64,000 bases of DNA, from the NCBI GenBank assembly GCA_947499155.1, contig CANMND010000003.1, forward strand, positions 1 to 64,000. The letters are read 5' to 3'. Numbering within the stretch: the stretch's first letter is position 1; every line of letters starts with the position of its first letter. The stretch is from an uncultured Sphingomonadales bacterium (GTDB lineage: Bacteria; Pseudomonadota; Alphaproteobacteria; Sphingomonadales; Rhodothalassiaceae). Below, one piece after another: positions 1 to 64,000 of this stretch. The position numbers were made by a program, and so were the translations under genes. The notes below the pieces were generated by a model, which saw only the letters and a program-made list of their open reading frames with translations, had not been told where the DNA came from and ran no database searches.

Positions 1-139
1 TAGAGATGTTAAACAGTGATCCACAAAAGCAGATCCACCGTCCACATCTCCCTTCTCTCATACAACACTGTCAAAGAACAAAAGCTTAGGTTTCCCTAGG
101 CGTCCGCAGTTTGTGAGGCGGTGTGCCCCGCTGCGGTGA
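1..139 (-). other. rRNA operon leader (5' transcribed region, rRNA off the left edge)
   Basis: Read on the minus strand, this stretch follows a strong promoter and contains a boxA-like antitermination element at 69-80, TGTTCTTTGACA, which matches the E. coli rrn boxA TGCTCTTTAACA at 10 of 12 bases. No coding frame is convincing here. A strong promoter followed by boxA is typical of the leader of a 16S-23S-5S operon, so the 16S gene would begin just beyond base 1. The rRNA itself is not in the window, so the identity is inferred from the leader signals only. Confidence 0.65.
69..80 (-). promoter_or_regulatory. boxA antitermination element
   Basis: The minus strand reads TGTTCTTTGACA about 60 bases after the predicted transcription start. 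It differs from the E. coli rrn boxA (TGCTCTTTAACA) at two positions. In rRNA leaders boxA recruits NusB/NusE to prevent Rho termination. Confidence 0.6.
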
Positions 140-145
140 AGGCGG

Positions 146-174
146 GTTATATGGGTCAGACCTCGACCTGTCAA
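146..174 (-). promoter_or_regulatory. Strong sigma-70-type promoter, rrn P1-like
   Basis: On the minus strand there is a perfect -35 hexamer TTGACA (169-174), a 17-base spacer and a near-consensus -10 TATAAC (146-151). Upstream of the -35, at about 175-215, the minus strand carries A-runs (AAAAAAC, CAAAAATAG-like tracts) that resemble an UP element. Transcription would start near 139 and run off the left edge through the boxA leader. Confidence 0.7.
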
Positions 175-180
175 ACGCTA

Positions 181-479
181 TTTTGAAAGTTTTTTAGCCA
201 AAGCGTTTTTGCAGTGCACCTTCGCCCCGGCAAAAACCCCTTCCTTGCGCGCAAGACCGCACATAGCATTGCTTTCATGCTCTATCCCCATGCCAAAGAG
301 ACAGAAAGATACCAAAAAACTAATTTGATGATAAATCGATTTATTTACCGTCCGGGCCACACCCATGGCCGCTTTGCGCCATCAGCCACAGAATCAACGC
401 CTACTTTGTGCTTACCCCTTGCGAATAAAAGTAGAATTTTCCATGATTTTACCCTCAACGCTACTTACAGGGGGCACCC
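181..479. other. Intergenic region without a supported gene
   Basis: About 300 bases between the leftward rrn-like promoter and the rightward pentapeptide-repeat gene. The left part is the UP-like region of the rrn promoter and includes an inverted repeat of AAACGCT (174-180) with AGCGTTT near 205. Short open frames exist on both strands but lack ribosome-binding sites and protein-like composition. The promoter of the 480 gene must lie here, but no clear -35/-10 pair was found. Confidence 0.5.
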
Positions 480-2717
480 ATGGCCAATGACTCGCAATCC
501 AATGACATCGAATCCCGCAAACAGGCTGCTTTAGCGAAATGGGAAGCTGAATGGGAGGCAATGGATTTTTCGTGGGACGGTCTGGCCGATGCGGGCTGGG
601 ATCTGGGAGACGAGGCTTCAAAGCCGCAAAAGCTGAAGCGCTGGCGCGCGCCGGCGCACTTTCCGGGCGATGGCCAGGTGCACGACAGAGGAAAATATTC
701 ATGGAAAGAAGCGACCTTACAAGATTACTGGCGCTGGAGCATTGGAATCATCGACGATCAACCCACCCGTTTGCTAAGCGATGACGAGCTTATTGAAAAA
801 GGACTTCTTGAACGCGATGAGGATGACAAGCTGCAGCACGCTATCCATCGCGCCCAAGCCAGTGTTAGTCCCGCATTATTACAAGACGCCCTACTTGCCC
901 GCATGAAAGAAGCGTATGAAGTACGTAATACAATAAATTTTAATAATGGTGAGTATATATATAAAAATTATGTAAACCTGACTGGATCAAGATACAATAA
1001 ATTAGCAAATGTATTAGAGCGCATAAGTAAAGCACACCACACTGAAATCGGCGAACTATTTATTAGGATTGATTATTCATATATAGTAAATTTACTAGTA
1101 TATAATATCGAAAAATTTAAAAAATTAGAATTTTTTAATTCGATAATAAAAATAGAAAAATATAAAACAGACATAGATTACGGTAAGTACGACTATACAG
1201 ACTTTAATTTACATCTTAAAGATTGCCATATACTACATGATATTCTCATTGGATGGAGTTCTGTTGTTAACTGCATTTATATAACTGACACAACATTACA
1301 TGGAACGCTTGAATTATCATCACTAACAAATGCAATTAATCTATCGCTACAAAATATTGATATAAAAGGCCGCGTTTCATTCAATGAATGTAAATTTAAA
1401 ACATTCATAATGCAAGAAGATCGCAATACGGTCGCATCCGATACTTATTATAGATCATTAAATGATACTGTTTTATTCAGTAATATAGAAATTATAAATA
1501 CTATGTCATTGAAAAAGATTTATTTTAAAAATAATGTTGAATTTATTAACTGCCGCTTTGGCGATGATGCAATTTTTGAACATCTTATTTTCGATGGTAA
1601 TGTACGATTTAGTTACTGCACCTTTGGTGATAACGTGTCTTTTTTACATACTGAATTTAACAATGTAGAATTTAATCGCTGCACCTTTGGTGAAAATACA
1701 TCTTTCTTAAAAACTAAATTTAACAAAAACGTATCATTTATAGACTGCCAATTTGGCAATAGCGCCTCTTTCGGGGACGCCTGCTTTTGTGGTGTGGCTG
1801 TTTTCCGCTCGATCGCTTTTGGTGATCGCGCCTCATTTCTAGCGGCGCAATTCCATAACCAGATGGATTTTGGTGGTACCGAGTTCAAAGGCGAAGTATT
1901 TTTTAAAGGCTGCACTTTCCCCAAAGACCCAGTCAATAACTTGAATGCCTTCCGCGCCACCCGCTTTCGTGAACTGGTTAGCTTTGACGAGGTGGACATT
2001 CATTGTTTAGCAGCCTTTAACGAGGCTCGGTTCCAAAATGGCGTCATCTTTCACGATCCCGGCGAAATGCGTACGGACGAGCTGTGGGAACACGCGTTAG
2101 CCGCGCTGGATAACGCAGCCAAGGAGAAGGAAAAATCTGAAAGTGCAGAGGAGGTAGGAGACCATGATAAAGAGAATCTCACAGAAGCCTATTATACTGC
2201 CCTTGAAGGCGGGTGCCGGGTTTTAAAGCATGAAATGGAAAAAATCGCTGACCGGTCGCGGGAGCAGCGTTATTTTCGCTATGAGCTGATAGCCCGGCGG
2301 CACCGCCCCGATATCAACCTAATGGAAAAGTGGGTCAGCCATATCTATGGGCTTACGTCCGATTATGGCCATTCTATTGGTCGGCCACTTTTATACATGG
2401 GTGGTCTTTTTCTTGTGATGATGCTGTGCATGTTTCTCATAGCTGTTTGCGGTGCCGGGACACTGGACATTGGATTATTTGCACCGCCTCACCCTGCCCT
2501 TGTCGATTCCTTTGCCCTTGCCTGGCAGAATATTGTCAAGCCCGGCGCTGTTTGGGATGTGCGCTTTCCCCTGTCGGTTCCGGCCTTGACCGCTGCCTTT
2601 AACGGGCCGGGCCTGCCGGTTTGGCTGAAGGTCCTCGCCAGCGTGCATTCGGCCTTGTCCTTTATTTGCCTGTTTCTGGCAGGCGTTGCGATCCGGCGGA
2701 AGTTTCGTATCGGGTGA
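480..2717 (+). CDS. Membrane-anchored pentapeptide-repeat protein
   Basis: A 745-residue protein of unknown function. Residues 1-145 are charged and tryptophan-rich. Roughly residues 330-525 form pentapeptide-type repeats with Phe every fifth position (units such as FNRCTFGENTSF), expected to fold as a right-handed quadrilateral beta-helix. Residues 540-640 are a charged helical linker containing REQRYFRYELIARR. The C-terminus has at least two hydrophobic segments (about 640-665 and 720-740) around a loop with DSFALAWQNIV, an arrangement seen in other proteobacterial pentapeptide proteins with a two-helix tail. AGGGGG precedes the ATG at a plausible distance. The DNA from about 920 to 1770 is much more AT-rich than both ends of the gene and the rest of the window, although the frame stays open. 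Ligand and function cannot be deduced. Confidence 0.85.
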   Translation: MANDSQSNDIESRKQAALAKWEAEWEAMDFSWDGLADAGWDLGDEASKPQKLKRWRAPAHFPGDGQVHDRGKYSWKEATLQDYWRWSIGIIDDQPTRLLSDDELIEKGLLERDEDDKLQHAIHRAQASVSPALLQDALLARMKEAYEVRNTINFNNGEYIYKNYVNLTGSRYNKLANVLERISKAHHTEIGELFIRIDYSYIVNLLVYNIEKFKKLEFFNSIIKIEKYKTDIDYGKYDYTDFNLHLKDCHILHDILIGWSSVVNCIYITDTTLHGTLELSSLTNAINLSLQNIDIKGRVSFNECKFKTFIMQEDRNTVASDTYYRSLNDTVLFSNIEIINTMSLKKIYFKNNVEFINCRFGDDAIFEHLIFDGNVRFSYCTFGDNVSFLHTEFNNVEFNRCTFGENTSFLKTKFNKNVSFIDCQFGNSASFGDACFCGVAVFRSIAFGDRASFLAAQFHNQMDFGGTEFKGEVFFKGCTFPKDPVNNLNAFRATRFRELVSFDEVDIHCLAAFNEARFQNGVIFHDPGEMRTDELWEHALAALDNAAKEKEKSESAEEVGDHDKENLTEAYYTALEGGCRVLKHEMEKIADRSREQRYFRYELIARRHRPDINLMEKWVSHIYGLTSDYGHSIGRPLLYMGGLFLVMMLCMFLIAVCGAGTLDIGLFAPPHPALVDSFALAWQNIVKPGAVWDVRFPLSVPALTAAFNGPGLPVWLKVLASVHSALSFICLFLAGVAIRRKFRIG
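1616..1810 (+). repeat. In-frame tandem repeats of about 63-66 bp inside the pentapeptide-repeat gene
   Basis: Units beginning at 1616 (CTGCACCTTTGGTGA) and 1679 (the same 15 bases), followed by a diverged unit near 1745 (CTGCCAATTTGGCAA), encode about 21-22 residues each: four to five pentapeptide coils with the pattern C-x-F-G-x-x-x-S-F. The first two units are still alike at the DNA level, which suggests recent duplication. Confidence 0.6.
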
Positions 2718-2746
2718 TATGGGGGTCGGGCTCACACCTTTTCGTC

Positions 2747-2769
2747 ATTCCATGGCTTGACCATGGAAT
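2747..2769. repeat. Palindromic intergenic repeat, copy 1
   Basis: A perfect inverted repeat, ATTCCATGG - CTTGA - CCATGGAAT, 30 bp after the stop of the pentapeptide gene. Short palindromic elements of this form (ATGG-CTTGA-CCAT) are known to be dispersed in many alphaproteobacterial genomes. It could also form a transcript-end hairpin, but no T-run follows. Confidence 0.6.
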
Positions 2770-2801
2770 CCATGTTGAAGAGCGCAGGGGCTGGGAGGTG
2801 G

Positions 2802-2824
2802 ATCCCACGATCAAGTCGTAGGAT
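2802..2824. repeat. Palindromic intergenic repeat, copy 2
   Basis: ATCCCACGA - TCAAG - TCGTAGGAT: two 9-base arms with one mismatch and a loop that is the reverse complement of copy 1's CTTGA. Its right arm is also the beginning of the first 25-bp tandem unit, so the tandem array may have grown from this palindrome. Confidence 0.55.
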
Positions 2825-2940
2825 GACGAGGAATTGGGTGTCGTAGGATGGCGAGGAATTGGGTGTCGTAGGATGACGGGGGCTTTAGTGTCGTGGGATG
2901 GCGTGAGACTAGGTGTCGTGGGATGACGGGGCTTGGGTGT
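2816..2940. repeat. Five tandem copies of a 25-bp repeat
   Basis: Units start at 2816, 2841, 2866, 2891 and 2916. Each opens with TCGTRGGATGRCG and the first four end in GTG (the fifth in TGT). The first two differ by one base and the later ones drift. The period is not a multiple of three and no real reading frame spans the array, so it is non-coding. A degenerate sixth start (TTGTCAAATG) follows at 2940. Confidence 0.85.
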
Positions 2941-3078
2941 TGTCAAATGAACCGGCGCGGATGCTGTGGGCTGATGGGCTTGGCGACTTAGGGCGGCAGG
3001 TGTTGTGTCTTGGTTCGCGGATGTCGTGTTGCGGCACAGTGTTGAGTGTTGCGGGCCATGGGTGCTTTCACCAAACCT

Positions 3079-3495
3079 TCAGGTGTCCTGATCGCGGGCG
3101 AAGCGGTCTATGGCGATGCTGTCCATTTCGGCCTGGTCGCGCTTGTTTGCCGCTTCTTTTTCCCTTTGGGCGCGGCGTTCGGCAAGGATTTCGAACTTTT
3201 TAAGCTCCATAAACGCGTCCGAGACCTTTTCCTGCTTTTCAAGACGAATCTGTTCGGCCTTTTCACGTTCAGCAAAAAGGTCCGTGCGCCGGGTGATGGA
3301 AGCGGCGGCATAAGTACCATAGGAATGACCAAAAGCCGGATCCAGCGCCACATCCTGCTGCTTTAAAAGATCGTCTGCGAGATCGGCAAGGGTCAGGTCA
3401 ATCCGCTCGATCACGCGTTCTGTTTCAGCCAGATCCTTTCGCGCCTCATCCAGCCGCCATTTTGACAGGCGGATCATGCCATGCAGTCCCTTCAT
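3079..3495 (-). CDS. fliJ: Flagellar export chaperone FliJ
   Basis: A 138-residue, highly charged, almost wholly helical protein, the usual size for FliJ. It forms an extended coiled coil rich in E, K, R and A, e.g. AEREKAEQIRLEKQEK. FliJ is the soluble general chaperone that sits at the FliI ring of the flagellar type III export apparatus. The start at 3495 has an excellent ribosome-binding site (AAGGAGAGG). It lies 24 bp downstream of fliI on the same strand, the standard fliI-fliJ pairing. Sequence conservation in this family is low, so the call rests on context and coiled-coil character. Confidence 0.85.
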   Translation of the reverse strand: MKGLHGMIRLSKWRLDEARKDLAETERVIERIDLTLADLADDLLKQQDVALDPAFGHSYGTYAAASITRRTDLFAEREKAEQIRLEKQEKVSDAFMELKKFEILAERRAQREKEAANKRDQAEMDSIAIDRFARDQDT

Positions 3496-3519
3496 CCGCC
3501 TCTCCTTTCCCGGTCAGGT

Positions 3520-4875
3520 TCAAGACGCCAGAATTTCCGCCAACATGGCATAGCAGTCATCAAGAGTGGTTTGTTCAACCTTTTGCTGATTAAGGAAGGC
3601 GTCAATTTGGGGCATCAGATGAATAGCGCGGTCAACAATCGGGTCCGCACCCCGTCGATAGGCGCCAAGCCTGATCATTTCTTCCATGTCGGAATAGGCT
3701 GCCATCAGTCCCCGCGCCTCTTTCACCAACTCGTTCTGCTCATCGGTATTGCAGCCCGGCATGGTGCGCGAGATGGATTTCAGGACATTGATCGCCGGAT
3801 AGCGGCCCCGCTCAGCGATAGACCGCTCCATTACGATATGGCCATCCAGAATACCGCGCACCGCATCGGCCACCGGCTCATTATGGTCATCGCCTTCCAC
3901 GAGCACGGTAAATAGCCCGGTGATCGAGCCAACACCGCGCGGTCCGGGACCTGCCCGCTCCAAAAGCTTCGGCAGTTCTGTGAACACCGTTGGCGTATAG
4001 CCCTTGGTGGTGGGCGGCTCGCCCCCGGCCAGACCAATCTCCCGCTGCGCCATGGCAAATCGGGTGATAGAATCGATCAGGCACAACACTTGCGACCCCT
4101 GATCGCGGAAAAACTCGGATAAGGTCAGGGTGAGATAGGCGGCCTGCCGTCGCATCAGGGCCGATTCGTCCGATGTTGCAACAACAACGACCGAGCGTTT
4201 CAGTCCTTCTTCGCCCAGATCGTCTTCAATAAACTCCTGTACTTCGCGTCCACGCTCGCCAATAAGGCCGATCACTGAAATATCCGCAGCCGTATAACGC
4301 GCCAGCATCGACATCAGGACTGATTTACCGACACCTGAGCCTGCAAAAATTCCCATGCGCTGACCCATACAGCAGGATATAAAGCTGTTAAGCGCCCGGA
4401 CGCCAAGGTCAAGCTTGCCCCCTACCCTTTGCCGTTCGTGGGCGGCAGGCGGACTGGCTCTCAAAGGTGCCGGGTCACCGCCTTCCACCAGCGGGCCCTT
4501 GCCGTCAACAGGTTCACCAAAGGCATTTACAACGCGGCCAAGCCAGGCGGACGTAGGATAAACCGCCGGGTCAAGCTCACCCACATAAGCCTTGCAGCCG
4601 ATACCAACGCCATCAAGGCTTGAAAACGGCATTAAAAGGGCGCGACCATCACGGAAACCAATGACTTCGCAATCGACTCGACGCTTGCCCCGCGCGTCAA
4701 TTGCGACTCTTGAGCCGACAGACAGGCTGTGTTCGGCACCGGCTACCTCTACCAGAAGTCCCTGAATTGCAGCAACACGGCCATAACGGCGATCGCTCTG
4801 CAGGCGGTCAATTTCTGCATAAAGACTTTGGAGAGACGAACTCATCGAGGCAACCCGTTTCATCTGATGAACCAT
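3520..4875 (-). CDS. fliI: Flagellum-specific ATPase FliI
   Basis: An F1-beta-like ATPase that powers export of flagellar subunits. The protein has an N-terminal beta-barrel (about 1-75), Walker A GSGVGKS near residues 179-185, the family segment [12 protein letters not shown], Walker [12 protein letters not shown] and the C-terminal [16 protein letters not shown] block. About 451 residues is normal for FliI. The frame is open further upstream to a TTG, but the first ATG with a plausible Shine-Dalgarno (CAGGCAAT) is at 4875; an ATG at 4845 (MSSSLQ) is also possible. It is transcribed divergently from ctrA across a region with TTAA boxes. Confidence 0.95.
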
Positions 4876-4964
4876 ATTGCCTGACTGTGCCGTGCATTCC
4901 TTAAGCCCCGGTAAACCATGAATGAGAAAATTCAAGCTATAGGCAAGAATTTAGTATGGTTACA

Positions 4965-5000
4965 ATTTATTAACATATAGCCTGTTAACCTTCGTTAATA
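4965..5000. promoter_or_regulatory. CtrA-type TTAA boxes between fliI and ctrA
   Basis: Three TTAA(C) half-sites: TTAAC at 4970, TTAACC at 4985 and TTAA at 4995. The pair at 4985-4998 reads TTAACC-TTCG-TTAA, i.e. TTAA-N6-TTAA, one base shorter than the Caulobacter CtrA consensus TTAA-N7-TTAA. Placement between a flagellar operon and ctrA itself suits CtrA control of both. Binding is inferred, not shown. Confidence 0.5.
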
Positions 5001-5139
5001 CGGCCTCTGAGGGGCACGTTCCAAATAGTGAGGCAGTGATTAAGATAACATAAGCCAGGGCAGGAAAAATCCCGGATATGGTTATCGGAATAATGAAGGT
5101 GACGACAGACAGACGTCACTGCGCGGAGGGGAGAAAGCC

Positions 5140-5862
5140 ATGCGCGTGCTATTGATCGAAGACGACAGCTCTACGGCAAGAAGTATCGAGTTGATGCTGA
5201 CCACGGAACGATTCAATGTCTACACCACCGATCTTGGTGAAGAAGGACTGGATCTTGGAAAGCTCTATGATTACGACATCATCATTCTTGATCTGAACCT
5301 GCCGGACATGCACGGGTATGACGTGCTGAAAAAGCTGCGCCTGTCCAAGGTGAATACGCCAATCCTGATCCTTTCGGGCGAATCCGAAATGGAAGACAAG
5401 GTTAAGGCGCTCGGCTTTGGCGCGGATGATTATCTGACGAAACCCTTCCACAAGGAAGAACTGGTCGCGCGCATTCACGCTATTGTTCGACGGTCCAAGG
5501 GGCACTCCCAATCCGTCATCAAAACCGGAAAGCTGTCCGTCAATCTCGACACCAAAACCGTTGAAGTGGATACCAGCCGCGTCCACCTGACCGGCAAGGA
5601 ATACGCCATGCTGGAGCTTTTGAGCCTCCGCAAGGGCACAACGCTTACCAAGGAAATGTTCCTCAACCATCTTTATGGCGGTATCGACGAGCCAGAACTC
5701 AAAATCATCGACGTGTTTATCTGCAAGCTCAGAAAAAAACTCTCATCGGCAACCGGTGGTGAAAATTATATTGAGACCGTCTGGGGCCGGGGCTACGTCC
5801 TGCGCGATCCGGAAAATACCGAGAAAAGCGACGAAAGCGGCACTATGGCTGTCGCAGTCTAG
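5140..5862 (+). CDS. ctrA: Cell-cycle response regulator CtrA
   Basis: A 240-residue OmpR-type regulator, very close to Caulobacter CtrA: it starts [20 protein letters not shown], with acidic pocket D8/D9, phosphoacceptor D51 ([17 protein letters not shown]) and Lys in [20 protein letters not shown]. The C-terminal winged helix contains [17 protein letters not shown] and [13 protein letters not shown]. CtrA is phosphorylated through CckA-ChpT and controls flagellar, chemotaxis and division genes. A strong Shine-Dalgarno GGAGGGGAG precedes the ATG. The upstream gap carries TTAA boxes and a factor-independent terminator follows. The C-terminal tail ends in AVAV; Caulobacter CtrA ends in AA, which is used for ClpXP turnover. 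Confidence 0.97.
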
Positions 5863-5900
5863 GCTGGGCCCATGCCCATATAGTGCATGACTACAGCAAA

Positions 5901-5930
5901 AACGGCCCTTGGCGGGGCCGTTTTCTTTTT
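5901..5930 (+). terminator. Rho-independent terminator of ctrA
   Basis: Stem AACGGCCC (5901-5908), loop TTGGCG, stem GGGCCGTT (5915-5922), continuing into TTTTCTTTTT. It lies 38 bp after the ctrA stop. Confidence 0.9.
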
Positions 5931-5974
5931 GGATGTGATCCGCGCAATCAGGCGAAGATCTGACGCCAAAAAAT

Positions 5975-6844
5975 CTAGCGGAACATCATCAGGGGGATCA
6001 GGCAGGTCTGGATGAGGGCGGTGGTAGTGCTCCCTACAATCATATTTCTTACGCGAGAATGTCCATAGGCGCCAACCACCAGAAGGTCGATTGCCTGATC
6101 ACGTACATAATCGCCAATACCCGATTCCACATCGCCCTCACGCAAGCTGGCCTTAACCGCACGCCCGGCATCGGTCAGGGTCTTTGTTGCCTGTGCCAGT
6201 GCGTCACGATGATCTGCCTTGTCCCGTCCTATCATCAACAGATGAATCTCAAGGTCCTGGAACAAGCGTGAGGTCGCTGCATAATCCACGGCCTTTCTGG
6301 TACTTGCTCCCCCGTCGAATGCGATGAGAACGCGGTTTATCGGCCTGAATGTGCGGGATGCGACAAGAACGGGACGGTGGCTTGAGCGTATGACACGTTC
6401 CAGTTTTGAGCCTAAATGCAGACTATCAAAGTCAGCATGAATGCCGCGCTTGCCTATCACTACTATCTCGGCCTTGGCCTCAAGTGCAGCGAGTTCAGTC
6501 AGCAAGGTGCCGTGTCTCAGGGTCGTAATCAGCTCAGGCATGTCCCGATCAGCCAGATAGGTGCGGGCTGCTTCCAATATCCCACGCCCCTGCAATTGGG
6601 CGACTTTGGCACGGGCCGCATCCAGTTCGGCCAGATTGGCAAGCAATGCCCTACGGTCATTGGGCTGAAGTGCACCACTCAAATCAACAGTTGCACCTGC
6701 TTCTGCCTTGTGATCCAGAACATGCAAAATCTCAAGAGATGCATTTATACGCCCGGCGGCCCATGCAGCATGGTCATAAACGCTTGCTGCGTAAACGGAC
6801 CCGTCTGTGCAGGCGATTATGCGGGGTCTGGATTGCTTGGTCAT
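5975..6844 (-). CDS. Tandem universal stress protein (UspA x2)
   Basis: A 289-residue protein with two Usp domains (about 6-150 and 158-289). Both carry the ATP-binding pattern G-x2-G-x9-G-S/T: GKRGIHADFDSLHLGS in the first and GAYGHSRVRNMIVGST in the second. Universal stress proteins bind ATP and modulate tolerance to starvation or oxidative stress; the client is unknown. It lies 36 bp downstream of the SulP permease on the same strand, a frequent pairing that suggests co-regulation of the transporter. GGAG precedes the ATG. Confidence 0.9.
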   Translation of the reverse strand: MTKQSRPRIIACTDGSVYAASVYDHAAWAAGRINASLEILHVLDHKAEAGATVDLSGALQPNDRRALLANLAELDAARAKVAQLQGRGILEAARTYLADRDMPELITTLRHGTLLTELAALEAKAEIVVIGKRGIHADFDSLHLGSKLERVIRSSHRPVLVASRTFRPINRVLIAFDGGASTRKAVDYAATSRLFQDLEIHLLMIGRDKADHRDALAQATKTLTDAGRAVKASLREGDVESGIGDYVRDQAIDLLVVGAYGHSRVRNMIVGSTTTALIQTCLIPLMMFR

Positions 6845-6880
6845 CGGGTTGCTCCGGCGGATAACTGGCAGAGATGAAAG

Positions 6881-8359
6881 TCAGCGCAAGGTCAGGTCGT
6901 CAGTGGCGGCCATCTTGTCATAAACCGAAAGGCTGTCAACGAGGGTGGTACTCGCCTCGTTCAGGCCGATAACTGTGACATCGGCCCCTTCGCGGCGAAG
7001 CTTAAGCACAACATTGTCGAGCGCTGTGACGCCACTCAGGTCCCACATATGGGCACGGCTCAAGTCTATGGTGACACGTTCCAGCGCTTCGCCAAAATCG
7101 AATGCAGCGGTAAAATCATCCGCAGATGCAAAGAACACCTGGCCTCGAACCCGATATGTTCTGTGCAGTCCGCCCTCATCCAGAGTGGATTCAATATAAA
7201 ACAGGCGCGAGACCTTGCGGGCGAAAAACAGCGCCGACAGTAAAACACCTACCAGCACACCCTTGGCAAGATCATGGGTAACAACGGTAACAGCGACAGT
7301 CGCCAGCATCACCACGCTTGAGCTTTTGGGGTAAACGGCAAGATTGCGGATCGACGACCAGGAAAAGGTCCCTATCGAAACCATGATCATGACAGCCACA
7401 AGCGCACCCATGGGAATGCGACTGACCCAATCATCCAGCAGCAGGATCAGGATCAACAAAAATACGCCCGCGACAAATGTGGACAAACGACCACGCCCGC
7501 CGGACTTCACGTTGATCACTGATTGCCCGATCATCGCGCAACCTGCCATGCCGCCAAACATGCCCGCGACAATATTGGAAATTCCCTGTCCGCGCGCCTC
7601 TCGGTTTTTATCACTTGTCGTATCGGTGAAAGCATCGACAATGTTGGCGGTCATCAGGGATTCCAGCAAGCCCACCACCGCCAGAGTCAAAGACACGGGC
7701 AGAATAATCAGCAAGGTCTCCAAGGTGAGCGGAATGTCAGGCAGCAAGAACACTGGCAGGCTGTCAGGCAAGGCTCCCATATCACCAACCATACGTACAT
7801 CAAGGCCCGTCACAGCAACAAAGGCTGTAATCACCACAATACAGATCAAGGGTGACGGCACCGCTTTTGTCACATAAGGCACCAGATAGATGATCATCAG
7901 GCCAACGACCACCAGCGCATAGGTCACGGTGGGCACATTGATCAGTTCAGGGACCTGCGCCATGAATATCAAAATTGCCAGCGCATTGACAAACCCGGTC
8001 ATCACAGAACGAGAAACAAAGCGCATATAGTCACCGAGCTTCAAAAGCCCGAATATAATCTGGAAAACACCGGTCAATATGGTCGCAGCCAGAAGGTATT
8101 GCAGGCCATGGTCCGCTACCAGATCCACCATCAGCAGCGCCATGGCGGCTGTTGCAGCAGAAATCATGCCGGGACGTCCGCCTGCAAAGGAAATCACAAC
8201 TGCAATACAAAAAGAGGCATAAAGCCCCACCTTGGGATCAACGCCAGCGATGATTGAAAAGGCGATAGCTTCAGGGATCAAAGCCAACGCCACAACAATT
8301 CCGGCCAGGGTATCGCCACGAATATTGCCAAACCAGTCGGCCTTCATACGCTCAAGCAT
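6881..8359 (-). CDS. SulP-family anion permease with STAS domain
   Basis: A 492-residue inner-membrane transporter. The N-terminal hydrophobic part (about 1-385) has the SulP pattern, including [20 protein letters not shown] and [21 protein letters not shown] cytoplasmic STAS domain follows (about 400-490, with [20 protein letters not shown]). SulP proteins carry sulfate, bicarbonate or C4-dicarboxylates; the substrate cannot be fixed here. The proximity of cysQ about 7 kb away is not enough to assign sulfate. It is probably transcribed together with the Usp gene. GTGAGGATAC precedes the ATG. Confidence 0.9.
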
Positions 8360-8610
8360 GTATCCTCACAGTGTCTTTAACTAGCAGGCACGATGTTCGC
8401 AGGCACAATCATCTCAAGCCACCTCTCACTCGAGGCCGCCGCAATCAGTCAAGGATATGACGGAATAATGCAATGGTGCGCTGCAAAATAATATACAAGT
8501 TGCCGGGTTAAACAGTCTGTCCTTCAAAGGCAAGATAAAATGACTGATTCCGCATCAGATCCCTTGGACTGCAGCCTCCGTCTGCCTGACAGGGATACGG
8601 ATAAATGCTC
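8360..8610. other. Intergenic region between cheR and sulP
   Basis: About 250 bases downstream of cheR and upstream of sulP, both on the minus strand. It should hold the sulP promoter. I see no clear terminator hairpin with a T-run and no convincing small gene. Confidence 0.4.
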
Positions 8611-9456
8611 TCAGGCACCTGTGGCCGCCAGCAGGCGTTCTTCAGCATCAGACGGCAGATACATACCGCGCTGCCCTCTGACCGGGCGGAATCTGTCCGT
8701 GATACCCAGTACTGTTTCTGCTGCACCCAAAAACAGGGTGCCATCACGCGGCATGGCATCGCGCAGGCGTTCCATGACATGGGTTTTTGTCGCTTGGTCA
8801 AAATAAATCAGCACGTTTCGACAGTAGATAACGTCAAACTTCCCTAAACCAGCAAAACTGTCCAGCAGGTTGAACTCACGAAAGGTGACCATCTTGCGGA
8901 TATCGTCCGACAGGCGCCAGACATCGCCATCCTGGGTGAAATACTTCAGCAAATCATGAATCGGAAGGCCTCTTTGTACCTCAAACTGGGAATAGACCCC
9001 TTCTCGTGCACGATTGAGAACCGGACGGGCAATATCGGTGCCGATAATCTCAATGGTCCAATCACGCCACAAGGCTTCCTGCTGTTTCAAGATGAGAGCA
9101 AGAGAATATGGCTCTTGTCCCGTTGAACAGGCAGCGCACCAGATCCGTATTTTTTTCGTCATTTCCCGCCGTTTGCGCAAAGAAGGCAAAACCTGTTCGC
9201 GAAACAGGTCAAAGGGCGTGCGATCACGATAGAAAAAGGACTCATTGGTGGTCATGGCTTCAGTGACCTCACGCATCAGCTGTTCCGATGCCGACCGACG
9301 CAATTCACGGATCAGGTCGTCAAGGCTGTCCATTCCAGATCGCCGTGCAACAGGTGTCAGGCGTGTCTCAAGCAGATAAATTTTATCTGCATTGAGCATC
9401 AGCCCAGATCGTCGCTTCAGCAGAGAGCTGAGAAAATCGAAATCCTGAGGTTTCAT
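8611..9456 (-). CDS. cheR: Chemotaxis protein methyltransferase CheR
   Basis: A 281-residue SAM-dependent enzyme that methylates glutamates on chemoreceptors. It has an N-terminal helical domain (1-70) and a catalytic domain with the SAM-binding motif IWCAACSTGQEPYSLAL and the NPPY-equivalent DVIYCRNVLIYFD. The start codon overlaps the cheB stop (ATGA), indicating translational coupling and the last position in the che operon. No adjacent chemoreceptor or cheD is present. Confidence 0.95.
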   Translation of the reverse strand: MKPQDFDFLSSLLKRRSGLMLNADKIYLLETRLTPVARRSGMDSLDDLIRELRRSASEQLMREVTEAMTTNESFFYRDRTPFDLFREQVLPSLRKRREMTKKIRIWCAACSTGQEPYSLALILKQQEALWRDWTIEIIGTDIARPVLNRAREGVYSQFEVQRGLPIHDLLKYFTQDGDVWRLSDDIRKMVTFREFNLLDSFAGLGKFDVIYCRNVLIYFDQATKTHVMERLRDAMPRDGTLFLGAAETVLGITDRFRPVRGQRGMYLPSDAEERLLAATGA

Positions 9457-10700
9457 CGCCCCTCTCCGATGACTTTTCTGATTGCCTCTGCCATTTCATC
9501 AAGAGGCACGACAGCACTGCACAAACCCGCCATTGCGACCGCGCCCGGCATTCCCCATACAACACTTGATTTTTCATCCTGCGCAATAAGACCTGCACCG
9601 CTGTTCACCAGATCGCGTGCTCCACGCAAACCATCATGCCCCATGCCCGTCAGAACCACCGCCAAGGCACGCCCCCCATAGGTCTCAGATAAACTGCGAA
9701 ACAATGGATCAACGGCAGGACGACAGAAATTTTCAGGTGAACCCTGATCAAGGGCCAGCATCATGCCGCCTTCTGAACGTTTTACAGTCAAATGATAATC
9801 GCCTGGTGCAACATAGATATGGCCCGGCTTCAGCCGCTCCTTATCCACGGCCTCTCGACATGGCAACCCTGCTGAGCGTCCAATATGATCAGCCAGAATA
9901 GCAGTGAACGTCGCCGGCATGTGCTGGACTACAAGGACCGGGATCTGGCCCAAAGAATCCTTAAGCCCGGTCAAAACGCGGATCAGGGCCTGTGGGCCAC
10001 CAGTCGACGCCGCAATCGCCAGCAGATGCGGCCGCAAGCGGGGAAGCGGACGCAGGACAATCGGCACCTGCTCACGCTTTGCTGTTACCAGGACTTTCCC
10101 GGCCTCCCCAACAACATCACGAACAGGCCTTTTGCCAATACCCCGATCCAGTGTCCTTTGCCGAGAAACCACGGTCCCGCCTGAGGCGGCGCCGCTACCG
10201 GGAATGTGCAGCCTGAGCGCGCGCCGCCGGGCGGCTGCATAGATTTTCACCTTTTCCACAAGTTCACGGCGGAAATCCACATCGGCATTGACCGAGCGCG
10301 TTGTTTCTGGCTTGGGCACATAGTCCGCCGCACCCATCTGTATCGCCCGCAAGGAGATATCTGCATTCTTCAAGGTCAAGGTGGATGCCATCACCACCCG
10401 AACGGTCGGATCTATCTCCAATATCTTCGGCAAGGCCGTCATGCCATCCATTTCTGGCATTTCAATATCGAGAACCACCACATCAGGACGAGCGATCTTC
10501 ATGGTTTTAAGCGCCATCGCACCATTGGAGGCCGTGGCAACAACTTTTATCCGGCTGTCATCTTCAAGATAACGCACGAGAAAGCCACGAATGACGGCAC
10601 TGTCATCCACCACCATAACGCGGAAATGAGTCAGGGAATCATCAGGATTTGAAGGTGTTTTCGGTGTTATCACTGACACAGACACATGCAGGCTTTCCAC
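9453..10700 (-). CDS. cheB: Protein-glutamate methylesterase CheB
   Basis: A 415-residue CheB with an N-terminal receiver (acidic pair in VMVVDDSAV, phosphoacceptor in DVVVLDIEMPEMDG, about D78) and a C-terminal methylesterase domain with catalytic Ser in AIAASTGGPQAL, His in VVQHMPATFTA and Asp in TGMGHDGLRGA. The linker (about 150-225) is long and basic. It removes methyl groups from receptors as adaptation feedback. The frame begins with GTG and no clear Shine-Dalgarno, so the start may lie some codons downstream. Confidence 0.95.
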   Translation of the reverse strand: MESLHVSVSVITPKTPSNPDDSLTHFRVMVVDDSAVIRGFLVRYLEDDSRIKVVATASNGAMALKTMKIARPDVVVLDIEMPEMDGMTALPKILEIDPTVRVVMASTLTLKNADISLRAIQMGAADYVPKPETTRSVNADVDFRRELVEKVKIYAAARRRALRLHIPGSGAASGGTVVSRQRTLDRGIGKRPVRDVVGEAGKVLVTAKREQVPIVLRPLPRLRPHLLAIAASTGGPQALIRVLTGLKDSLGQIPVLVVQHMPATFTAILADHIGRSAGLPCREAVDKERLKPGHIYVAPGDYHLTVKRSEGGMMLALDQGSPENFCRPAVDPLFRSLSETYGGRALAVVLTGMGHDGLRGARDLVNSGAGLIAQDEKSSVVWGMPGAVAMAGLCSAVVPLDEMAEAIRKVIGEGR

Positions 10701-10728
10701 TACAGAATACTGACAAACAATGCGAGCT

Positions 10729-11094
10729 TTACATCAAGCCAACCTGGCAGAATTTGGCTTCGATAATCTCACGATCAAATGGCTTCATTATATATTCGTT
10801 TGCGCCCGCATCCATGGCTGCACGGATATGGGTCATATCGTTTTCTGTAGTGCAGAATACGACGATCGGCTGGTGCAGGTCTGCGCGCGCACGCAAAGCA
10901 CGCAGAAAATCAATCCCGTTCATAACTGGCATATTCCAATCCAGAAGAACCACGTCCGGCGAAAGGCGTTCGCACGCGGCAAGAGCGTCCTTGCCGTCAA
11001 CAGCCTCTTCAATCTGAAAGTCCAGCTCTTCCAGAATCCGTCTTGCGACGCGCCTTATGACCTTGGAATCATCTACGACAAGACAGGATTTCAT
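10729..11094 (-). CDS. cheY: Single-domain response regulator, CheY-like
   Basis: A 121-residue stand-alone receiver that starts MKSCLVVDDSKVIRRVARRI, with phosphoacceptor about D52 (VVLLDWNMPVMNG), Thr in FCTTEND and Lys in YIMKPFDREI. It probably carries the signal from CheA to the flagellar switch. The frame is open 34 codons further upstream, but the start at 11094 matches the receiver fold and has a G-rich Shine-Dalgarno-like tract (GGGGTGTGG). It sits between cheW and cheB. Confidence 0.9.
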   Translation of the reverse strand: MKSCLVVDDSKVIRRVARRILEELDFQIEEAVDGKDALAACERLSPDVVLLDWNMPVMNGIDFLRALRARADLHQPIVVFCTTENDMTHIRAAMDAGANEYIMKPFDREIIEAKFCQVGLM

Positions 11095-11125
11095 TCCCAC
11101 ACCCCATGCATCATTTCTGCCCTGC

Positions 11126-11607
11126 TCAGGCAGCCGCGATATTGTCGGCACTATCAAGAATCCTTTCCACATCAAGGATTGCCAGCAACTCACCATCCAG
11201 ACGATAAATGCCCCGGCTTACTTCACGCCAACGCTGATCCATGGTTACCGGATTCTTTTCCATCGTTTCCTGGGCCATATTCAGAACTTCACCTACACTG
11301 TCGATCTGCAGGCTGTATGGCTCGCCGTGGAATTCCACCACTACACTCATGTCCCTGCCGCCATCGTCACGTCGGCGAAAGCCCATGCGTTCACGCAGAT
11401 TAATCGCTGTGACAATGCGACCACGCAGATTCAAAACTCCAGCCACCCATGAAGGTGCAAGCGGAATAGCGGTGATGTTCTGTGCACTAAGTACGTCATG
11501 GACCGCCAGTACTGGAATTCCCAAGAGCTGACCTTCCAATCTCACCGTTACAAATTCATGCCCCAGTGAAGAGGACACCTTCAGGCCCTTATGTTCAGTA
11601 TTAACTG

Positions 11608-11611
<4 letters not shown>
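11126..11611 (-). CDS. cheW: Chemotaxis coupling protein CheW
   Basis: A 161-residue CheW domain protein that bridges chemoreceptors and CheA. Typical segments are EFVTVRLEGQLLGIPVLAVH, PLAPSWVAGVLNLRGRIVTA and SLQIDSVGEVLNM. The start codon overlaps the cheA stop by ATGA, so translation is coupled to cheA. Confidence 0.95.
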
Positions 11612-14304
<2,693 letters not shown>

Positions 14305-14462
14305 GACCTATTCCCGGTTTGACCCTTCCTGTAGCTGCAGGCAGGCGACAGCAAAACAACGACACGAAAGGCCCACGCCTCCACGCATCGATAAAAGTCG
14401 CCTGAAACAATTAAGAAGCTGTAAAATACCGTATATTAGGTCTGAAAGTAGCCCAGAGACGG

Positions 14463-15092
14463 TCAGTTAAGGCGAACAATAATAGTAAGTTCGCGATCTG
14501 GCACTACATTAAGGGTCAACTCTGCATTGAGATCGCGCGCGACGGTCCCAGCCAGGTAAGCGGGCGCTGTCCTTGGTTCCAGCGCGTCCTCACCCAGTGC
14601 CCCCTCAATAGCGGCGCGTGTCGCATCCGAAAACAACACCTGCGCTCCTTTCGCGGAAATCTCCATGGTCAGCCCCGTCCCGGACGGATGAATAGAAATG
14701 TAAAGCTGACCACCTCTGATCAGGCCTTCCCCGACCACAAGTGCAAGATTAAGCAGTAATTTAAGAGCACCGCGTGGCAGTCCGGAAATCGTAGTATCCC
14801 ATTCCAGCGTGACTTTTGACCCTTCAAAAAAGGCATCAAGTGCTTTTTTTCCTTCGCGGTGGTCAACCATCTCGCCAAAGCCTCTGCCAGATCCAAAGGC
14901 AAGTCGGAAGAACTGTAAGCGATTCGATGTCTGACGCGCGCTTTGACCCAAAAGGTCCATTACTTGATCCCGCATGGACTCATCATGCTCGTCTGAAAGA
15001 ATTTCCAAACCGTTGGATAAGGCCCCCACCGGGCTGACAAGATCGTGGCACAGACGCGAACACAGCAATGCCGCAAAGCTCACAGAAGACAT
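14463..15092 (-). CDS. chpT: Histidine phosphotransferase ChpT
   Basis: A 209-residue protein of the ChpT family. The dimerisation/HPt helix has the phosphorylatable His near residue 16 (LCHDLVSPVGALSNGLEIL), followed by a degenerate ATPase-like domain without nucleotide-binding boxes. ChpT relays phosphate from CckA to CtrA and CpdR. The frame is open to a TTG at 15143, but the ATG at 15092 has a strong AGGGAGG site. It is encoded about 160 bp upstream of cheA on the same strand and about 9 kb from ctrA. Confidence 0.9.
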   Translation of the reverse strand: MSSVSFAALLCSRLCHDLVSPVGALSNGLEILSDEHDESMRDQVMDLLGQSARQTSNRLQFFRLAFGSGRGFGEMVDHREGKKALDAFFEGSKVTLEWDTTISGLPRGALKLLLNLALVVGEGLIRGGQLYISIHPSGTGLTMEISAKGAQVLFSDATRAAIEGALGEDALEPRTAPAYLAGTVARDLNAELTLNVVPDRELTIIVRLN

Positions 15093-15238
15093 TTGCCCCT
15101 CCCTGGCCGGAGCGGATTCCAATAACTTAACGGGCTCCAGCAATCTTCTTGTTGCATGATCGAGCCTTTCGCTTCAACACTCCAGAGACTTTAATCTACA
15201 TGTGTTTTCGTTTTGTTGAGGTTAGGAGACTCCTTTTC
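15093..15238. promoter_or_regulatory. Divergent promoter region chpT / cysQ
   Basis: A 146-bp gap between two divergent starts must contain promoters for both genes. One TTAAC half-site occurs at about 15127 but no full CtrA box pair. The cysQ side has a clear ribosome-binding site (TTAGGAGAC). Confidence 0.5.
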
Positions 15239-16036
15239 ATGACTGCCAAGGCCCTGATTACCCCGTTGATTGCTGCTTCCATCGCTGCCGGACGTGAAAT
15301 AATGGATGTTGCGCGGTCACAAATCACTGTGCGGCACAAGGATGACCGTTCGCCGGTTACCGAAGCTGACGAGCGTGCTGAACGAATCATTCTTGCGGAG
15401 CTTCAAAAGCTTGCACCGGGACAGATAGTGATTGCCGAAGAACAGGCTGCCAAAGGCGGTCTTCCATCACATGTGGATGGGCCATTCTGGCTCGTGGATC
15501 CGCTGGACGGCACCAAGGAGTTCCTGAAAGGCGGCGATGACTTTACTGTCAATATAGCCCTTGTGGATCAGGGCTTGCCCGTCTTGGGCATTGTTTACTG
15601 CCCCGCCAATGGCCGTTTGTTTGTTGGAGACAGCAGTGATGGCGCATGGCAGGCAGTCATATCCGAAGACGGCAAGGTAACTGAGCGCAAGGCTATCACC
15701 ACCCGCAAGGCCTGTTCACCCCTTGCTATTGTAGCCAGCAAATCCCATCGCAACCCTGAGACCGACAGCTATCTGGGCCACTATCCTGATGCTGACCTGG
15801 TGTCTGTCGGCAGTTCACTCAAATTCTGCCTAGTGGCAACGGGAGAGGCTGATCTTTACCCGCGCCTTGGCCCTACCATGGAATGGGACACTGCCGCAGG
15901 CCATGGCGTGTTGCTGGCCGCAGGTGGGCGGATGGTGGATGAAACGGGTGAGGCATTTCGTTACTACAAGCCGGGCTTCAGGAATGGGCATTTCGTCGCT
16001 TGGGGAGATCCTGCCATGACACCACAGCCCCTTTGA
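15239..16036 (+). CDS. cysQ: 3'(2'),5'-bisphosphate nucleotidase CysQ
   Basis: An inositol-monophosphatase-fold enzyme of 265 residues that hydrolyses PAP to AMP, clearing the by-product of sulfate assimilation and sulfotransfer. Metal-binding motifs are present: DPLDGTKEFLKGG (D-x-x-D-G-T) and EWDTAAGHGVLLAAGG (W-D-x-A-A-G-H). The start at 15239 is preferred over an upstream in-frame ATG because AGGAG lies about 10 bases before it and the protein then aligns with family N-termini (TPLIAASIAAGREIM). Confidence 0.93.
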   Translation: MTAKALITPLIAASIAAGREIMDVARSQITVRHKDDRSPVTEADERAERIILAELQKLAPGQIVIAEEQAAKGGLPSHVDGPFWLVDPLDGTKEFLKGGDDFTVNIALVDQGLPVLGIVYCPANGRLFVGDSSDGAWQAVISEDGKVTERKAITTRKACSPLAIVASKSHRNPETDSYLGHYPDADLVSVGSSLKFCLVATGEADLYPRLGPTMEWDTAAGHGVLLAAGGRMVDETGEAFRYYKPGFRNGHFVAWGDPAMTPQPL

Positions 16037-16059
16037 TAAAAACAACTTTGGCGGCGTGC

Positions 16060-17412
16060 CTAAACATGTGCGCCGTCAACGGACCGTATCGTTTCCTGAA
16101 ACAGGATAGGCTGGCCGTAAGCCTTGCCGATCAGTTGATCCTCCCACATCACCCTGCGTCCGCGGACTATGGTCCCTTTTGGTTTTCCGGTCATGGTCAT
16201 GCCGGTGAACGGGCTCCAATCGGCACGTGAGGCCAACCAGCTTTCCTCCACCTGCCACTCCTTCTTGAGGTCAACCAAGGTATAATCTGCATCATAACCA
16301 ACGGCCAGACGCCCCTTTGTGCGCAGGTTGAACAGTCGTGCTGCCCCATGGCTGGTCAAATCCACGACACGCTCCAGGCTTATTCTTCCTGCTGCGCAAT
16401 GGGTCAGCAACAAGGGCAGTAATGTCTGGACACCGGGCATGCCAGAAGGGGTAGCAGGATAGCTTGCCGCCTTTTCCTCGCGGGTATGGGGCGCATGGTC
16501 AGATCCGATTACGTCAACGATGCCATTGGATATGGCCGCCCAAAGACCTGCCTGATGGCGAGCGCCCCTGATTGGCGGGTTCATCTGGGCAAATGTACCA
16601 AGTCTTTCGTAACAATCAGGCGCGGTTAAAGTCAGATGCTGGGGCGTTGCCTCAACGCTTGCGATATCCTTGTTCTCGCCCAGAAGTGCCATTTCCTCAG
16701 CTGTCGTCACATGAAGTACATGAATGCGCCTGCCCGCCTTTCGCGCCAGATTGAGGATACGGCGGGTGGCGAGAAGGGCTGTTTCTTCATCACGCCAGTC
16801 AGGATGGCTTGATGGATCCCCTGCCCTTCGCACATCCTGTCGCGCAATCAGCCTGTCTTCATCTTCTGAGTGGATAGCAACGCGCCGTGTACCGCTTTGC
16901 AGAACCCTAAGCAGGGTTTCATCGTTTTTGACCAGCAGGTTACCGGTGGATGACCCCATGAACACCTTGACACCGCAACATCCCGGCAGGCGTTCCAGTT
17001 CGCCCAGCTGATCTGCATTGTCGCTGCTTGCCCCAAGATAAAAGGCAAAATCGCACCACATGCGATCCGTTCCCCGGCGTACCTTGTCGGCAAGCGCTTC
17101 TGCCGTTGTTGTGGACGGATTGGTGTTCGGCATTTCAAATACAGCCGTCACACCCCCCATGACCGCAGACCGGCTTCCGCTTTCAAGATCTTCCTTGTGC
17201 TCATTGCCCGGCTCGCGAAAATGCACCTGGGTATCAATCACGCCCGGCATAAGGTGCAGACCTTTCGCGTTGATCTCGCCTGCCGCTGCCATGGGCCCAA
17301 GATCACCAATGGCGATGGTTTTGCCGTTCTTTACCGCCACATCGGCCACTGCGCGGCCATTGTGGGACACCAACGTTGCCTTGCGTATGATAAGATCAGC
17401 GGTCTGTGTCAT
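16060..17412 (-). CDS. pyrC: Dihydroorotase (class I, PyrC type)
   Basis: An amidohydrolase of 450 residues that closes carbamoyl aspartate to dihydroorotate in pyrimidine synthesis. The metal-site motif appears as DTQVHFREPG, with GVKVFMGSSTGNL (carboxylated-Lys region), HVLHVTTAEEM, EATPQHLTL and the C-terminal Asp in GSDHAPHTREEK. AAAGGA precedes the ATG at 17412. Allantoinase is the main alternative in this family; the complete HxH...K...H...H...D set and the presence of pyrD elsewhere in the window favour dihydroorotase. Convergent with cysQ. Confidence 0.85.
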   Translation of the reverse strand: MTQTADLIIRKATLVSHNGRAVADVAVKNGKTIAIGDLGPMAAAGEINAKGLHLMPGVIDTQVHFREPGNEHKEDLESGSRSAVMGGVTAVFEMPNTNPSTTTAEALADKVRRGTDRMWCDFAFYLGASSDNADQLGELERLPGCCGVKVFMGSSTGNLLVKNDETLLRVLQSGTRRVAIHSEDEDRLIARQDVRRAGDPSSHPDWRDEETALLATRRILNLARKAGRRIHVLHVTTAEEMALLGENKDIASVEATPQHLTLTAPDCYERLGTFAQMNPPIRGARHQAGLWAAISNGIVDVIGSDHAPHTREEKAASYPATPSGMPGVQTLLPLLLTHCAAGRISLERVVDLTSHGAARLFNLRTKGRLAVGYDADYTLVDLKKEWQVEESWLASRADWSPFTGMTMTGKPKGTIVRGRRVMWEDQLIGKAYGQPILFQETIRSVDGAHV

Positions 17413-17547
17413 GGCGGTTCCTTTAATTCTCACAGTTATTTGTCTGCTTTGTACTCTTCGGATCCACCAGCCTCAAGCACTGCGTCTTCACAGACGGCTC
17501 AAGAGGGCTTAACTGATAGACTCATTTCCGTAGCCAGGGAGTTTTTC

Positions 17548-18426
17548 ATGACAGCCAATGCCGTCCATCTTGCCGACAGGGGCGTTCTTGCCATTAGCGG
17601 TATTGAGGCTCGCGATTTTTTGCAAAATATCATTACCAACAATACCAGCAAGATAAAGCTGAACCACGCCATTTATGCTGCCCTGCTGACACCGCAGGGA
17701 AAGTACCTGTTTGATTTCTTCATTGCAGAACAAGAAGGCCGGCTACTGGTTGATTGTGAAGCCAGCCGCAAGGATGACCTTCTGCGGCGGCTGATGATGT
17801 ACCGCCTGCGCTCCAAGGCTGATATTATCGATGTCAGTGACCAGATGGTGGTCTGGGCTGGACCATGGCCAGCGCCGAAACAACTTCCAGACGCAACAGA
17901 TCTGTCGCAAGCAGGTTCGGCTGCTGCTTTTGGCGATGGCGTGCTGTTTGCTGATTCACGCTCTCATGCCATGGGCTGGCGCGCCATTCTGCCTAAAGAC
18001 AGCGACTTGCTGGTCGACAGCGGTCCTGAAGGCCGCAATTCTTATGAAGAGCGACGGATAACGCTTGGACTCCCCGACAGCAGTCGTGACATGGAGCCGG
18101 ACAAGACTTTGGCGCTGGAAGGCTGCCTTGACGAACTGAATGGTGTGGATTTCACCAAGGGTTGCTATGTGGGTCAGGAACTGACCGCGCGGACCAAACA
18201 CCGGGGAAAAGTCAGAAGGCGGCTGCTGCCCGTTACTATTGATGGCGGTGCACCCGTATCAGGAACAGACATTTTAAAGGATGGAAAAACAATCGGGTCT
18301 GTTCGTACTGGACATAATGAACATGCCATCGCGCTTTTGCGGGTCGAGGATATTGATGGCAGCCCTCTGAGTGCTGACGGCAAGGTTGTGCACGTCACTT
18401 TACCCAAATGGCTGGACGAGTCCTGA
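17548..18426 (+). CDS. ygfZ: YgfZ/GcvT-type folate-binding protein
   Basis: A 292-residue protein of the YgfZ family, which uses tetrahydrofolate and helps assemble or repair iron-sulfur clusters. The family signature K-G-C-Y-x-G-Q-E is present (FTKGCYVGQELTARTKHRG), with an N-terminal aminomethyltransferase-like fold (ISGIEARDFLQNIITNN). The start at 17548 follows CAGGGAG; the frame is open far upstream but that part overlaps the divergent pyrC region. It is the first of three closely spaced rightward genes. Confidence 0.9.
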   Translation: MTANAVHLADRGVLAISGIEARDFLQNIITNNTSKIKLNHAIYAALLTPQGKYLFDFFIAEQEGRLLVDCEASRKDDLLRRLMMYRLRSKADIIDVSDQMVVWAGPWPAPKQLPDATDLSQAGSAAAFGDGVLFADSRSHAMGWRAILPKDSDLLVDSGPEGRNSYEERRITLGLPDSSRDMEPDKTLALEGCLDELNGVDFTKGCYVGQELTARTKHRGKVRRRLLPVTIDGGAPVSGTDILKDGKTIGSVRTGHNEHAIALLRVEDIDGSPLSADGKVVHVTLPKWLDES

Positions 18427-18480
18427 GGTTCAGCCTAGAATTATTTCATTATTCGATAATGTCAGATCCGGGGTAAAGGC

Positions 18481-18600
18481 ATGGCCAATAAAAGAGCTCG
18501 AAAAGAACGGATGCGCAAAGGTGACAGACGCCTGATTGTTGTGGCTGTTGTTGCCCTGATTTTAATGGTTGCCATATTTGTAATCGCAGATTTAGCATGA
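18481..18600 (+). CDS. Small single-pass membrane protein, 39 residues
   Basis: A short gene with a good site (GGGGTAAAGGC) 3 bases before the ATG. The product begins MANKRARKERMRKGDRR, very basic, then a single hydrophobic helix (LIVVAVVALILMVAIFVIA) and a short acidic end. The positive-inside rule puts the basic tail in the cytoplasm. The gene sits 54 bp after ygfZ and 80 bp before the DUF4282 gene. No family was recognised. Confidence 0.6.
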   Translation: MANKRARKERMRKGDRRLIVVAVVALILMVAIFVIADLA

Positions 18601-18680
18601 AGACTGTGTACTTTATTTGACGACAGCCTGCTTTTGTGTTGAGCTTTACCGATTTCATTCCATGGAAAACGGGGGCTAAA

Positions 18681-19019
18681 ATGGACAGGACAACCGTACG
18701 GACTTTTCTATCTTTTGATAATATGATCGCACCGTCGATTATCAAACTCGCCTATTTTATCGGCCTGGCACTTATTACAATAAGCGCTCTTTTTACCTTC
18801 TTTGGCAGCTTTGCCATGATGAAGTACAGTTTTGCCGCTGGATTGAGCCAGATGTTTCTAAGCATCATCGGATTTGCCGTTGGCGTCTTGTTCTGGCGCA
18901 TCATAATGGAAATTTATATGGTCTTTTTTTCCATCAATGATCGTCTGAAAGAAATCAGGGATCGCCTGACGCCGGGCACCCCTGCTGCACCAGATACCCC
19001 CCTGTCCGACAAGCCGTGA
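18681..19019 (+). CDS. DUF4282 membrane protein
   Basis: A 112-residue protein that matches the DUF4282 pattern: an N-terminal FLSFDNMIAPSIIK followed by two transmembrane helices (about 15-40 and 50-75) and a helical, then Pro-rich, cytoplasmic tail. Function unknown. The ATG at 18681 (MDRTTVRTF) follows GGGGG; an in-frame ATG at 18636 lacks a site. It follows the 39-residue membrane protein in the same direction and is closed by a terminator at 19075. Confidence 0.8.
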   Translation: MDRTTVRTFLSFDNMIAPSIIKLAYFIGLALITISALFTFFGSFAMMKYSFAAGLSQMFLSIIGFAVGVLFWRIIMEIYMVFFSINDRLKEIRDRLTPGTPAAPDTPLSDKP

Positions 19020-19074
19020 CAACAGGACTCTAAAGGGATTGCCGGCGCAAGTCCCAGACTCATTCCATAATAAC

Positions 19075-19111
19075 CAAGGGGCGCGACCAATCGCTGGCCA
19101 CGCCCCTTTTT
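19075..19111 (+). terminator. Rho-independent terminator after the ygfZ-DUF4282 unit
   Basis: Stem AAGGGGCG (19076-19083) with CGCCCCTT (19101-19108), an inner partial stem GACCA/TGGCC, then a run of Ts. It lies between convergent genes; the T-run favours rightward transcription and the stem could also help stop ppdK transcription. Confidence 0.75.
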
Positions 19112-19141
19112 CATCGCTTCAAACAGATCTGATCTGTGACG

Positions 19142-21808
19142 TTATGATTTTCCCGACAAGGCCGCCTGGGCTGCTGCCAAGCGGGCAATGGGAACCCGGA
19201 AAGGCGAGCAGGACACATAATCAAGGCCCAGTGACTGGCAAAAGTGGATCGAATCCGGATCGCCGCCATGTTCTCCGCAAATCCCGACTTTCAGACCCGA
19301 TTTGCCGATACGACCACGTTCAGTACCAAGCGCCATAAGTGCGCCCACGCCATCACGATCGATAGAGACGAACGGATCGCGGGTCAGAACGCCCTTTTCA
19401 ACATAAAGTGGCAGGAAGCTGCCCGCATCATCACGGCTGATTCCAAATGTGGTCTGGGTAAGATCGTTGGTTCCAAAGCTGAAGAAGTCCGCTTTTTGAG
19501 CAATCCGGTCAGCGATGAGTGTCGCACGGGGCAATTCGATCATCGTCCCGATCATATATTCAAGCCGTGACCCCTTTTCACTAAAGACATTCTCGGCCAC
19601 GTCCTCAATGCGCTTGCGCAGAATGCCAAGCTCTATCTCTGTCGCGACGAGTGGCACCATGATTTCAGGTGTGATCGTCTCGCCTTTCTCGGCTGCCACA
19701 ATAACAGCAGCTTCGAAAATAGCCCGGGCCTGCATCTCATAGATCTCAGGATAAGCAATACCGAGACGGCAACCGCGATGACCCAGCATCGGGTTGGATT
19801 CCGTCAACTCCTCAGCACGGCGGCGCAAATGCTCTGCATTCACACCCATGGCCTTGGCCACGGCTGCAAAATCCTTTTCTTCACGGGGCAAAAACTCATG
19901 AAGTGGTGGATCCAGCAGTCGTATTGTCACCGGCAAGCCGCGCATAATACGGAAAATCTCGATGAAATCGTCCCGCTGATAAGGCAGCAGCTTGGCCAGA
20001 GCCTGTTTGCGTCCCTCTTCACTGTCTGACAGGATCATGTGCCGAACAGCTGTGATCCGGTCACCATCAAAGAACATGTGCTCGGTCCGGCAAAGACCGA
20101 TACCTTCAGCACCGAAGTCACGGGCTGTTTGGGTGTCAAATGGGGTGTCTGCATTGGTTCGCACCGCCATGGTCCGATGACGGTCAGCCCAGATCATGAG
20201 TTGTGCAAAATCGCCGGCCAGTTCGGCTTTCGTCGTTGGCACCTCCCCAAGCATGACCTCTCCGGTGCTGCCATCAATTGTGATGACGTCGCCTTCATTG
20301 AGGGTGTGGTCTCCAACATACATCTTGCCGGCTTTAACATCGACGCGGATTGAGCCAGCCCCTGAAACGCAAGGGCGTCCCATTCCACGTGCGACCACTG
20401 CCGCGTGGCTGGTCATACCACCGCGCGCTGTCAGAATGCCACGTGCAGCATGCATGCCGTGAATATCTTCAGGACTGGTCTCGACACGAACGAGAATAAC
20501 GGCTTCACCCTCCTTAGCGCGTGCTTCGGCCACGTCAGCCGTAAAGGCAACGCCACCGGACGCGGCACCGGGAGATGCGGGCAGTCCGGTTGCGATCACA
20601 TTGCGCGGCGCTTTGGGGTCAAGTGTCGGATGCAAGAGCTGATCAAGTGCAGCAGGATCAACCCGCATCACCGCCTCTTCTTCGCTGATAAGTCCTTCTG
20701 AGACCATATCAACGGCAATTTTGAGGGCGGCCTTGGCCGTTCGTTTGCCGCTGCGGGTCTGAAGCATCCACAGCTTGCCATTCTGGATCGTGAATTCAAT
20801 GTCCTGCATATCGCAGTAATGCTGTTCAAGGCGCGCAAAAACCCGGGACAGTTCCTGATAGACCTCAGGCATGGCCTCTTCCATCGAGACCTTGTCGCAT
20901 TTACCGTTCTCGCGTGCGGCCTTTGTCAGATGGTGCGGCGTGCGAATACCTGCGACCACATCCTCACCCTGAGCATTGATCAGGAACTCGCCATATGTCT
21001 CGTTCTCGCCCGTTGATGGGTCGCGGGTAAATGCCACACCAGTTGCAGATGTTTCGCCCATATTGCCAAACACCATCGCCTGAACGTTAACAGCAGTCCC
21101 CCAGTCTTCTGGAATATTGTGCAAACGCCGATACGTTCTGGCACGGTCAATTTTCCATGATCCGAAAACTGCGGAAATCGCACCCCAGAGCTGCTCTTTG
21201 GGATCTTGCGGGAAAGGCTTGCCAAGAGCGTTTTGTACTTCCTGCTTGTACAGCTTGACCAGTTCACGCCAATCATCGGCATCAAGCTCGGTATCAAGCG
21301 TTACACCCTTTTCAGCCTTCAGGTTTTCCAAAGCCTCTTCAAACAGGTGATGAGCAACACCAAGCACCACGTCTCCGTACATCTGTATGAAGCGACGATA
21401 GCTGTCCCAGGCAAAGCGCTCATCGCCTGAACCTTCCGCAAGTCCCTTGACCGTCTCGTCATTGAGGCCAAGATTCAAAACGGTGTCCATCATCCCTGGC
21501 ATGGATACACGAGCACCTGAACGGACGGAGACAAGAAGCGGATTAGCCGAATCGCCAAATTTGGCACCAACGCTTTTTTCAATAGCGAGTAAAGCTGCTT
21601 CCACCTGATCTGTCAGATCATCCGGATAACGTTCTCCATGGGAATAATACCAGCTGCAAATCTCGGTTGTGATGGTAAATCCAGGTGGAACAGGCAAGCC
21701 AATTGAGGCCATTTCCGCCAGATTCGCTCCCTTTCCTCCAAGAAGATTCCGCATTTCGCGCGTGCCTTCCGCCACGCCATCTCCGAAACTATAAACCCAT
21801 TTCGTCAT
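19142..21808 (-). CDS. ppdK: Pyruvate, phosphate dikinase
   Basis: An 888-residue enzyme that interconverts pyruvate + ATP + Pi with phosphoenolpyruvate + AMP + PPi. The N-terminal ATP-grasp part has [16 protein letters not shown]. The phosphohistidine domain has [20 protein letters not shown] (catalytic His). The C-terminal TIM barrel has [19 protein letters not shown] and the catalytic Cys in [12 protein letters not shown]. Length is normal for bacterial PPDK. The ATG at 21808 ([11 protein letters not shown]) is the family start. Its upstream gap contains unusual repeated boxes. Confidence 0.97.
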
Positions 21809-21948
21809 GATGATCGCATTCCCGTTCTGCTGTACTGCCACGAATTGCCCAATGCATCGCCGTGTCGTTTGGTTTGATACCGCCTTAATGCCGCGCAGGC
21901 CAACCGTCTGCCAGCACTATTTTTCGCAAGTGCACAAAATGCCGCGCC

Positions 21949-21989
21949 TTACGGGCAAAAATCCGACATTACGGCAAAAATACCCGTAA
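21949..21989. promoter_or_regulatory. Repeated boxes upstream of ppdK
   Basis: On the plus strand, TTACGGGCAAAAAT (21949-21962) and TTACGGCAAAAAT (21969-21981) are direct repeats 20 bp apart, followed by the inverted half CCCGTAA (21983-21989). They sit about 140-180 bp upstream of the ppdK start and just after the yqgE stop. Two-turn spacing suggests protein binding on one DNA face; the regulator is unknown. Confidence 0.45.
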
Positions 21990-22015
21990 GAAGAGGAATT
22001 CAATCATATTGAAGA

Positions 22016-22582
22016 TCAAGCATGCCCGGAAAAAGACGAAAGCATGGAGACGTCAATCCCCATCATCGCCATTGCACGTGGCCACATAATGCTGGCCGCA
22101 GTGGAAAATATGATCTCTTCGTCAGATGGACAGGTGAGCCATCCATTTTCCTGAATCTCGTTTTCAAGCTGGCCGGGCGACCATCCGGCATATCCCAGAG
22201 CCAGAATATGCTGGCGGGGACCATTGCCTTCTGCAATCGCTTTTAAAATGTCCACCGTCGCCGTCAAGGCCACTGTCTCGCTGACGACCAGAGTGCTGTC
22301 CTGAATAAAGTCAGCTGTGTGGAGAACAAAGCCGCGCCCCGTTTCCACTGGACCGCCCGACAAAATGGGTATGTCATGCAAGGGGCCGGATATAGAAATA
22401 TCCAGTTGTTCCAGAAGTTCCTGGAATGTAAGGGCTGACAGGGGATGGTTTATGACAAGCCCCATGGCTCCTTCATCTGAATGAGAACACACATAGACAA
22501 CCGCCCGATCGAATCTGGGATCGGACATGCCTGGCATTGCCAGCAACAGGTCGCCTTCGAAAAAACCGCCTTCTTTCTTCAA
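22016..22582 (-). CDS. YqgE/AlgH family protein (UPF0301)
   Basis: A 188-residue protein that matches the YqgE family: GDLLLAMPGMSDPRFDRAVV, VCSHSDEGAMGLVINHP, ILSGGPVETGRGFVLH and ALGYAGWSPGQLENEI. Function is not established; it is a conserved cytoplasmic protein sometimes linked to alginate regulation. The frame starts with TTG (22580-22582) close to AAGGGTGACAAGGA; no better start was found. Confidence 0.92.
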   Translation of the reverse strand: MKKEGGFFEGDLLLAMPGMSDPRFDRAVVYVCSHSDEGAMGLVINHPLSALTFQELLEQLDISISGPLHDIPILSGGPVETGRGFVLHTADFIQDSTLVVSETVALTATVDILKAIAEGNGPRQHILALGYAGWSPGQLENEIQENGWLTCPSDEEIIFSTAASIMWPRAMAMMGIDVSMLSSFSGHA

Positions 22583-22845
22583 TCCTTGTCACCCTTATTC
22601 TTGTGATTCCCCAAGCAGCACTCACAATCCTTTCATAATGTGAGTTCATTTTCCCCAAACGACAAGGCTGCACATGCAGGATTCGTTACGACACACTATC
22701 TTTATACTCTGAATGAGGCATGGGGTCCCTATCTGACCAAATCGATTATATCTGGCAATTTTTCTTGGGTTTTCCCTTGTATCCAGTGAAATAGCTTCTA
22801 TTTGAAATGTTCCGCACACTTCACGTTAACAAGTAGGAAACTATC
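22583..22845. promoter_or_regulatory. Divergent promoter region yqgE / dps
   Basis: About 260 bases between divergent genes. The dps side has TAGGAAAC before the ATG. I found no confident OxyR or Fur box. No small gene was seen. Confidence 0.4.
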
Positions 22846-23316
22846 ATGAAAATAGATATAGGTCTTGATGAAACAGCCCGGATTAAAGTCGCGGATGGCC
22901 TCAAGATTCTGCTTGCTGACAGCTACGCGCTTTATCTTAAAACCCATAATTATCACTGGAACGTCACCGGACCTTTGTTTAAAGCCATCCATGAATTGAC
23001 TGAAGAACAATATCTGGCCCTGGCAGCCGCAGTTGATGAGATTGCTGAACGAATCCGTATGCTGGGCGTCAAGGCACCGGGCAGCTTTTCAGCCTTCAAG
23101 AAGCTGACCAGCATCAGTGACGCAGACGAAAATTTTGATGCAAACAAAATGCTTGCCGATCTGGTCACAAGCCATGAAGCCGTAATCAAAACTGCCAGGG
23201 ATTTGCTTCCGGTCGCAGACAAGGCAAAAGACGAGACCACGCTTGCCCTCATAGATGAACGTCTTGCTGCCCATGAAAAGCAGGCATGGATGTTGCGAAG
23301 CCTTCTCGGAAAATAA
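22846..23316 (+). CDS. dps: Dps-family DNA-protection ferritin
   Basis: A 156-residue four-helix protein. Dps assembles into dodecamers that oxidise and store iron and protect DNA. The ferroxidase motif at the dimer interface is seen in THNYHWNVTGPLFKAIHELT (His34/His37 region) and the following helix EEQYLALAAAVDEIAERIR. Length is typical. TAGGAAAC precedes the start. It is monocistronic between yqgE (divergent) and pgsA. Confidence 0.93.
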   Translation: MKIDIGLDETARIKVADGLKILLADSYALYLKTHNYHWNVTGPLFKAIHELTEEQYLALAAAVDEIAERIRMLGVKAPGSFSAFKKLTSISDADENFDANKMLADLVTSHEAVIKTARDLLPVADKAKDETTLALIDERLAAHEKQAWMLRSLLGK

Positions 23317-23509
23317 GCTGTAATAACAGCCCTCTTTGCATAATTTATGACGTTGGCCGTCGGGTCTTCGTTATAAGTTGTGCGGCCAAAAAAAAGTGCC
23401 CGCAGGATATTTCTTCGCGACTTGCGGTAAAGGTTGGTTGACCCTTGTCGAGCAAGGTTGCACCCTGACCGGTATACCCAAACTCAGGAACAGCTTTAAA
23501 GCCCGGCTC

Positions 23510-24091
23510 ATGTCACAAATACCTAATATTCTCACCCTGTCGCGCATATTCGCTATCCCGTTACTGGTTGCTGCTTTTTTTATGGCACAACCGCTTGGGA
23601 GCTGGATTGCCTTCATTTTGTTCACTCTTGCAGGCATCACTGATTATTTTGATGGCATGCTGGCACGCAGACTGAATGTGGTCAGCCCCATGGGACGTTT
23701 TCTTGATCCCATTGCTGACAAACTGATGGTTGGCGCCGTCATCGTCATGCTGGTGGCGGTACAATGGGTGGACGGCATTCATGTCATTGCCGCCGTCATC
23801 ATCCTGCTGCGGGAACTGCTTGTTTCAGGCCTTAGGGAATATCTGGCAGAGCTCAGTGTGTCCGTCCCTGTGACCAAGCTGGCCAAGTGGAAGACCACGG
23901 CCCAGATGATTGCACTGGGCGCTCTTGCCTGGACCATGGGTGGCGCAGAGCTGGGTCTTCCAGCGCAGGAAGTCGGGCTGATTTGCCTTTGGATAGCGGC
24001 CATTCTCACCATGGTCACCGGCTATGACTATCTCAGGTCGGGTATTATCCATATGAGCAGCAAGGTTCAGGACGGCGAGCTAAAAGAATGA
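23510..24091 (+). CDS. pgsA: CDP-diacylglycerol-glycerol-3-phosphate 3-phosphatidyltransferase
   Basis: A 193-residue inner-membrane enzyme that makes phosphatidylglycerol phosphate. The CDP-alcohol phosphotransferase signature D-x2-D-G-x2-A-R-x8-G-x3-D-x3-D is complete (from DYFDGMLARR to GRFLDPIADK), surrounded by about five hydrophobic helices. The ATG at 23510 (MSQIPNILTLSR) is the family start; an upstream in-frame ATG would add an unrelated cysteine-rich extension. The stop overlaps moaD by four bases. Confidence 0.95.
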   Translation: MSQIPNILTLSRIFAIPLLVAAFFMAQPLGSWIAFILFTLAGITDYFDGMLARRLNVVSPMGRFLDPIADKLMVGAVIVMLVAVQWVDGIHVIAAVIILLRELLVSGLREYLAELSVSVPVTKLAKWKTTAQMIALGALAWTMGGAELGLPAQEVGLICLWIAAILTMVTGYDYLRSGIIHMSSKVQDGELKE

Positions 24092-24339
24092 CGGTTGTCT
24101 ACTTCGCCTGGGTGAGAGAACAGGTAGGCAGTGGCCGTGAGGAATTCCCGCTGCCTGATGACGTCACAACACTTGACGGCTTGCTTGACTGGCTCACACA
24201 TAAAAGCCCTGGCCATAAACAGGCTCTGTCAGACCGTAATGGTCTGCGCTTTGCTGTCAATCTTGATTATGCAGACCCACAAAGCCCCATCAGTGATAAG
24301 GACGAGATAGCAATTTTTCCTCCAGTCACCGGGGGCTAA
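24088..24339 (+). CDS. moaD: Molybdopterin synthase sulfur carrier subunit MoaD
   Basis: An 83-residue ubiquitin-fold protein ending in the required Gly-Gly (IFPPVTGG), which is thiocarboxylated and donates sulfur to precursor Z. The start overlaps the pgsA stop (ATGA) and moaE follows two bases after the stop, so the three genes are translated together. Confidence 0.95.
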   Translation: MTVVYFAWVREQVGSGREEFPLPDDVTTLDGLLDWLTHKSPGHKQALSDRNGLRFAVNLDYADPQSPISDKDEIAIFPPVTGG

Positions 24340-24341
24340 CC

Positions 24342-24797
24342 ATGGTTACAGTCCGCGTCCAGACCGCACCTTTTGACCAGGCCAACGAAATTGATGCGCT
24401 CCTTGACAGTCAAAAGGGTGGAGGCGGCCTTGTAACATTTCAGGGACTGGTACGAATGAAAAATGGGCCTGTCAGCATTAGAAGCTTAACGCTCGAAATT
24501 TATCCTGGCATGACGGAACGGGTCGTCTCCCGGTTCGCGCATGAAGCCAAAGAGCGCTTCCATCTTGATGCTTGTCTTGTCATCCATCGCTATGGACGCC
24601 TGCTGCCTGGCGAGCCCATTGTACTGGTAGCAACACACGCCCCCCACCGACAGGCCGCCTTTGAGAGTGCGTGCTATATAATGGACCATCTAAAAACCAG
24701 GGCCCCCTTCTGGAAATATGAAGAGACTGACCGGGGCGGACGCTGGATAGAACAAAACAGCGCTGATATAGACGCGGTGCGAAGCTGGCATGCCTGA
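24342..24797 (+). CDS. moaE: Molybdopterin synthase catalytic subunit MoaE
   Basis: A 151-residue protein that with MoaD converts precursor Z to molybdopterin. Family features are GGLVTFQGLVRMKN, LTLEIYPGMTE, HRYGRLLPGEPIVLVAT, HRQAAFESACYIMDHLKTRA and the catalytic lysine region PFWKYEE. GGGGG before the ATG lies inside the moaD end. It ends 3 bp from the convergent EAL gene, with no visible terminator between them. Confidence 0.95.
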   Translation: MVTVRVQTAPFDQANEIDALLDSQKGGGGLVTFQGLVRMKNGPVSIRSLTLEIYPGMTERVVSRFAHEAKERFHLDACLVIHRYGRLLPGEPIVLVATHAPHRQAAFESACYIMDHLKTRAPFWKYEETDRGGRWIEQNSADIDAVRSWHA

Positions 24798-24800
24798 CCG

Positions 24801-27047
24801 TCAGCGTTCGTCTGGCGCAACTTCCAAAGTCCCCTTTTCCAAAAATACGTACAACTTTTCCTCTTCCAGGGGACGGCAAACTTCATAGCCCTGTACCCTG
24901 TCACATTTCTCTTCTCGTAGCATGGCCAGGGTCTCCCGATCTTCGACCCCTTCAGCCACCACAACCAGACCAATCTCGTGGGCGAGTTGAATAGTGGAGC
25001 GTATAATGGCCCTGTCTTTCGAGCTGTGGCGCATTCGCGAGACGAAAAGCCTGTCTATTTTGACTTCGTCGGCCGGGAACTCACTGAGATAGGACATGGA
25101 CGAAAAGCCGGTTCCGAAATCATCAATCGATACTTTCACACCCAGGCGCCGCAATCGTGTCAATGTGAACTGCACCATTTCAGGATCTTCAGTGAACGCT
25201 GTTTCCGTCAGTTCAACCATAAACTGGCTGGCGGGGCACTTGTTCCTGTCAAGGCAGGAGGCAATCTTGTCATAGATATCCGCACCTTCAAGATCATGTA
25301 CTGACAGATTGACGCTAACCCCTACAGGACGTCCTTCTGATGCCATGCGTGCGCACAGTGATGCCGCATTATTCAGTACAAAGTCGGTCACTTTCCCGAT
25401 CAGGCCTGCCTGTTCAATAAGTGGAATGAATTTTCCAGGAGGCACGGATCCCAATATGGGATGTTGCCAGCGTATCAAGGATTCCAGGCCAACAATCGCA
25501 CCACTCGCCACACTCATTTGTGGCTGATAAACAACCGACAGGCCGTCCACCTCCCCTTGACGAAACGCTCTGACAATACGTGTGTCGATCGGATCTGGCT
25601 CCATTGTACTATTATAAACCAACCACTTCCGATGGCGGACAGTGCATTGTGACAAAGCGGTTTCGGCAAAATGAGAAAAATCATCCAAACGCTGTGCGCC
25701 CACAGGAATCCTGGCAATTCCGCACATGACATCTGAGACCACATCCATAGACGGGACTTCGACTGGATCAAGCAGGGTGTAATGGCCAAGCCTGAATATC
25801 GGGCGTTCTGACAACACACCAAAATAGCCGCGACCGAAATAGCCGATCGCGCGATAATTCTGCTCTCGCAAACGATCAGCGAAAATTGATACCAGGGCGG
25901 CTACAGCCGAGACACCATGGATCTGTACGGTGCTTTCAAAATCACTCAGGCAAATAATAGCATATTTCCAGCGTTTCCGGTCTGTGTCTGCCCCCCGAAG
26001 AATATTTTCTAATTGCCGCGAAAACAGATCAACTCCCGGCATTCCCGTTCTGGAATCATGATAGGCAATCAGTGACTCAGTTATTGGGCCAAAATCTGCA
26101 CCCTCCCGGGCCGCGGCTCTAACCACATGATAATACCACCAAAAAGCACCCGCGGCGGCAAACAAGAGCAAGCCTGCACTCAGCGCAATATATGGTGCAA
26201 CCAATGCTATTCTATAACCAAAACTGGCAGAGTGGGGTTCCAGCTCATCTTTCCACTGTTCAAAAACAGCGTCATAATCCCCATCGTTCAGAAGTTTTTC
26301 CAGAGATTGGTTCACCCACTCAGCCAGCTCTGTCCGGTCTTTTCTGGTAGCAAATGCGTAGCCTTCTGACCAAAAGGGCATGCCGTAGCGCTCGATCGCC
26401 AACTTGTGTGTGCTGATGAGTCCATTGGCAACAGGAACGGCAATGACCGCCACATCCGCATCGCCGTTTATCACCGCGTGCAATGTTTCCAGAGTTCCGT
26501 CCATACCAAGCACTTTGACATCAGAGTACAATGTCGCAAGCCGTTCTTGTGCAAATGACTGATCTTCAACGGCAACACGCAGTCCCGACAGATTATCCAG
26601 GCCAGTCAGACCATGCAGGCCGGGTTTTGCAAAAATCGCATGTTTGAAAAAATAAAAAGGCTTAGAAAAAGTATAGCGCGTCTCCCGGTCGGGAGAGACA
26701 AACATCGGCAGGATATCGATGCTCCCGTCATCCAGTGCCGAGACAAGCTCTGCCCATGTACCGGTAACATGAACCAAGCGCCTTTCACCCTGTTTTGCCA
26801 AGGCTCTCTCAAGATCAACAATGAATCCTTTGGCTTCGCCTGACTGTGTGACCCACTCAAAGGGACTATAATTACTGTCACCACCAAATCTCACTAAATC
26901 GACACGTTCGATGGTTGACTTGGTCTTTGCACCATCAGGGTCAGTCAGGGGTTCTGCACCCAGATGGTTTGCCAGCGCGATCACCGGCATAACTAAAAGC
27001 AATACAGCGCAGAGAGTTACAGATCGGATAACCCACACAAAATGCAT
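24801..27047 (-). CDS. Periplasmic-binding-domain sensor with degenerate GGDEF and EAL domains
   Basis: A 748-residue membrane signalling protein. It has an N-terminal signal/anchor (about 8-26), a periplasmic family-3 solute-binding domain (about 45-270, with FGGDSNYSPFEWV and GFIVDLERAL), a transmembrane helix (about 280-305), a GGDEF-like domain (about 325-460) and an EAL domain (about 480-735). The GGDEF signature is replaced by GRGYF, so diguanylate cyclase activity is unlikely. EAL residues are mostly kept: ESLIRW (EAL reads ESL), ELTETAF, DDFGTG, KIDRLF and AEGVED. It is therefore a likely c-di-GMP phosphodiesterase controlled by a small amino-acid-like ligand. Convergent with moaE. 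Confidence 0.9.
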   Translation of the reverse strand: MHFVWVIRSVTLCAVLLLVMPVIALANHLGAEPLTDPDGAKTKSTIERVDLVRFGGDSNYSPFEWVTQSGEAKGFIVDLERALAKQGERRLVHVTGTWAELVSALDDGSIDILPMFVSPDRETRYTFSKPFYFFKHAIFAKPGLHGLTGLDNLSGLRVAVEDQSFAQERLATLYSDVKVLGMDGTLETLHAVINGDADVAVIAVPVANGLISTHKLAIERYGMPFWSEGYAFATRKDRTELAEWVNQSLEKLLNDGDYDAVFEQWKDELEPHSASFGYRIALVAPYIALSAGLLLFAAAGAFWWYYHVVRAAAREGADFGPITESLIAYHDSRTGMPGVDLFSRQLENILRGADTDRKRWKYAIICLSDFESTVQIHGVSAVAALVSIFADRLREQNYRAIGYFGRGYFGVLSERPIFRLGHYTLLDPVEVPSMDVVSDVMCGIARIPVGAQRLDDFSHFAETALSQCTVRHRKWLVYNSTMEPDPIDTRIVRAFRQGEVDGLSVVYQPQMSVASGAIVGLESLIRWQHPILGSVPPGKFIPLIEQAGLIGKVTDFVLNNAASLCARMASEGRPVGVSVNLSVHDLEGADIYDKIASCLDRNKCPASQFMVELTETAFTEDPEMVQFTLTRLRRLGVKVSIDDFGTGFSSMSYLSEFPADEVKIDRLFVSRMRHSSKDRAIIRSTIQLAHEIGLVVVAEGVEDRETLAMLREEKCDRVQGYEVCRPLEEEKLYVFLEKGTLEVAPDER

Positions 27048-27225
27048 ATACTATCGCCCACTTGCAAACCCCTGAGAGAATATATTGCCATTTCACTAAT
27101 TAATATTTAACTCCCAAACAACGGTAAAATTTTAACGGTATCATGACTCCAAGAATTCCCCATCGATCGTATAGGTTGTTGATGAGTTGCGCTTACATCA
27201 CCAAGTTTTTGACTTTTATTGCGTC

Positions 27226-27975
27226 TTAAGCATCGACTGTTCCATTAGCATCCTCTTGAGCATGGGGTTTTCGCTCACAATGGGATGGTGTTAACCGTCT
27301 GGCCAACCACTCTGCACGGTCAAGGGAGCGGTCCAGAGCGACCATGGTTTTATCAAGTTCTGCACTTTCATCTGTTAGCCAGACCCGCGACACCGGCAAC
27401 ATAACCCCAGCCATGAAGGCATTGACCCTGGCAAAACCCAAGGGTCCACTTGTCCTGATTCCCGCGCCTGACAGTGCCTGCACGGAGGCCATCATCATGG
27501 CCTTCATGCCCGTTGCTGCCAAAATAGGGTCATAAGGGGCAGAACGCGCTAGTTCCTTGATAGCGGATGTCCATGGGCGGGCCGCATCAAAACGAGCCAT
27601 AAGTAAGGCAAACAGGCGATCACGAATCGGATCATCCGGCGCGAAGTCAGCCTTTTCTTCCAGCATGATTGCGTTAAGCCTGCGGGACGCTGCTACCACC
27701 ACCGAGGCAAGGCCGCCAAATTCACGGGCAAACGCAATCTCGGACACATCGGCTGCGGCGGTCACATCCTCAATGCGGGTTTGCCGCCACCCTTTCTCTG
27801 TGATCAGACGCAAAGTCTCATCAATCACGCACGTACGGATCGACGCTTCACTGTTCATGGCTGCTGATGTTTTTGCCTTCGTGCCTGAGGCAGGCTTTGC
27901 ACGTGCCTTCGGTTTTGCAGATGGATCTTTTTTGGTTTTATCGTCTTTTGTGCTCTTGCCTTTGGATTGAGACAT
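27226..27975 (-). CDS. TetR-family regulator with lysine-rich N-terminal tail
   Basis: A 249-residue protein. Residues 1-50 are a low-complexity K/S/A/P tail (SKGKSTKDDKTKKDPSAKPK). A TetR helix-turn-helix follows (about 52-100, IDETLRLITEKGWRQTRIED and VTAAADVSEIAFAREFGG), then a helical ligand-binding domain. A perfect AAGGAGAG precedes the ATG at 27975, which makes the long tail real and excludes the 65-codon upstream extension. It lies 61 bp downstream of proC on the same strand. The tail may give non-specific DNA binding; target genes are unknown. Confidence 0.85.
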   Translation of the reverse strand: MSQSKGKSTKDDKTKKDPSAKPKARAKPASGTKAKTSAAMNSEASIRTCVIDETLRLITEKGWRQTRIEDVTAAADVSEIAFAREFGGLASVVVAASRRLNAIMLEEKADFAPDDPIRDRLFALLMARFDAARPWTSAIKELARSAPYDPILAATGMKAMMMASVQALSGAGIRTSGPLGFARVNAFMAGVMLPVSRVWLTDESAELDKTMVALDRSLDRAEWLARRLTPSHCERKPHAQEDANGTVDA

Positions 27976-28036
27976 GTAACTCTCCTTCTTTGGACCAGAT
28001 GAGACACACGCAGATACTGGACCTGTTTTAAGCAGT

Positions 28037-28858
28037 TTATCCAGCCAATTCACGTGACCGGCGGGCTGCGGCCTTGATAGCACGTCCCACGAGCGCACCC
28101 AGGCCATCAGCGGCTCGCAGGACCGCAAGAGCTGCGGCTGTCGTCCCACCTGGACTTGTAACCTGCTCACGCAAGTCGCCGGGGTCAGTATCCTTCCTTT
28201 TGGCCATTAAATGGGCCGCGCCAATAACCGTCTGGCGGGCAAGCCTCATGGCCACATCGTCGGGCAGACCCTCAGCCCGCCCTGCTGCTGCCATGGCTTC
28301 TGTCATCGCAAAGATATAGGCAGGCCCACTTCCGGACACGGCCGTAACCGCATCCATCAGGTCCTCGTCATTTATCCAGAGCATTGATCCAGTTGCACCA
28401 AGCAGGGCAGTCGCAAGCATGTGGTGCCGCTCATTGACCTGCCGCCCGGCTACTGCGGCTGTTATGCCATGGCCAATTTCTGACGGCGTATTGGGCATGG
28501 CCCTCACTGCACTTTCAAAAACTGTTTCCAGCCGGTTGAGCCTGACGCCGGCTGCGACCGATATGACCAGAATATTCCGATCACCAAAATGTGCTAGCGC
28601 TGGCAAGACTGAATCAATCACACCCGGCTTCACCGCCAGAACAATCGCGGCCGGGGTTATTTCCGCTGGCAGATCCTGAGCCGATGTCAGGTGTCGCGCC
28701 CCCTGGGGGAATTTTGACGGGGTTGAGGGATTAATTCCGATCAACGCCTTTTCCGACAGTCCATTCTTCAGCCAGCCGTGCACCATGGCTTGACCCATGC
28801 GCCCGCAGCCAACCAGCACAAGAGGATGTTCGGCATCAAAAATTTCAGATAAGTGCAT
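28037..28858 (-). CDS. proC: Pyrroline-5-carboxylate reductase
   Basis: A 273-residue NAD(P)H-dependent enzyme, last step of proline synthesis. It has a Rossmann motif LVLVGCGRMGQAMVHGW, AVKPGVIDSVLPAL, RAMPNTPSEIGHGITA and the conserved C-terminal signature TAVSGSGPAYIFAMTEAM plus EQVTSPGGTTAAAL. The ATG at 28858 has GGTGGAG upstream. The frame runs on toward 29056, but that extension is not protein-like and covers the structured region discussed separately. Confidence 0.96.
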   Translation of the reverse strand: MHLSEIFDAEHPLVLVGCGRMGQAMVHGWLKNGLSEKALIGINPSTPSKFPQGARHLTSAQDLPAEITPAAIVLAVKPGVIDSVLPALAHFGDRNILVISVAAGVRLNRLETVFESAVRAMPNTPSEIGHGITAAVAGRQVNERHHMLATALLGATGSMLWINDEDLMDAVTAVSGSGPAYIFAMTEAMAAAGRAEGLPDDVAMRLARQTVIGAAHLMAKRKDTDPGDLREQVTSPGGTTAAALAVLRAADGLGALVGRAIKAAARRSRELAG

Positions 28859-28930
28859 CACCAATTCTCCACCTGCAGCTATAACACTCCTATAGCATAG
28901 GCATTTGGGGGGCGGAGCAAGAATGGGAAT

Positions 28931-28959
28931 AAAAAAAAGGCGGGCTACAAGAGCCCGCC
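28931..28959 (-). terminator. Rho-independent terminator on the minus strand
   Basis: On the minus strand: stem GGCGGGCT, loop CTTGT, stem AGCCCGCC, then eight Ts. It lies 72 bp upstream of the proC start, so it ends a transcript coming from the lysR side or a separate small RNA. Confidence 0.85.
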
Positions 28960-28982
28960 AAAGTTCAACATAGGGAGGTTTC

Positions 28983-29117
28983 ATGCGTCTCGAAACAACA
29001 GAGACAACCATGATCGAAACGGCGTTCTTGGGGAAAACCCCGTTTCGGACCGGCAATATATGGGGACATATTGCCGGCGAGGAAGCGCCGCGCTGCGGCG
29101 TTCGACTAAGTAAATAA
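28983..29117 (+). CDS. Possible small ORF, 44 residues, opposite the candidate sRNA
   Basis: ATG at 28983 preceded at four bases by GGGAGG. The product begins MRLETTETTMIETAFLGKTP and ends GVRLSK. It has no membrane helix and no recognised family. Because the frame runs through three perfect hairpins, its protein-like character is doubtful; the good ribosome-binding site may simply be the complement of the CCTCCC loop of an RNA on the other strand. Confidence 0.25.
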   Translation: MRLETTETTMIETAFLGKTPFRTGNIWGHIAGEEAPRCGVRLSK

Positions 29118-29163
29118 GTTATTGCACCTGCGAAGTCGAGCCACTCAATTCACATTGCAGACA

Positions 29164-29196
29164 TGCATGTAACGCATAGCTCCCCCTATGCATGCA
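29164..29196. promoter_or_regulatory. Nested inverted repeat after the lysR gene
   Basis: Outer arms TGCAT (29164-29168) and ATGCA (29192-29196) enclose inner arms GCATAG (29174-29179) and CTATGC (29186-29191). It starts 21 bp after the lysR stop, with no T-run, so it may be an operator, an mRNA-stabilising hairpin or part of the small RNA's promoter region. Confidence 0.35.
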
Positions 29197-29216
29197 TTCG
29201 CCTTGGTGATGGCAGC

Positions 29217-30110
29217 TTATTTAAATCCTTCTGCGTCCCGCACCAGATTTACCATAAAATCTCGAAAAAGTGCTACGCGCTTTGAGCCTCTAAGCTCTCG
29301 TGGGTAAACGAAATATGCTTCAAACAGCGGGCCCTCACACATGGGCAAAATCCGCACGAGATTATCATTGTGCAGTGCAAGATAATCAGGAATCGCGGCC
29401 AATCCAATGCCCGCTTCAATCGCTTGCATAACAGCGTAATTGTTATTCACCTGCAAAACCGGCTTGCGCATGCCGTTGTTGGCGCCAAGCTTTAAAGTCC
29501 AGTTGATATCCTTGATAGCGGGTGGCTGTGTCGGGCCGTAGATGATTATATCGTGATCATCAAGATCTTCAGGCGTCTGTGGTGTGCCTTTGCGGGCAAG
29601 ATAGTCTTTTGATGCATAGATATGGTGCCGCCCCTTCACCAGGGGCCTTTGAATAAGGTCAGCCTGATGAGGCGGGTGGAACCTGATCGCCACATCTGCC
29701 TCCCGTTTGGCAAGATCAAGGTCTTCGTCTGACAGATTAAGCTGCAGATCCATGGCAGGATAAAGCCGCAAAAATTCCTTAAGATGCGGCGTCAGCCAAA
29801 CAGCACCAAAGCTGATCATGGTGGTGACCACCAGCCGACCGCCCGGCGCGCCACGGGATTCAAGAAGTGTCTGTTCTGCTGCCTCCAGCTTTTGCACCAC
29901 CTCCTGAACGGTGCCGATTAACAGCTCGCCTTCCTGTGTGAGAACCAGCCCTCGCGCATGGCGGTTGAACAAGGAGACATTAAGGGCGTCCTCAAGGGCG
30001 CGAACCTGACGACTGACTGCAGACTGGCTGATATTCATCCTGCGAGCGGCTGTGGTGAAACTGCCCGCTTCCGCTACAGTATGAAAGGTCCGCAATCTGT
30101 CCCAATCCAT
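29217..30110 (-). CDS. LysR-family transcriptional regulator
   Basis: A 297-residue regulator with an N-terminal winged helix-turn-helix (MDWDRLRTFHTVAEAGSFTT and MNISQSAVSRQVRALEDAL) and a periplasmic-binding-like effector domain (about 92-295). The DVAIRFHPPHQADL segment resembles the GcvA/TrpI-like subgroup. GGGGAG precedes the ATG at 30110. The adjacent gene upstream on the same strand is aspartate aminotransferase; no divergently transcribed partner exists, so the target is unclear. Confidence 0.9.
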   Translation of the reverse strand: MDWDRLRTFHTVAEAGSFTTAARRMNISQSAVSRQVRALEDALNVSLFNRHARGLVLTQEGELLIGTVQEVVQKLEAAEQTLLESRGAPGGRLVVTTMISFGAVWLTPHLKEFLRLYPAMDLQLNLSDEDLDLAKREADVAIRFHPPHQADLIQRPLVKGRHHIYASKDYLARKGTPQTPEDLDDHDIIIYGPTQPPAIKDINWTLKLGANNGMRKPVLQVNNNYAVMQAIEAGIGLAAIPDYLALHNDNLVRILPMCEGPLFEAYFVYPRELRGSKRVALFRDFMVNLVRDAEGFK

Positions 30111-30147
30111 AACCCGTCTCCCCAAAATCCTCCTGCATAAACGTGCA

Positions 30148-30176
30148 ATCCCGGCGGCTCTGTGCCGCCAGGATTT
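30148..30176. terminator. Hairpin between aspartate aminotransferase and lysR
   Basis: AATCC-C-GGCGGC - TCTGT - GCCGCC-A-GGATT with one internal mismatch, followed by Ts on the plus strand (GGATTTTTGTC). On the minus strand, the direction of both neighbours, the T-run is poor, so it may only be a partial terminator. Confidence 0.5.
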
Positions 30177-30181
30177 TTGTC

Positions 30182-31429
<1,248 letters not shown>

Positions 31430-31517
31430 TCAGTCTCTTATGCAGGTACAAGGTGGATTGGCGGGGGTATGACGAATGGTGATATGATCAGGACTGGTAT
31501 GAATTGTGTTCACTAAT

Positions 31518-31560
31518 GGATCAGTGAGCAGTTCAACCCGGACAAGCGCCGGATCAGTGA
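31518..31560. repeat. Direct repeat GGATCAGTGA in the divergent promoter region
   Basis: GGATCAGTGA occurs at 31518-31527 and 31551-31560, exactly 33 bp apart (about three helical turns). The first copy also forms TCACT-N8-AGTGA with upstream bases. It lies between aspartate aminotransferase and the pheA-like gene and may be an operator. Confidence 0.35.
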
Positions 31561-31579
31561 AAGGGCAGGAACGGCACAT

Positions 31580-32392
31580 ATGACATCAGATCAGGACCAG
31601 CTTGGATATTTCGGACCAGAGGGAACCTATACCCATCAGGCAGCACGCCTGTTTTCTCGTCCAGAATCCGTCCTTGTGCCCTTTGATCCCATTGAAAAAG
31701 TCTATGACGCCCTTGCAACCGGCGACGTTGACCGCAGTGTGGTTCCGCTTGAAAGCAGTGCAGAAGGTTATGTCCCCTCGTCTCTCCTTAGTCTCTGGCG
31801 TCTGCGTGGAACGATTTACTTAACCGCTCATCTGGATATTCCTGTTTCATTTTCCCTTTACCGCAAGCCAACTGACAAAAGCCCCATGGTCCGGCTTGTT
31901 GGCCATCCCATGGCTTTGCGACAGATTGATCGATGGGTCACGGCCCGACATGTCCCAACAGCCGAGGCAGCCTCCAGCATCCGCGGTCTGTTAATGGCAG
32001 CCAGTGGAGAGGACGGACTTTATGCCGTTGGCCCGCCAGAAAAAGGCGCACAGTTCGGGCTGGAAGAGGTAGAAACCGCGCTGGAAGGCGACCAGCCCAA
32101 CCGCACCCGTTTTGCCCTTTTATCCCGTGACATGCCGCAATCTGATGGAACCAGAATTTGTACGCTTAACCGCAATCCTATGGACATGGGGATAGCACTC
32201 AAGACATCAGGGATTACGCCACTGCACCTTCAACTGGCTCCCATAAAGATCGGCAAGCGGCTGGGAGAGTATGGCTATTTTTGCGAATGGGACCTGACAG
32301 CCCCCGCCCATGCAGACCAGATTCGCCAAATCGTCGCCGCCTGCGGTAACACCTGGTTTGCGGGCCTCTTAAAGGACATGGCGCGTCACTGA
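31580..32392 (+). CDS. pheA: Prephenate dehydratase, divergent
   Basis: A 270-residue enzyme converting prephenate to phenylpyruvate. Dehydratase features are seen in YFGPEGTYTHQAARLF, VVPLESSAEGYVPSSL (family usually ENS), VGHPMALRQI, YGL-like GAQFGLEEV and the catalytic TRF in PNRTRFALLSR. The C-terminal 75 residues occupy the place of an ACT domain but lack the ESRP phenylalanine-binding motif, so feedback control may differ. No chorismate mutase domain is fused. Starts at an ATG after AAGGGCAGGAACGG. Confidence 0.85.
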   Translation: MTSDQDQLGYFGPEGTYTHQAARLFSRPESVLVPFDPIEKVYDALATGDVDRSVVPLESSAEGYVPSSLLSLWRLRGTIYLTAHLDIPVSFSLYRKPTDKSPMVRLVGHPMALRQIDRWVTARHVPTAEAASSIRGLLMAASGEDGLYAVGPPEKGAQFGLEEVETALEGDQPNRTRFALLSRDMPQSDGTRICTLNRNPMDMGIALKTSGITPLHLQLAPIKIGKRLGEYGYFCEWDLTAPAHADQIRQIVAACGNTWFAGLLKDMARH

Positions 32393-32415
32393 CAATGAGC
32401 GGAGCGACCAAACAC

Positions 32416-33666
32416 TCAGCCCCGCATGGTAACAGCGCCAGATGTATCAACCACATCAAGACCTTCTTCCTGCAATGCCGCGATCAGCTTATCGCTATGC
32501 TGGCGATCCTTGGTCTCGACTACCAATTCGATTTCTGTGTATTTGACGGGTGCCGTTGCAAATTGTCGCTGGTGATAGACCTCAACAATATTTGCCCCTT
32601 CCCGTCCGAAAACCCCGGTAACCTTGGCCAGTGCACCTGGTAGATCCAGTGTCGTGACCCGCAGGCGTGAAATGCGTCCGTCACGCACCATTCCGCGCAT
32701 GACACAAAAGGACAAGGTACGCGGGTCGATATTGCCGCCGCACAAAGGCAGGCCAACTTTTTTGCCCTTGAACAGCTCAGGAAACTGCATAACAGCCGCA
32801 AGGCCCGCAGCTCCTGCACCTTCCACAACCACCTTTTCGATTTCCATCAGTCGGTCAATGGCATCTTCTATCATCGATTCCCGGACAATCAGGATATCCT
32901 CCACCAGCGCTCGCACCACCTTGCGGGTGAGTTCTCCCGGTTCCTTAACGGCTATTCCTTCCGCAATCGTCACCATTCCGGGCTTTATCTCCCGCCCGTC
33001 AAGAGCTGCCTTCATCGCTGGATAAGCTTCAGTCTGCACTCCCAGAATGCGGATATCAGGCTTGATATGTTTGGCAGCAATGGCCATCCCCGAAATCAGG
33101 CCACCACCGCCGATGGGGACGACCAGGATATCAAGGTCGGGGATCGCCTCAAGAAATTCTATGGCCAGCGTCCCTTGTCCTGCAATGATCAAGGGATCGT
33201 CAAAGGGATGAATGAAGATCTGATCTTCTTTTGCCTGAAGCGCACGTGCAGCCTGATACGCCTCGCTCAGCGTTTCCCCCGCCAGAACAACTCGTGCACC
33301 AAGTCTTTCCGTATTCCGGACCTTGGTAAAAGGAGTGCCGACCGGCATAAAAATAACCGAAGGAATGCCAAGCCGGGTCGCATGATAAGCGACGCCCTGC
33401 GCATGGTTTCCTGCCGACATTGCAACCACACCACGCTTTCGTTCCTCTGCTGTCATGGCAGACAAACGATTAAGCGCTCCACGCTCCTTGAATGATGCGG
33501 TGAACTGAAAAATTTCAAACTTCAGGGCAATATCTGCACCTGTCATCGCCGACAACGTCTTGGAACGCGCAGCAGGTGTGTTCATGACCGCACCCTTGAT
33601 GGTACGGGCTGCTGCCTCAATATCACTATATGTAACGGGAAGGTCCAAAGACGTACGATCGGACAT
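32416..33666 (-). CDS. ilvA: Threonine ammonia-lyase with ACT domain
   Basis: A 416-residue PLP enzyme that deaminates threonine to 2-oxobutanoate, the first step of isoleucine synthesis or threonine catabolism. The PLP lysine lies in FTASFKERGALNRL, the phosphate loop in PIGGGGLISGMAIA and GAGAAGLAAV; the C-terminal ACT domain begins about residue 335 (LRVTTLDLPGALAKVTGVFG). One ACT domain and this length resemble the catabolic/short form. The start is ambiguous between ATGs at 33678 and 33666. Its stop lies 23 bp from the pheA stop (convergent). Confidence 0.93.
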   Translation of the reverse strand: MSDRTSLDLPVTYSDIEAAARTIKGAVMNTPAARSKTLSAMTGADIALKFEIFQFTASFKERGALNRLSAMTAEERKRGVVAMSAGNHAQGVAYHATRLGIPSVIFMPVGTPFTKVRNTERLGARVVLAGETLSEAYQAARALQAKEDQIFIHPFDDPLIIAGQGTLAIEFLEAIPDLDILVVPIGGGGLISGMAIAAKHIKPDIRILGVQTEAYPAMKAALDGREIKPGMVTIAEGIAVKEPGELTRKVVRALVEDILIVRESMIEDAIDRLMEIEKVVVEGAGAAGLAAVMQFPELFKGKKVGLPLCGGNIDPRTLSFCVMRGMVRDGRISRLRVTTLDLPGALAKVTGVFGREGANIVEVYHQRQFATAPVKYTEIELVVETKDRQHSDKLIAALQEEGLDVVDTSGAVTMRG

Positions 33667-33765
33667 GGTATTTACCATTTAAAAAAGGAAAACGACATTA
33701 GCCATGTGCCACAGTCACACTGGCGCTGTCCATGTTTTCGGTTAAAACAAGCTCTCACAGAATTA

Positions 33766-34815
33766 TCAGACTATATCTGATCGGATACAGCCTTCAAATT
33801 CCAGAATAAAATCAGGGCCAAATTGTTGAGATGGTGTCCTGAAACCAGGGTAGAAGTCACCTCTGATCACACGGATTGCAATCTCCAAAGTGGTCATGGC
33901 AGTCAGACTATAGCCATCAGGTGTTATAAGCTGGCTTCTGATTTGTCCACCCGCCTTGTTCCGGGCAAGTCCAATCATCAGACCTGCGCCAGTGCGGCGT
34001 TCTTCCTCAGTGGGGCCTGGCGGACGCTTGTCCACCTGCGCTTTCAGAAAGGCCTGGCCAAGGCGAGTTGAGAACAAGCACCGCATGACCGGTCCCATTC
34101 GGGCCATCTGCCTTATTGGGCCAATATCTTCAAAAAATACGGTTATGTCAGGAATGCCTGTAGAATACCACGCCGTGGACACATCTCCCCAGGTGACTGA
34201 CACTAAATCCTTTTCCAATCCATCAGCAAAGGAGACCCGCTTCCAGACTGGCCGATCCAGCGACACGATCTTGCCGTCACGTCGTGCCTGACGACTCTTC
34301 CTCAACCCTTCAATGCCGGTTTTGGCTGTCCCACGTGAGGTCTTGCCAAGCCCTGTGATAATCAAATCCAGCGAGATTGCATCCGGCATGCGTTTTTTCA
34401 TATGAGCGGCCAGGCAATCCGATGGCACCACGTCAAAACCGCACCCGGGCATCAGCATGACGCCGGCGGCTTTTGCCGCCTTGTCACGCGCGGCCATTGC
34501 CTCAAATACCGCCACTTCACCTGTGATATCAAGATAATGGGTGCCCGTTGCTATCGCTGCATCCACCATCGGTTTTGCGGTTGCAGAAAATGGTCCTGCC
34601 AGATTCAGAACCAAGGGCACATCCTGCAAGGCATGCTTTACAGCCGCCTTGTCATCCAACGAAAATGCACGCCATTTAAAGCCATATCGCTCTGCCAAAT
34701 CCCTGGTCCTGGCTTCGTCACGACCAGCGACAATTGGCGTCATGCCAAGTTCGGCCGCACGAGCCGCCACCAATTGGCCCGTATAGCCGGTGATGCCGTA
34801 TATTAAAAATTCCAT
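33766..34815 (-). CDS. Saccharopine-dehydrogenase-like NAD(P)-binding reductase
   Basis: A 349-residue protein with an N-terminal Rossmann motif (MEFLIYGITGYTGQLVAARA) and the family segments PIVAGRDEARTRDLAERYG, LVLNLAGPFSATAKPMVDA and HYLDITGEVAVFEAM. This family includes trans-acting enoyl reductases and uncharacterised oxidoreductases rather than true saccharopine dehydrogenases. AAGGCAG precedes the ATG at 34815. It follows mmsA on the same strand by about 110 bp. Substrate unknown. Confidence 0.8.
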   Translation of the reverse strand: MEFLIYGITGYTGQLVAARAAELGMTPIVAGRDEARTRDLAERYGFKWRAFSLDDKAAVKHALQDVPLVLNLAGPFSATAKPMVDAAIATGTHYLDITGEVAVFEAMAARDKAAKAAGVMLMPGCGFDVVPSDCLAAHMKKRMPDAISLDLIITGLGKTSRGTAKTGIEGLRKSRQARRDGKIVSLDRPVWKRVSFADGLEKDLVSVTWGDVSTAWYSTGIPDITVFFEDIGPIRQMARMGPVMRCLFSTRLGQAFLKAQVDKRPPGPTEEERRTGAGLMIGLARNKAGGQIRSQLITPDGYSLTAMTTLEIAIRVIRGDFYPGFRTPSQQFGPDFILEFEGCIRSDIV

Positions 34816-34927
34816 CGGTGTTCTGCCTTCCCCACAGCCAGCCGTACCCATAATGTGGGTACGGCCTGTGGCTTGGTATGAGGCGCCTGGATCATCCGTC
34901 TGTCAAGACGACGAATGCCACCCTTTG

Positions 34928-36436
34928 TCAGTCATTCAGGGTTGGAATGAAAAATTCGGCATTTGACCTTACACCCGTAGGCCAGCGGCTGGTTACCAGC
35001 TTGGTCTTGGTGAAAAAGTGGACGCCTTCAGCGCCATATTGATTGGTGTCCCCAAAGCTGGACTGCTTCCATCCGCCAAAACTGTGGAAGGAAATCGGCA
35101 CCGGAATCGGCACGTTGATACCGACCATGCCCACTTCAACCCGGTCCGCATATTCACGAGCCGCGTCCCCATCACGGGTAAAGATAGATGTACCGTTGCC
35201 ATAGCGATGATCAGTCGGAAGGGCGATGGCTTCCTCAAAGTTTTTCGCGCGGACAATTTGCAGAACCGGTCCAAAAATTTCTTCCTGATAGCTGGTCATG
35301 TCGCGTGTGACATTGTCAAACAGGCTCGCACCCATGAAAAACCCGTTTTCATATCCTTGCGCCTTACAGACATAATCCCGGCCATCCACAAGAAGGTCGG
35401 CCCCTTCCTTTACGCCAAGATCAATATAGCCCTTCACCTTGGCATGGTGCTCTCTGGATACCAGCGGCCCCATTTCCATATCGGGATCAAGGGACGGCCC
35501 TATCTTGAGTTCGGCCATGCGCGGCTTCAGCCGTTCGATAATCTCATCGGCCAGCTTGTCTCCCAGTGGCACTGCCACAGGATTGGCCATGCACCGTTCG
35601 CCTGCTGAACCAAAGGCGGAACCAATGAGGCTGTCCACCACCAGATCGATATCGGCATCCGGCATGATGATCATGTGGTTTTTCGCCCCGCCCATCGCCT
35701 GGACCCGCTTGCCGGCCTTTGTTCCACGTGCGTAAACATAATGGGCAATCGCCGTCGAGCCGACAAAGCTCACAGCTTTTACAGCCTCATGGTCAAGAAT
35801 GGCATCAACCGCCATCTTGTCGCCATTCACCACATTAAGCACACCTTCAGGGGCACCAGCTTCCAGCATCAGTTCCGCAAGACGCAAGGGGACCGCAGGG
35901 TCTTTCTCTGACGGCTTTAAAACGACCGTATTGCCACAGGCAATAGCAATGCCAAACATCCACATCGGAATCATGGCGGGAAAGTTGAATGGGGTAATGC
36001 AGGCAACAACTCCCAGCGGCTTTTTCATTGAATACACATCAATGCCGGTTGCCACCTCGTTGGAATAGTCGCCCTTCATGAAGTGAGGAATTCCGCAGGC
36101 AAATTCGATCACTTCAAGACCGCGTTGCACATCGCCTTTTGCGTCTTCAAAGACCTTGCCATGTTCAGACGCCAGCATTCTTGCCAGCGAGTCTTTCTCA
36201 GCAGAGACCAGTTCCAGAAACTTGAACATCACCCGCGAGCGCTTGACGACAGACGTCTTTGCCCAGACAGGAAACGCCTTTTCAGCGGCAGCGACGGCGA
36301 GATTCACTTCACCCACAGTTGCCAGCGCTGTCTTCGCCTGGACCGTCCCGATCGAAGGATCGAAAACATCCTGGAAACGACCTGACGTTCCTGCGACGCT
36401 CTTGCCCGCGATAAAATGCTTATGTTCTTTGGTCAT
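34928..36436 (-). CDS. mmsA: CoA-acylating methylmalonate-semialdehyde dehydrogenase
   Basis: A 502-residue aldehyde dehydrogenase that converts methylmalonate semialdehyde to propionyl-CoA in valine (and inositol) catabolism. It has the family N-terminus HFIAGKSVAGTSGRFQDVFD, CITPFNFPAMIPMWM, NAD-site FVGSTAIAHYVYARG, catalytic Cys in SAFGSAGERCMANPVAV and PVPISFHSFGGWKQSSFGD. The ATG at 36436 is chosen because GGGG and the family start coincide; the frame is open further. Other valine-pathway genes (mmsB, acyl-CoA dehydrogenase) are not adjacent. Confidence 0.93.
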   Translation of the reverse strand: MTKEHKHFIAGKSVAGTSGRFQDVFDPSIGTVQAKTALATVGEVNLAVAAAEKAFPVWAKTSVVKRSRVMFKFLELVSAEKDSLARMLASEHGKVFEDAKGDVQRGLEVIEFACGIPHFMKGDYSNEVATGIDVYSMKKPLGVVACITPFNFPAMIPMWMFGIAIACGNTVVLKPSEKDPAVPLRLAELMLEAGAPEGVLNVVNGDKMAVDAILDHEAVKAVSFVGSTAIAHYVYARGTKAGKRVQAMGGAKNHMIIMPDADIDLVVDSLIGSAFGSAGERCMANPVAVPLGDKLADEIIERLKPRMAELKIGPSLDPDMEMGPLVSREHHAKVKGYIDLGVKEGADLLVDGRDYVCKAQGYENGFFMGASLFDNVTRDMTSYQEEIFGPVLQIVRAKNFEEAIALPTDHRYGNGTSIFTRDGDAAREYADRVEVGMVGINVPIPVPISFHSFGGWKQSSFGDTNQYGAEGVHFFTKTKLVTSRWPTGVRSNAEFFIPTLND

Positions 36437-36603
36437 GGCTTGTCCCCATAAAATACGGTGCTCACTCTTTATGCGCGGGTTATAGACCTTTTCTATCTCG
36501 ACGCAAATGCCGTCAGCCAAATCTGATACAGGAATGACTTCTCTTCCCTTTTCAGGACCCATGGCCTGAGCTAAGACTGAAAGTGAATATGTGCATGTTT
36601 TGA

Positions 36604-37614
<1,011 letters not shown>

Positions 37615-37761
37615 AAATCCAAACTCCGGGCAGACGCAAATTCTGCTATAGAGGCATCAGGTTGAATTACAAAATAAACATCGCGGCCAATTGCATGCCG
37701 TGATTTGAGGCCCTGGCCGGATTAACTCTCGTCCTGTGGCCGCTTAATTGGGGAGACTAAA

Positions 37762-39546
37762 ATGGCACGGGGCAAATCCGGGGATAGAGACGTCGATCAG
37801 GCAGAGCATGAAAAGTCAGGTCACGACCCACTGAGAAGATCGCTGCTTGTGGGCGGGGCGGCTTTTGGTGTTGCGGGGGCAACAGCAGCGCTTGCACAAC
37901 AAACGTCACCGGTCGCTGCCACGAAAGAGAGCGGTATCGATGCCAGTGTCGTCGGACAATGCGAGAAAATGCTCGACCTTGCGTTCACTGATGATGAACG
38001 AGCCGGAATAGTCGCCACCATGGACGACCAGTTGGAAGCAGTTCGCGCCCTTCGCGCTATTGACTTTGACAACGCAGACGCCCCGGCCAGTGTCTTTGAT
38101 CCGCGGCTGCCAGGTGTTGCATGTCCCGAACAATCGGGGGGTGTGACCAATGCGGTGCCTCAACAGCGTGAAACTCCTGGATCCGCAGACGATATCGCCT
38201 TTGCGTCGGTAAGTCTTCAGGCCCACTGGTTAAGGACCCGACAAATTTCATCCATGGAGCTCACGGGAATTTATCTGGACCGCATTGCCATGATTGACGG
38301 CGCACTCAAGGCATTCATCACTGTGACGGCTGACCGCGCCCGCGAAGAAGCGACTCAAAGGGACGGCGAACTGGCAGAAGGCACATGGCGCGGCCCGCTT
38401 CATGGCGTTCCCTATGGGCTGAAAGACCTGATCGACACCCGAAATATCCCGACCACATGGGGGGCAATGCCTTATAAAGACCGTGTGGCACAACAAGATG
38501 CCACTATCGTCACCATGCTGGACCAGGCGGGCGCTGTCCTGTTGGGGAAGACCACCTGTGGGGCTATTGCGTATGGTGACATCTGGTTTGGCGGCGTCAC
38601 GCGCAATCCATGGGACAAGCGGGAAGGCTCATCAGGCTCATCAGCAGGTTCAGCCTCTGCGACCGCTGCCGGGCTTTGCAGTTTTTCCATCGGGACCGAG
38701 ACCCTTGGCTCCATTGTCAGCCCATCGACCCGCTGCGGCACTACGGGCTTGCGCCCCACATTTGGCCGGGTGCCAAGAACCGGCGCCATGGCCCTTTGCT
38801 GGTCTCTTGATAAAATCGGCCCGATCTGCCGTTCAGTCACGGACACCGCTCTTGTTCTGGATGCCATCAATGGGGCAGACAACATGGACCCAGGTAACAG
38901 GACCCACGGCTTTTCATGGGATGCAGCACAAGCCGTCGACGGCATGACGGTGGGATATGCCCCCAACTGGTTTGAGTCAGGGACGAATGTGGACCGTTCG
39001 GCCCTTGAACATTTGCGCCGCCTGCCTGTGACCTTGAAAGAGATAAGCCTGCCTGACTGGCCGTACACCTCGCTTTTGCCGCAACTGGAAGCGGAAGCCG
39101 CAGCAGCGTTTCAGGAACTCACATTCAGCGGCAAGGACGATGATCTGGTCTGGCAAGAATTGCAGGCCTGGCCCAATACCTGGCGCCGCGCTCACTTCTC
39201 GTCAGCGGTGGACTTGATGCAGATTGACCGGTTCCGGCGGCGGGTAATGGGCATGATGGCCGAAAAATTCTCAAGCCTTGATGCGATTATCAGTCCCAAT
39301 TATGCGGGCGGCCTGTTGATCATCACCAACTATACCGGCCACCCCTGCCTTACCCTTCGGGCGGGGTATGTTGAACGGCCCCTCAGTCCCGCTTTTGGGG
39401 CTCCCAAACCGGAGACACCCGCAACAGCACGGATGCCCCAGAATATCACCCTGTGGGGGCCATTGTTCGAAGAGCGCAAACTATTGACCCTTGGCAAGGC
39501 GTTGGAACAGAGTCTGGCGGTATCCACAGACCGCCCCATTTTATAA
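37762..39546 (+). CDS. Tat-exported amidase (amidase-signature family)
   Basis: A 594-residue protein with a twin-arginine signal (LRRSLLVGGAAFGVAGATAAL-like region, residues 24-45) and an amidase-signature core with the Ser-cisSer-Lys triad: Lys in GLKDLIDTRN, cis-Ser in GSSGSSAGSASATA and nucleophile Ser in ETLGSIVSPSTRCG. It hydrolyses an amide or peptide-amide bond in the periplasm; the substrate is unknown. GGGGAG precedes the ATG. It opens the envelope and peptide-degradation island. Confidence 0.9.
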   Translation: MARGKSGDRDVDQAEHEKSGHDPLRRSLLVGGAAFGVAGATAALAQQTSPVAATKESGIDASVVGQCEKMLDLAFTDDERAGIVATMDDQLEAVRALRAIDFDNADAPASVFDPRLPGVACPEQSGGVTNAVPQQRETPGSADDIAFASVSLQAHWLRTRQISSMELTGIYLDRIAMIDGALKAFITVTADRAREEATQRDGELAEGTWRGPLHGVPYGLKDLIDTRNIPTTWGAMPYKDRVAQQDATIVTMLDQAGAVLLGKTTCGAIAYGDIWFGGVTRNPWDKREGSSGSSAGSASATAAGLCSFSIGTETLGSIVSPSTRCGTTGLRPTFGRVPRTGAMALCWSLDKIGPICRSVTDTALVLDAINGADNMDPGNRTHGFSWDAAQAVDGMTVGYAPNWFESGTNVDRSALEHLRRLPVTLKEISLPDWPYTSLLPQLEAEAAAAFQELTFSGKDDDLVWQELQAWPNTWRRAHFSSAVDLMQIDRFRRRVMGMMAEKFSSLDAIISPNYAGGLLIITNYTGHPCLTLRAGYVERPLSPAFGAPKPETPATARMPQNITLWGPLFEERKLLTLGKALEQSLAVSTDRPIL

Positions 39547-39563
39547 ACGCGAGTAAGACGGCC

Positions 39564-41057
39564 CTAAAACCGCCAGCGCCAGCTTGCTTCAATCTGGGCA
39601 TCTGCCTTGCTGCGTCCTGGCGTATTGGGGCGATCGTCCATGAGCCGCACTTCAACCCGCGCTTCACCGCGATCAAAGCGGGCGGTCATGCCTGCTTCCA
39701 CCATATTGATGGCTTCCCTGTTGCCGCTTTGCTCGTTTGCCGACAATGACAGCTTGTTGATCTTCGCATAGCGGTACCGCAGCCAATAGCTGTTGGCCTT
39801 CTTGTCGGTCAAGGTCAACTCACCAGTATAAAGCTGACTGTCTGTGCTGAGTGAATGACCTATGGTGCGGTCAAGAAATTCGAACCCGTCCCTGTAAATG
39901 AAATTGGTATAGGTGATGTTCGCCCGTCTTTTATTGCTGATGCCAAAAATATTGCCTGCAAATGTATCGCTGACCTCACCACGCAGACGCCATTGCAGAT
40001 CCCGACTTGCCCAATATCCATCCAGAGTAGCCCCAAACAAAACACTGAACTTGTCGGGCAGGCCCTTCTTTTCATCTTCAGCTACGAATTCTGCATAGGT
40101 GGCATAGCTGAGCGATCCCATGACCCAGCTATAGCGGATATCACCACCAGCGAGCTGATTTCCCGGCTCATCAAATGTACCCGTGTTGTCCCGATCTCCG
40201 ACGGCGATCAGGGCATCGGTCCAGGTGGAAAAGCCACATGGCCTGTCTTTGCCGCAAATCTGGATTGCCCGGCTAAAGCCGATATCCAGCCTGTCGAGCG
40301 GCTGAAAGGTCACGCGCATATGCATGACAAGTGGATGATCAAAATCCGTGCGGGTCTCGCCACCATCCAGACGACCTGTGGTGATATTGATATTCCACGG
40401 CCCAAGCCAGCTCAACCATTTTGTCTCGAACGGCTTGGGGTTGAGACGCTGAATTCCAACGCGCGGAAAGGGCCGGGCATTGTTGGACAAAATCATGCCC
40501 GCGTCCCAGCCGCCGCCCCACCATTGGTCAAGCGTCCCGCCATAAACAACCCAGTTCCCCAAGGCTTTCGCCAAATAGCTGTTGTCGAAATGAACATCTT
40601 TCCCCGGCTGTCCATCGCGCCAGCCAAGGCTGAGCTTGGCATAAGTACTGCCCCAGTGCTTTTCAGCAGAAACACCAAGATCGACATTTTCCCTTACACC
40701 ACCATCAAAGCCGCGCATGGTCTTTTCCCGGCTGGTGGCACCGCCATAGGCTTCATAGCCAAGGCCACGATAGTCCTGTGTTGAAGGAACTCCCGCCCTC
40801 ACCCGTGCTAGTGCTGCTTCTACATGTACCGGAAAAGCACGCTGTGGCATGTTTGCGAGACTGTCCGTGATCTGCGCCCACGGCATTGGCCACATGGTCA
40901 CCGGGCCTTTGATGATGGAATATGACGCCAGCAGCTCGATATCGCGCCGCATATCTGCGTCACCTGCCTCAACCCAAGGCTCAGACTTGACGTCTGAAAC
41001 TGTCCCAAGACTGACAACAAGTGCCCACAGCATAATGGTCCAGCGCCATTTCATCAT
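39564..41057 (-). CDS. Wzi-like capsule-assembly outer-membrane barrel
   Basis: A 497-residue protein with a signal peptide (MMKWRWTIMLWALVVSLG) and a C-terminal aromatic residue (SWRWRF) as expected for an outer-membrane barrel. Alternating polar/hydrophobic strands and segments such as VVYGGTLDQWWGGGWDAGMI and FSRAIQICGKDRPCGF match the capsule assembly Wzi family, whose E. coli member binds capsular polysaccharide at the surface. No capsule-synthesis genes are in the window, so it may have another surface role. AAGGGGCACTCA supports the ATG at 41057. Convergent with the amidase gene (17 bp). Confidence 0.85.
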   Translation of the reverse strand: MMKWRWTIMLWALVVSLGTVSDVKSEPWVEAGDADMRRDIELLASYSIIKGPVTMWPMPWAQITDSLANMPQRAFPVHVEAALARVRAGVPSTQDYRGLGYEAYGGATSREKTMRGFDGGVRENVDLGVSAEKHWGSTYAKLSLGWRDGQPGKDVHFDNSYLAKALGNWVVYGGTLDQWWGGGWDAGMILSNNARPFPRVGIQRLNPKPFETKWLSWLGPWNINITTGRLDGGETRTDFDHPLVMHMRVTFQPLDRLDIGFSRAIQICGKDRPCGFSTWTDALIAVGDRDNTGTFDEPGNQLAGGDIRYSWVMGSLSYATYAEFVAEDEKKGLPDKFSVLFGATLDGYWASRDLQWRLRGEVSDTFAGNIFGISNKRRANITYTNFIYRDGFEFLDRTIGHSLSTDSQLYTGELTLTDKKANSYWLRYRYAKINKLSLSANEQSGNREAINMVEAGMTARFDRGEARVEVRLMDDRPNTPGRSKADAQIEASWRWRF

Positions 41058-41486
41058 TGAGTGCCCCTTATATTTCCGACCACAGGCCAACTAAGACAGT
41101 TGCCACATCAGGCTAAGCTCACCGTCAATCCCTGTTTTCAGTGCCGCTCGTCAAGCCCTTGCCTTGAATTTAACAGCAGAAATATATGTTTATTGGACAA
41201 AAGAGACAATCAGTTGACTGATTCGACATCCACACTCAACATAAGAGTATCAGTCTTATGTCTTGCACGCCGTAAAAGTGTATTCATCCTTTAATTTCGA
41301 CCTATTATCGACACAAGGTAGCAAAAGAAACGAAAAATATACGTTTACGAGAAATATTTTTGCACATCGCTCATAGCTGACGGCATGCTTAGCGCTATCC
41401 GGCTTCTGCGCGCACCATCAAATTGGTGCATCGCCAATGGCAGCGATCCGATGTACGATTTGCTACAAGCACAAGGAAAGAAACAG
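41058..41486. promoter_or_regulatory. Divergent intergenic region with several inverted repeats
   Basis: A 429-bp, AT-rich gap between wzi-like (leftward) and a secreted hypothetical (rightward). It holds AATCAG-TTGA-CTGATT (41208-41223), ACATAAGA-N7-TCTTATGT (41239-41261) and a leader hairpin GCACCA-TCAAAT-TGGTGC (41412-41429). No additional gene was found. Confidence 0.5.
41239..41261. promoter_or_regulatory. Operator-like inverted repeat
   Basis: Perfect 8-base arms ACATAAGA and TCTTATGT separated by GTATCAG, near the middle of the wzi/hypothetical divergent gap. No T-run follows, so an operator is more likely than a terminator. Confidence 0.45.
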
Positions 41487-42023
41487 ATGAAAAAAATCCG
41501 CCACCTTGCCACAGTCACAGCCATGACTCTCGCAACTTCACTTACCTTTGCCGGCACAGCAAGCTTTGCCCAGTCCAGCAAAAAGGCTGACAATAATATT
41601 GCAGCATCAACCCTGTCCGGTCTATGGCTTTTGGAACTGGATACCAGCATTCCGGCGCCGAAGACCAACAGCTCCGCCACCGGAACTGTTAGCAATATCC
41701 CCAACACAAAAACCGCATCCGATCCATATGGGACTGCGCTTACCTACAATATTGATATCAAAACCCGGGGAAACAAAATCAGTCGCTGCTCAGCAACTGC
41801 AGCACAAAGCCACCTGCCACCAATCAGTACGTCTTGTGAAATCAAAAAAGATAAGCTGGAAATTAAAATCAGTGAATCCGGTGCCGGCGTTGTGACAGCT
41901 TCACTTTCACAAGTTGGCGCGTCTAATGTATTTGCCGGTGAAGCCGAAATGGAACATCCGTCTTATCCGATCAAATTGCCAGCCGGGAAAATGAAGCTTA
42001 GCCCAGCTAAAGCCGGCAACTGA
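41487..42023 (+). CDS. Secreted protein of unknown function
   Basis: A 178-residue protein not recognised. It has a clear Sec signal peptide (MKKIRHLATVTAMTLATSLT..., cleavage likely after SFA). The mature part is small, Ser/Thr/Lys-rich and contains two cysteines (SRCSATAA and STSCEIKK) that could form a disulfide; predicted strand-rich. AAGGAAAG precedes the ATG at 41487; the upstream in-frame extension lacks a signal. It sits alone between wzi-like and the oxidoreductase operon. Confidence 0.75.
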   Translation: MKKIRHLATVTAMTLATSLTFAGTASFAQSSKKADNNIAASTLSGLWLLELDTSIPAPKTNSSATGTVSNIPNTKTASDPYGTALTYNIDIKTRGNKISRCSATAAQSHLPPISTSCEIKKDKLEIKISESGAGVVTASLSQVGASNVFAGEAEMEHPSYPIKLPAGKMKLSPAKAGN

Positions 42024-42134
42024 ATTTGTTCTATTGATCTTCCGGCATATAAGCCATGCGATAAATGGTTGAGTGCCATAATCCAGAATTCCAACCTGTC
42101 CGCCAAATTACTGATGGCGGGCAGGCCACTTTCT

Positions 42135-43508
42135 TCATGGCTTTAGTCGTTCTTTCAAACGTGAGTTGCACCGTGCTGCCGCCATTGTAAGGGCGGGGAG
42201 ATGTCGGGCTATGCCATAGCCTCTGATAGGCTTTGCAGTTTCTGGTGTCACCGCAAGCTGATCGAATTGTCCTCCACTAAGCGCGTCGGCCATTTGCTTT
42301 CCCAATGCTGTATTGATAGCGAGCCCGCGACCATTACAAGCCTGAATAGCAAAACCACCTTGTCCAAGAGAATGAATTTTTGGCAACAAGGAAGGATTGA
42401 TCCAGGCAGTCCCCTCCCACAAATATTCAATGGGGTACTCTGCAAGAGATGGAAAATACCGTGATATCCGCCGACTGGCTTCTTCCAGCAGAACCTGCCG
42501 CGAACGGTTGGTCAAAAAGGCCGGAAAGGCTGAAACTAAACGCCCGGATTCATCGACCCTTGCAGTAAACAAATATGGCTGCCGGTCAGTGAATGTAATC
42601 CCCTCTGGCACAATGCTTGCCCTTAGATCAGGTGTAAGCGGGGCTGTTGCAAACTCATAAACCCGCATCGGCAAGGCTGTTTCACGCAATGCCGGGTGAA
42701 GATGAATATTGCCACCATTGGCCGCCAGGACAATCTGGCGGGCCCTGACAACACCGTTGGTGCTCACCAGACGCCAGTCTGTGCCATCATGAGACACAGA
42801 GCGAACAGGACTGTCGCAGTAAATGTCAGCGCCAGCAGACTGGCTCGCCCGTGCAAGACCGCGGGCGTAGGCAAGCGGATTCAGTCCACCACCATCAGCA
42901 AACGTCAGGCTGCCATGATAGAAGTCCGTGCCCAGACTCCTGCTCGTCATTTCGGAATCCAGATACTGCACATCATATCCGTGCACGCGCCATTCTTCGG
43001 CTTTATTTTGTAAAAATTCCGCAAATTTTGTTGTATGGGCCGGACAATAAAATCCACTATTTACAGCCCCACAGTCTATGCCGTGACGCTCCACAATATC
43101 AAAGCACAGGCGTGCTGACCCACCGACAAGTTTGATCAAGCGCAAACCTGCTTCTTCGCCAAACTGCTTGATAATTGTTTGCGGTGTTTGCGAAATAAAG
43201 TCGGGCGCAAGCAATCCCCCGCTAGCCCCTGTAGCCCCATCGCCGGGCTTGCCGGCTTCCAATACAACGACAGAAATCCCAGCTTCCGCAAGATGCAGGG
43301 CTGTAGACAGACCTGCGACACCTGCCCCCACCACAGCGACTTGTGCATCGATGTCGGCGATCAATGAAGAACAGTCGACACTCTCACGCACCGTTTTGCT
43401 CCACAATGACGGATAGTCGCCTTGATATCGGGGCTGAGCAGGTGAGAAGTCGCCCCCCTCATCATCGCGAACGGTGGCAACAGGTGCAAGAGACTGACGG
43501 GAACTCAT
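42135..43508 (-). CDS. FAD-dependent amino-acid/amine oxidoreductase (DAO family)
   Basis: A 457-residue flavoprotein with the FAD-binding motif AQVAVVGAGVAGLSTALHLA at about residues 54-75 and the D-amino-acid-oxidase core (GATGASGGLLAPDFI, LPKIHSLGQGGFAIQACNGR). It resembles gamma-glutamylputrescine oxidase and related secondary-amine oxidases (YPSLWSKTVRES N-terminus). Substrate is probably an amino acid or amine. No signal peptide; cytoplasmic. The start 7 bp after the marR stop suggests co-translation, although the Shine-Dalgarno is weak. Confidence 0.85.
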   Translation of the reverse strand: MSSRQSLAPVATVRDDEGGDFSPAQPRYQGDYPSLWSKTVRESVDCSSLIADIDAQVAVVGAGVAGLSTALHLAEAGISVVVLEAGKPGDGATGASGGLLAPDFISQTPQTIIKQFGEEAGLRLIKLVGGSARLCFDIVERHGIDCGAVNSGFYCPAHTTKFAEFLQNKAEEWRVHGYDVQYLDSEMTSRSLGTDFYHGSLTFADGGGLNPLAYARGLARASQSAGADIYCDSPVRSVSHDGTDWRLVSTNGVVRARQIVLAANGGNIHLHPALRETALPMRVYEFATAPLTPDLRASIVPEGITFTDRQPYLFTARVDESGRLVSAFPAFLTNRSRQVLLEEASRRISRYFPSLAEYPIEYLWEGTAWINPSLLPKIHSLGQGGFAIQACNGRGLAINTALGKQMADALSGGQFDQLAVTPETAKPIRGYGIARHLPALTMAAARCNSRLKERLKP

Positions 43509-43515
43509 AAGTATA

Positions 43516-43989
43516 TTACTCGATAGGAAGTCGACTGAGATTGGACACGATTGTCTGCATAACGCGGATAAACTGGCGAATTTCTGTTTCACGAAGGCCG
43601 TCCAGAGCACGGGCAAGCTGGCGACTGGCCAAAAGAGTCACACGGTCTATCAGATCGGAGCCCTTTTCCGTCAAGCTGACATCAACCGTCCGGCTGTCGC
43701 CTTCATTAACAGAAGTCTCAACCCACCCCTCATTCCGCATTCTTGTAACCGCGCGGCTGACAGTTGACCGCTTGATCAGTGAATAGTGTGATAGCTCTTT
43801 TATATTGATCGGATTGCCCTGCTTCAGGACGGTCAAAATCCGGTAAACCGTCCGATCAAGGCCAAATTTCCCCACTGCCTTGTCCAGGTCTTCATGGTAC
43901 TTAAAGTCTGCATGTGCCATCAGGTAAAATGGCGATGAGAACAAATCAAAGGCATGTTCCGCAGGATTAAGGTCGTCTGGAAGTGTCAT
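43516..43989 (-). CDS. MarR-family transcriptional regulator
   Basis: A 157-residue winged-helix regulator: LTVLKQGNPINIKELSHYSL, recognition helix KRSTVSRAVTRMRNEGWVE and wing NEGDSRTVDVSLTEKG. MarR proteins usually repress adjacent catabolic genes until they bind a small ligand. It lies between the BASS transporter (58 bp) and the FAD oxidase (7 bp), so it probably controls that operon. Confidence 0.93.
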   Translation of the reverse strand: MTLPDDLNPAEHAFDLFSSPFYLMAHADFKYHEDLDKAVGKFGLDRTVYRILTVLKQGNPINIKELSHYSLIKRSTVSRAVTRMRNEGWVETSVNEGDSRTVDVSLTEKGSDLIDRVTLLASRQLARALDGLRETEIRQFIRVMQTIVSNLSRLPIE

Positions 43990-44047
43990 TATTTAGCTCC
44001 AGGATTTTCTCAATACTGAGACTTGTTTTTTATTTCGGTCATCCACC

Positions 44048-44935
44048 TTATACAGAAGAGCGGCAGATTTTTCCGGCTCCCTCAGAGTCCTTGCCTCTAA
44101 ACGCCAGGACAAACAAGATACAAAGCATCAAGGCAATCGGAGTATTCATGATCATCGGAAGGGACATCTCACGACTGCCGATGATTGTGACAGCTATATA
44201 AATCGCTGTGCCCTCCTGACGGATCATGTGCTCGATACAGATCGCCTTTGTCTGCGCCATCGTAAGCCCGAACTTTCGGGTTAACATAAACGCGACGAAC
44301 AAGGCTATCAGGTTCATGCCAAGTGTTATCAGCACAAGGTCACCCAGATGAGCTTTTAAAACTGCAATCTGATCTGCAAGGATAAATCCAAAGGCTATCA
44401 CCAGAACACCGGTTGCGATGAGCTTCATCGGCCCCTTTAACCGGAGCGCTATGGGTTCCTTGTACGTCCTTACCAACAAACCAAGTGTGGCAGGGATGAG
44501 CGTAATGCTGAAAACTTTCCAGACAAAGCCCAGTAACGGCACATCAATGCTGGTTTCCATGCCCAGGAAATGCAGGACAGCGAAATGGGCATAAAACGGG
44601 ATTACCAAAATATAGATCATGCTGATGACAATGGTGAGCGACAAGGACAAGGCGAGATCACCCTTGACAAAGTCGGTCATCAGATTTGAAAGCATACCGC
44701 CCGGACAGGTCGCCAGAAGGATAAAGCCAACGGCAAGTTCTGGTGACGGAGCAAAAAGATAGGCCATCACAAGCCCGATAATCGGTGGCACAATCAGCAT
44801 GCTTGGCACGCCGACATAAAGGGCCCGCCGATCCGTGAACACCCGCTTAAAATCACCGACCGTCAGACTAAGCCCGATTGAGAACATGATGAACCAGAGC
44901 GAGCCTGGTAAAAATATTGTATCTATAAGTTCCAT
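44048..44935 (-). CDS. Bile acid:sodium symporter (BASS) family transporter
   Basis: A 295-residue, ten-helix inner-membrane protein with BASS features: ATCPGGMLSNLMTDFVKGD (the conserved sodium-site crossover region with GG and N) and PPIIGLVMAYLF. Bacterial members carry organic anions such as bile acids, pantoate or keto acids with sodium. The neighbouring MarR and FAD oxidase suggest uptake of an organic acid or its degradation product. Start context (ATGGAACTTAT) follows GGGAGGG. Confidence 0.9.
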   Translation of the reverse strand: MELIDTIFLPGSLWFIMFSIGLSLTVGDFKRVFTDRRALYVGVPSMLIVPPIIGLVMAYLFAPSPELAVGFILLATCPGGMLSNLMTDFVKGDLALSLSLTIVISMIYILVIPFYAHFAVLHFLGMETSIDVPLLGFVWKVFSITLIPATLGLLVRTYKEPIALRLKGPMKLIATGVLVIAFGFILADQIAVLKAHLGDLVLITLGMNLIALFVAFMLTRKFGLTMAQTKAICIEHMIRQEGTAIYIAVTIIGSREMSLPMIMNTPIALMLCILFVLAFRGKDSEGAGKICRSSV

Positions 44936-45023
44936 GGGCCACGCCCTCCCTTTATGGTTTTTATCGCCTTTAAAGACACGGCCCTAAGCATAAAATGGCC
45001 AGGAGCAGTTCACACTCCGGCCA

Positions 45024-45509
45024 TCACACCTGTTCAATCACAAGGGTCCCCGCGCCCTTGCTGCGCCAGACTTTGCAGGCCTCTTGCGCAGCCGCAAGAT
45101 CTTCTTTCACCATGCGAGCAGCGACATTCCCCCGCAGCCAGCCAAATGGCATGAGCAGACGGGCACCGGGTCCATAAAACAAACCTATGTCAAAGAAATT
45201 CCCTGGTGGCAGGCCCTTGAGACTACGGTCAGCCGCAAAAGCGAGCACAATATCACCAGCGTCAGGAAAACTTGTCGCATTCTCTTCAGGCAAGACCATA
45301 TCCCTGACAGACTGGGGCAAGGCACTTGCTGTCAAGGGGCAAGAAATTTCCGGGCCTGTCCACATGGCGTGGATAGCATCAAACTGAGGCGTTTCACCCG
45401 CCAGCGTCCATAAAAAACGCGCCGATTCCGGAGCATTGTCCTCCAGAAGCTCGCAGCGAACCGAGAGGCCCGACTCTATTTCCCTGAAACGAATATGTCG
45501 CACTGTCAC
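45024..45509 (-). CDS. DUF3830 family cyclophilin-like protein
   Basis: A 161-residue protein matching DUF3830: LLEDNAPESARFLWTLAGE, IHAMWTGPEISCP, SFPDAGDIVLAFA and FDIGLFYGPGARLLMPFGW. The fold is cyclophilin-like and its members are often encoded with hydantoin, creatinine or amino-acid amide catabolic genes; function unknown. It starts the DUF3830-BASS-MarR-oxidase unit and has a long AT-rich upstream region with the shared 12-mer ATTCACATGAAT. Confidence 0.8.
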   Translation of the reverse strand: MTVRHIRFREIESGLSVRCELLEDNAPESARFLWTLAGETPQFDAIHAMWTGPEISCPLTASALPQSVRDMVLPEENATSFPDAGDIVLAFAADRSLKGLPPGNFFDIGLFYGPGARLLMPFGWLRGNVAARMVKEDLAAAQEACKVWRSKGAGTLVIEQV

Positions 45510-45670
45510 CCTTTCCTTCTACGGGGCTTTTGGAAAGCCGTACAGACAAAGCATCTTGTGGATGGACTTCATCTGATTGCATCAAAAAGCCAACCCCGCA
45601 GTTTACATTTTACCCATATGTCCCAGCATGACACGGGCCGTCATGTTAAATTTGCGCAATAATAATATCC

Positions 45671-45698
45671 CCAAATTCACATGAATGTAAATACATAA
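45671..45698. promoter_or_regulatory. Shared AT-rich element, copy A (upstream of DUF3830 operon)
   Basis: CCAA followed by ATTCACATGAAT (45675-45686) and GTAAATACATA. It is closely similar to the element at 49737 and lies about 165 bp upstream of the DUF3830 start. ATTCA-CA-TGAAT is itself a dyad. Confidence 0.55.
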
Positions 45699-45749
45699 AG
45701 CACCATATAGACGGAAGCTCTCACCATATGCGACTAGTTTTCCACACCC

Positions 45750-47432
45750 TTATTTGACAGGTTCAATGCTTTCGAGGTCTGAAAAATACTCCAGCTTTTG
45801 CAGTAGAATGGGGACATTCCCATTCAGCCAGACATAATCATGGAAAGCCTGAAGGTTAAACGCGTCCCCTTCTTTCATCCGTGCTTCCGACATGAATTCG
45901 ATCATCTGGAGCTTGCCGATCTGATAGCTTAGGGCCTGACCCGGCGTCGCTGAAAAGAAGACGGCTTCGTGAAGGGCGGTAGCCTTGTCCATGGGTACCT
46001 TGGATTCCAAAACGTCCGCCGCCTCTTCCAGGCTGTAAATTCCAAGGGCAAGCTTTACGTCCACATCAACACGCAAGGCGCGCAGACGGGAGAAATTATA
46101 AATAATCTCACGGCTTTTCGGCGCATCTTCAAACAAACCAGCCTGAAGCATCATTTCTTCTGCATAAAAGCCTGTGCCTTCATTGGCCCCTGAATCATAG
46201 TAATGGCGGCGCAATGGGTTTGGATGCGCCCAACCAAGCACCAACTGCATATAATGCCCTGGCACCCCTTCATGGACAATGACAGGGCCCGGGTCGAGGG
46301 TGAAGGTGCTGTTGAAATAGCCCATATGATCAGACGGATCCGGGATATAAACAGTGGCGTTTTCATCAAGGCGGTTGACAGAGGTAAGATCGAATGTGCG
46401 CCCGAGCCAGCCGATGGGCTTCAGATATGCGGGAAAGGCCTGTGCAGTGTAATGGCCAACCCAGTCCTCGATCGTCAAAAAGCCTCTGTCTTTCAAAAAG
46501 CTCCGCACTTCCAGTTCCCGCTTTTTCACAGAAGCGATGACCTGGTTGATATCCATCTTCATCTCAAGAGCAGGTACATCCCTGTTACGCTGTTTTTCCA
46601 GCGCTTCAAAGGCAACGATTCTCGCCCACTCCTGTTCACCCATGCGGGCGACCTCTTCCGGGGAGTAGGGGTAAAGGGCAACTTCATTAAGGAAGAATGC
46701 GTAGCTGTCTCGCCCCACAGCCGTTTCCTCGGACAAGTCTTTTAATGCAGCCTTTTGGAGGAATTGCTCATAAGCGGCAAAGGCCGATATGGTTTTTTCC
46801 ACTGCTGCCTTCAACCTTCTGGCCTCGCGACCTTTGGCATAGGGTTCAAGGCCCGCAAGCATGCCCCGCAAACTGTCAGGGATACCCAACAGCACAGGGA
46901 AGGTTGCCCGGACAAAGGGACCACGCATGTCCGTCAGATTCTCTTCGGCCGCAGCAAGCGTGGCTGGCGCCCGTTCAAGCAACCGGATCACATGATGAAT
47001 GCGGTCGCTACCTACAGGCGGTGGCGGCAACAGGACCTCAAAAATCGGCCCAAGAGCCTGCTGGACATAAAAAGTCGGCTGCCTTTTCCATGCGGCTATA
47101 TGGTCCAGTTCCCAGCGAACCCGGGCAAGAGCCGACCCCACGAGGCGGTAGTCCACTTCCTTTGAAGCTGTTCTCTCCTCTCCGGAAAGGGCCTGCCAGC
47201 GGGCTTCAAATTCAGCGAGTGTCTTGTACCGCCCAGCGACGGCCTTTTGCGACCAGTCAGGTAAAAAACCATCCGGACGCACGATACGTGGAATATCATC
47301 TCCTGTATCGGGTTGCGTAACAGCTCGCCAGGCCCAGAAATCCGCACCCAATTCCTGCACATCGGCTTGTGCACCATAAGACGTCACAAAAAGAAGCGCT
47401 GACAGCAAAACAGTGGCAAGGTTAGTCCGCAT
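45750..47432 (-). CDS. Secreted DUF885 putative metalloprotein/peptidase
   Basis: A 560-residue exported protein with a signal peptide at 1-23 (LATVLLSALLFVTSYGAQA). It has the DUF885 core with the zinc-type motif H-E-x3-G-H in VIVHEGVPGHYMQ and the downstream Glu-containing GANEGTGFYAEEMML. DUF885 proteins are thought to be metallo-carboxypeptidases or dipeptidases of the gluzincin type. It starts 10 bp after the S9 peptidase stop and is in the same operon; AAGGGTG precedes the ATG at 47432. Confidence 0.88.
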   Translation of the reverse strand: MRTNLATVLLSALLFVTSYGAQADVQELGADFWAWRAVTQPDTGDDIPRIVRPDGFLPDWSQKAVAGRYKTLAEFEARWQALSGEERTASKEVDYRLVGSALARVRWELDHIAAWKRQPTFYVQQALGPIFEVLLPPPPVGSDRIHHVIRLLERAPATLAAAEENLTDMRGPFVRATFPVLLGIPDSLRGMLAGLEPYAKGREARRLKAAVEKTISAFAAYEQFLQKAALKDLSEETAVGRDSYAFFLNEVALYPYSPEEVARMGEQEWARIVAFEALEKQRNRDVPALEMKMDINQVIASVKKRELEVRSFLKDRGFLTIEDWVGHYTAQAFPAYLKPIGWLGRTFDLTSVNRLDENATVYIPDPSDHMGYFNSTFTLDPGPVIVHEGVPGHYMQLVLGWAHPNPLRRHYYDSGANEGTGFYAEEMMLQAGLFEDAPKSREIIYNFSRLRALRVDVDVKLALGIYSLEEAADVLESKVPMDKATALHEAVFFSATPGQALSYQIGKLQMIEFMSEARMKEGDAFNLQAFHDYVWLNGNVPILLQKLEYFSDLESIEPVK

Positions 47433-47442
47433 CAAAACACCC

Positions 47443-49587
47443 TTATTTTGCATCAGGCTTCAGGTAACGATCAAAGAAATCAAGCATTTTGCGAAAGGCA
47501 AAACGGGTCTGGGTGAGATTGTCCACATCCCAGGCATGAGAACTGCCGGGAATGGTCACAAGCTCAAACGTCTTTTCGTTTTCCATAAGGCGATCGACCA
47601 GATCCAGCGTATCGCCATAAAGAACCACCACATCGGCATTGCCGTGAATGATCATCAGGTTGTCTTCCAGACCTGCCGCATGATGCTGGGCTGCCTGCAT
47701 CTTGTAGCGTTCATAGTTGTCATGGACCGTATGACCAAGCGTCCACATCTGACCGGGATAGGCATGCCACACATTGGATGCAGGCGCGCCTGCAACACCG
47801 GCGGCATATAGGCCGGGCTTGTTGAACAATGACATCAGTGTCATCAGTCCGCCATAGCTTGAGCCCCAAATGCCGACACGCTCAGGATCGACGATGCCTT
47901 GTGAGACCAGATACCTGACGCCACTTTCCAGGTCATCGGTATCAATCCCGCCATAGCCTGACAAAAGCCGCTGACGGAAGGCTTTCCCCTGCCCCCAGCT
48001 TCCCGCCATGTTCGGGTTAAGAATGATGTAGCCGTGGCTGGCCAGAACCTGATCCAGACCCCAGGTCGGATGCGACGTGCGGCCGCCCCACTGGGCGCGC
48101 ACGGCATTGGAATAAACCGAACCGACAATCAGTGGATATTTTTTGCTGCTGTCATAGTCCGGCGGCAGGATCATGCGAGCAACGACGTCTGCGCCATCGA
48201 CATGGCTTTTGAAATTCACATAGCGAACATCCGACCATGTATAGTCATTAAACTCGGCCAACGGTGACTTCGTAACCTGACGCGCAGTAATGCTGCCCTG
48301 AAGCTGCAATAGATAAAGGTCAGGTGGCGTCACGTCGTTCGACGCAATATCAACTGCATGAGCAAAGTCAGGCGCAAAATAAGGTGTGTGGGTGCCAGGC
48401 ATTTGACCAACGGTCGTGATCGCCCCACCCTTCACAGATACCTTGTAAAGCTGGCGCTCACCCGGATGATCGCGATTGGCAGTGAAATAGATCTGCTTGT
48501 TTTTGGCGTCCACATTGAAATTGGCAACTTCCCATGAGCCTTTGGTGATGGCCTTTGGAGCCGCGTTCGGACGGGTCTTGTGATAAAGATGATACCAGCC
48601 CTCATGGTCGCTTACGATAATGAGGCCATTATCATCCGGTGCCCAGGCAGATGACCATGCAGGGTCAAGCTGACGCGGTTCTTTTTCCTCATAAAAAACA
48701 GTGGCCGTGCCGGTCTTGGCATCATAGGTGCGGATCGTCCGCACTTCCAAAAGGAAAGTGCTGCTGTCCACCATCAGGCTTTTACTATTGGCAGACCATT
48801 CAAAGCTTCTGATCGGGTTTTCAGCCGGATGCTCCACCCACAAGACGTCTCCGCCAGCAGCATCAACAAACCCTACACGATAGCGCCCGGTATGATCGCC
48901 GGGGAAAGCACGGCTGAGCTTGATTGAGCGGTTCTTGCCACCAGAATAATAGGGAACTTCACGGAACGGAACGCTGGTCATGTCGGCCTGGATAAACGCG
49001 ATACGCGCGCCATCGGGCGACCAGACGTGACGGGCGATATACTGACGCTCGAAAGGAAGTGAGACAAGCCTGGTTGAACTCTTGCTTGCCAGCGAATAGG
49101 CCCACAGATCACCATCGCGCACAAAGCTGAAAGCGCGACCATCAGGAGACGCGACAAGCTGTCTTTCAGCGCTGGGCGTCTCCGTCAGGCGCGTAGTCGT
49201 ACCATCGCCTGCCCGGATATAAAGGTCACCGCGAAGAGCATAGGCTACAGCACCATCGGCAAGCCAAACGAACTCTGTGATCCCCTTGGCATTTTCCACA
49301 TAACGGGCGTCACCAGAAAGATTAGTCAGGCGTGTAACTGAATTCCCATCAAGGTCATAAAGCCACAAATCGCGAAAATCATACCCCTCGTCATTCCACA
49401 AATATGCAACGGCGCGACCATCGGCTCGCCAGGAGGGACTGGTCGGCGCTGTCCCGATAATATGGGGCAAAGAATAAAAGCGCGAAATCTCAGCCTCAGC
49501 CTGCGCCCTTGTCGTTTCAGCAAAAGCTGGCGCACTGACTAAGACAAACAAGGCCGCCAACAGGCCCATGACATAATTCCGCATCAT
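47443..49587 (-). CDS. Secreted S9-family peptidase (DPP IV/prolyl-oligopeptidase type)
   Basis: A 714-residue serine peptidase with a signal peptide (GLLAALFVLVSAPAFA), an N-terminal beta-propeller (about 30-440, repeated SPDG/DG blades such as HVWSPDGARIAF) and a C-terminal alpha/beta-hydrolase. The triad is Ser in GIWGSSYGGLMTL, Asp in IIHGNADVVVLYG and His in IPGSSHAWDVDN. It cleaves short peptides, often after proline, in the periplasm. The start is ambiguous by one codon (ATGATG after AGGGGAG). It heads a two-gene unit with the DUF885 gene. Confidence 0.95.
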   Translation of the reverse strand: MMRNYVMGLLAALFVLVSAPAFAETTRAQAEAEISRFYSLPHIIGTAPTSPSWRADGRAVAYLWNDEGYDFRDLWLYDLDGNSVTRLTNLSGDARYVENAKGITEFVWLADGAVAYALRGDLYIRAGDGTTTRLTETPSAERQLVASPDGRAFSFVRDGDLWAYSLASKSSTRLVSLPFERQYIARHVWSPDGARIAFIQADMTSVPFREVPYYSGGKNRSIKLSRAFPGDHTGRYRVGFVDAAGGDVLWVEHPAENPIRSFEWSANSKSLMVDSSTFLLEVRTIRTYDAKTGTATVFYEEKEPRQLDPAWSSAWAPDDNGLIIVSDHEGWYHLYHKTRPNAAPKAITKGSWEVANFNVDAKNKQIYFTANRDHPGERQLYKVSVKGGAITTVGQMPGTHTPYFAPDFAHAVDIASNDVTPPDLYLLQLQGSITARQVTKSPLAEFNDYTWSDVRYVNFKSHVDGADVVARMILPPDYDSSKKYPLIVGSVYSNAVRAQWGGRTSHPTWGLDQVLASHGYIILNPNMAGSWGQGKAFRQRLLSGYGGIDTDDLESGVRYLVSQGIVDPERVGIWGSSYGGLMTLMSLFNKPGLYAAGVAGAPASNVWHAYPGQMWTLGHTVHDNYERYKMQAAQHHAAGLEDNLMIIHGNADVVVLYGDTLDLVDRLMENEKTFELVTIPGSSHAWDVDNLTQTRFAFRKMLDFFDRYLKPDAK

Positions 49588-49736
49588 ATACTCCCCTAAG
49601 ACATTCTACTTGTCTTGATTATGCTGCCCAAAGCCGTGATCTGTGGCCACAAGAGACCGCAGCCTTCATCACCAATCAGGCGTGAGTTCTTGCACAATTT
49701 TCTGATGAATTAACACAACTGCGGATTCATGTCTAT

Positions 49737-49764
49737 CCATATTCACATGAATTTACATCCATAT
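49737..49764. promoter_or_regulatory. Shared AT-rich element, copy B (upstream of S9-DUF885 operon)
   Basis: CCAT followed by ATTCACATGAAT (49741-49752) and TTACATCCATA. It matches copy A at 45671 over about 28 bp with four differences and lies about 155 bp upstream of the S9 start, nearly the same distance as copy A to its gene. Confidence 0.55.
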
Positions 49765-49836
49765 ACTTATGTACAACTGAATAAAGTCCTGGATGAAGCC
49801 ACATGCCAGACACCCTATTAAGCAAGGAAATTCCAC

Positions 49837-49872
49837 AAAAAAGAAGCCTCCCCGGTCATGCCTGGGAGGCTT
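49837..49872 (-). terminator. Rho-independent terminator of the VOC gene
   Basis: Minus strand: stem AAGCCTCCC, an 11-base loop, stem GGGAGGCTT, then CTTTTTT. It follows the VOC stop by about 50 bp. Confidence 0.9.
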
Positions 49873-49924
49873 TAAGTTACAGAAGAAGGAGGGGCCCGTC
49901 AGGGCAACCGCGCATCATCCGTGC

Positions 49925-50479
49925 TTACGGACGAGGCGGATGCTTCCAACGGAAAAATTCAATGATGTAACCTTCAGGATCGAGGATACGGAATTCCTCA
50001 ATATCGCCATGATCCATCAGGCCGTGGCGCAAAGTCACGCCTTCACGGTAGTCGAGACCATACTGAAACCAGTTGATCCCCTCGATCGCGCTCACATAGC
50101 TGTACCACTCTTCCAGCGCATCGGTTTCAATGACCAGAAGAGCACTTTTCTGCTCCATGGCAGGGAGCGCACCCTTCGCGCCATCAACAAGGGCCAGCTG
50201 CATGCCCTTGGCAATTTCGACGATGACCACCCACTCCGCGTCATAAAGAACCGGGAAACCCAGCTTGTCGATGTAGAAATCACGAGCAGCATCAAGGTCA
50301 TTGTAGTAAAAATTTGGCACCAGAGCATTGACCGGTGGCCGGACAGACTGAGCCTTCTCCACAGTCTGGGCCTGAACAATCACTGGAGCGGATACAGTCA
50401 GGTCAGAAGACAGAACAAGACAGGACAGGGTCAAAAACAAAGCCCCCACCTTGCCCTTCAATGAACCATTCAGTTTCAT
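49925..50479 (-). CDS. Exported VOC/glyoxalase-family protein
   Basis: A 184-residue protein with a signal peptide (GKVGALFLTLSCLVL...) and a single VOC domain (about 60-180): VPNFYYNDLDAARDFYIDKL, PVLYDAEWVVIVEI and FRILDPEGYIIEFFRW. VOC folds bind metal and catalyse lyase, dioxygenase or resistance reactions; most are cytoplasmic, so an exported one is unusual. A perfect AAGGAGG precedes the ATG at 50479. It is 61 bp after the second DUF885 gene in the same operon and is ended by a strong terminator. Confidence 0.85.
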   Translation of the reverse strand: MKLNGSLKGKVGALFLTLSCLVLSSDLTVSAPVIVQAQTVEKAQSVRPPVNALVPNFYYNDLDAARDFYIDKLGFPVLYDAEWVVIVEIAKGMQLALVDGAKGALPAMEQKSALLVIETDALEEWYSYVSAIEGINWFQYGLDYREGVTLRHGLMDHGDIEEFRILDPEGYIIEFFRWKHPPRP

Positions 50480-50540
50480 AGCTTGTCCTCCTTTGGCGAA
50501 AAAGGGCCCCTGATGGGCACTGCGCCCATCAGGGTAATGC

Positions 50541-52244
50541 TTATTTCGCCTCGACGACATCCGAAAGCGGCGTCCGCTCCCAAAAGGTATCCACTTCATC
50601 GGACAGGCCGGTCAGCTCGTAGCGCAGTAAGGCCATTGGCAGGCGCCCAACATTCATGAACCAGTCATGGAATTCACGCAGGTTGAAGTCGTCACCCAAC
50701 TGCTGCTTGCGGTCTGCCAGAATTCTCATCATCTGGAAGCTGCCGACGGTATAGCCAAGGCCATAGCCAGGCGGACGGCGGCGGTAGATTTCCGCATCAA
50801 CCCGCGCCACATCATCATCGAGATAAGGCGTCCATTTTTTCCAGTATTCAGCGACCTCCAGAGAATCCTTTTCGTTTTTCTGCATCCAGACATCACCGAT
50901 GGTCCGAACAGCGCGGAAGATTCCGAAGATATGTATCAGTTCCCGTGCACGTGGCCGGTCATAGGTTTCATAAAAGCCAAGCTGCAGCGGCATTTCTTCC
51001 CAATAAAGCCCCCAACCTTCGCCACGAATGGCATCGCGAAGATACTTGCGAATGGGGTGCGTATTGCGGGCTGAAAGCTGGCCGTCAAACCGGTGTCCGG
51101 GAATAACTGCATGCCAGTGGTCAGGATTGGGATCGCGGTAAAGGATCTGCTCCCAGAAGTTGGGCCCGCCAGCGCGTTCCAGCCACAGGGCGTTAAAGCC
51201 CATTTCCTGCCAGTCACTTGGAACATAGTCCGGGACGGTGATCAGATCTTCTTCCTCAAGAAACTCACGGACTTCCGCATCCATTTTTGCCATGCGGTCG
51301 TAATATTCTTCTTTTGTAGCTGGCAACTCCAATTCAGGCAGATTGCGGTTGCGATGACGCTCTAGGCCGTAAAAGCCGTACAAGCGCTCCAGCTCTCTTT
51401 GGGCCAGAACCTCGATATCGTGCGCGGTGTATGGCAGATAATGCACATTCCGCAAAAACCAGTTCAGATGCTCTTCACCGACTCCAGCTTCACCAGTCAT
51501 TTTATGGCGATTGTTTTTGAGCCACTTGTCAAAGCCCCTGAGTGCCTTCAGCGCTTTGTTGATGTCCGGCACGAGATCCGGCTGATCCTTTTTGGCGCGG
51601 CCCAACAGATCTTCATACCAGCCGATGATCCCGGCGGGCGGTACTGCACGCCATGGGTGGCGCAGGTTTACACCATCTGTGTAGGAAAGGTTGTGGATGG
51701 CGAAATCTGCAAAATCCCCGGCCACATCATTCAAAGCCTTTTTCGCACCATCCAGATAAGAGGGTATGGCTGCCAGACGTTTGCGAACATCATCAGAAAC
51801 GGCCGGGTCAAGCGGTACCTCGGAAAAAGCGATTTTCATGAGAGGGTCAAGATAAAAGCCCGGATCACGATCCCAGGGGCGGGAAATGGTCAGGGAGAAG
51901 TCCTGCGCATCCATCTCCGCCCTGATTGCCAGATAGTCCACCTGCTGGTGGCGGTCCCAATTGACCACTGCCATATCAGCAAGCTGGTTTTGGAAGCCCT
52001 TAAGGCGTGCCTTATGGCCATCCATGGCTTTTTTATTGTAGGCTACAGGCCCAACAACAGGGCGCAACAGAGCTGTTTCTTCCCGCCAGGTCCTGAATGA
52101 ATCATATAAAGTCACAAGATCCTGATAACTGCCTTTACCGTTGGGAACCGCTCCCTTCGGTGGGCTGGCAATGGCTTGTGTACCAAGCCCAGCGCACAGC
52201 AGCAGTAAAAATATGTGATATAAAGCTGTTCGGAATTGTCGCAT
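50541..52244 (-). CDS. Secreted DUF885 protein with altered metal motif
   Basis: A 567-residue protein with a signal peptide (MRQFRTALYHIFLLLLCAGL...) and DUF885 architecture (LNWFLRNVHYLPYTAHDIE, RELERLYGFYGLERHRNR, IRGEGWGLYWEEMPLQ, GYTVGSFQMMRI). The family motif H-E-x3-G-H reads HAVIPGH here: both histidines stay but the catalytic glutamate is alanine. The downstream Glu in GEGWGLYWEEM remains. It may be an inactive or binding paralogue. AAGGGG precedes the ATG at 52244. Divergent from another DUF885 gene. Confidence 0.88.
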   Translation of the reverse strand: MRQFRTALYHIFLLLLCAGLGTQAIASPPKGAVPNGKGSYQDLVTLYDSFRTWREETALLRPVVGPVAYNKKAMDGHKARLKGFQNQLADMAVVNWDRHQQVDYLAIRAEMDAQDFSLTISRPWDRDPGFYLDPLMKIAFSEVPLDPAVSDDVRKRLAAIPSYLDGAKKALNDVAGDFADFAIHNLSYTDGVNLRHPWRAVPPAGIIGWYEDLLGRAKKDQPDLVPDINKALKALRGFDKWLKNNRHKMTGEAGVGEEHLNWFLRNVHYLPYTAHDIEVLAQRELERLYGFYGLERHRNRNLPELELPATKEEYYDRMAKMDAEVREFLEEEDLITVPDYVPSDWQEMGFNALWLERAGGPNFWEQILYRDPNPDHWHAVIPGHRFDGQLSARNTHPIRKYLRDAIRGEGWGLYWEEMPLQLGFYETYDRPRARELIHIFGIFRAVRTIGDVWMQKNEKDSLEVAEYWKKWTPYLDDDVARVDAEIYRRRPPGYGLGYTVGSFQMMRILADRKQQLGDDFNLREFHDWFMNVGRLPMALLRYELTGLSDEVDTFWERTPLSDVVEAK

Positions 52245-52632
52245 TAACCATGCCCCTTGTTGGTCGTCAGCCAACGATTTGTAGCTGACCTCTGGTTCCG
52301 CTCGATGTTCACTGCCTTATTCTGGGAACAGCACCCGTACGCCTCTGCACGAGAATTGCCCTTGTTGGCTTGTGATATTATTTAATATAGCTAATATCCC
52401 GTGATTATGAATATATCAAGCAGAGAAATTCCATTTCACGATAGGAAAATAACAGTCCGGTTACTGGCTATGTGGCAATCGAAGGGGCGACGAGCCTCAT
52501 AATAACGAGCTTTTAGGACAGCCTGTCCTCATCTGGTATCGGCCCCCGATCTGAAGCCAACGCTTTGTGTGAAGCTGGAATGACTGCCTGGTAAAAAAGA
52601 TGGATCGACGACAGGTCCGATGGAGCCATTTG
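52245..52632. promoter_or_regulatory. Divergent promoter region between two DUF885 genes
   Basis: 388 bp, AT-rich in the middle. It contains an inverted repeat GATATTA-N11-TAATATC at 52374-52398, approximately midway between the start codons. No gene was found. Confidence 0.55.
52374..52398. promoter_or_regulatory. Operator-like dyad GATATTA-N11-TAATATC
   Basis: Perfect 7-base arms 11 bases apart, containing TTA-N11-TAA, which fits the T-N11-A rule for LysR regulators; a MarR or TetR site is also possible. Its central position suggests joint control of both divergent DUF885 operons. Confidence 0.45.
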
Positions 52633-54396
52633 ATGAAACACTCCCTTATACGTTCAACAATCCCCTCTGCTCTTGCAGCGCTCATATTCGCCTTTGGTAC
52701 AGCCAATGCCGACAGCCTGTCAGAGCTTGCGTCCGATTATGAAACGATCACGACAAAATACCGAATGGTTGCAGGGCGTTCTGACGTTCCTTCCGGGCAG
52801 GATGGATGGCCAAAGGACCTGCCAGAGGATCTGGAGCCTTACCGCCAAAATCTTGAACGCTTGAGGGACAGGCTGGAAAACCTTTCTCAATTGGGGCTGG
52901 AAGGTGAGGCCAAAATCAATGCGGAGTATCTCACTCAAATCGTAGACTGGCGGCTTCAGGGCCTGTCATTTGATGAGCACCGCTTTTCCTTTGTTTCCCA
53001 TGAAGGCTTTTATAACGTCCCCTATTACACAGCCCGTAACAGACGCCTCCACAGTGAAGAAGACGCGCAGGCCTGGCTTGCCCAGATGCGGGATATCCCG
53101 ACCTATTTTGAGGAACAGCGCATCAATCTTGAGCGCGGAATGAAGACCGGATGGACTAATCCTGACCGAGTCGTGGATGTGGCTGTCACCATTCTCAGCG
53201 CCCAGATCGAACGCCCGACAGAAGAAGACGGCTTGCTTGACCCCATTAAGGGACTGCCGGACCGCATACCACAAGCGGTTCGCGACCGACTGATGGCGGA
53301 CGCCAGAAAAATCCTGACTGACATTGTCCGTCCGACACAAAAAGCAATGCTGGACTTCATTGATGGACCCTATCGCGAGGCGGCGCGTCCATCGATCGGC
53401 ATCGATTCCATTCCCAATGGCCGCGCCTATTATGATTTCCTGCTGGATTATTATACCACCACCACCCTCACCGCAGAGGAAATCCACGAACTGGGTCAAA
53501 GCGAAGTCAAGCGAATCCGCGCCGAGATGGACCGCGTAATTGCAAGCACAGGTTTTGAAGGCAGCTTTCAGGACTGGCTGCACTTCATGAGAACAGACCC
53601 GCAATTTTATGCCAAAAGCCGTCAGGAACTGCTGGATTTTGCAGCCATCGCGTCGAAACGTATTGATGCTGCTCTGCCTGCATATTTTGGCATGCTGCCT
53701 CGCCAGCCCTTTGCCGTCGTCCCGGTTCCACGTGATGTTGAAGAAAACTACACCACAGCCCGTTATTCCGGCAGTGATTTTTCCAAAGGCCTGCCCGGGC
53801 GTTTTCTCGTCAACACGTCACATCTTGACCAGCGACCCTTGTACGAAATCCCGGCGCTTGCCCTTCATGAAGCAGCGCCTGGACACCACACCCACAAAGC
53901 GCTGACAAAAGAAAATCCGGACCTGCCGTCATATCGCAAGGCCGGTGACATGCTGGTTTATCGTGAAGGCTGGGCACTTTATGGCGAGCGTCTGGGCCAT
54001 GAAATGGGCGTCTACAAGACCGCCTATGAGAAATTCGGCAGTCTCTCAACCGAAATGTGGCGCGCTTGCCGCATGGTCGTCGATACCGGCATGCATGTGC
54101 TGGGCTGGAGTTATGAAAAAGCCCGCGCTTGCTTCACAGACAACACAGCGCTTGCGGATATCAACATTGATACGGAACTCAACCGCTATATCGGCGCCCC
54201 GGCCGGTGCTGTTGCCTATAAGGTGGGCGAACTTAAAATCGTGGATATGCGCAGACGCGCTGAAGCCGAACTGGGAGAGGCATTCGACATTCGCAGCTTC
54301 CACGATCTGATCCTTGCGCAAGGCCAGATTCCCATGACTGTCCTTGAACAGCTTGTGGATGACTGGATCGCCGACCGGAAGCCAGCGGGAAGGTAA
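52633..54396 (+). CDS. Secreted DUF885 putative metallopeptidase
   Basis: A 587-residue exported protein (signal IRSTIPSALAALIFAFGTANA). The motif is intact: ALHEAAPGHHTHKAL (H-E-x3-G-H), with downstream YREGWALYGERLGHEMG supplying the third ligand, and KVGELKIVDMRRRAEAELGE. It resembles the better-known DUF885 proteins that act as zinc-dependent exopeptidases. GGAG precedes the ATG at 52633. It is followed by the M14 peptidase in the same direction (138 bp). Confidence 0.9.
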   Translation: MKHSLIRSTIPSALAALIFAFGTANADSLSELASDYETITTKYRMVAGRSDVPSGQDGWPKDLPEDLEPYRQNLERLRDRLENLSQLGLEGEAKINAEYLTQIVDWRLQGLSFDEHRFSFVSHEGFYNVPYYTARNRRLHSEEDAQAWLAQMRDIPTYFEEQRINLERGMKTGWTNPDRVVDVAVTILSAQIERPTEEDGLLDPIKGLPDRIPQAVRDRLMADARKILTDIVRPTQKAMLDFIDGPYREAARPSIGIDSIPNGRAYYDFLLDYYTTTTLTAEEIHELGQSEVKRIRAEMDRVIASTGFEGSFQDWLHFMRTDPQFYAKSRQELLDFAAIASKRIDAALPAYFGMLPRQPFAVVPVPRDVEENYTTARYSGSDFSKGLPGRFLVNTSHLDQRPLYEIPALALHEAAPGHHTHKALTKENPDLPSYRKAGDMLVYREGWALYGERLGHEMGVYKTAYEKFGSLSTEMWRACRMVVDTGMHVLGWSYEKARACFTDNTALADINIDTELNRYIGAPAGAVAYKVGELKIVDMRRRAEAELGEAFDIRSFHDLILAQGQIPMTVLEQLVDDWIADRKPAGR

Positions 54397-54534
54397 ACGC
54401 TGCTTTAACAAACAAATCGGGCAAGCTCAGGCTGGAAATAGTTTGAGATACTCTTGTTATATGTACTTGGGCTTGCTTGTTTTAAAAAGCGCTTTAGGAT
54501 TTATAAAAGATTACCCTCAATGGAAAGATCCATC

Positions 54535-57216
54535 ATGCGCGTCCTGCTCTTTGCCTGCCTTGCCCTCATCGGCTATGTCGCCCACGCCCATGCAACACCA
54601 CCCTTTACGGAATGGCCGGGAACGGACTTTGACCGTGCCATCCCGACCATGGAAGACGTTTTGGGCCATGGGCCTGCTACCCGCATCACGCGGCCGGATG
54701 AGGCAATACGTTATCTGGAAGCACTGGAAGCAGCGGCACCAGACCGCATGAAAATCGTCCAGATGGGCACCACATGGAAAGGGCGCCCGCTGGTCTATGC
54801 CATCATCGGCAATGCGAAGACCATGGCCCGGCTGGATGAGGTCCGAGCTGATATCGCAGCCCTTGCCGATCCGCGCAGGACAAACGCTCAGGACGCCAAA
54901 AATATAATTGCCCGCCTGCCCGGCACCACATGGCTGTCTTATGGTGTCCATGGCAACGAGATTTCATCAACTGACGCGTCCCTGCTGACGGCATGGCACC
55001 TTCTGGCTGGCAAGGATGCGCGCGCCCAGAAGATCATGGACAATACGCTCGTCTTCATTGATCCGATGCAGAACCCGGATGGACGCGCACGTTTTCTCGC
55101 CGATTATGAGTTGGCACTTGGTCTTGAGCCGCAAGGTGACAGGCAATCAGCGGAACATGACATGCCCTGGCCGGGTGGGCGGACCAACCATTATCTGTTT
55201 GACCTGAATCGGGACTGGTTCCGCATCAGCCAGCCGGAAACAAAAGGCCGCATTCCCGCGCTTCTGGAATGGTTGCCTTTGGTGATGGTAGACGCCCATG
55301 AAATGGGTGGGGACAGCAGCTATTTCTTCGCACCCGAGGCTGTGCCTTATAACCCCCATCTGACCAGCGATCAGAAAAACAATCTGCTTTTGTTCGGACA
55401 GAACCACGCAGGCTATTTTGACCAGTTCGGCATAGAATATTTTACGCGGGAGATCTTTGACGCATTTTATCCCGGCTATGGGGCAAGCTGGCCCAGCTAT
55501 TATGGCGCTCTTGCCATGACCTATGAGCAAGCCAGCAGTCGTGGTCTTGTGTTCCGCCGCTTTGATGGCAAGGATCTGACCTATGCCGAGACCGTGCGCA
55601 ATCATCTCATCACATCCTTGTCCACCGCTGAAGTTGTCGCCGACAACCGCGAGAAACTGTGGACGGACTTTTACACCTATCGGGCCAGTGCCGTTGAAGA
55701 AGGCCGCAAGGGCACGGTGAAAAGCTGGCTGATCCCATTGCAGCAGGACCAGTCCGGTGCCGATGAACTGGCACGTCTTCTCGCCTTTCAGGGAGTTGAA
55801 GTCCGGCAGGCTACTGAAAGCTTTAAAGCCTGTGGCACCGATTATAAGGCAGGAACTTATGTGATCGACATGGCCCAGCCGGAAAAGCGGCGCATCAGTG
55901 TGTTGATGGATCGCCATGTGCCCATGGATGACGCCTTTATCGCAAAGCAGGAAGACCGCCGCGCCAGAGGACTGCCTGACGAAATCTATGACACCACCGC
56001 CTGGTCCTTGCCCTTGATGTTCAATCTGGAAGCCGATAGCTGCCGCACCACAGTGGCCGTCAACGGCGCACCTGTATCGGGAAACACCCACCCGGAAGGA
56101 CATGTCGAAAATCCGCAGGCCCGTGTTGCCTTTCTCGCCCCCTGGGGTGAAGCATCTGCCACCAAGCTTTTGACCAGGGCCATCAGATCCGGCCTCCATG
56201 TCATAAGTGGTGATATGGCCTTTACGCTTGATGGTGTCACTTATCCGGCAGGAACCCTGATCTTTGAGGTTGGCAAGAATGGGCCGGGCCTCGGCGATAC
56301 ACTCACAGAATTCGCCAAAGAGACAGGGGCACGCATTGTAGGCGTTGACACAAGCTGGGTGACGGACGGCCCAAGCTTTGGTTCGGGCCGGGTTCTGCCC
56401 CACATTGCGCCTCGCGTTGCCATGGCATGGGATAAGCCGACCAATCCCTATAATGCCGGAAACACCCGTTTTATTATCGAACAGCGCTATGGCTATCCAG
56501 TGACCCCCATTCGCACTGAGAGACTGAGAAGTGCCGATCTGCGTCATTATAATGTGCTGATCCTGCCATCACGGTGGGGCAACTATAAAGATGTGCTCGG
56601 TGAAAAGGGCGCCGAACGTCTTAAAAATTGGGTCATGAAGGGCGGCACCCTTGTGGCGCTGGGGTCAGCAACGGACTGGCTGGCGGATCCTGACGTAAAT
56701 CTTCTGCCGATCCGTCGGGAAAACGCGGTCATGTCAGAAGACTTGCCGGAGCGGCCAAAAGCCGAAAACGGCTCGTCTGCAGTCGATGGAATATTAATTC
56801 CCGATGATGAGGCCTATCGCGCATTTATCCACCCGCGCGACGTGGCGCCCGACCGGATACCCGGTGCGATCGTTCGTGTGATATCGGAACCGGAACACTG
56901 GCTGTCCGCAGGACTAAAGCCACAGCTTTATACGCTGGCCAACGGGGACGGCATTTATACGCCCGCTCCAATCGGCAAAGGCGTGAACGCAGTGCGCTTT
57001 GCAGGTCCTGAAAATCTGGTCGCCAGCGGATTACTGTGGCAGGAAAGTCGCGATCAGCTCGCCAACAAGCCCCTGGCGGTATCGGCGAGCGCAGGTCGTG
57101 GACAAGTCGTTGCCATCACACAGGAAACCACCACCCGCGCCTATCTGGACGGACTGGATACCCTGCTTATGAACGCCATCTTCCGAGGATCACAAAACGC
57201 ACGCCCCATGCGATAA
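54535..57216 (+). CDS. Secreted M14-family zinc carboxypeptidase
   Basis: An 893-residue exported protein with a signal peptide (VLLFACLALIGYVAHAHA). The M14 domain lies at about 40-330: zinc ligands in SYGVHGNEISS (H-x2-E) and the downstream His in VMVDAHEMGGDSSY, the segment IDPMQNPDGRARF and catalytic Glu probably in ALAMTYEQASSRG. A long C-terminal region (about 400-893) looks like the class I glutamine-amidotransferase-like/beta domain seen in large bacterial M14 proteins. It would remove C-terminal residues in the periplasm. An upstream in-frame ATG (54520) is possible. Confidence 0.92.
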   Translation: MRVLLFACLALIGYVAHAHATPPFTEWPGTDFDRAIPTMEDVLGHGPATRITRPDEAIRYLEALEAAAPDRMKIVQMGTTWKGRPLVYAIIGNAKTMARLDEVRADIAALADPRRTNAQDAKNIIARLPGTTWLSYGVHGNEISSTDASLLTAWHLLAGKDARAQKIMDNTLVFIDPMQNPDGRARFLADYELALGLEPQGDRQSAEHDMPWPGGRTNHYLFDLNRDWFRISQPETKGRIPALLEWLPLVMVDAHEMGGDSSYFFAPEAVPYNPHLTSDQKNNLLLFGQNHAGYFDQFGIEYFTREIFDAFYPGYGASWPSYYGALAMTYEQASSRGLVFRRFDGKDLTYAETVRNHLITSLSTAEVVADNREKLWTDFYTYRASAVEEGRKGTVKSWLIPLQQDQSGADELARLLAFQGVEVRQATESFKACGTDYKAGTYVIDMAQPEKRRISVLMDRHVPMDDAFIAKQEDRRARGLPDEIYDTTAWSLPLMFNLEADSCRTTVAVNGAPVSGNTHPEGHVENPQARVAFLAPWGEASATKLLTRAIRSGLHVISGDMAFTLDGVTYPAGTLIFEVGKNGPGLGDTLTEFAKETGARIVGVDTSWVTDGPSFGSGRVLPHIAPRVAMAWDKPTNPYNAGNTRFIIEQRYGYPVTPIRTERLRSADLRHYNVLILPSRWGNYKDVLGEKGAERLKNWVMKGGTLVALGSATDWLADPDVNLLPIRRENAVMSEDLPERPKAENGSSAVDGILIPDDEAYRAFIHPRDVAPDRIPGAIVRVISEPEHWLSAGLKPQLYTLANGDGIYTPAPIGKGVNAVRFAGPENLVASGLLWQESRDQLANKPLAVSASAGRGQVVAITQETTTRAYLDGLDTLLMNAIFRGSQNARPMR

Positions 57217-57320
57217 GCATTACGCCGGGTGCCAAAGTCACGGGTTAAGTTGAGTCTTTTGGCATCCGGCTTTTTATGCTGTGGATTGCACTATGCCTGC
57301 GAAGTGGATAAACCAGTCCC

Positions 57321-57671
57321 GTGAGTGACATCATATACAAAATCATAAGACAACCTGACTGGGCGGCCTTTCAGGCAGATGGGGTTTATCACGGATCTGA
57401 CGTCGATTTGGCCGATGGTTTTATCCATTTCAGCACCCGTGACCAGCTTGCACAGACCCTTGCCCTGCATTATGCGGGCCAGACTGGCCTTATTCTGCTG
57501 GCAGTTGATTCGGCTGTCTTCGATAGCCAGGATCTTAAATGGGAAGAGGCCCGGAATGGACAGCTTTTTCCCCATCTTTATGCTTCAATGCCCATTACGA
57601 GCGTCCGGTCACACTGGCCCTTAAAGTTACAATCGGATGGTACACACCAGTTGCCAAAGAGCCTTTCATGA
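57321..57671 (+). CDS. DUF952 family protein
   Basis: A 116-residue cytoplasmic protein with the DUF952 pattern: YKIIRQPDWAAFQADGVYHG, DLADGFIHFSTRDQLAQTL and RNGQLFPHLYASM. Function unknown. It starts with GTG. Its stop overlaps the pyrD start (ATGA), so the two are translationally coupled; this pairing is common in alphaproteobacteria. Confidence 0.9.
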   Translation: MSDIIYKIIRQPDWAAFQADGVYHGSDVDLADGFIHFSTRDQLAQTLALHYAGQTGLILLAVDSAVFDSQDLKWEEARNGQLFPHLYASMPITSVRSHWPLKLQSDGTHQLPKSLS

Positions 57672-58732
57672 TTACGTACTTGTGGCCCTTATTGCGTCCG
57701 GCACTGTTTCGGTTTTCACCGGAAACCGCACATAATCTAACAATCAAGTTTATGGAGCTGCGTAATGGCCGCCCGCCTTATGAAGATGCACCAGAACTTG
57801 CCATCAGTCTGGACTCTCTTGGCCTCGCATTTTCAAATCCCATCGGCCTTGCGGCAGGCTTTGACAAGGATGTCCGTGTACCCGGTGCCATGCGCGCCAT
57901 GGGATTTGGCTTTGTTGAAGCAGGGACTGTCACGCCGCTGCCACAGGACGGGAATCCGCTTCCGCGGCTTTTTCGCCTGACGAAAGACCGCGCCGTTATC
58001 AACCGTCTAGGCTTCAATAACAAAGGACATAAAGCAGCACTCGCCAATCTTGGGCGCGCCAAAACTCGCGGCGTGTCACCGATTGGCATCAATATCGGTG
58101 CCAACAAGGACAGTTCCGATCGTGTGGCTGATTATGTAGCCGGGATCGCATGTTTTTCAGATTTGGCAGATTACTTCACAGTCAACATATCGTCCCCAAA
58201 CACGCCCGGCCTGAGGGCTATGCAGGGGCGTGACGTACTGGCAAACCTGCTGCACAAGATTACTGAGGCCCGTAACGAGCAAAGACGCCGCGTTCCGATA
58301 CTATTGAAAATTGCCCCCGACCTGACAGAGCAGGACTGTGAGGATATCGCCCAGGTTGCCTTGGCAAGCGGGATTGAGGGGCTGATAATCTCAAACACCA
58401 CCATAAGCCGCCCGTATGGACTCCATGGCAAAGACATGGACCAGACAGGCGGTCTTTCAGGTGCGCCCCTGTTTCAACTTTCCACCGACATTCTGGCCAC
58501 CATGTACCGCCTGACCAGGGGCCAGCTTTTGCTTGTGGGTGCAGGCGGTGTGTCATCGGGAGCGAATGCCTATGCCAAGATCCGGGCCGGTGCCAGTCTC
58601 GTGCAGCTCTATACAGCCCTTGTCTATGAAGGGCCGGGTCTGGTCACGCGCATTAAGGCTGACCTTCTAAAACACCTTAAACGCGATGGCTTTCAATCAG
58701 TCTCAGACGCCATCGGCGCGGATCACCGCTGA
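57668..58732 (+). CDS. pyrD: Dihydroorotate dehydrogenase (quinone), class 2
   Basis: A 354-residue membrane-associated flavoenzyme, the fourth step of pyrimidine synthesis, reducing ubiquinone. It has the class-2 N-terminal helix (ITYLWPLLRPALFRFSPETAH), FMN-binding NPIGLAAGFDKD, NRLGFNNKG, catalytic Ser in FTVNISSPNTPGLR and LVGAGGVSSGANAYAKI. AAAGAG precedes the ATG. Its last 10 bases overlap the convergent Mpo1-like gene. Confidence 0.96.
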   Translation: MITYLWPLLRPALFRFSPETAHNLTIKFMELRNGRPPYEDAPELAISLDSLGLAFSNPIGLAAGFDKDVRVPGAMRAMGFGFVEAGTVTPLPQDGNPLPRLFRLTKDRAVINRLGFNNKGHKAALANLGRAKTRGVSPIGINIGANKDSSDRVADYVAGIACFSDLADYFTVNISSPNTPGLRAMQGRDVLANLLHKITEARNEQRRRVPILLKIAPDLTEQDCEDIAQVALASGIEGLIISNTTISRPYGLHGKDMDQTGGLSGAPLFQLSTDILATMYRLTRGQLLLVGAGGVSSGANAYAKIRAGASLVQLYTALVYEGPGLVTRIKADLLKHLKRDGFQSVSDAIGADHR

Positions 58733-59079
58733 AGGATTGCATCGCCCTTGCGCTCAACACCCGCACGGTCAAGCCAGCGGCCCAAACGGCCCGTCAGCCA
58801 AAGAGCCGTCATGACATAATCTGACAACAGCGACCACAAGGGATACTTGAAGGTTGCCGGACGATTCTTTTCAATGAAGAAATGGGCGATCCAGGCTGGA
58901 CCATAGCCCGCAAGCGGCATGAAAAGGGCGATCCACCACGGTCCCGCCAGAAGGCCGTAAAGCAAGGTCCCAAGTGACAAGAACGCCGCAACATAATGCA
59001 GGGCGCGTGTGGCAGGGCATTTGTGTTCGCGCAGATAATACAGGAAAAAAGCGCCGTACGTCTCTATACGGTCAGCCAT
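58723..59079 (-). CDS. DUF962 / Mpo1-like membrane protein
   Basis: A 118-residue protein matching DUF962 (Mpo1/YGL010w): FFLYYLREHKCPATRALHYV, GYGPAWIAHFFIEKNRPATF and KYPLWSLLSDYVMTALWL. It has two to three hydrophobic helices. The yeast member is an iron-dependent dioxygenase of 2-hydroxy fatty acids; the HxxxH-type residues (LHYV, HFFIEKNRP) are present. The stop overlaps pyrD by 10 bp. Confidence 0.88.
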   Translation of the reverse strand: MADRIETYGAFFLYYLREHKCPATRALHYVAAFLSLGTLLYGLLAGPWWIALFMPLAGYGPAWIAHFFIEKNRPATFKYPLWSLLSDYVMTALWLTGRLGRWLDRAGVERKGDAILQR

Positions 59080-59232
59080 ATCAGGCCCCCTTTATACGTA
59101 AATACAGCAAATCAACTATTCTCTTGAGTCGCTTCAAAGCTTAACTCGTGCCATTGCGCAACGTTTACTATACCACCATTTTCAAGAGTGAGCGAACTGC
59201 CAAATTTGGCAAGATATGCAGCTACCCTGCTG

Positions 59233-59258
59233 ACTTGACGTTTACGTAAACGTCAAGT
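59233..59258. promoter_or_regulatory. 26-bp perfect palindrome, LiuR-type operator
   Basis: Half-site ACTTGACGTTTAC followed directly by its reverse complement GTAAACGTCAAGT. It overlaps a promoter with -35 TTGACG (59235-59240) and -10 TATGTT (59258-59263), spacer 17. The core TTTACGTAAA resembles operators described for LiuR regulators of acyl-CoA degradation, so autoregulation of the operon is likely. Confidence 0.8.
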
Positions 59259-59294
59259 ATGTTTTGTGCCTTGTTATATAAGAAAGCCAATAGT

Positions 59295-59795
59295 GTGTCT
59301 GAACGCTTTTCCATTGCTGACCTCGCCCGAGAATTCGGTGTTACAGCCCGGGCGTTGCGTTTTTATGAGGATCAGGGGCTGATCGCGCCTGAACGAGATG
59401 GCCAGACTCGTATTTACTCCCCTGCCGACAAGGCACGGGTTGCGTGGATTTTGCGGGGTAGACGTGTTGGCTTTTCTCTCGCAGAAATCGCAGAGATGCT
59501 GGATCTTTATAACCTTGACGACTCACGATCCGCCCAGCGCCGGGTCACGATTGAAAAATGCCGATCTCGGCTTTCCCAGCTTGAAGACCAGCGTCTGGAT
59601 ATTGAAAAGACTATAGTTGAACTGAGTGCTTTCATCAGCCTGCTTGATGAACTTATTGCCCATCCGGACCGCGAAGCCCAAGCCCGCGCCCGCTTTCATG
59701 ACGCGGTAGGAGACAACGGCATAGGACCTGCGAAGATCCAGAACTCGGAACAACATTTCAGCAGATCATCCTCAGAAATGCACCCATCAGACTAG
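59295..59795 (+). CDS. MerR-family regulator of acyl-CoA catabolism (LiuR-like)
   Basis: A 166-residue regulator with an N-terminal winged helix (FSIADLAREFGVTARALRFY and YEDQGLIAPERDGQTRIYS) and a coiled-coil dimerisation helix (about 80-130). No cysteine metal site is evident. GTG at 59295 is preferred because the ATG at 59259 abuts the palindrome, lies at the -10 box and has no Shine-Dalgarno. It lies 24 bp upstream of the acyl-CoA dehydrogenase gene in the same operon and probably represses it until an acyl-CoA binds. Confidence 0.88.
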   Translation: MSERFSIADLAREFGVTARALRFYEDQGLIAPERDGQTRIYSPADKARVAWILRGRRVGFSLAEIAEMLDLYNLDDSRSAQRRVTIEKCRSRLSQLEDQRLDIEKTIVELSAFISLLDELIAHPDREAQARARFHDAVGDNGIGPAKIQNSEQHFSRSSSEMHPSD

Positions 59796-59819
59796 TACAA
59801 ATAGAAAAGGGGTTTCACG

Positions 59820-61610
59820 ATGCCCATCTATCGCGCACCTGTAAAAGACATGACCTTTGTCCTTAATGAGGTTTTGAACCTGGAATCATATTCCAACCTG
59901 CCCGGCTTTGAGGATGCAACCCCCGATCTGGTGGGAGCAGTTCTCGAAGAGGGTGCAAAGCTGTGTGAGAATGAATTGCAACCACTCAATGTGGTTGGCG
60001 ATCATGAAGGCTGCACCCGCCATGATGACGGCACAGTTACCACGCCCAAGGGCTTCAAGGCTGCCTATGACCAGTATGTGGAAGGCGGCTGGATGGGCCT
60101 TACCCAGTCCCCTGATTATGGCGGACAAGGCATGCCTTATGTCGTGGGCTTTGCCTTTGAAGAGATGTTGATCAGCGCCAACATGTCCTTTGCCATGTAT
60201 CCGGGTCTGACAGCAGGTGCCATCGCAGCCCTGACGGCTGTTGCATCCGACGACATCAAGAAAAAATATCTGCCAAAGATGGTCGAAGGTAAATGGACCG
60301 GCACCATGAACCTGACCGAGGCCCATTGCGGCACCGATCTGGGCCTTATCCGCACCAAAGCCGTCCCCGATGAAGATGGCAGCCACAAGATCACCGGCAC
60401 CAAGATTTTCATTTCTGCCGGCGAACATGACATGAGCGAGAACATTGTTCATCTGGTCCTGGCAAAACTGCCAGATGCCCCTGATTCAGTAAAAGGCATA
60501 TCGCTCTTCGTCGTACCAAAGTTTCTGGTTAATGATGATGGCTCCATCGGTGACAGGAATGCGGTGTCTTGTGGCTCCATTGAAGAAAAAATGGGCATTC
60601 ACGGTAACTCCACCTGCGTCATGAATTACGACGGCGCCAAGGGCTGGCTGATCGGCGAGCCGAACAAGGGCCTGGCCGCCATGTTCATCATGATGAACGC
60701 AGCCCGATTGGGAGTTGGGTTGCAGGGATTGGCTATCTCTGAGGTGGCCTATCAAAATGCCGCTGATTATGCCCGTGACCGCATTCAGGGCCGAGCAATG
60801 ACTGGCGCCAAAAATCCCGAGGACAAGGCTGATCCTATTATTGTCCACCCCGATGTGCGGCGCATGCTGATGGATTCCCGCTCCTTCAATGAAGGGGCGC
60901 GTGCGCTTGGTCTTTGGGGCGGTCTTCTGGTCGATCTTGCGCACAAAGCACAGACTGAAGAAGAGCGGCAATCGGCGGACGACCTGATTTCGCTGCTCAC
61001 CCCGGTCATCAAGGGTGTTTTCACAGATGAAGGCTATAAGAACGCCACCAACTCACAGCAGGTATTGGGCGGCCATGGCTATATTCGCGAATGGGGCATG
61101 GAGCAGTTCGTCCGCGATGCCCGCATCGCCATGATCTATGAAGGCACCAATGGCATTCAGGCACTGGATCTGGTCGGGCGCAAGCTCGCACGGAATAGCG
61201 GTCGCGCCGTCCAGGCATGGTTCAAGCTGGTTGGTGACTTCATCAAGGACAATGGCGAAGGCGAGATCAAGGCATTTACAGACCCCTTGGCAAAGGCGCT
61301 GAAAGATCTGCAGGCTGCAACCATGTGGCTGATGCAAAATGGCATGAAAAATCCGGACAATGCAGGGGCTGCGGCCACCAGCTATATGCACCTGATGGGT
61401 CTGGTCGCCATTGGTTTCATGTGGGCGAAAATGGCCAAAGCCTCTTATGCAGCACTGGAAAACGGCACATCCGACACGGAATTCTATCAAAACAAGCTAA
61501 TTACCGGACGTTATTACATGTCACACACTTTGTCTGAAAGCAGCATGCATCGTGCAAAAGTCGAGGCAGGCGCAGAACCGATGATGGCACTTGCGGCAGA
61601 TGCTTTTTAG
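59820..61610 (+). CDS. Acyl-CoA dehydrogenase with C-terminal extension
   Basis: A 596-residue FAD enzyme introducing the trans-2 double bond in acyl-CoA. The N-terminal domain starts YRAPVKDMTFVLNEVL, the FAD/acyl motif is NLTEAHCGTDLGLIRTKA and GTKIFISAGEHD, and the catalytic Glu lies in MIYEGTNGIQALDLVGRK. The long C-terminal domain (about 470-590) places it in the DmdC/FadE-like large form. AAAAGGGG precedes the ATG. Confidence 0.95.
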   Translation: MPIYRAPVKDMTFVLNEVLNLESYSNLPGFEDATPDLVGAVLEEGAKLCENELQPLNVVGDHEGCTRHDDGTVTTPKGFKAAYDQYVEGGWMGLTQSPDYGGQGMPYVVGFAFEEMLISANMSFAMYPGLTAGAIAALTAVASDDIKKKYLPKMVEGKWTGTMNLTEAHCGTDLGLIRTKAVPDEDGSHKITGTKIFISAGEHDMSENIVHLVLAKLPDAPDSVKGISLFVVPKFLVNDDGSIGDRNAVSCGSIEEKMGIHGNSTCVMNYDGAKGWLIGEPNKGLAAMFIMMNAARLGVGLQGLAISEVAYQNAADYARDRIQGRAMTGAKNPEDKADPIIVHPDVRRMLMDSRSFNEGARALGLWGGLLVDLAHKAQTEEERQSADDLISLLTPVIKGVFTDEGYKNATNSQQVLGGHGYIREWGMEQFVRDARIAMIYEGTNGIQALDLVGRKLARNSGRAVQAWFKLVGDFIKDNGEGEIKAFTDPLAKALKDLQAATMWLMQNGMKNPDNAGAAATSYMHLMGLVAIGFMWAKMAKASYAALENGTSDTEFYQNKLITGRYYMSHTLSESSMHRAKVEAGAEPMMALAADAF

Positions 61611-61634
61611 GCATGACAAGGAAAGGACACTTCA

Positions 61635-62843
61635 ATGGCTGATGCTTTCATTTACGATGCCATCCGAACCCCGCGAGGCAAGGGTCGCAAGGACGGCAGC
61701 CTTCATGAAATAACGCCGATCCAGTTGGCCACACAGGTTTTGGAAAGTTTGAGGGACCGGAATGAACTGGATACCTCCCTTGTCGATGATGTGATTTTCG
61801 GCTGTGTCACTCCTGTAGGCGAGCAAGGCGCCTGTATCCCGCGGGTGGCTGCTATCAATGCCGGCTATGCAGAAACTGTGGCCGGCGTTCAGATCAACCG
61901 TTTTTGCGCTTCTGGCCTTGAAGCCAGCAACATGGCTGCAGGTCAGGTGATGGCAGGACAGGCGGATCTGATGATCGCTGGTGGTGTAGAGGCCATGAGC
62001 CGCGTTCCCATGGGGTCTGACGGCGGCGCATGGGCAACCGATCCGGCTGTAGCCATGCCGACATATTTCGTCCCGCAGGGCATATCAGCCGATCTGATCG
62101 CCACCAAATACGGCTTCAGTCGCGACGATGTGGACGCCTATGCCGTCGAAAGCCAAAAGCGCGCAAAGGCCGCCTGGGACGACAAACGGTTCGCACGCTC
62201 CATCCTGCCGGTGAAAGACGTGATGGGGGAAACCGTCCTTGATCATGACGAACATATGCGTCCGCAGACGGACATGCAGTCCCTGGGTGCGCTCAAACCA
62301 TCTTTTGCAGAACTTGGTGCCAATTACGGCTTTAATTCCGTCGCTCTTCAGCGCTACCCGGAAATCGAACGGATCGAACATGTTCACCATGCAGGCAATT
62401 CATCAGGAATTGTTGATGGTTCGGCAGGGCTTTTGATCGGTAGCCGGGAAATCGGTGAGAAAACCGGCATGAAGCCCCGCGCCCGTATCCGTGCTTATGC
62501 ATCGATTGGATCGGAGCCAACCATCATGTTGACCGGCCCTTCCTATGCAGCAGAAAAAGCGCTGAAACGTGCAGGCATGACCGCTGATGATATCGACCTT
62601 TGGGAATTGAACGAAGCCTTTGCCGCCGTTGTCTTGCGCTTCATGCAGGCATTGGATGTGGACCATTCAAAGATGAATGTGAATGGCGGAGCGATTGCCA
62701 TGGGCCACCCCCTTGGCGCGACGGGCGCCATGATCTTGGGCACTATGGTGGACGAGCTTGAACGTTCAGGCAAATCCACAGCCCTTGTCACCTTGTGCAT
62801 CGGCGCAGGCATGGGAACAGCAACCATTATCGAGCGCGTCTGA
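61635..62843 (+). CDS. fadA: Acetyl-CoA acyltransferase (3-ketoacyl-CoA thiolase)
   Basis: A 402-residue thiolase that cleaves 3-ketoacyl-CoA. The nucleophile Cys is in [19 protein letters not shown], His in [16 protein letters not shown] and the second Cys in [25 protein letters not shown] is also present. GGAAAGGACAC precedes the ATG. It lies 24 bp after the dehydrogenase and 18 bp before the hydratase/dehydrogenase gene, forming a beta-oxidation operon. Confidence 0.95.
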
Positions 62844-62861
62844 GCAGGAAGGGATCAACTA

Positions 62862-64000
62862 ATGAAAACGATCAAATTTCAGGTCGAAGACGGCGTTGCC
62901 CTAATCGGTATCGATGTCCCTGGCCAATCCATGAACGTGATCACCGAACAGTTCACAACCGAGCTTGAAGAGGCTGTCGACAAGGTATTGTCCGACGATG
63001 CCATTATCGGCGCAGTGATCCATTCGGAAAAAGACGCCTTCATGGCAGGTGCGGACCTGCGCATGCTGATGGGTCTTGCCGCCATGGCAAAAACTGCATC
63101 ACCGGGCGAAATCTTTAAGAATGCCGTGCGGCTCAACCGTATTTTACGCAAAATGGAAACCGGCGGTAAAGACGCAAAAGAGCTGATGCGCTCCAAGACA
63201 AAACCCTTTGCCGCTGCCATCAATGGCACAGCACTGGGTGGCGGCTTTGAACTGCCTTTGGCCTGTCACTTGCGTATTGCCGCTGATGATGGCTCGGTGA
63301 AAATGGGGCTGCCGGAAGTCATGGTCGGCCTGATACCCGGCGCAGGCGGCACGCAGCGCCTGCCCCGGCTTATCGGCATACAGGCGTCCTTGCAGCTTTT
63401 GTCCACGGGCAAGAATATCTCAGGCAAGGAAGGTGTGGGCTTTGGCATATTGAAAGCACTGGCCCCCCGTGACCAACTGGTGGAAAAAGCAAAAGAGCTT
63501 GTTAAAGCCAATCCGAAAGTGATCCAGCCATGGGACCAGAAAGGCTTTAAATATCCCGGCGGCGGTGGTGCCATGCATCCCGGTTCAGTCCAGACCTTTA
63601 TGGCGGCCAATGCCATGGCTCGCGACAAGACCTACGGCAATTATCCGGCTGTCCAATATATCCTGTCATCGGTCTATGAAGGCTCCATCGTTCCCATGGA
63701 CAAGGCGGTCGAGATCGAGAGCAAATATTTCTCGCGCCTGATCATGGAGGGCCAGGCGGGCAACATGATCCGCACCCTGTTCGTCAATAAAACCGCAGCC
63801 GAAAAAGGCGCACGCCGCCCCAAAAACATTGACAAGCTGCCAACGAAAAAGATGGGCATGCTTGGGGCCGGTCTCATGGGTGCAGGCATTGCCTTTGTCT
63901 CTGCAAAAGCCGGCATTGACGTGGTGCTGCTAGACCGCGATCAGGCGTCTGCCGACAAGGGCCGCGCCTATTCGGAAAAACTGGTAGAAAAGGCGGTCAA
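62862..64000 (+). CDS. fadJ: Enoyl-CoA hydratase/3-hydroxyacyl-CoA dehydrogenase (FadB/FadJ type), 3' end off window
   Basis: The first 379 codons of a fusion enzyme, still open at the window edge. The hydratase part has oxyanion segments KDAFMAGADLRML and NGTALGGGFELPLACHLR and the acid/base Glu region MGLPEVMVGLIPGAGGTQRL. The dehydrogenase part begins about residue 325 with KKMGMLGAGLMGAGIAFVSA (NAD-binding). GGAAGGG precedes the ATG. With fadA it would form the trifunctional complex. Confidence 0.95.
   Translation, partial: MKTIKFQVEDGVALIGIDVPGQSMNVITEQFTTELEEAVDKVLSDDAIIGAVIHSEKDAFMAGADLRMLMGLAAMAKTASPGEIFKNAVRLNRILRKMETGGKDAKELMRSKTKPFAAAINGTALGGGFELPLACHLRIAADDGSVKMGLPEVMVGLIPGAGGTQRLPRLIGIQASLQLLSTGKNISGKEGVGFGILKALAPRDQLVEKAKELVKANPKVIQPWDQKGFKYPGGGGAMHPGSVQTFMAANAMARDKTYGNYPAVQYILSSVYEGSIVPMDKAVEIESKYFSRLIMEGQAGNMIRTLFVNKTAAEKGARRPKNIDKLPTKKMGMLGAGLMGAGIAFVSAKAGIDVVLLDRDQASADKGRAYSEKLVEKAV

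Follow-up and report, generated by a model that had tools for sequence, protein, structure and literature searches.

A palindromic element upstream of two gene rows of a peptidase island is a probable operator of the MarR-family regulator encoded within it

Regulators of the MarR family bind as dimers to a palindromic operator upstream of their targets, often including their own gene, and are released by a ligand. MarR and SlyA of E. coli serve as general models for autoregulation and for operators of palindromic form. The IacR/IadR class, which binds indole-3-acetate, is encoded beside the genes for indole-3-acetate catabolism. PMC9613470 describes two auxin-responsive MarR repressors, IacR from Pseudomonas putida (PDB 7KUA) and, in Variovorax, IadR/MarR_73 (PDB 7KFO), and reports that MarR_73 has a 24-bp site upstream of catabolic genes from which its ligand releases it.

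The window analysed here, a stretch of 64,000 nucleotides, contains a MarR-family gene at 43516–43989 on the minus strand, assigned by its domains, its orthologues and their alignment. A MarR winged-helix domain is present in its product, with PF12802 at 43.5 bits (cut-off 27) and PF01047 at 40.8 bits (cut-off 24.6). When the orthologue profile was compared with solved structures, the closest sequence was 7kua (E 3e-33), and 7kfo was found at E 3e-20. IacR and IadR share with this protein the MarR fold and a regulator gene placed inside a catabolic locus. The neighbors differ, being here peptidases, an FAD-dependent oxidoreductase (DAO), an SBF transporter and a DUF3830 protein. The E. coli models likewise have the winged helix and a palindromic site, and autoregulation is also proposed here, but they are distant in sequence (PDB 1jgs, E 8e-9) and their target genes differ. 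HpaR and BilQ, the catabolic MarR regulators of NCBIfam, belong to the same family and, judging by the names of the models, control a local catabolic gene set. The window's protein is a member of neither, since its scores (36.7 and 39.2 bits, respectively) are under the equivalog cut-offs of 121.2 and 125.

The genes of the island form two rows on the minus strand. The first consists of DUF3830 (45024–45509), an SBF (bile acid:sodium symporter) family transporter (44048–44935), the MarR gene and the DAO (42135–43616). The last of these is an open reading frame taken from its first start codon; it overlaps marR, and its true start is probably later. Its nearest NCBIfam model is L-pipecolate oxidase, with a score far under that cut-off. 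The second row contains an S9 peptidase with DPPIV_N and Peptidase_S9 domains (47443–49587), followed by a DUF885 protein (45750–47453). By Pfam, the neighbors of marR belong to the S9, DUF885, DUF3830, SBF, DAO, M14 and glyoxalase families.

Upstream of each row lies a copy of the same element, read on the plus strand. Element 1 (45671–45697, CCAAATTCACATGAATGTAAATACATA) precedes the DUF3830 row and has a conserved CCAWA flank; element 2 (49737–49763, CCATATTCACATGAATTTACATCCATA) precedes the S9 row with the flank CCATA. Their shared core is the palindrome ATTCACATGAAT. The pairwise comparison showed identity at 23 of 27 positions, so that the four differences of the preliminary description stand, but its length of 28 bp becomes 27 bp because base 28 differs between the copies. 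The distance from each element to the first possible start behind it is 161 bp for DUF3830 (GTG at 45509) and 149 bp for S9 (ATG at 49587), near the earlier estimates of about 165 and 155 bp. The regulator gene does not lie between the two elements as had been described; it is downstream of both, within the row behind element 1.

Allowing up to three mismatches, the joint consensus is matched twice in the window, and 100 dinucleotide shuffles gave no match. In the 2.81-Mb genome, ATTCAYRTGAAT occurs only at the two elements, a distribution far from random genome-wide scatter, and none of six genomes from this genus or family contains it. The form ATTCANNTGAAT occurs at three places. A third match to the full pattern (C2:287556, three mismatches) has a different symmetry and 13.1 bits and was left out. 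A looser genome search returned 70 forward and 76 reverse matches and was unusable.

Orthologues of the regulator were found at 26 loci (42–59% identity), where they sit with S9, DUF885, DUF3830, SBF and DAO genes. In the recognition-helix region, K73, R74, T76, S78 and R79 are invariant in all 15 aligned sequences. Where other genera have the orthologue, the same type of palindrome precedes the equivalent genes, at distances and orientations which differ among the genomes. The closest orthologous locus has the order TonB-S9-DUF885-amidohydrolase-DUF3830-SBF-MarR-DAO, and ATAATCATGTGATTAT (22.0 bits), absent from every training set, is located about 115 bp before its leading TonB-receptor gene. 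The M24 peptidase of another locus (L051), used as a query against the genome to which the window belongs, has two relatives there (32–35%) on a different contig. In the plasmid collection, 61 records carry MarR relatives, none with at least 60% identity and the best at 33% among the matches listed.

Two motifs were built apart from the window. With the matrix from 26 other loci, which contains no window sequence but whose two seeds were first spotted using a window-derived matrix, the elements rank first and second in the window. The de novo motif, obtained from 21 non-redundant regions upstream of orthologous marR genes with window data excluded, reached a total of 326 bits against 206–216 in five shuffled sets and placed the elements first and third among 63,985 window positions. 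The score alone is not decisive, because in 11 of 60 shuffled windows some position reaches the score of element 1 with the 26-locus matrix, and 23 of 2000 column-permuted motifs likewise rank both elements among the best four. Six of the 21 marR upstream regions (L052, L055, L068, L072, L118 and L119) score below 10 bits by the de novo motif. Within L055, L068 and L072 there are sites elsewhere in the locus. L119 has weak sites only, one of them at 16.9 bits by another matrix, and in L118 no site exceeds 11 bits over 20 kb.

The strict consensus CCAWAWTCACRYGAWW, which was derived from seven of the sites that it finds, has ten matches in 33 whole genomes, nine of them at the MarR-linked gene set; the remaining one (G085) is inside an aminotransferase-like open reading frame. 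Two strict sites absent from the training, located in the L068 and L072 genomes, have TonB-S9-DUF885-DUF3830-SBF on one side and a divergent DUF885 gene on the other. One search set of 22 genomes, in which sphingomonads mostly have variant palindromes, left 19 without a match, and none was found either in an Algimonas genome (G247) with a MarR 55% identical, whose contig ends before DUF3830.

Further candidate sites were noted in the window. A weaker palindrome, AAATTTGCGCAATAAT (45648–45663, 14.1 bits), is 25 bp from element 1; it is the fourth best place by the de novo motif and outside the 12 best of the 26-locus matrix. A candidate third operator, AATATCCCGTGATTAT (52393–52408), between divergent DUF885 genes, ranks second by the de novo motif and fifth by the 26-locus matrix. 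Across 28 loci of the relatives, seven of the nine closely spaced pairs of palindromes are 12 bp apart (mean 0.03 in 30 permuted controls), and AATTTACAT of element 2 recurs within such a 12-bp-spaced tandem at L055. That the 27 bp contain a second dimer site stays a suggestion, because the window scores just 4.6 bits there. A sigma-70-like match, TTTACA-18-TATTAT (10/12; 45662–45691, minus strand), overlaps element 1. The pattern has three matches in the stretch against 0.8 expected from shuffles. No promoter match overlaps element 2.

From the computed palindrome, its rarity and its recurrence we infer binding, repression, autoregulation, the operon structure and a ligand. The elements are very likely the operators of the MarR protein at 43516–43989. 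Its dimer would bind the palindrome before S9-DUF885 and before DUF3830-SBF-MarR-DAO, and both operons and the regulator's own synthesis would thereby be coupled. The protein most likely acts as a repressor of both until it is released by a small molecule, probably related to amino or imino acids, which island proteins would make or import. The comparative sequence evidence agrees with the family's habit of a palindromic operator upstream of its targets, its own gene row included, and supports the earlier suggestion of a common regulator, namely the local MarR.

A palindrome could also suit other dimeric families, and the genome encodes one distant MarR paralogue (25% identity), so another dimeric regulator encoded elsewhere, for instance of the TetR family or a MarR paralogue, might control the same island. 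This is unlikely, as the sites track this MarR orthologue across genera, even at L052, where a site precedes SBF and neither S9 nor DUF885 was found nearby. Furthermore, the strict form is missing from the six genomes of this genus or family, none of which has a close orthologue.

The alternative sigma factor of the preliminary description is highly improbable. Two similar elements at a similar distance upstream of gene rows would fit such promoters, but these are asymmetric two-box sequences with constant distance and orientation, whereas the core is symmetric, its position and orientation vary among relatives and its sites follow the MarR orthologue. The genome holds only two core copies, and the 12-bp spacing in relatives better matches stacked dimers. 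It is equally improbable that the second copy is a recent, functionless duplication of non-coding DNA: the copies are 4 kb apart in one genome, but their similarity stops after 27 bp, the four differences spare the palindrome, and L117, of another family, has sites near both S9 and DUF3830. A chance repeat is ruled out by the palindrome, by its genomic rarity and by its reappearance next to orthologues of the regulator in other genera, rather than by length, which is weaker evidence than had been claimed because the same 16 kb holds another 28-nt pair with 82% identity.

Operators of the local MarR would very probably represent an ordinary type of control, by which genes for the degradation of peptides and amino acids are switched as one. 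Tentatively, the regulator may head an undescribed MarR regulon in several alphaproteobacterial families, through which imino-acid-containing (proline-like) peptides would be taken up and broken down. It might comprise the TonB receptor, S9, M24, DUF885 peptidase-like proteins, an amidohydrolase, the SBF transporter, DUF3830, the pipecolate-oxidase-like DAO and an aminotransferase, with one operator type and release by an imino or keto acid. In the literature search, the titles and abstract openings among the matches listed, those of the regulon collection PMC5343134 included, contain no description of this regulon, and nothing was retrieved on DUF3830 or on DUF885 together with Sphingomonas. 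A pair of look-alike stretches thus becomes a testable assignment of regulator to operator, tying the poorly understood DUF3830 and DUF885 to one putatively co-regulated peptide/amino-acid gene set of sphingomonad-related bacteria. Once found, the ligand of this MarR would reveal the substrate of the whole gene set.

The two elements of the peptidase island (45671-45697 and 49737-49763) differ at four positions, as proposed in the preliminary description, but the comparison of both copies gives a length of 27 bp instead of 28 bp. They are located upstream of minus-strand genes, 161 bp from the first possible DUF3830 start and 149 bp from S9, in good agreement with the distances of about 165 and 155 bp previously suggested. 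The repeat exceeds chance expectation, with two matches in the window (up to 3 mismatches) against none in 100 dinucleotide shuffles. The DUF885 gene ends at 45750 and DUF3830 starts at 45509, and element 1 is located in the 240 bp that separate them; element 2 precedes S9, whose ORF overlaps that of DUF885. The DUF3830, SBF and MarR genes follow S9-DUF885 on the same strand and are separated by 88 and 58 bp; the ORFs of marR and DAO overlap. From this order and strand, marR (43516-43989, minus strand) belongs to the genes that element 1 precedes, rather than lying between the two elements as first thought.

The part common to both elements contains the palindrome ATTCAC|ATGAAT. The CCAWA flank of the consensus accounts for the similarity of the window copies outside the palindrome on that side. 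On the KTAMATMCATA side, the agreement of the copies is without explanation, except that locus L055 has two palindromes at a distance of 12 bp, the second of which also starts with AATTTACAT. Palindromes paired at exactly 12 bp are also found at L067:1721, L071:9480, L117:8683 and other places, several of them before aminotransferase genes, suggesting stacked MarR dimers.

In the whole source genome (2.81 Mb, 25 contigs), ATTCANNTGAAT occurs in three places, two of which are elements 1 and 2, and the longer element has one further match with up to 3 mismatches, at C2:287556. The relaxed WWTCAYRTGAWW is found in 15 places, and in 2 to 15 places in six genomes of the same genus or family (one 64% and one 89% complete). 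Among all these genomes, ATTCAYRTGAAT is present at the two elements only. The C2:287556-287578 match (L003:1501-1523), AATATTCACATAAATGTGAATGTAAATAC, is a related palindrome with different spacing, about 167 bp before an ORF of 144 aa which looks membrane-bound by eye and matches no Pfam family at 1e-5. Three exact copies of TGTTTCACGTGAAACA lie outside the window within 7 kb (C3:402754, 404803 and 409725; L140:1753, 3802 and 8724) beside the gidA, gidB, mnmE and rho genes. By the known consensus, they are parS centromere sites near the origin and not a regulon. In the window, the protein encoded at 24801-27047 combines an extracellular solute-binding domain (SBP_bac_3) with an EAL domain and is a candidate cyclic-di-GMP enzyme that senses a ligand.

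The scan of the species-genome collection revealed 26 loci whose MarR relatives show 42-59% identity, and mapping of the window proteins onto loci showed a conserved gene set. For instance, L047 carries TonB receptor-S9-DUF885-amidohydrolase-DUF3830-SBF-MarR-DAO, all in one direction, and the L048 locus is cut off within SBF. In sphingomonads, MarR stands apart, near M24, aminotransferase and amidohydrolase genes. DUF3830 is found in 10 of the 246 genomes of the order, the source genome included. Seven of the other nine (G064, G094, G198, G202, G209, G212 and G213) have a 42-59% MarR relative on the same contig, a count not independent of the 26-locus scan, since G064, G213 and G094 are inferred to be L065, L070 and L047; G085 and G100 have MarR relatives of 28% only. 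In the six genomes of the same genus or family, DUF3830 was without a match and no MarR relative exceeded 33%. All 15 aligned MarR orthologues conserve the recognition-helix segment, in line with the common TCAC..GA core.

A matrix built solely from the two window elements was run on the 330 bp upstream of marR in 23 loci (L050-L072). In nine, the best site had a shuffle p ≤0.025, and in all nine it was positioned at -148 to -158. Without mismatches, AATWCAYRTGWATT occurs five times in 21 genomes, once each before marR in three Blastomonas and Sphingomonas ursincola (G257-G260) and once elsewhere in G248. A matrix iterated over 27 sequences found 109 matches scoring 12 bits or more, where 100 column-permuted matrices averaged 17.6 (sd 13.2, largest 88); the comparison favours the true matrix, which was fitted to the same 27 sequences. 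The genes behind the sites, in 15 loci and the window, are aminotransferase, M24, marR, amidohydrolase/TPR, TonB, SBF, DUF3830, S9 and a few others.

The consensus of seven aligned sites is CCAWAWTCACRYGAWW; outside its variable positions, CCA, A, TCAC and GA are invariant. In 11 whole genomes this consensus has seven matches (two in the source genome, one in G094, three in G248 and one in G251), all at MarR loci and all among the sites from which it was built; there are none in G247 or in G001-G006, which are without a close MarR orthologue, and the reversed pattern has none in the 11. In 22 further genomes three matches were found, and one of the reversed pattern. Two of the three are new, supporting sites: they belong to the L068 and L072 genomes, and each is located in the interval that separates TonB-S9-DUF885-DUF3830-SBF from a divergent DUF885 gene. 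The third (G085) falls within a DegT-family aminotransferase ORF and looks like chance. The remaining 19 genomes are without a match, and the strict form would therefore miss most sphingomonads.

When the window was left out, a matrix from 26 loci, both seeds of which were first noticed through a window-derived matrix, ranked 49738 first (20.2 bits) and 45672 second (16.0). Since 11 of the 60 shuffled windows also contained a place scoring 16.0 bits, the weight of this result lies in where the two top sites fall. When palindromes were searched for de novo in the 21 non-redundant marR upstream regions among 28, the motif obtained was ATAATCACGCGATTAT, which totalled 326 bits, compared with 206-216 for five letter-shuffled sets; 15 regions scored at least 13.7 and six below 10. 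Its best four places in the window, 49739 (19.1), 52393 (15.4), 45673 (14.8) and 45648 (14.1), are all within the peptidase island, and 23 of 2000 column-permuted motifs also put both elements in the top four. Palindromes of this type, in weaker form, are also seen at 52393-52408, between two divergent DUF885 genes, and at 52206-52223, inside the start of one of them, and may represent a third operator for the island.

Ahead of the row of genes containing the closest MarR orthologue, ATAATCATGTGATTAT (22.0 bits), used in no training, is alone in exceeding 11 bits over 2.75 kb; it lies about 115 bp upstream of the first ATG of a TonB receptor (Plug domain). In L117, site 8695 (unused in the de novo motif) is 42 bp before the DUF3830-matching part, and site 10953 (used) precedes the S9-matching part and adjoins marR. 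These are the same two positions as in the window; both are inside the longest possible ORFs, which leaves the true start codons uncertain. Over 20 kb, L118 shows no site scoring more than 11 bits, and L119 has weak sites only.

The sequence comparisons strongly assign the two elements to the local MarR as its predicted operators. A sigma-70-like TTTACA-18-TATTAT match (10/12; three matches in the stretch against 0.8 expected) overlaps element 1, an arrangement that fits repression by occlusion; element 2 has no overlapping sigma-70-like match. As is generally known, and also described in PMC9613470, MarR proteins are dimers, usually repressors, which let go on ligand binding. Among solved proteins, auxin-responsive IacR of P. 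putida is closest, whereas the neighbouring genes here encode peptidases and amino-acid enzymes. The nearest model of DAO is L-pipecolate oxidase, well under the cut-off (235 of 600 bits). Based on these neighbours and on DAO, our guess is that the ligand may be of amino- or imino-acid type. The comparison leads us to propose that the circuit would be of the typical autoregulated catabolic kind.
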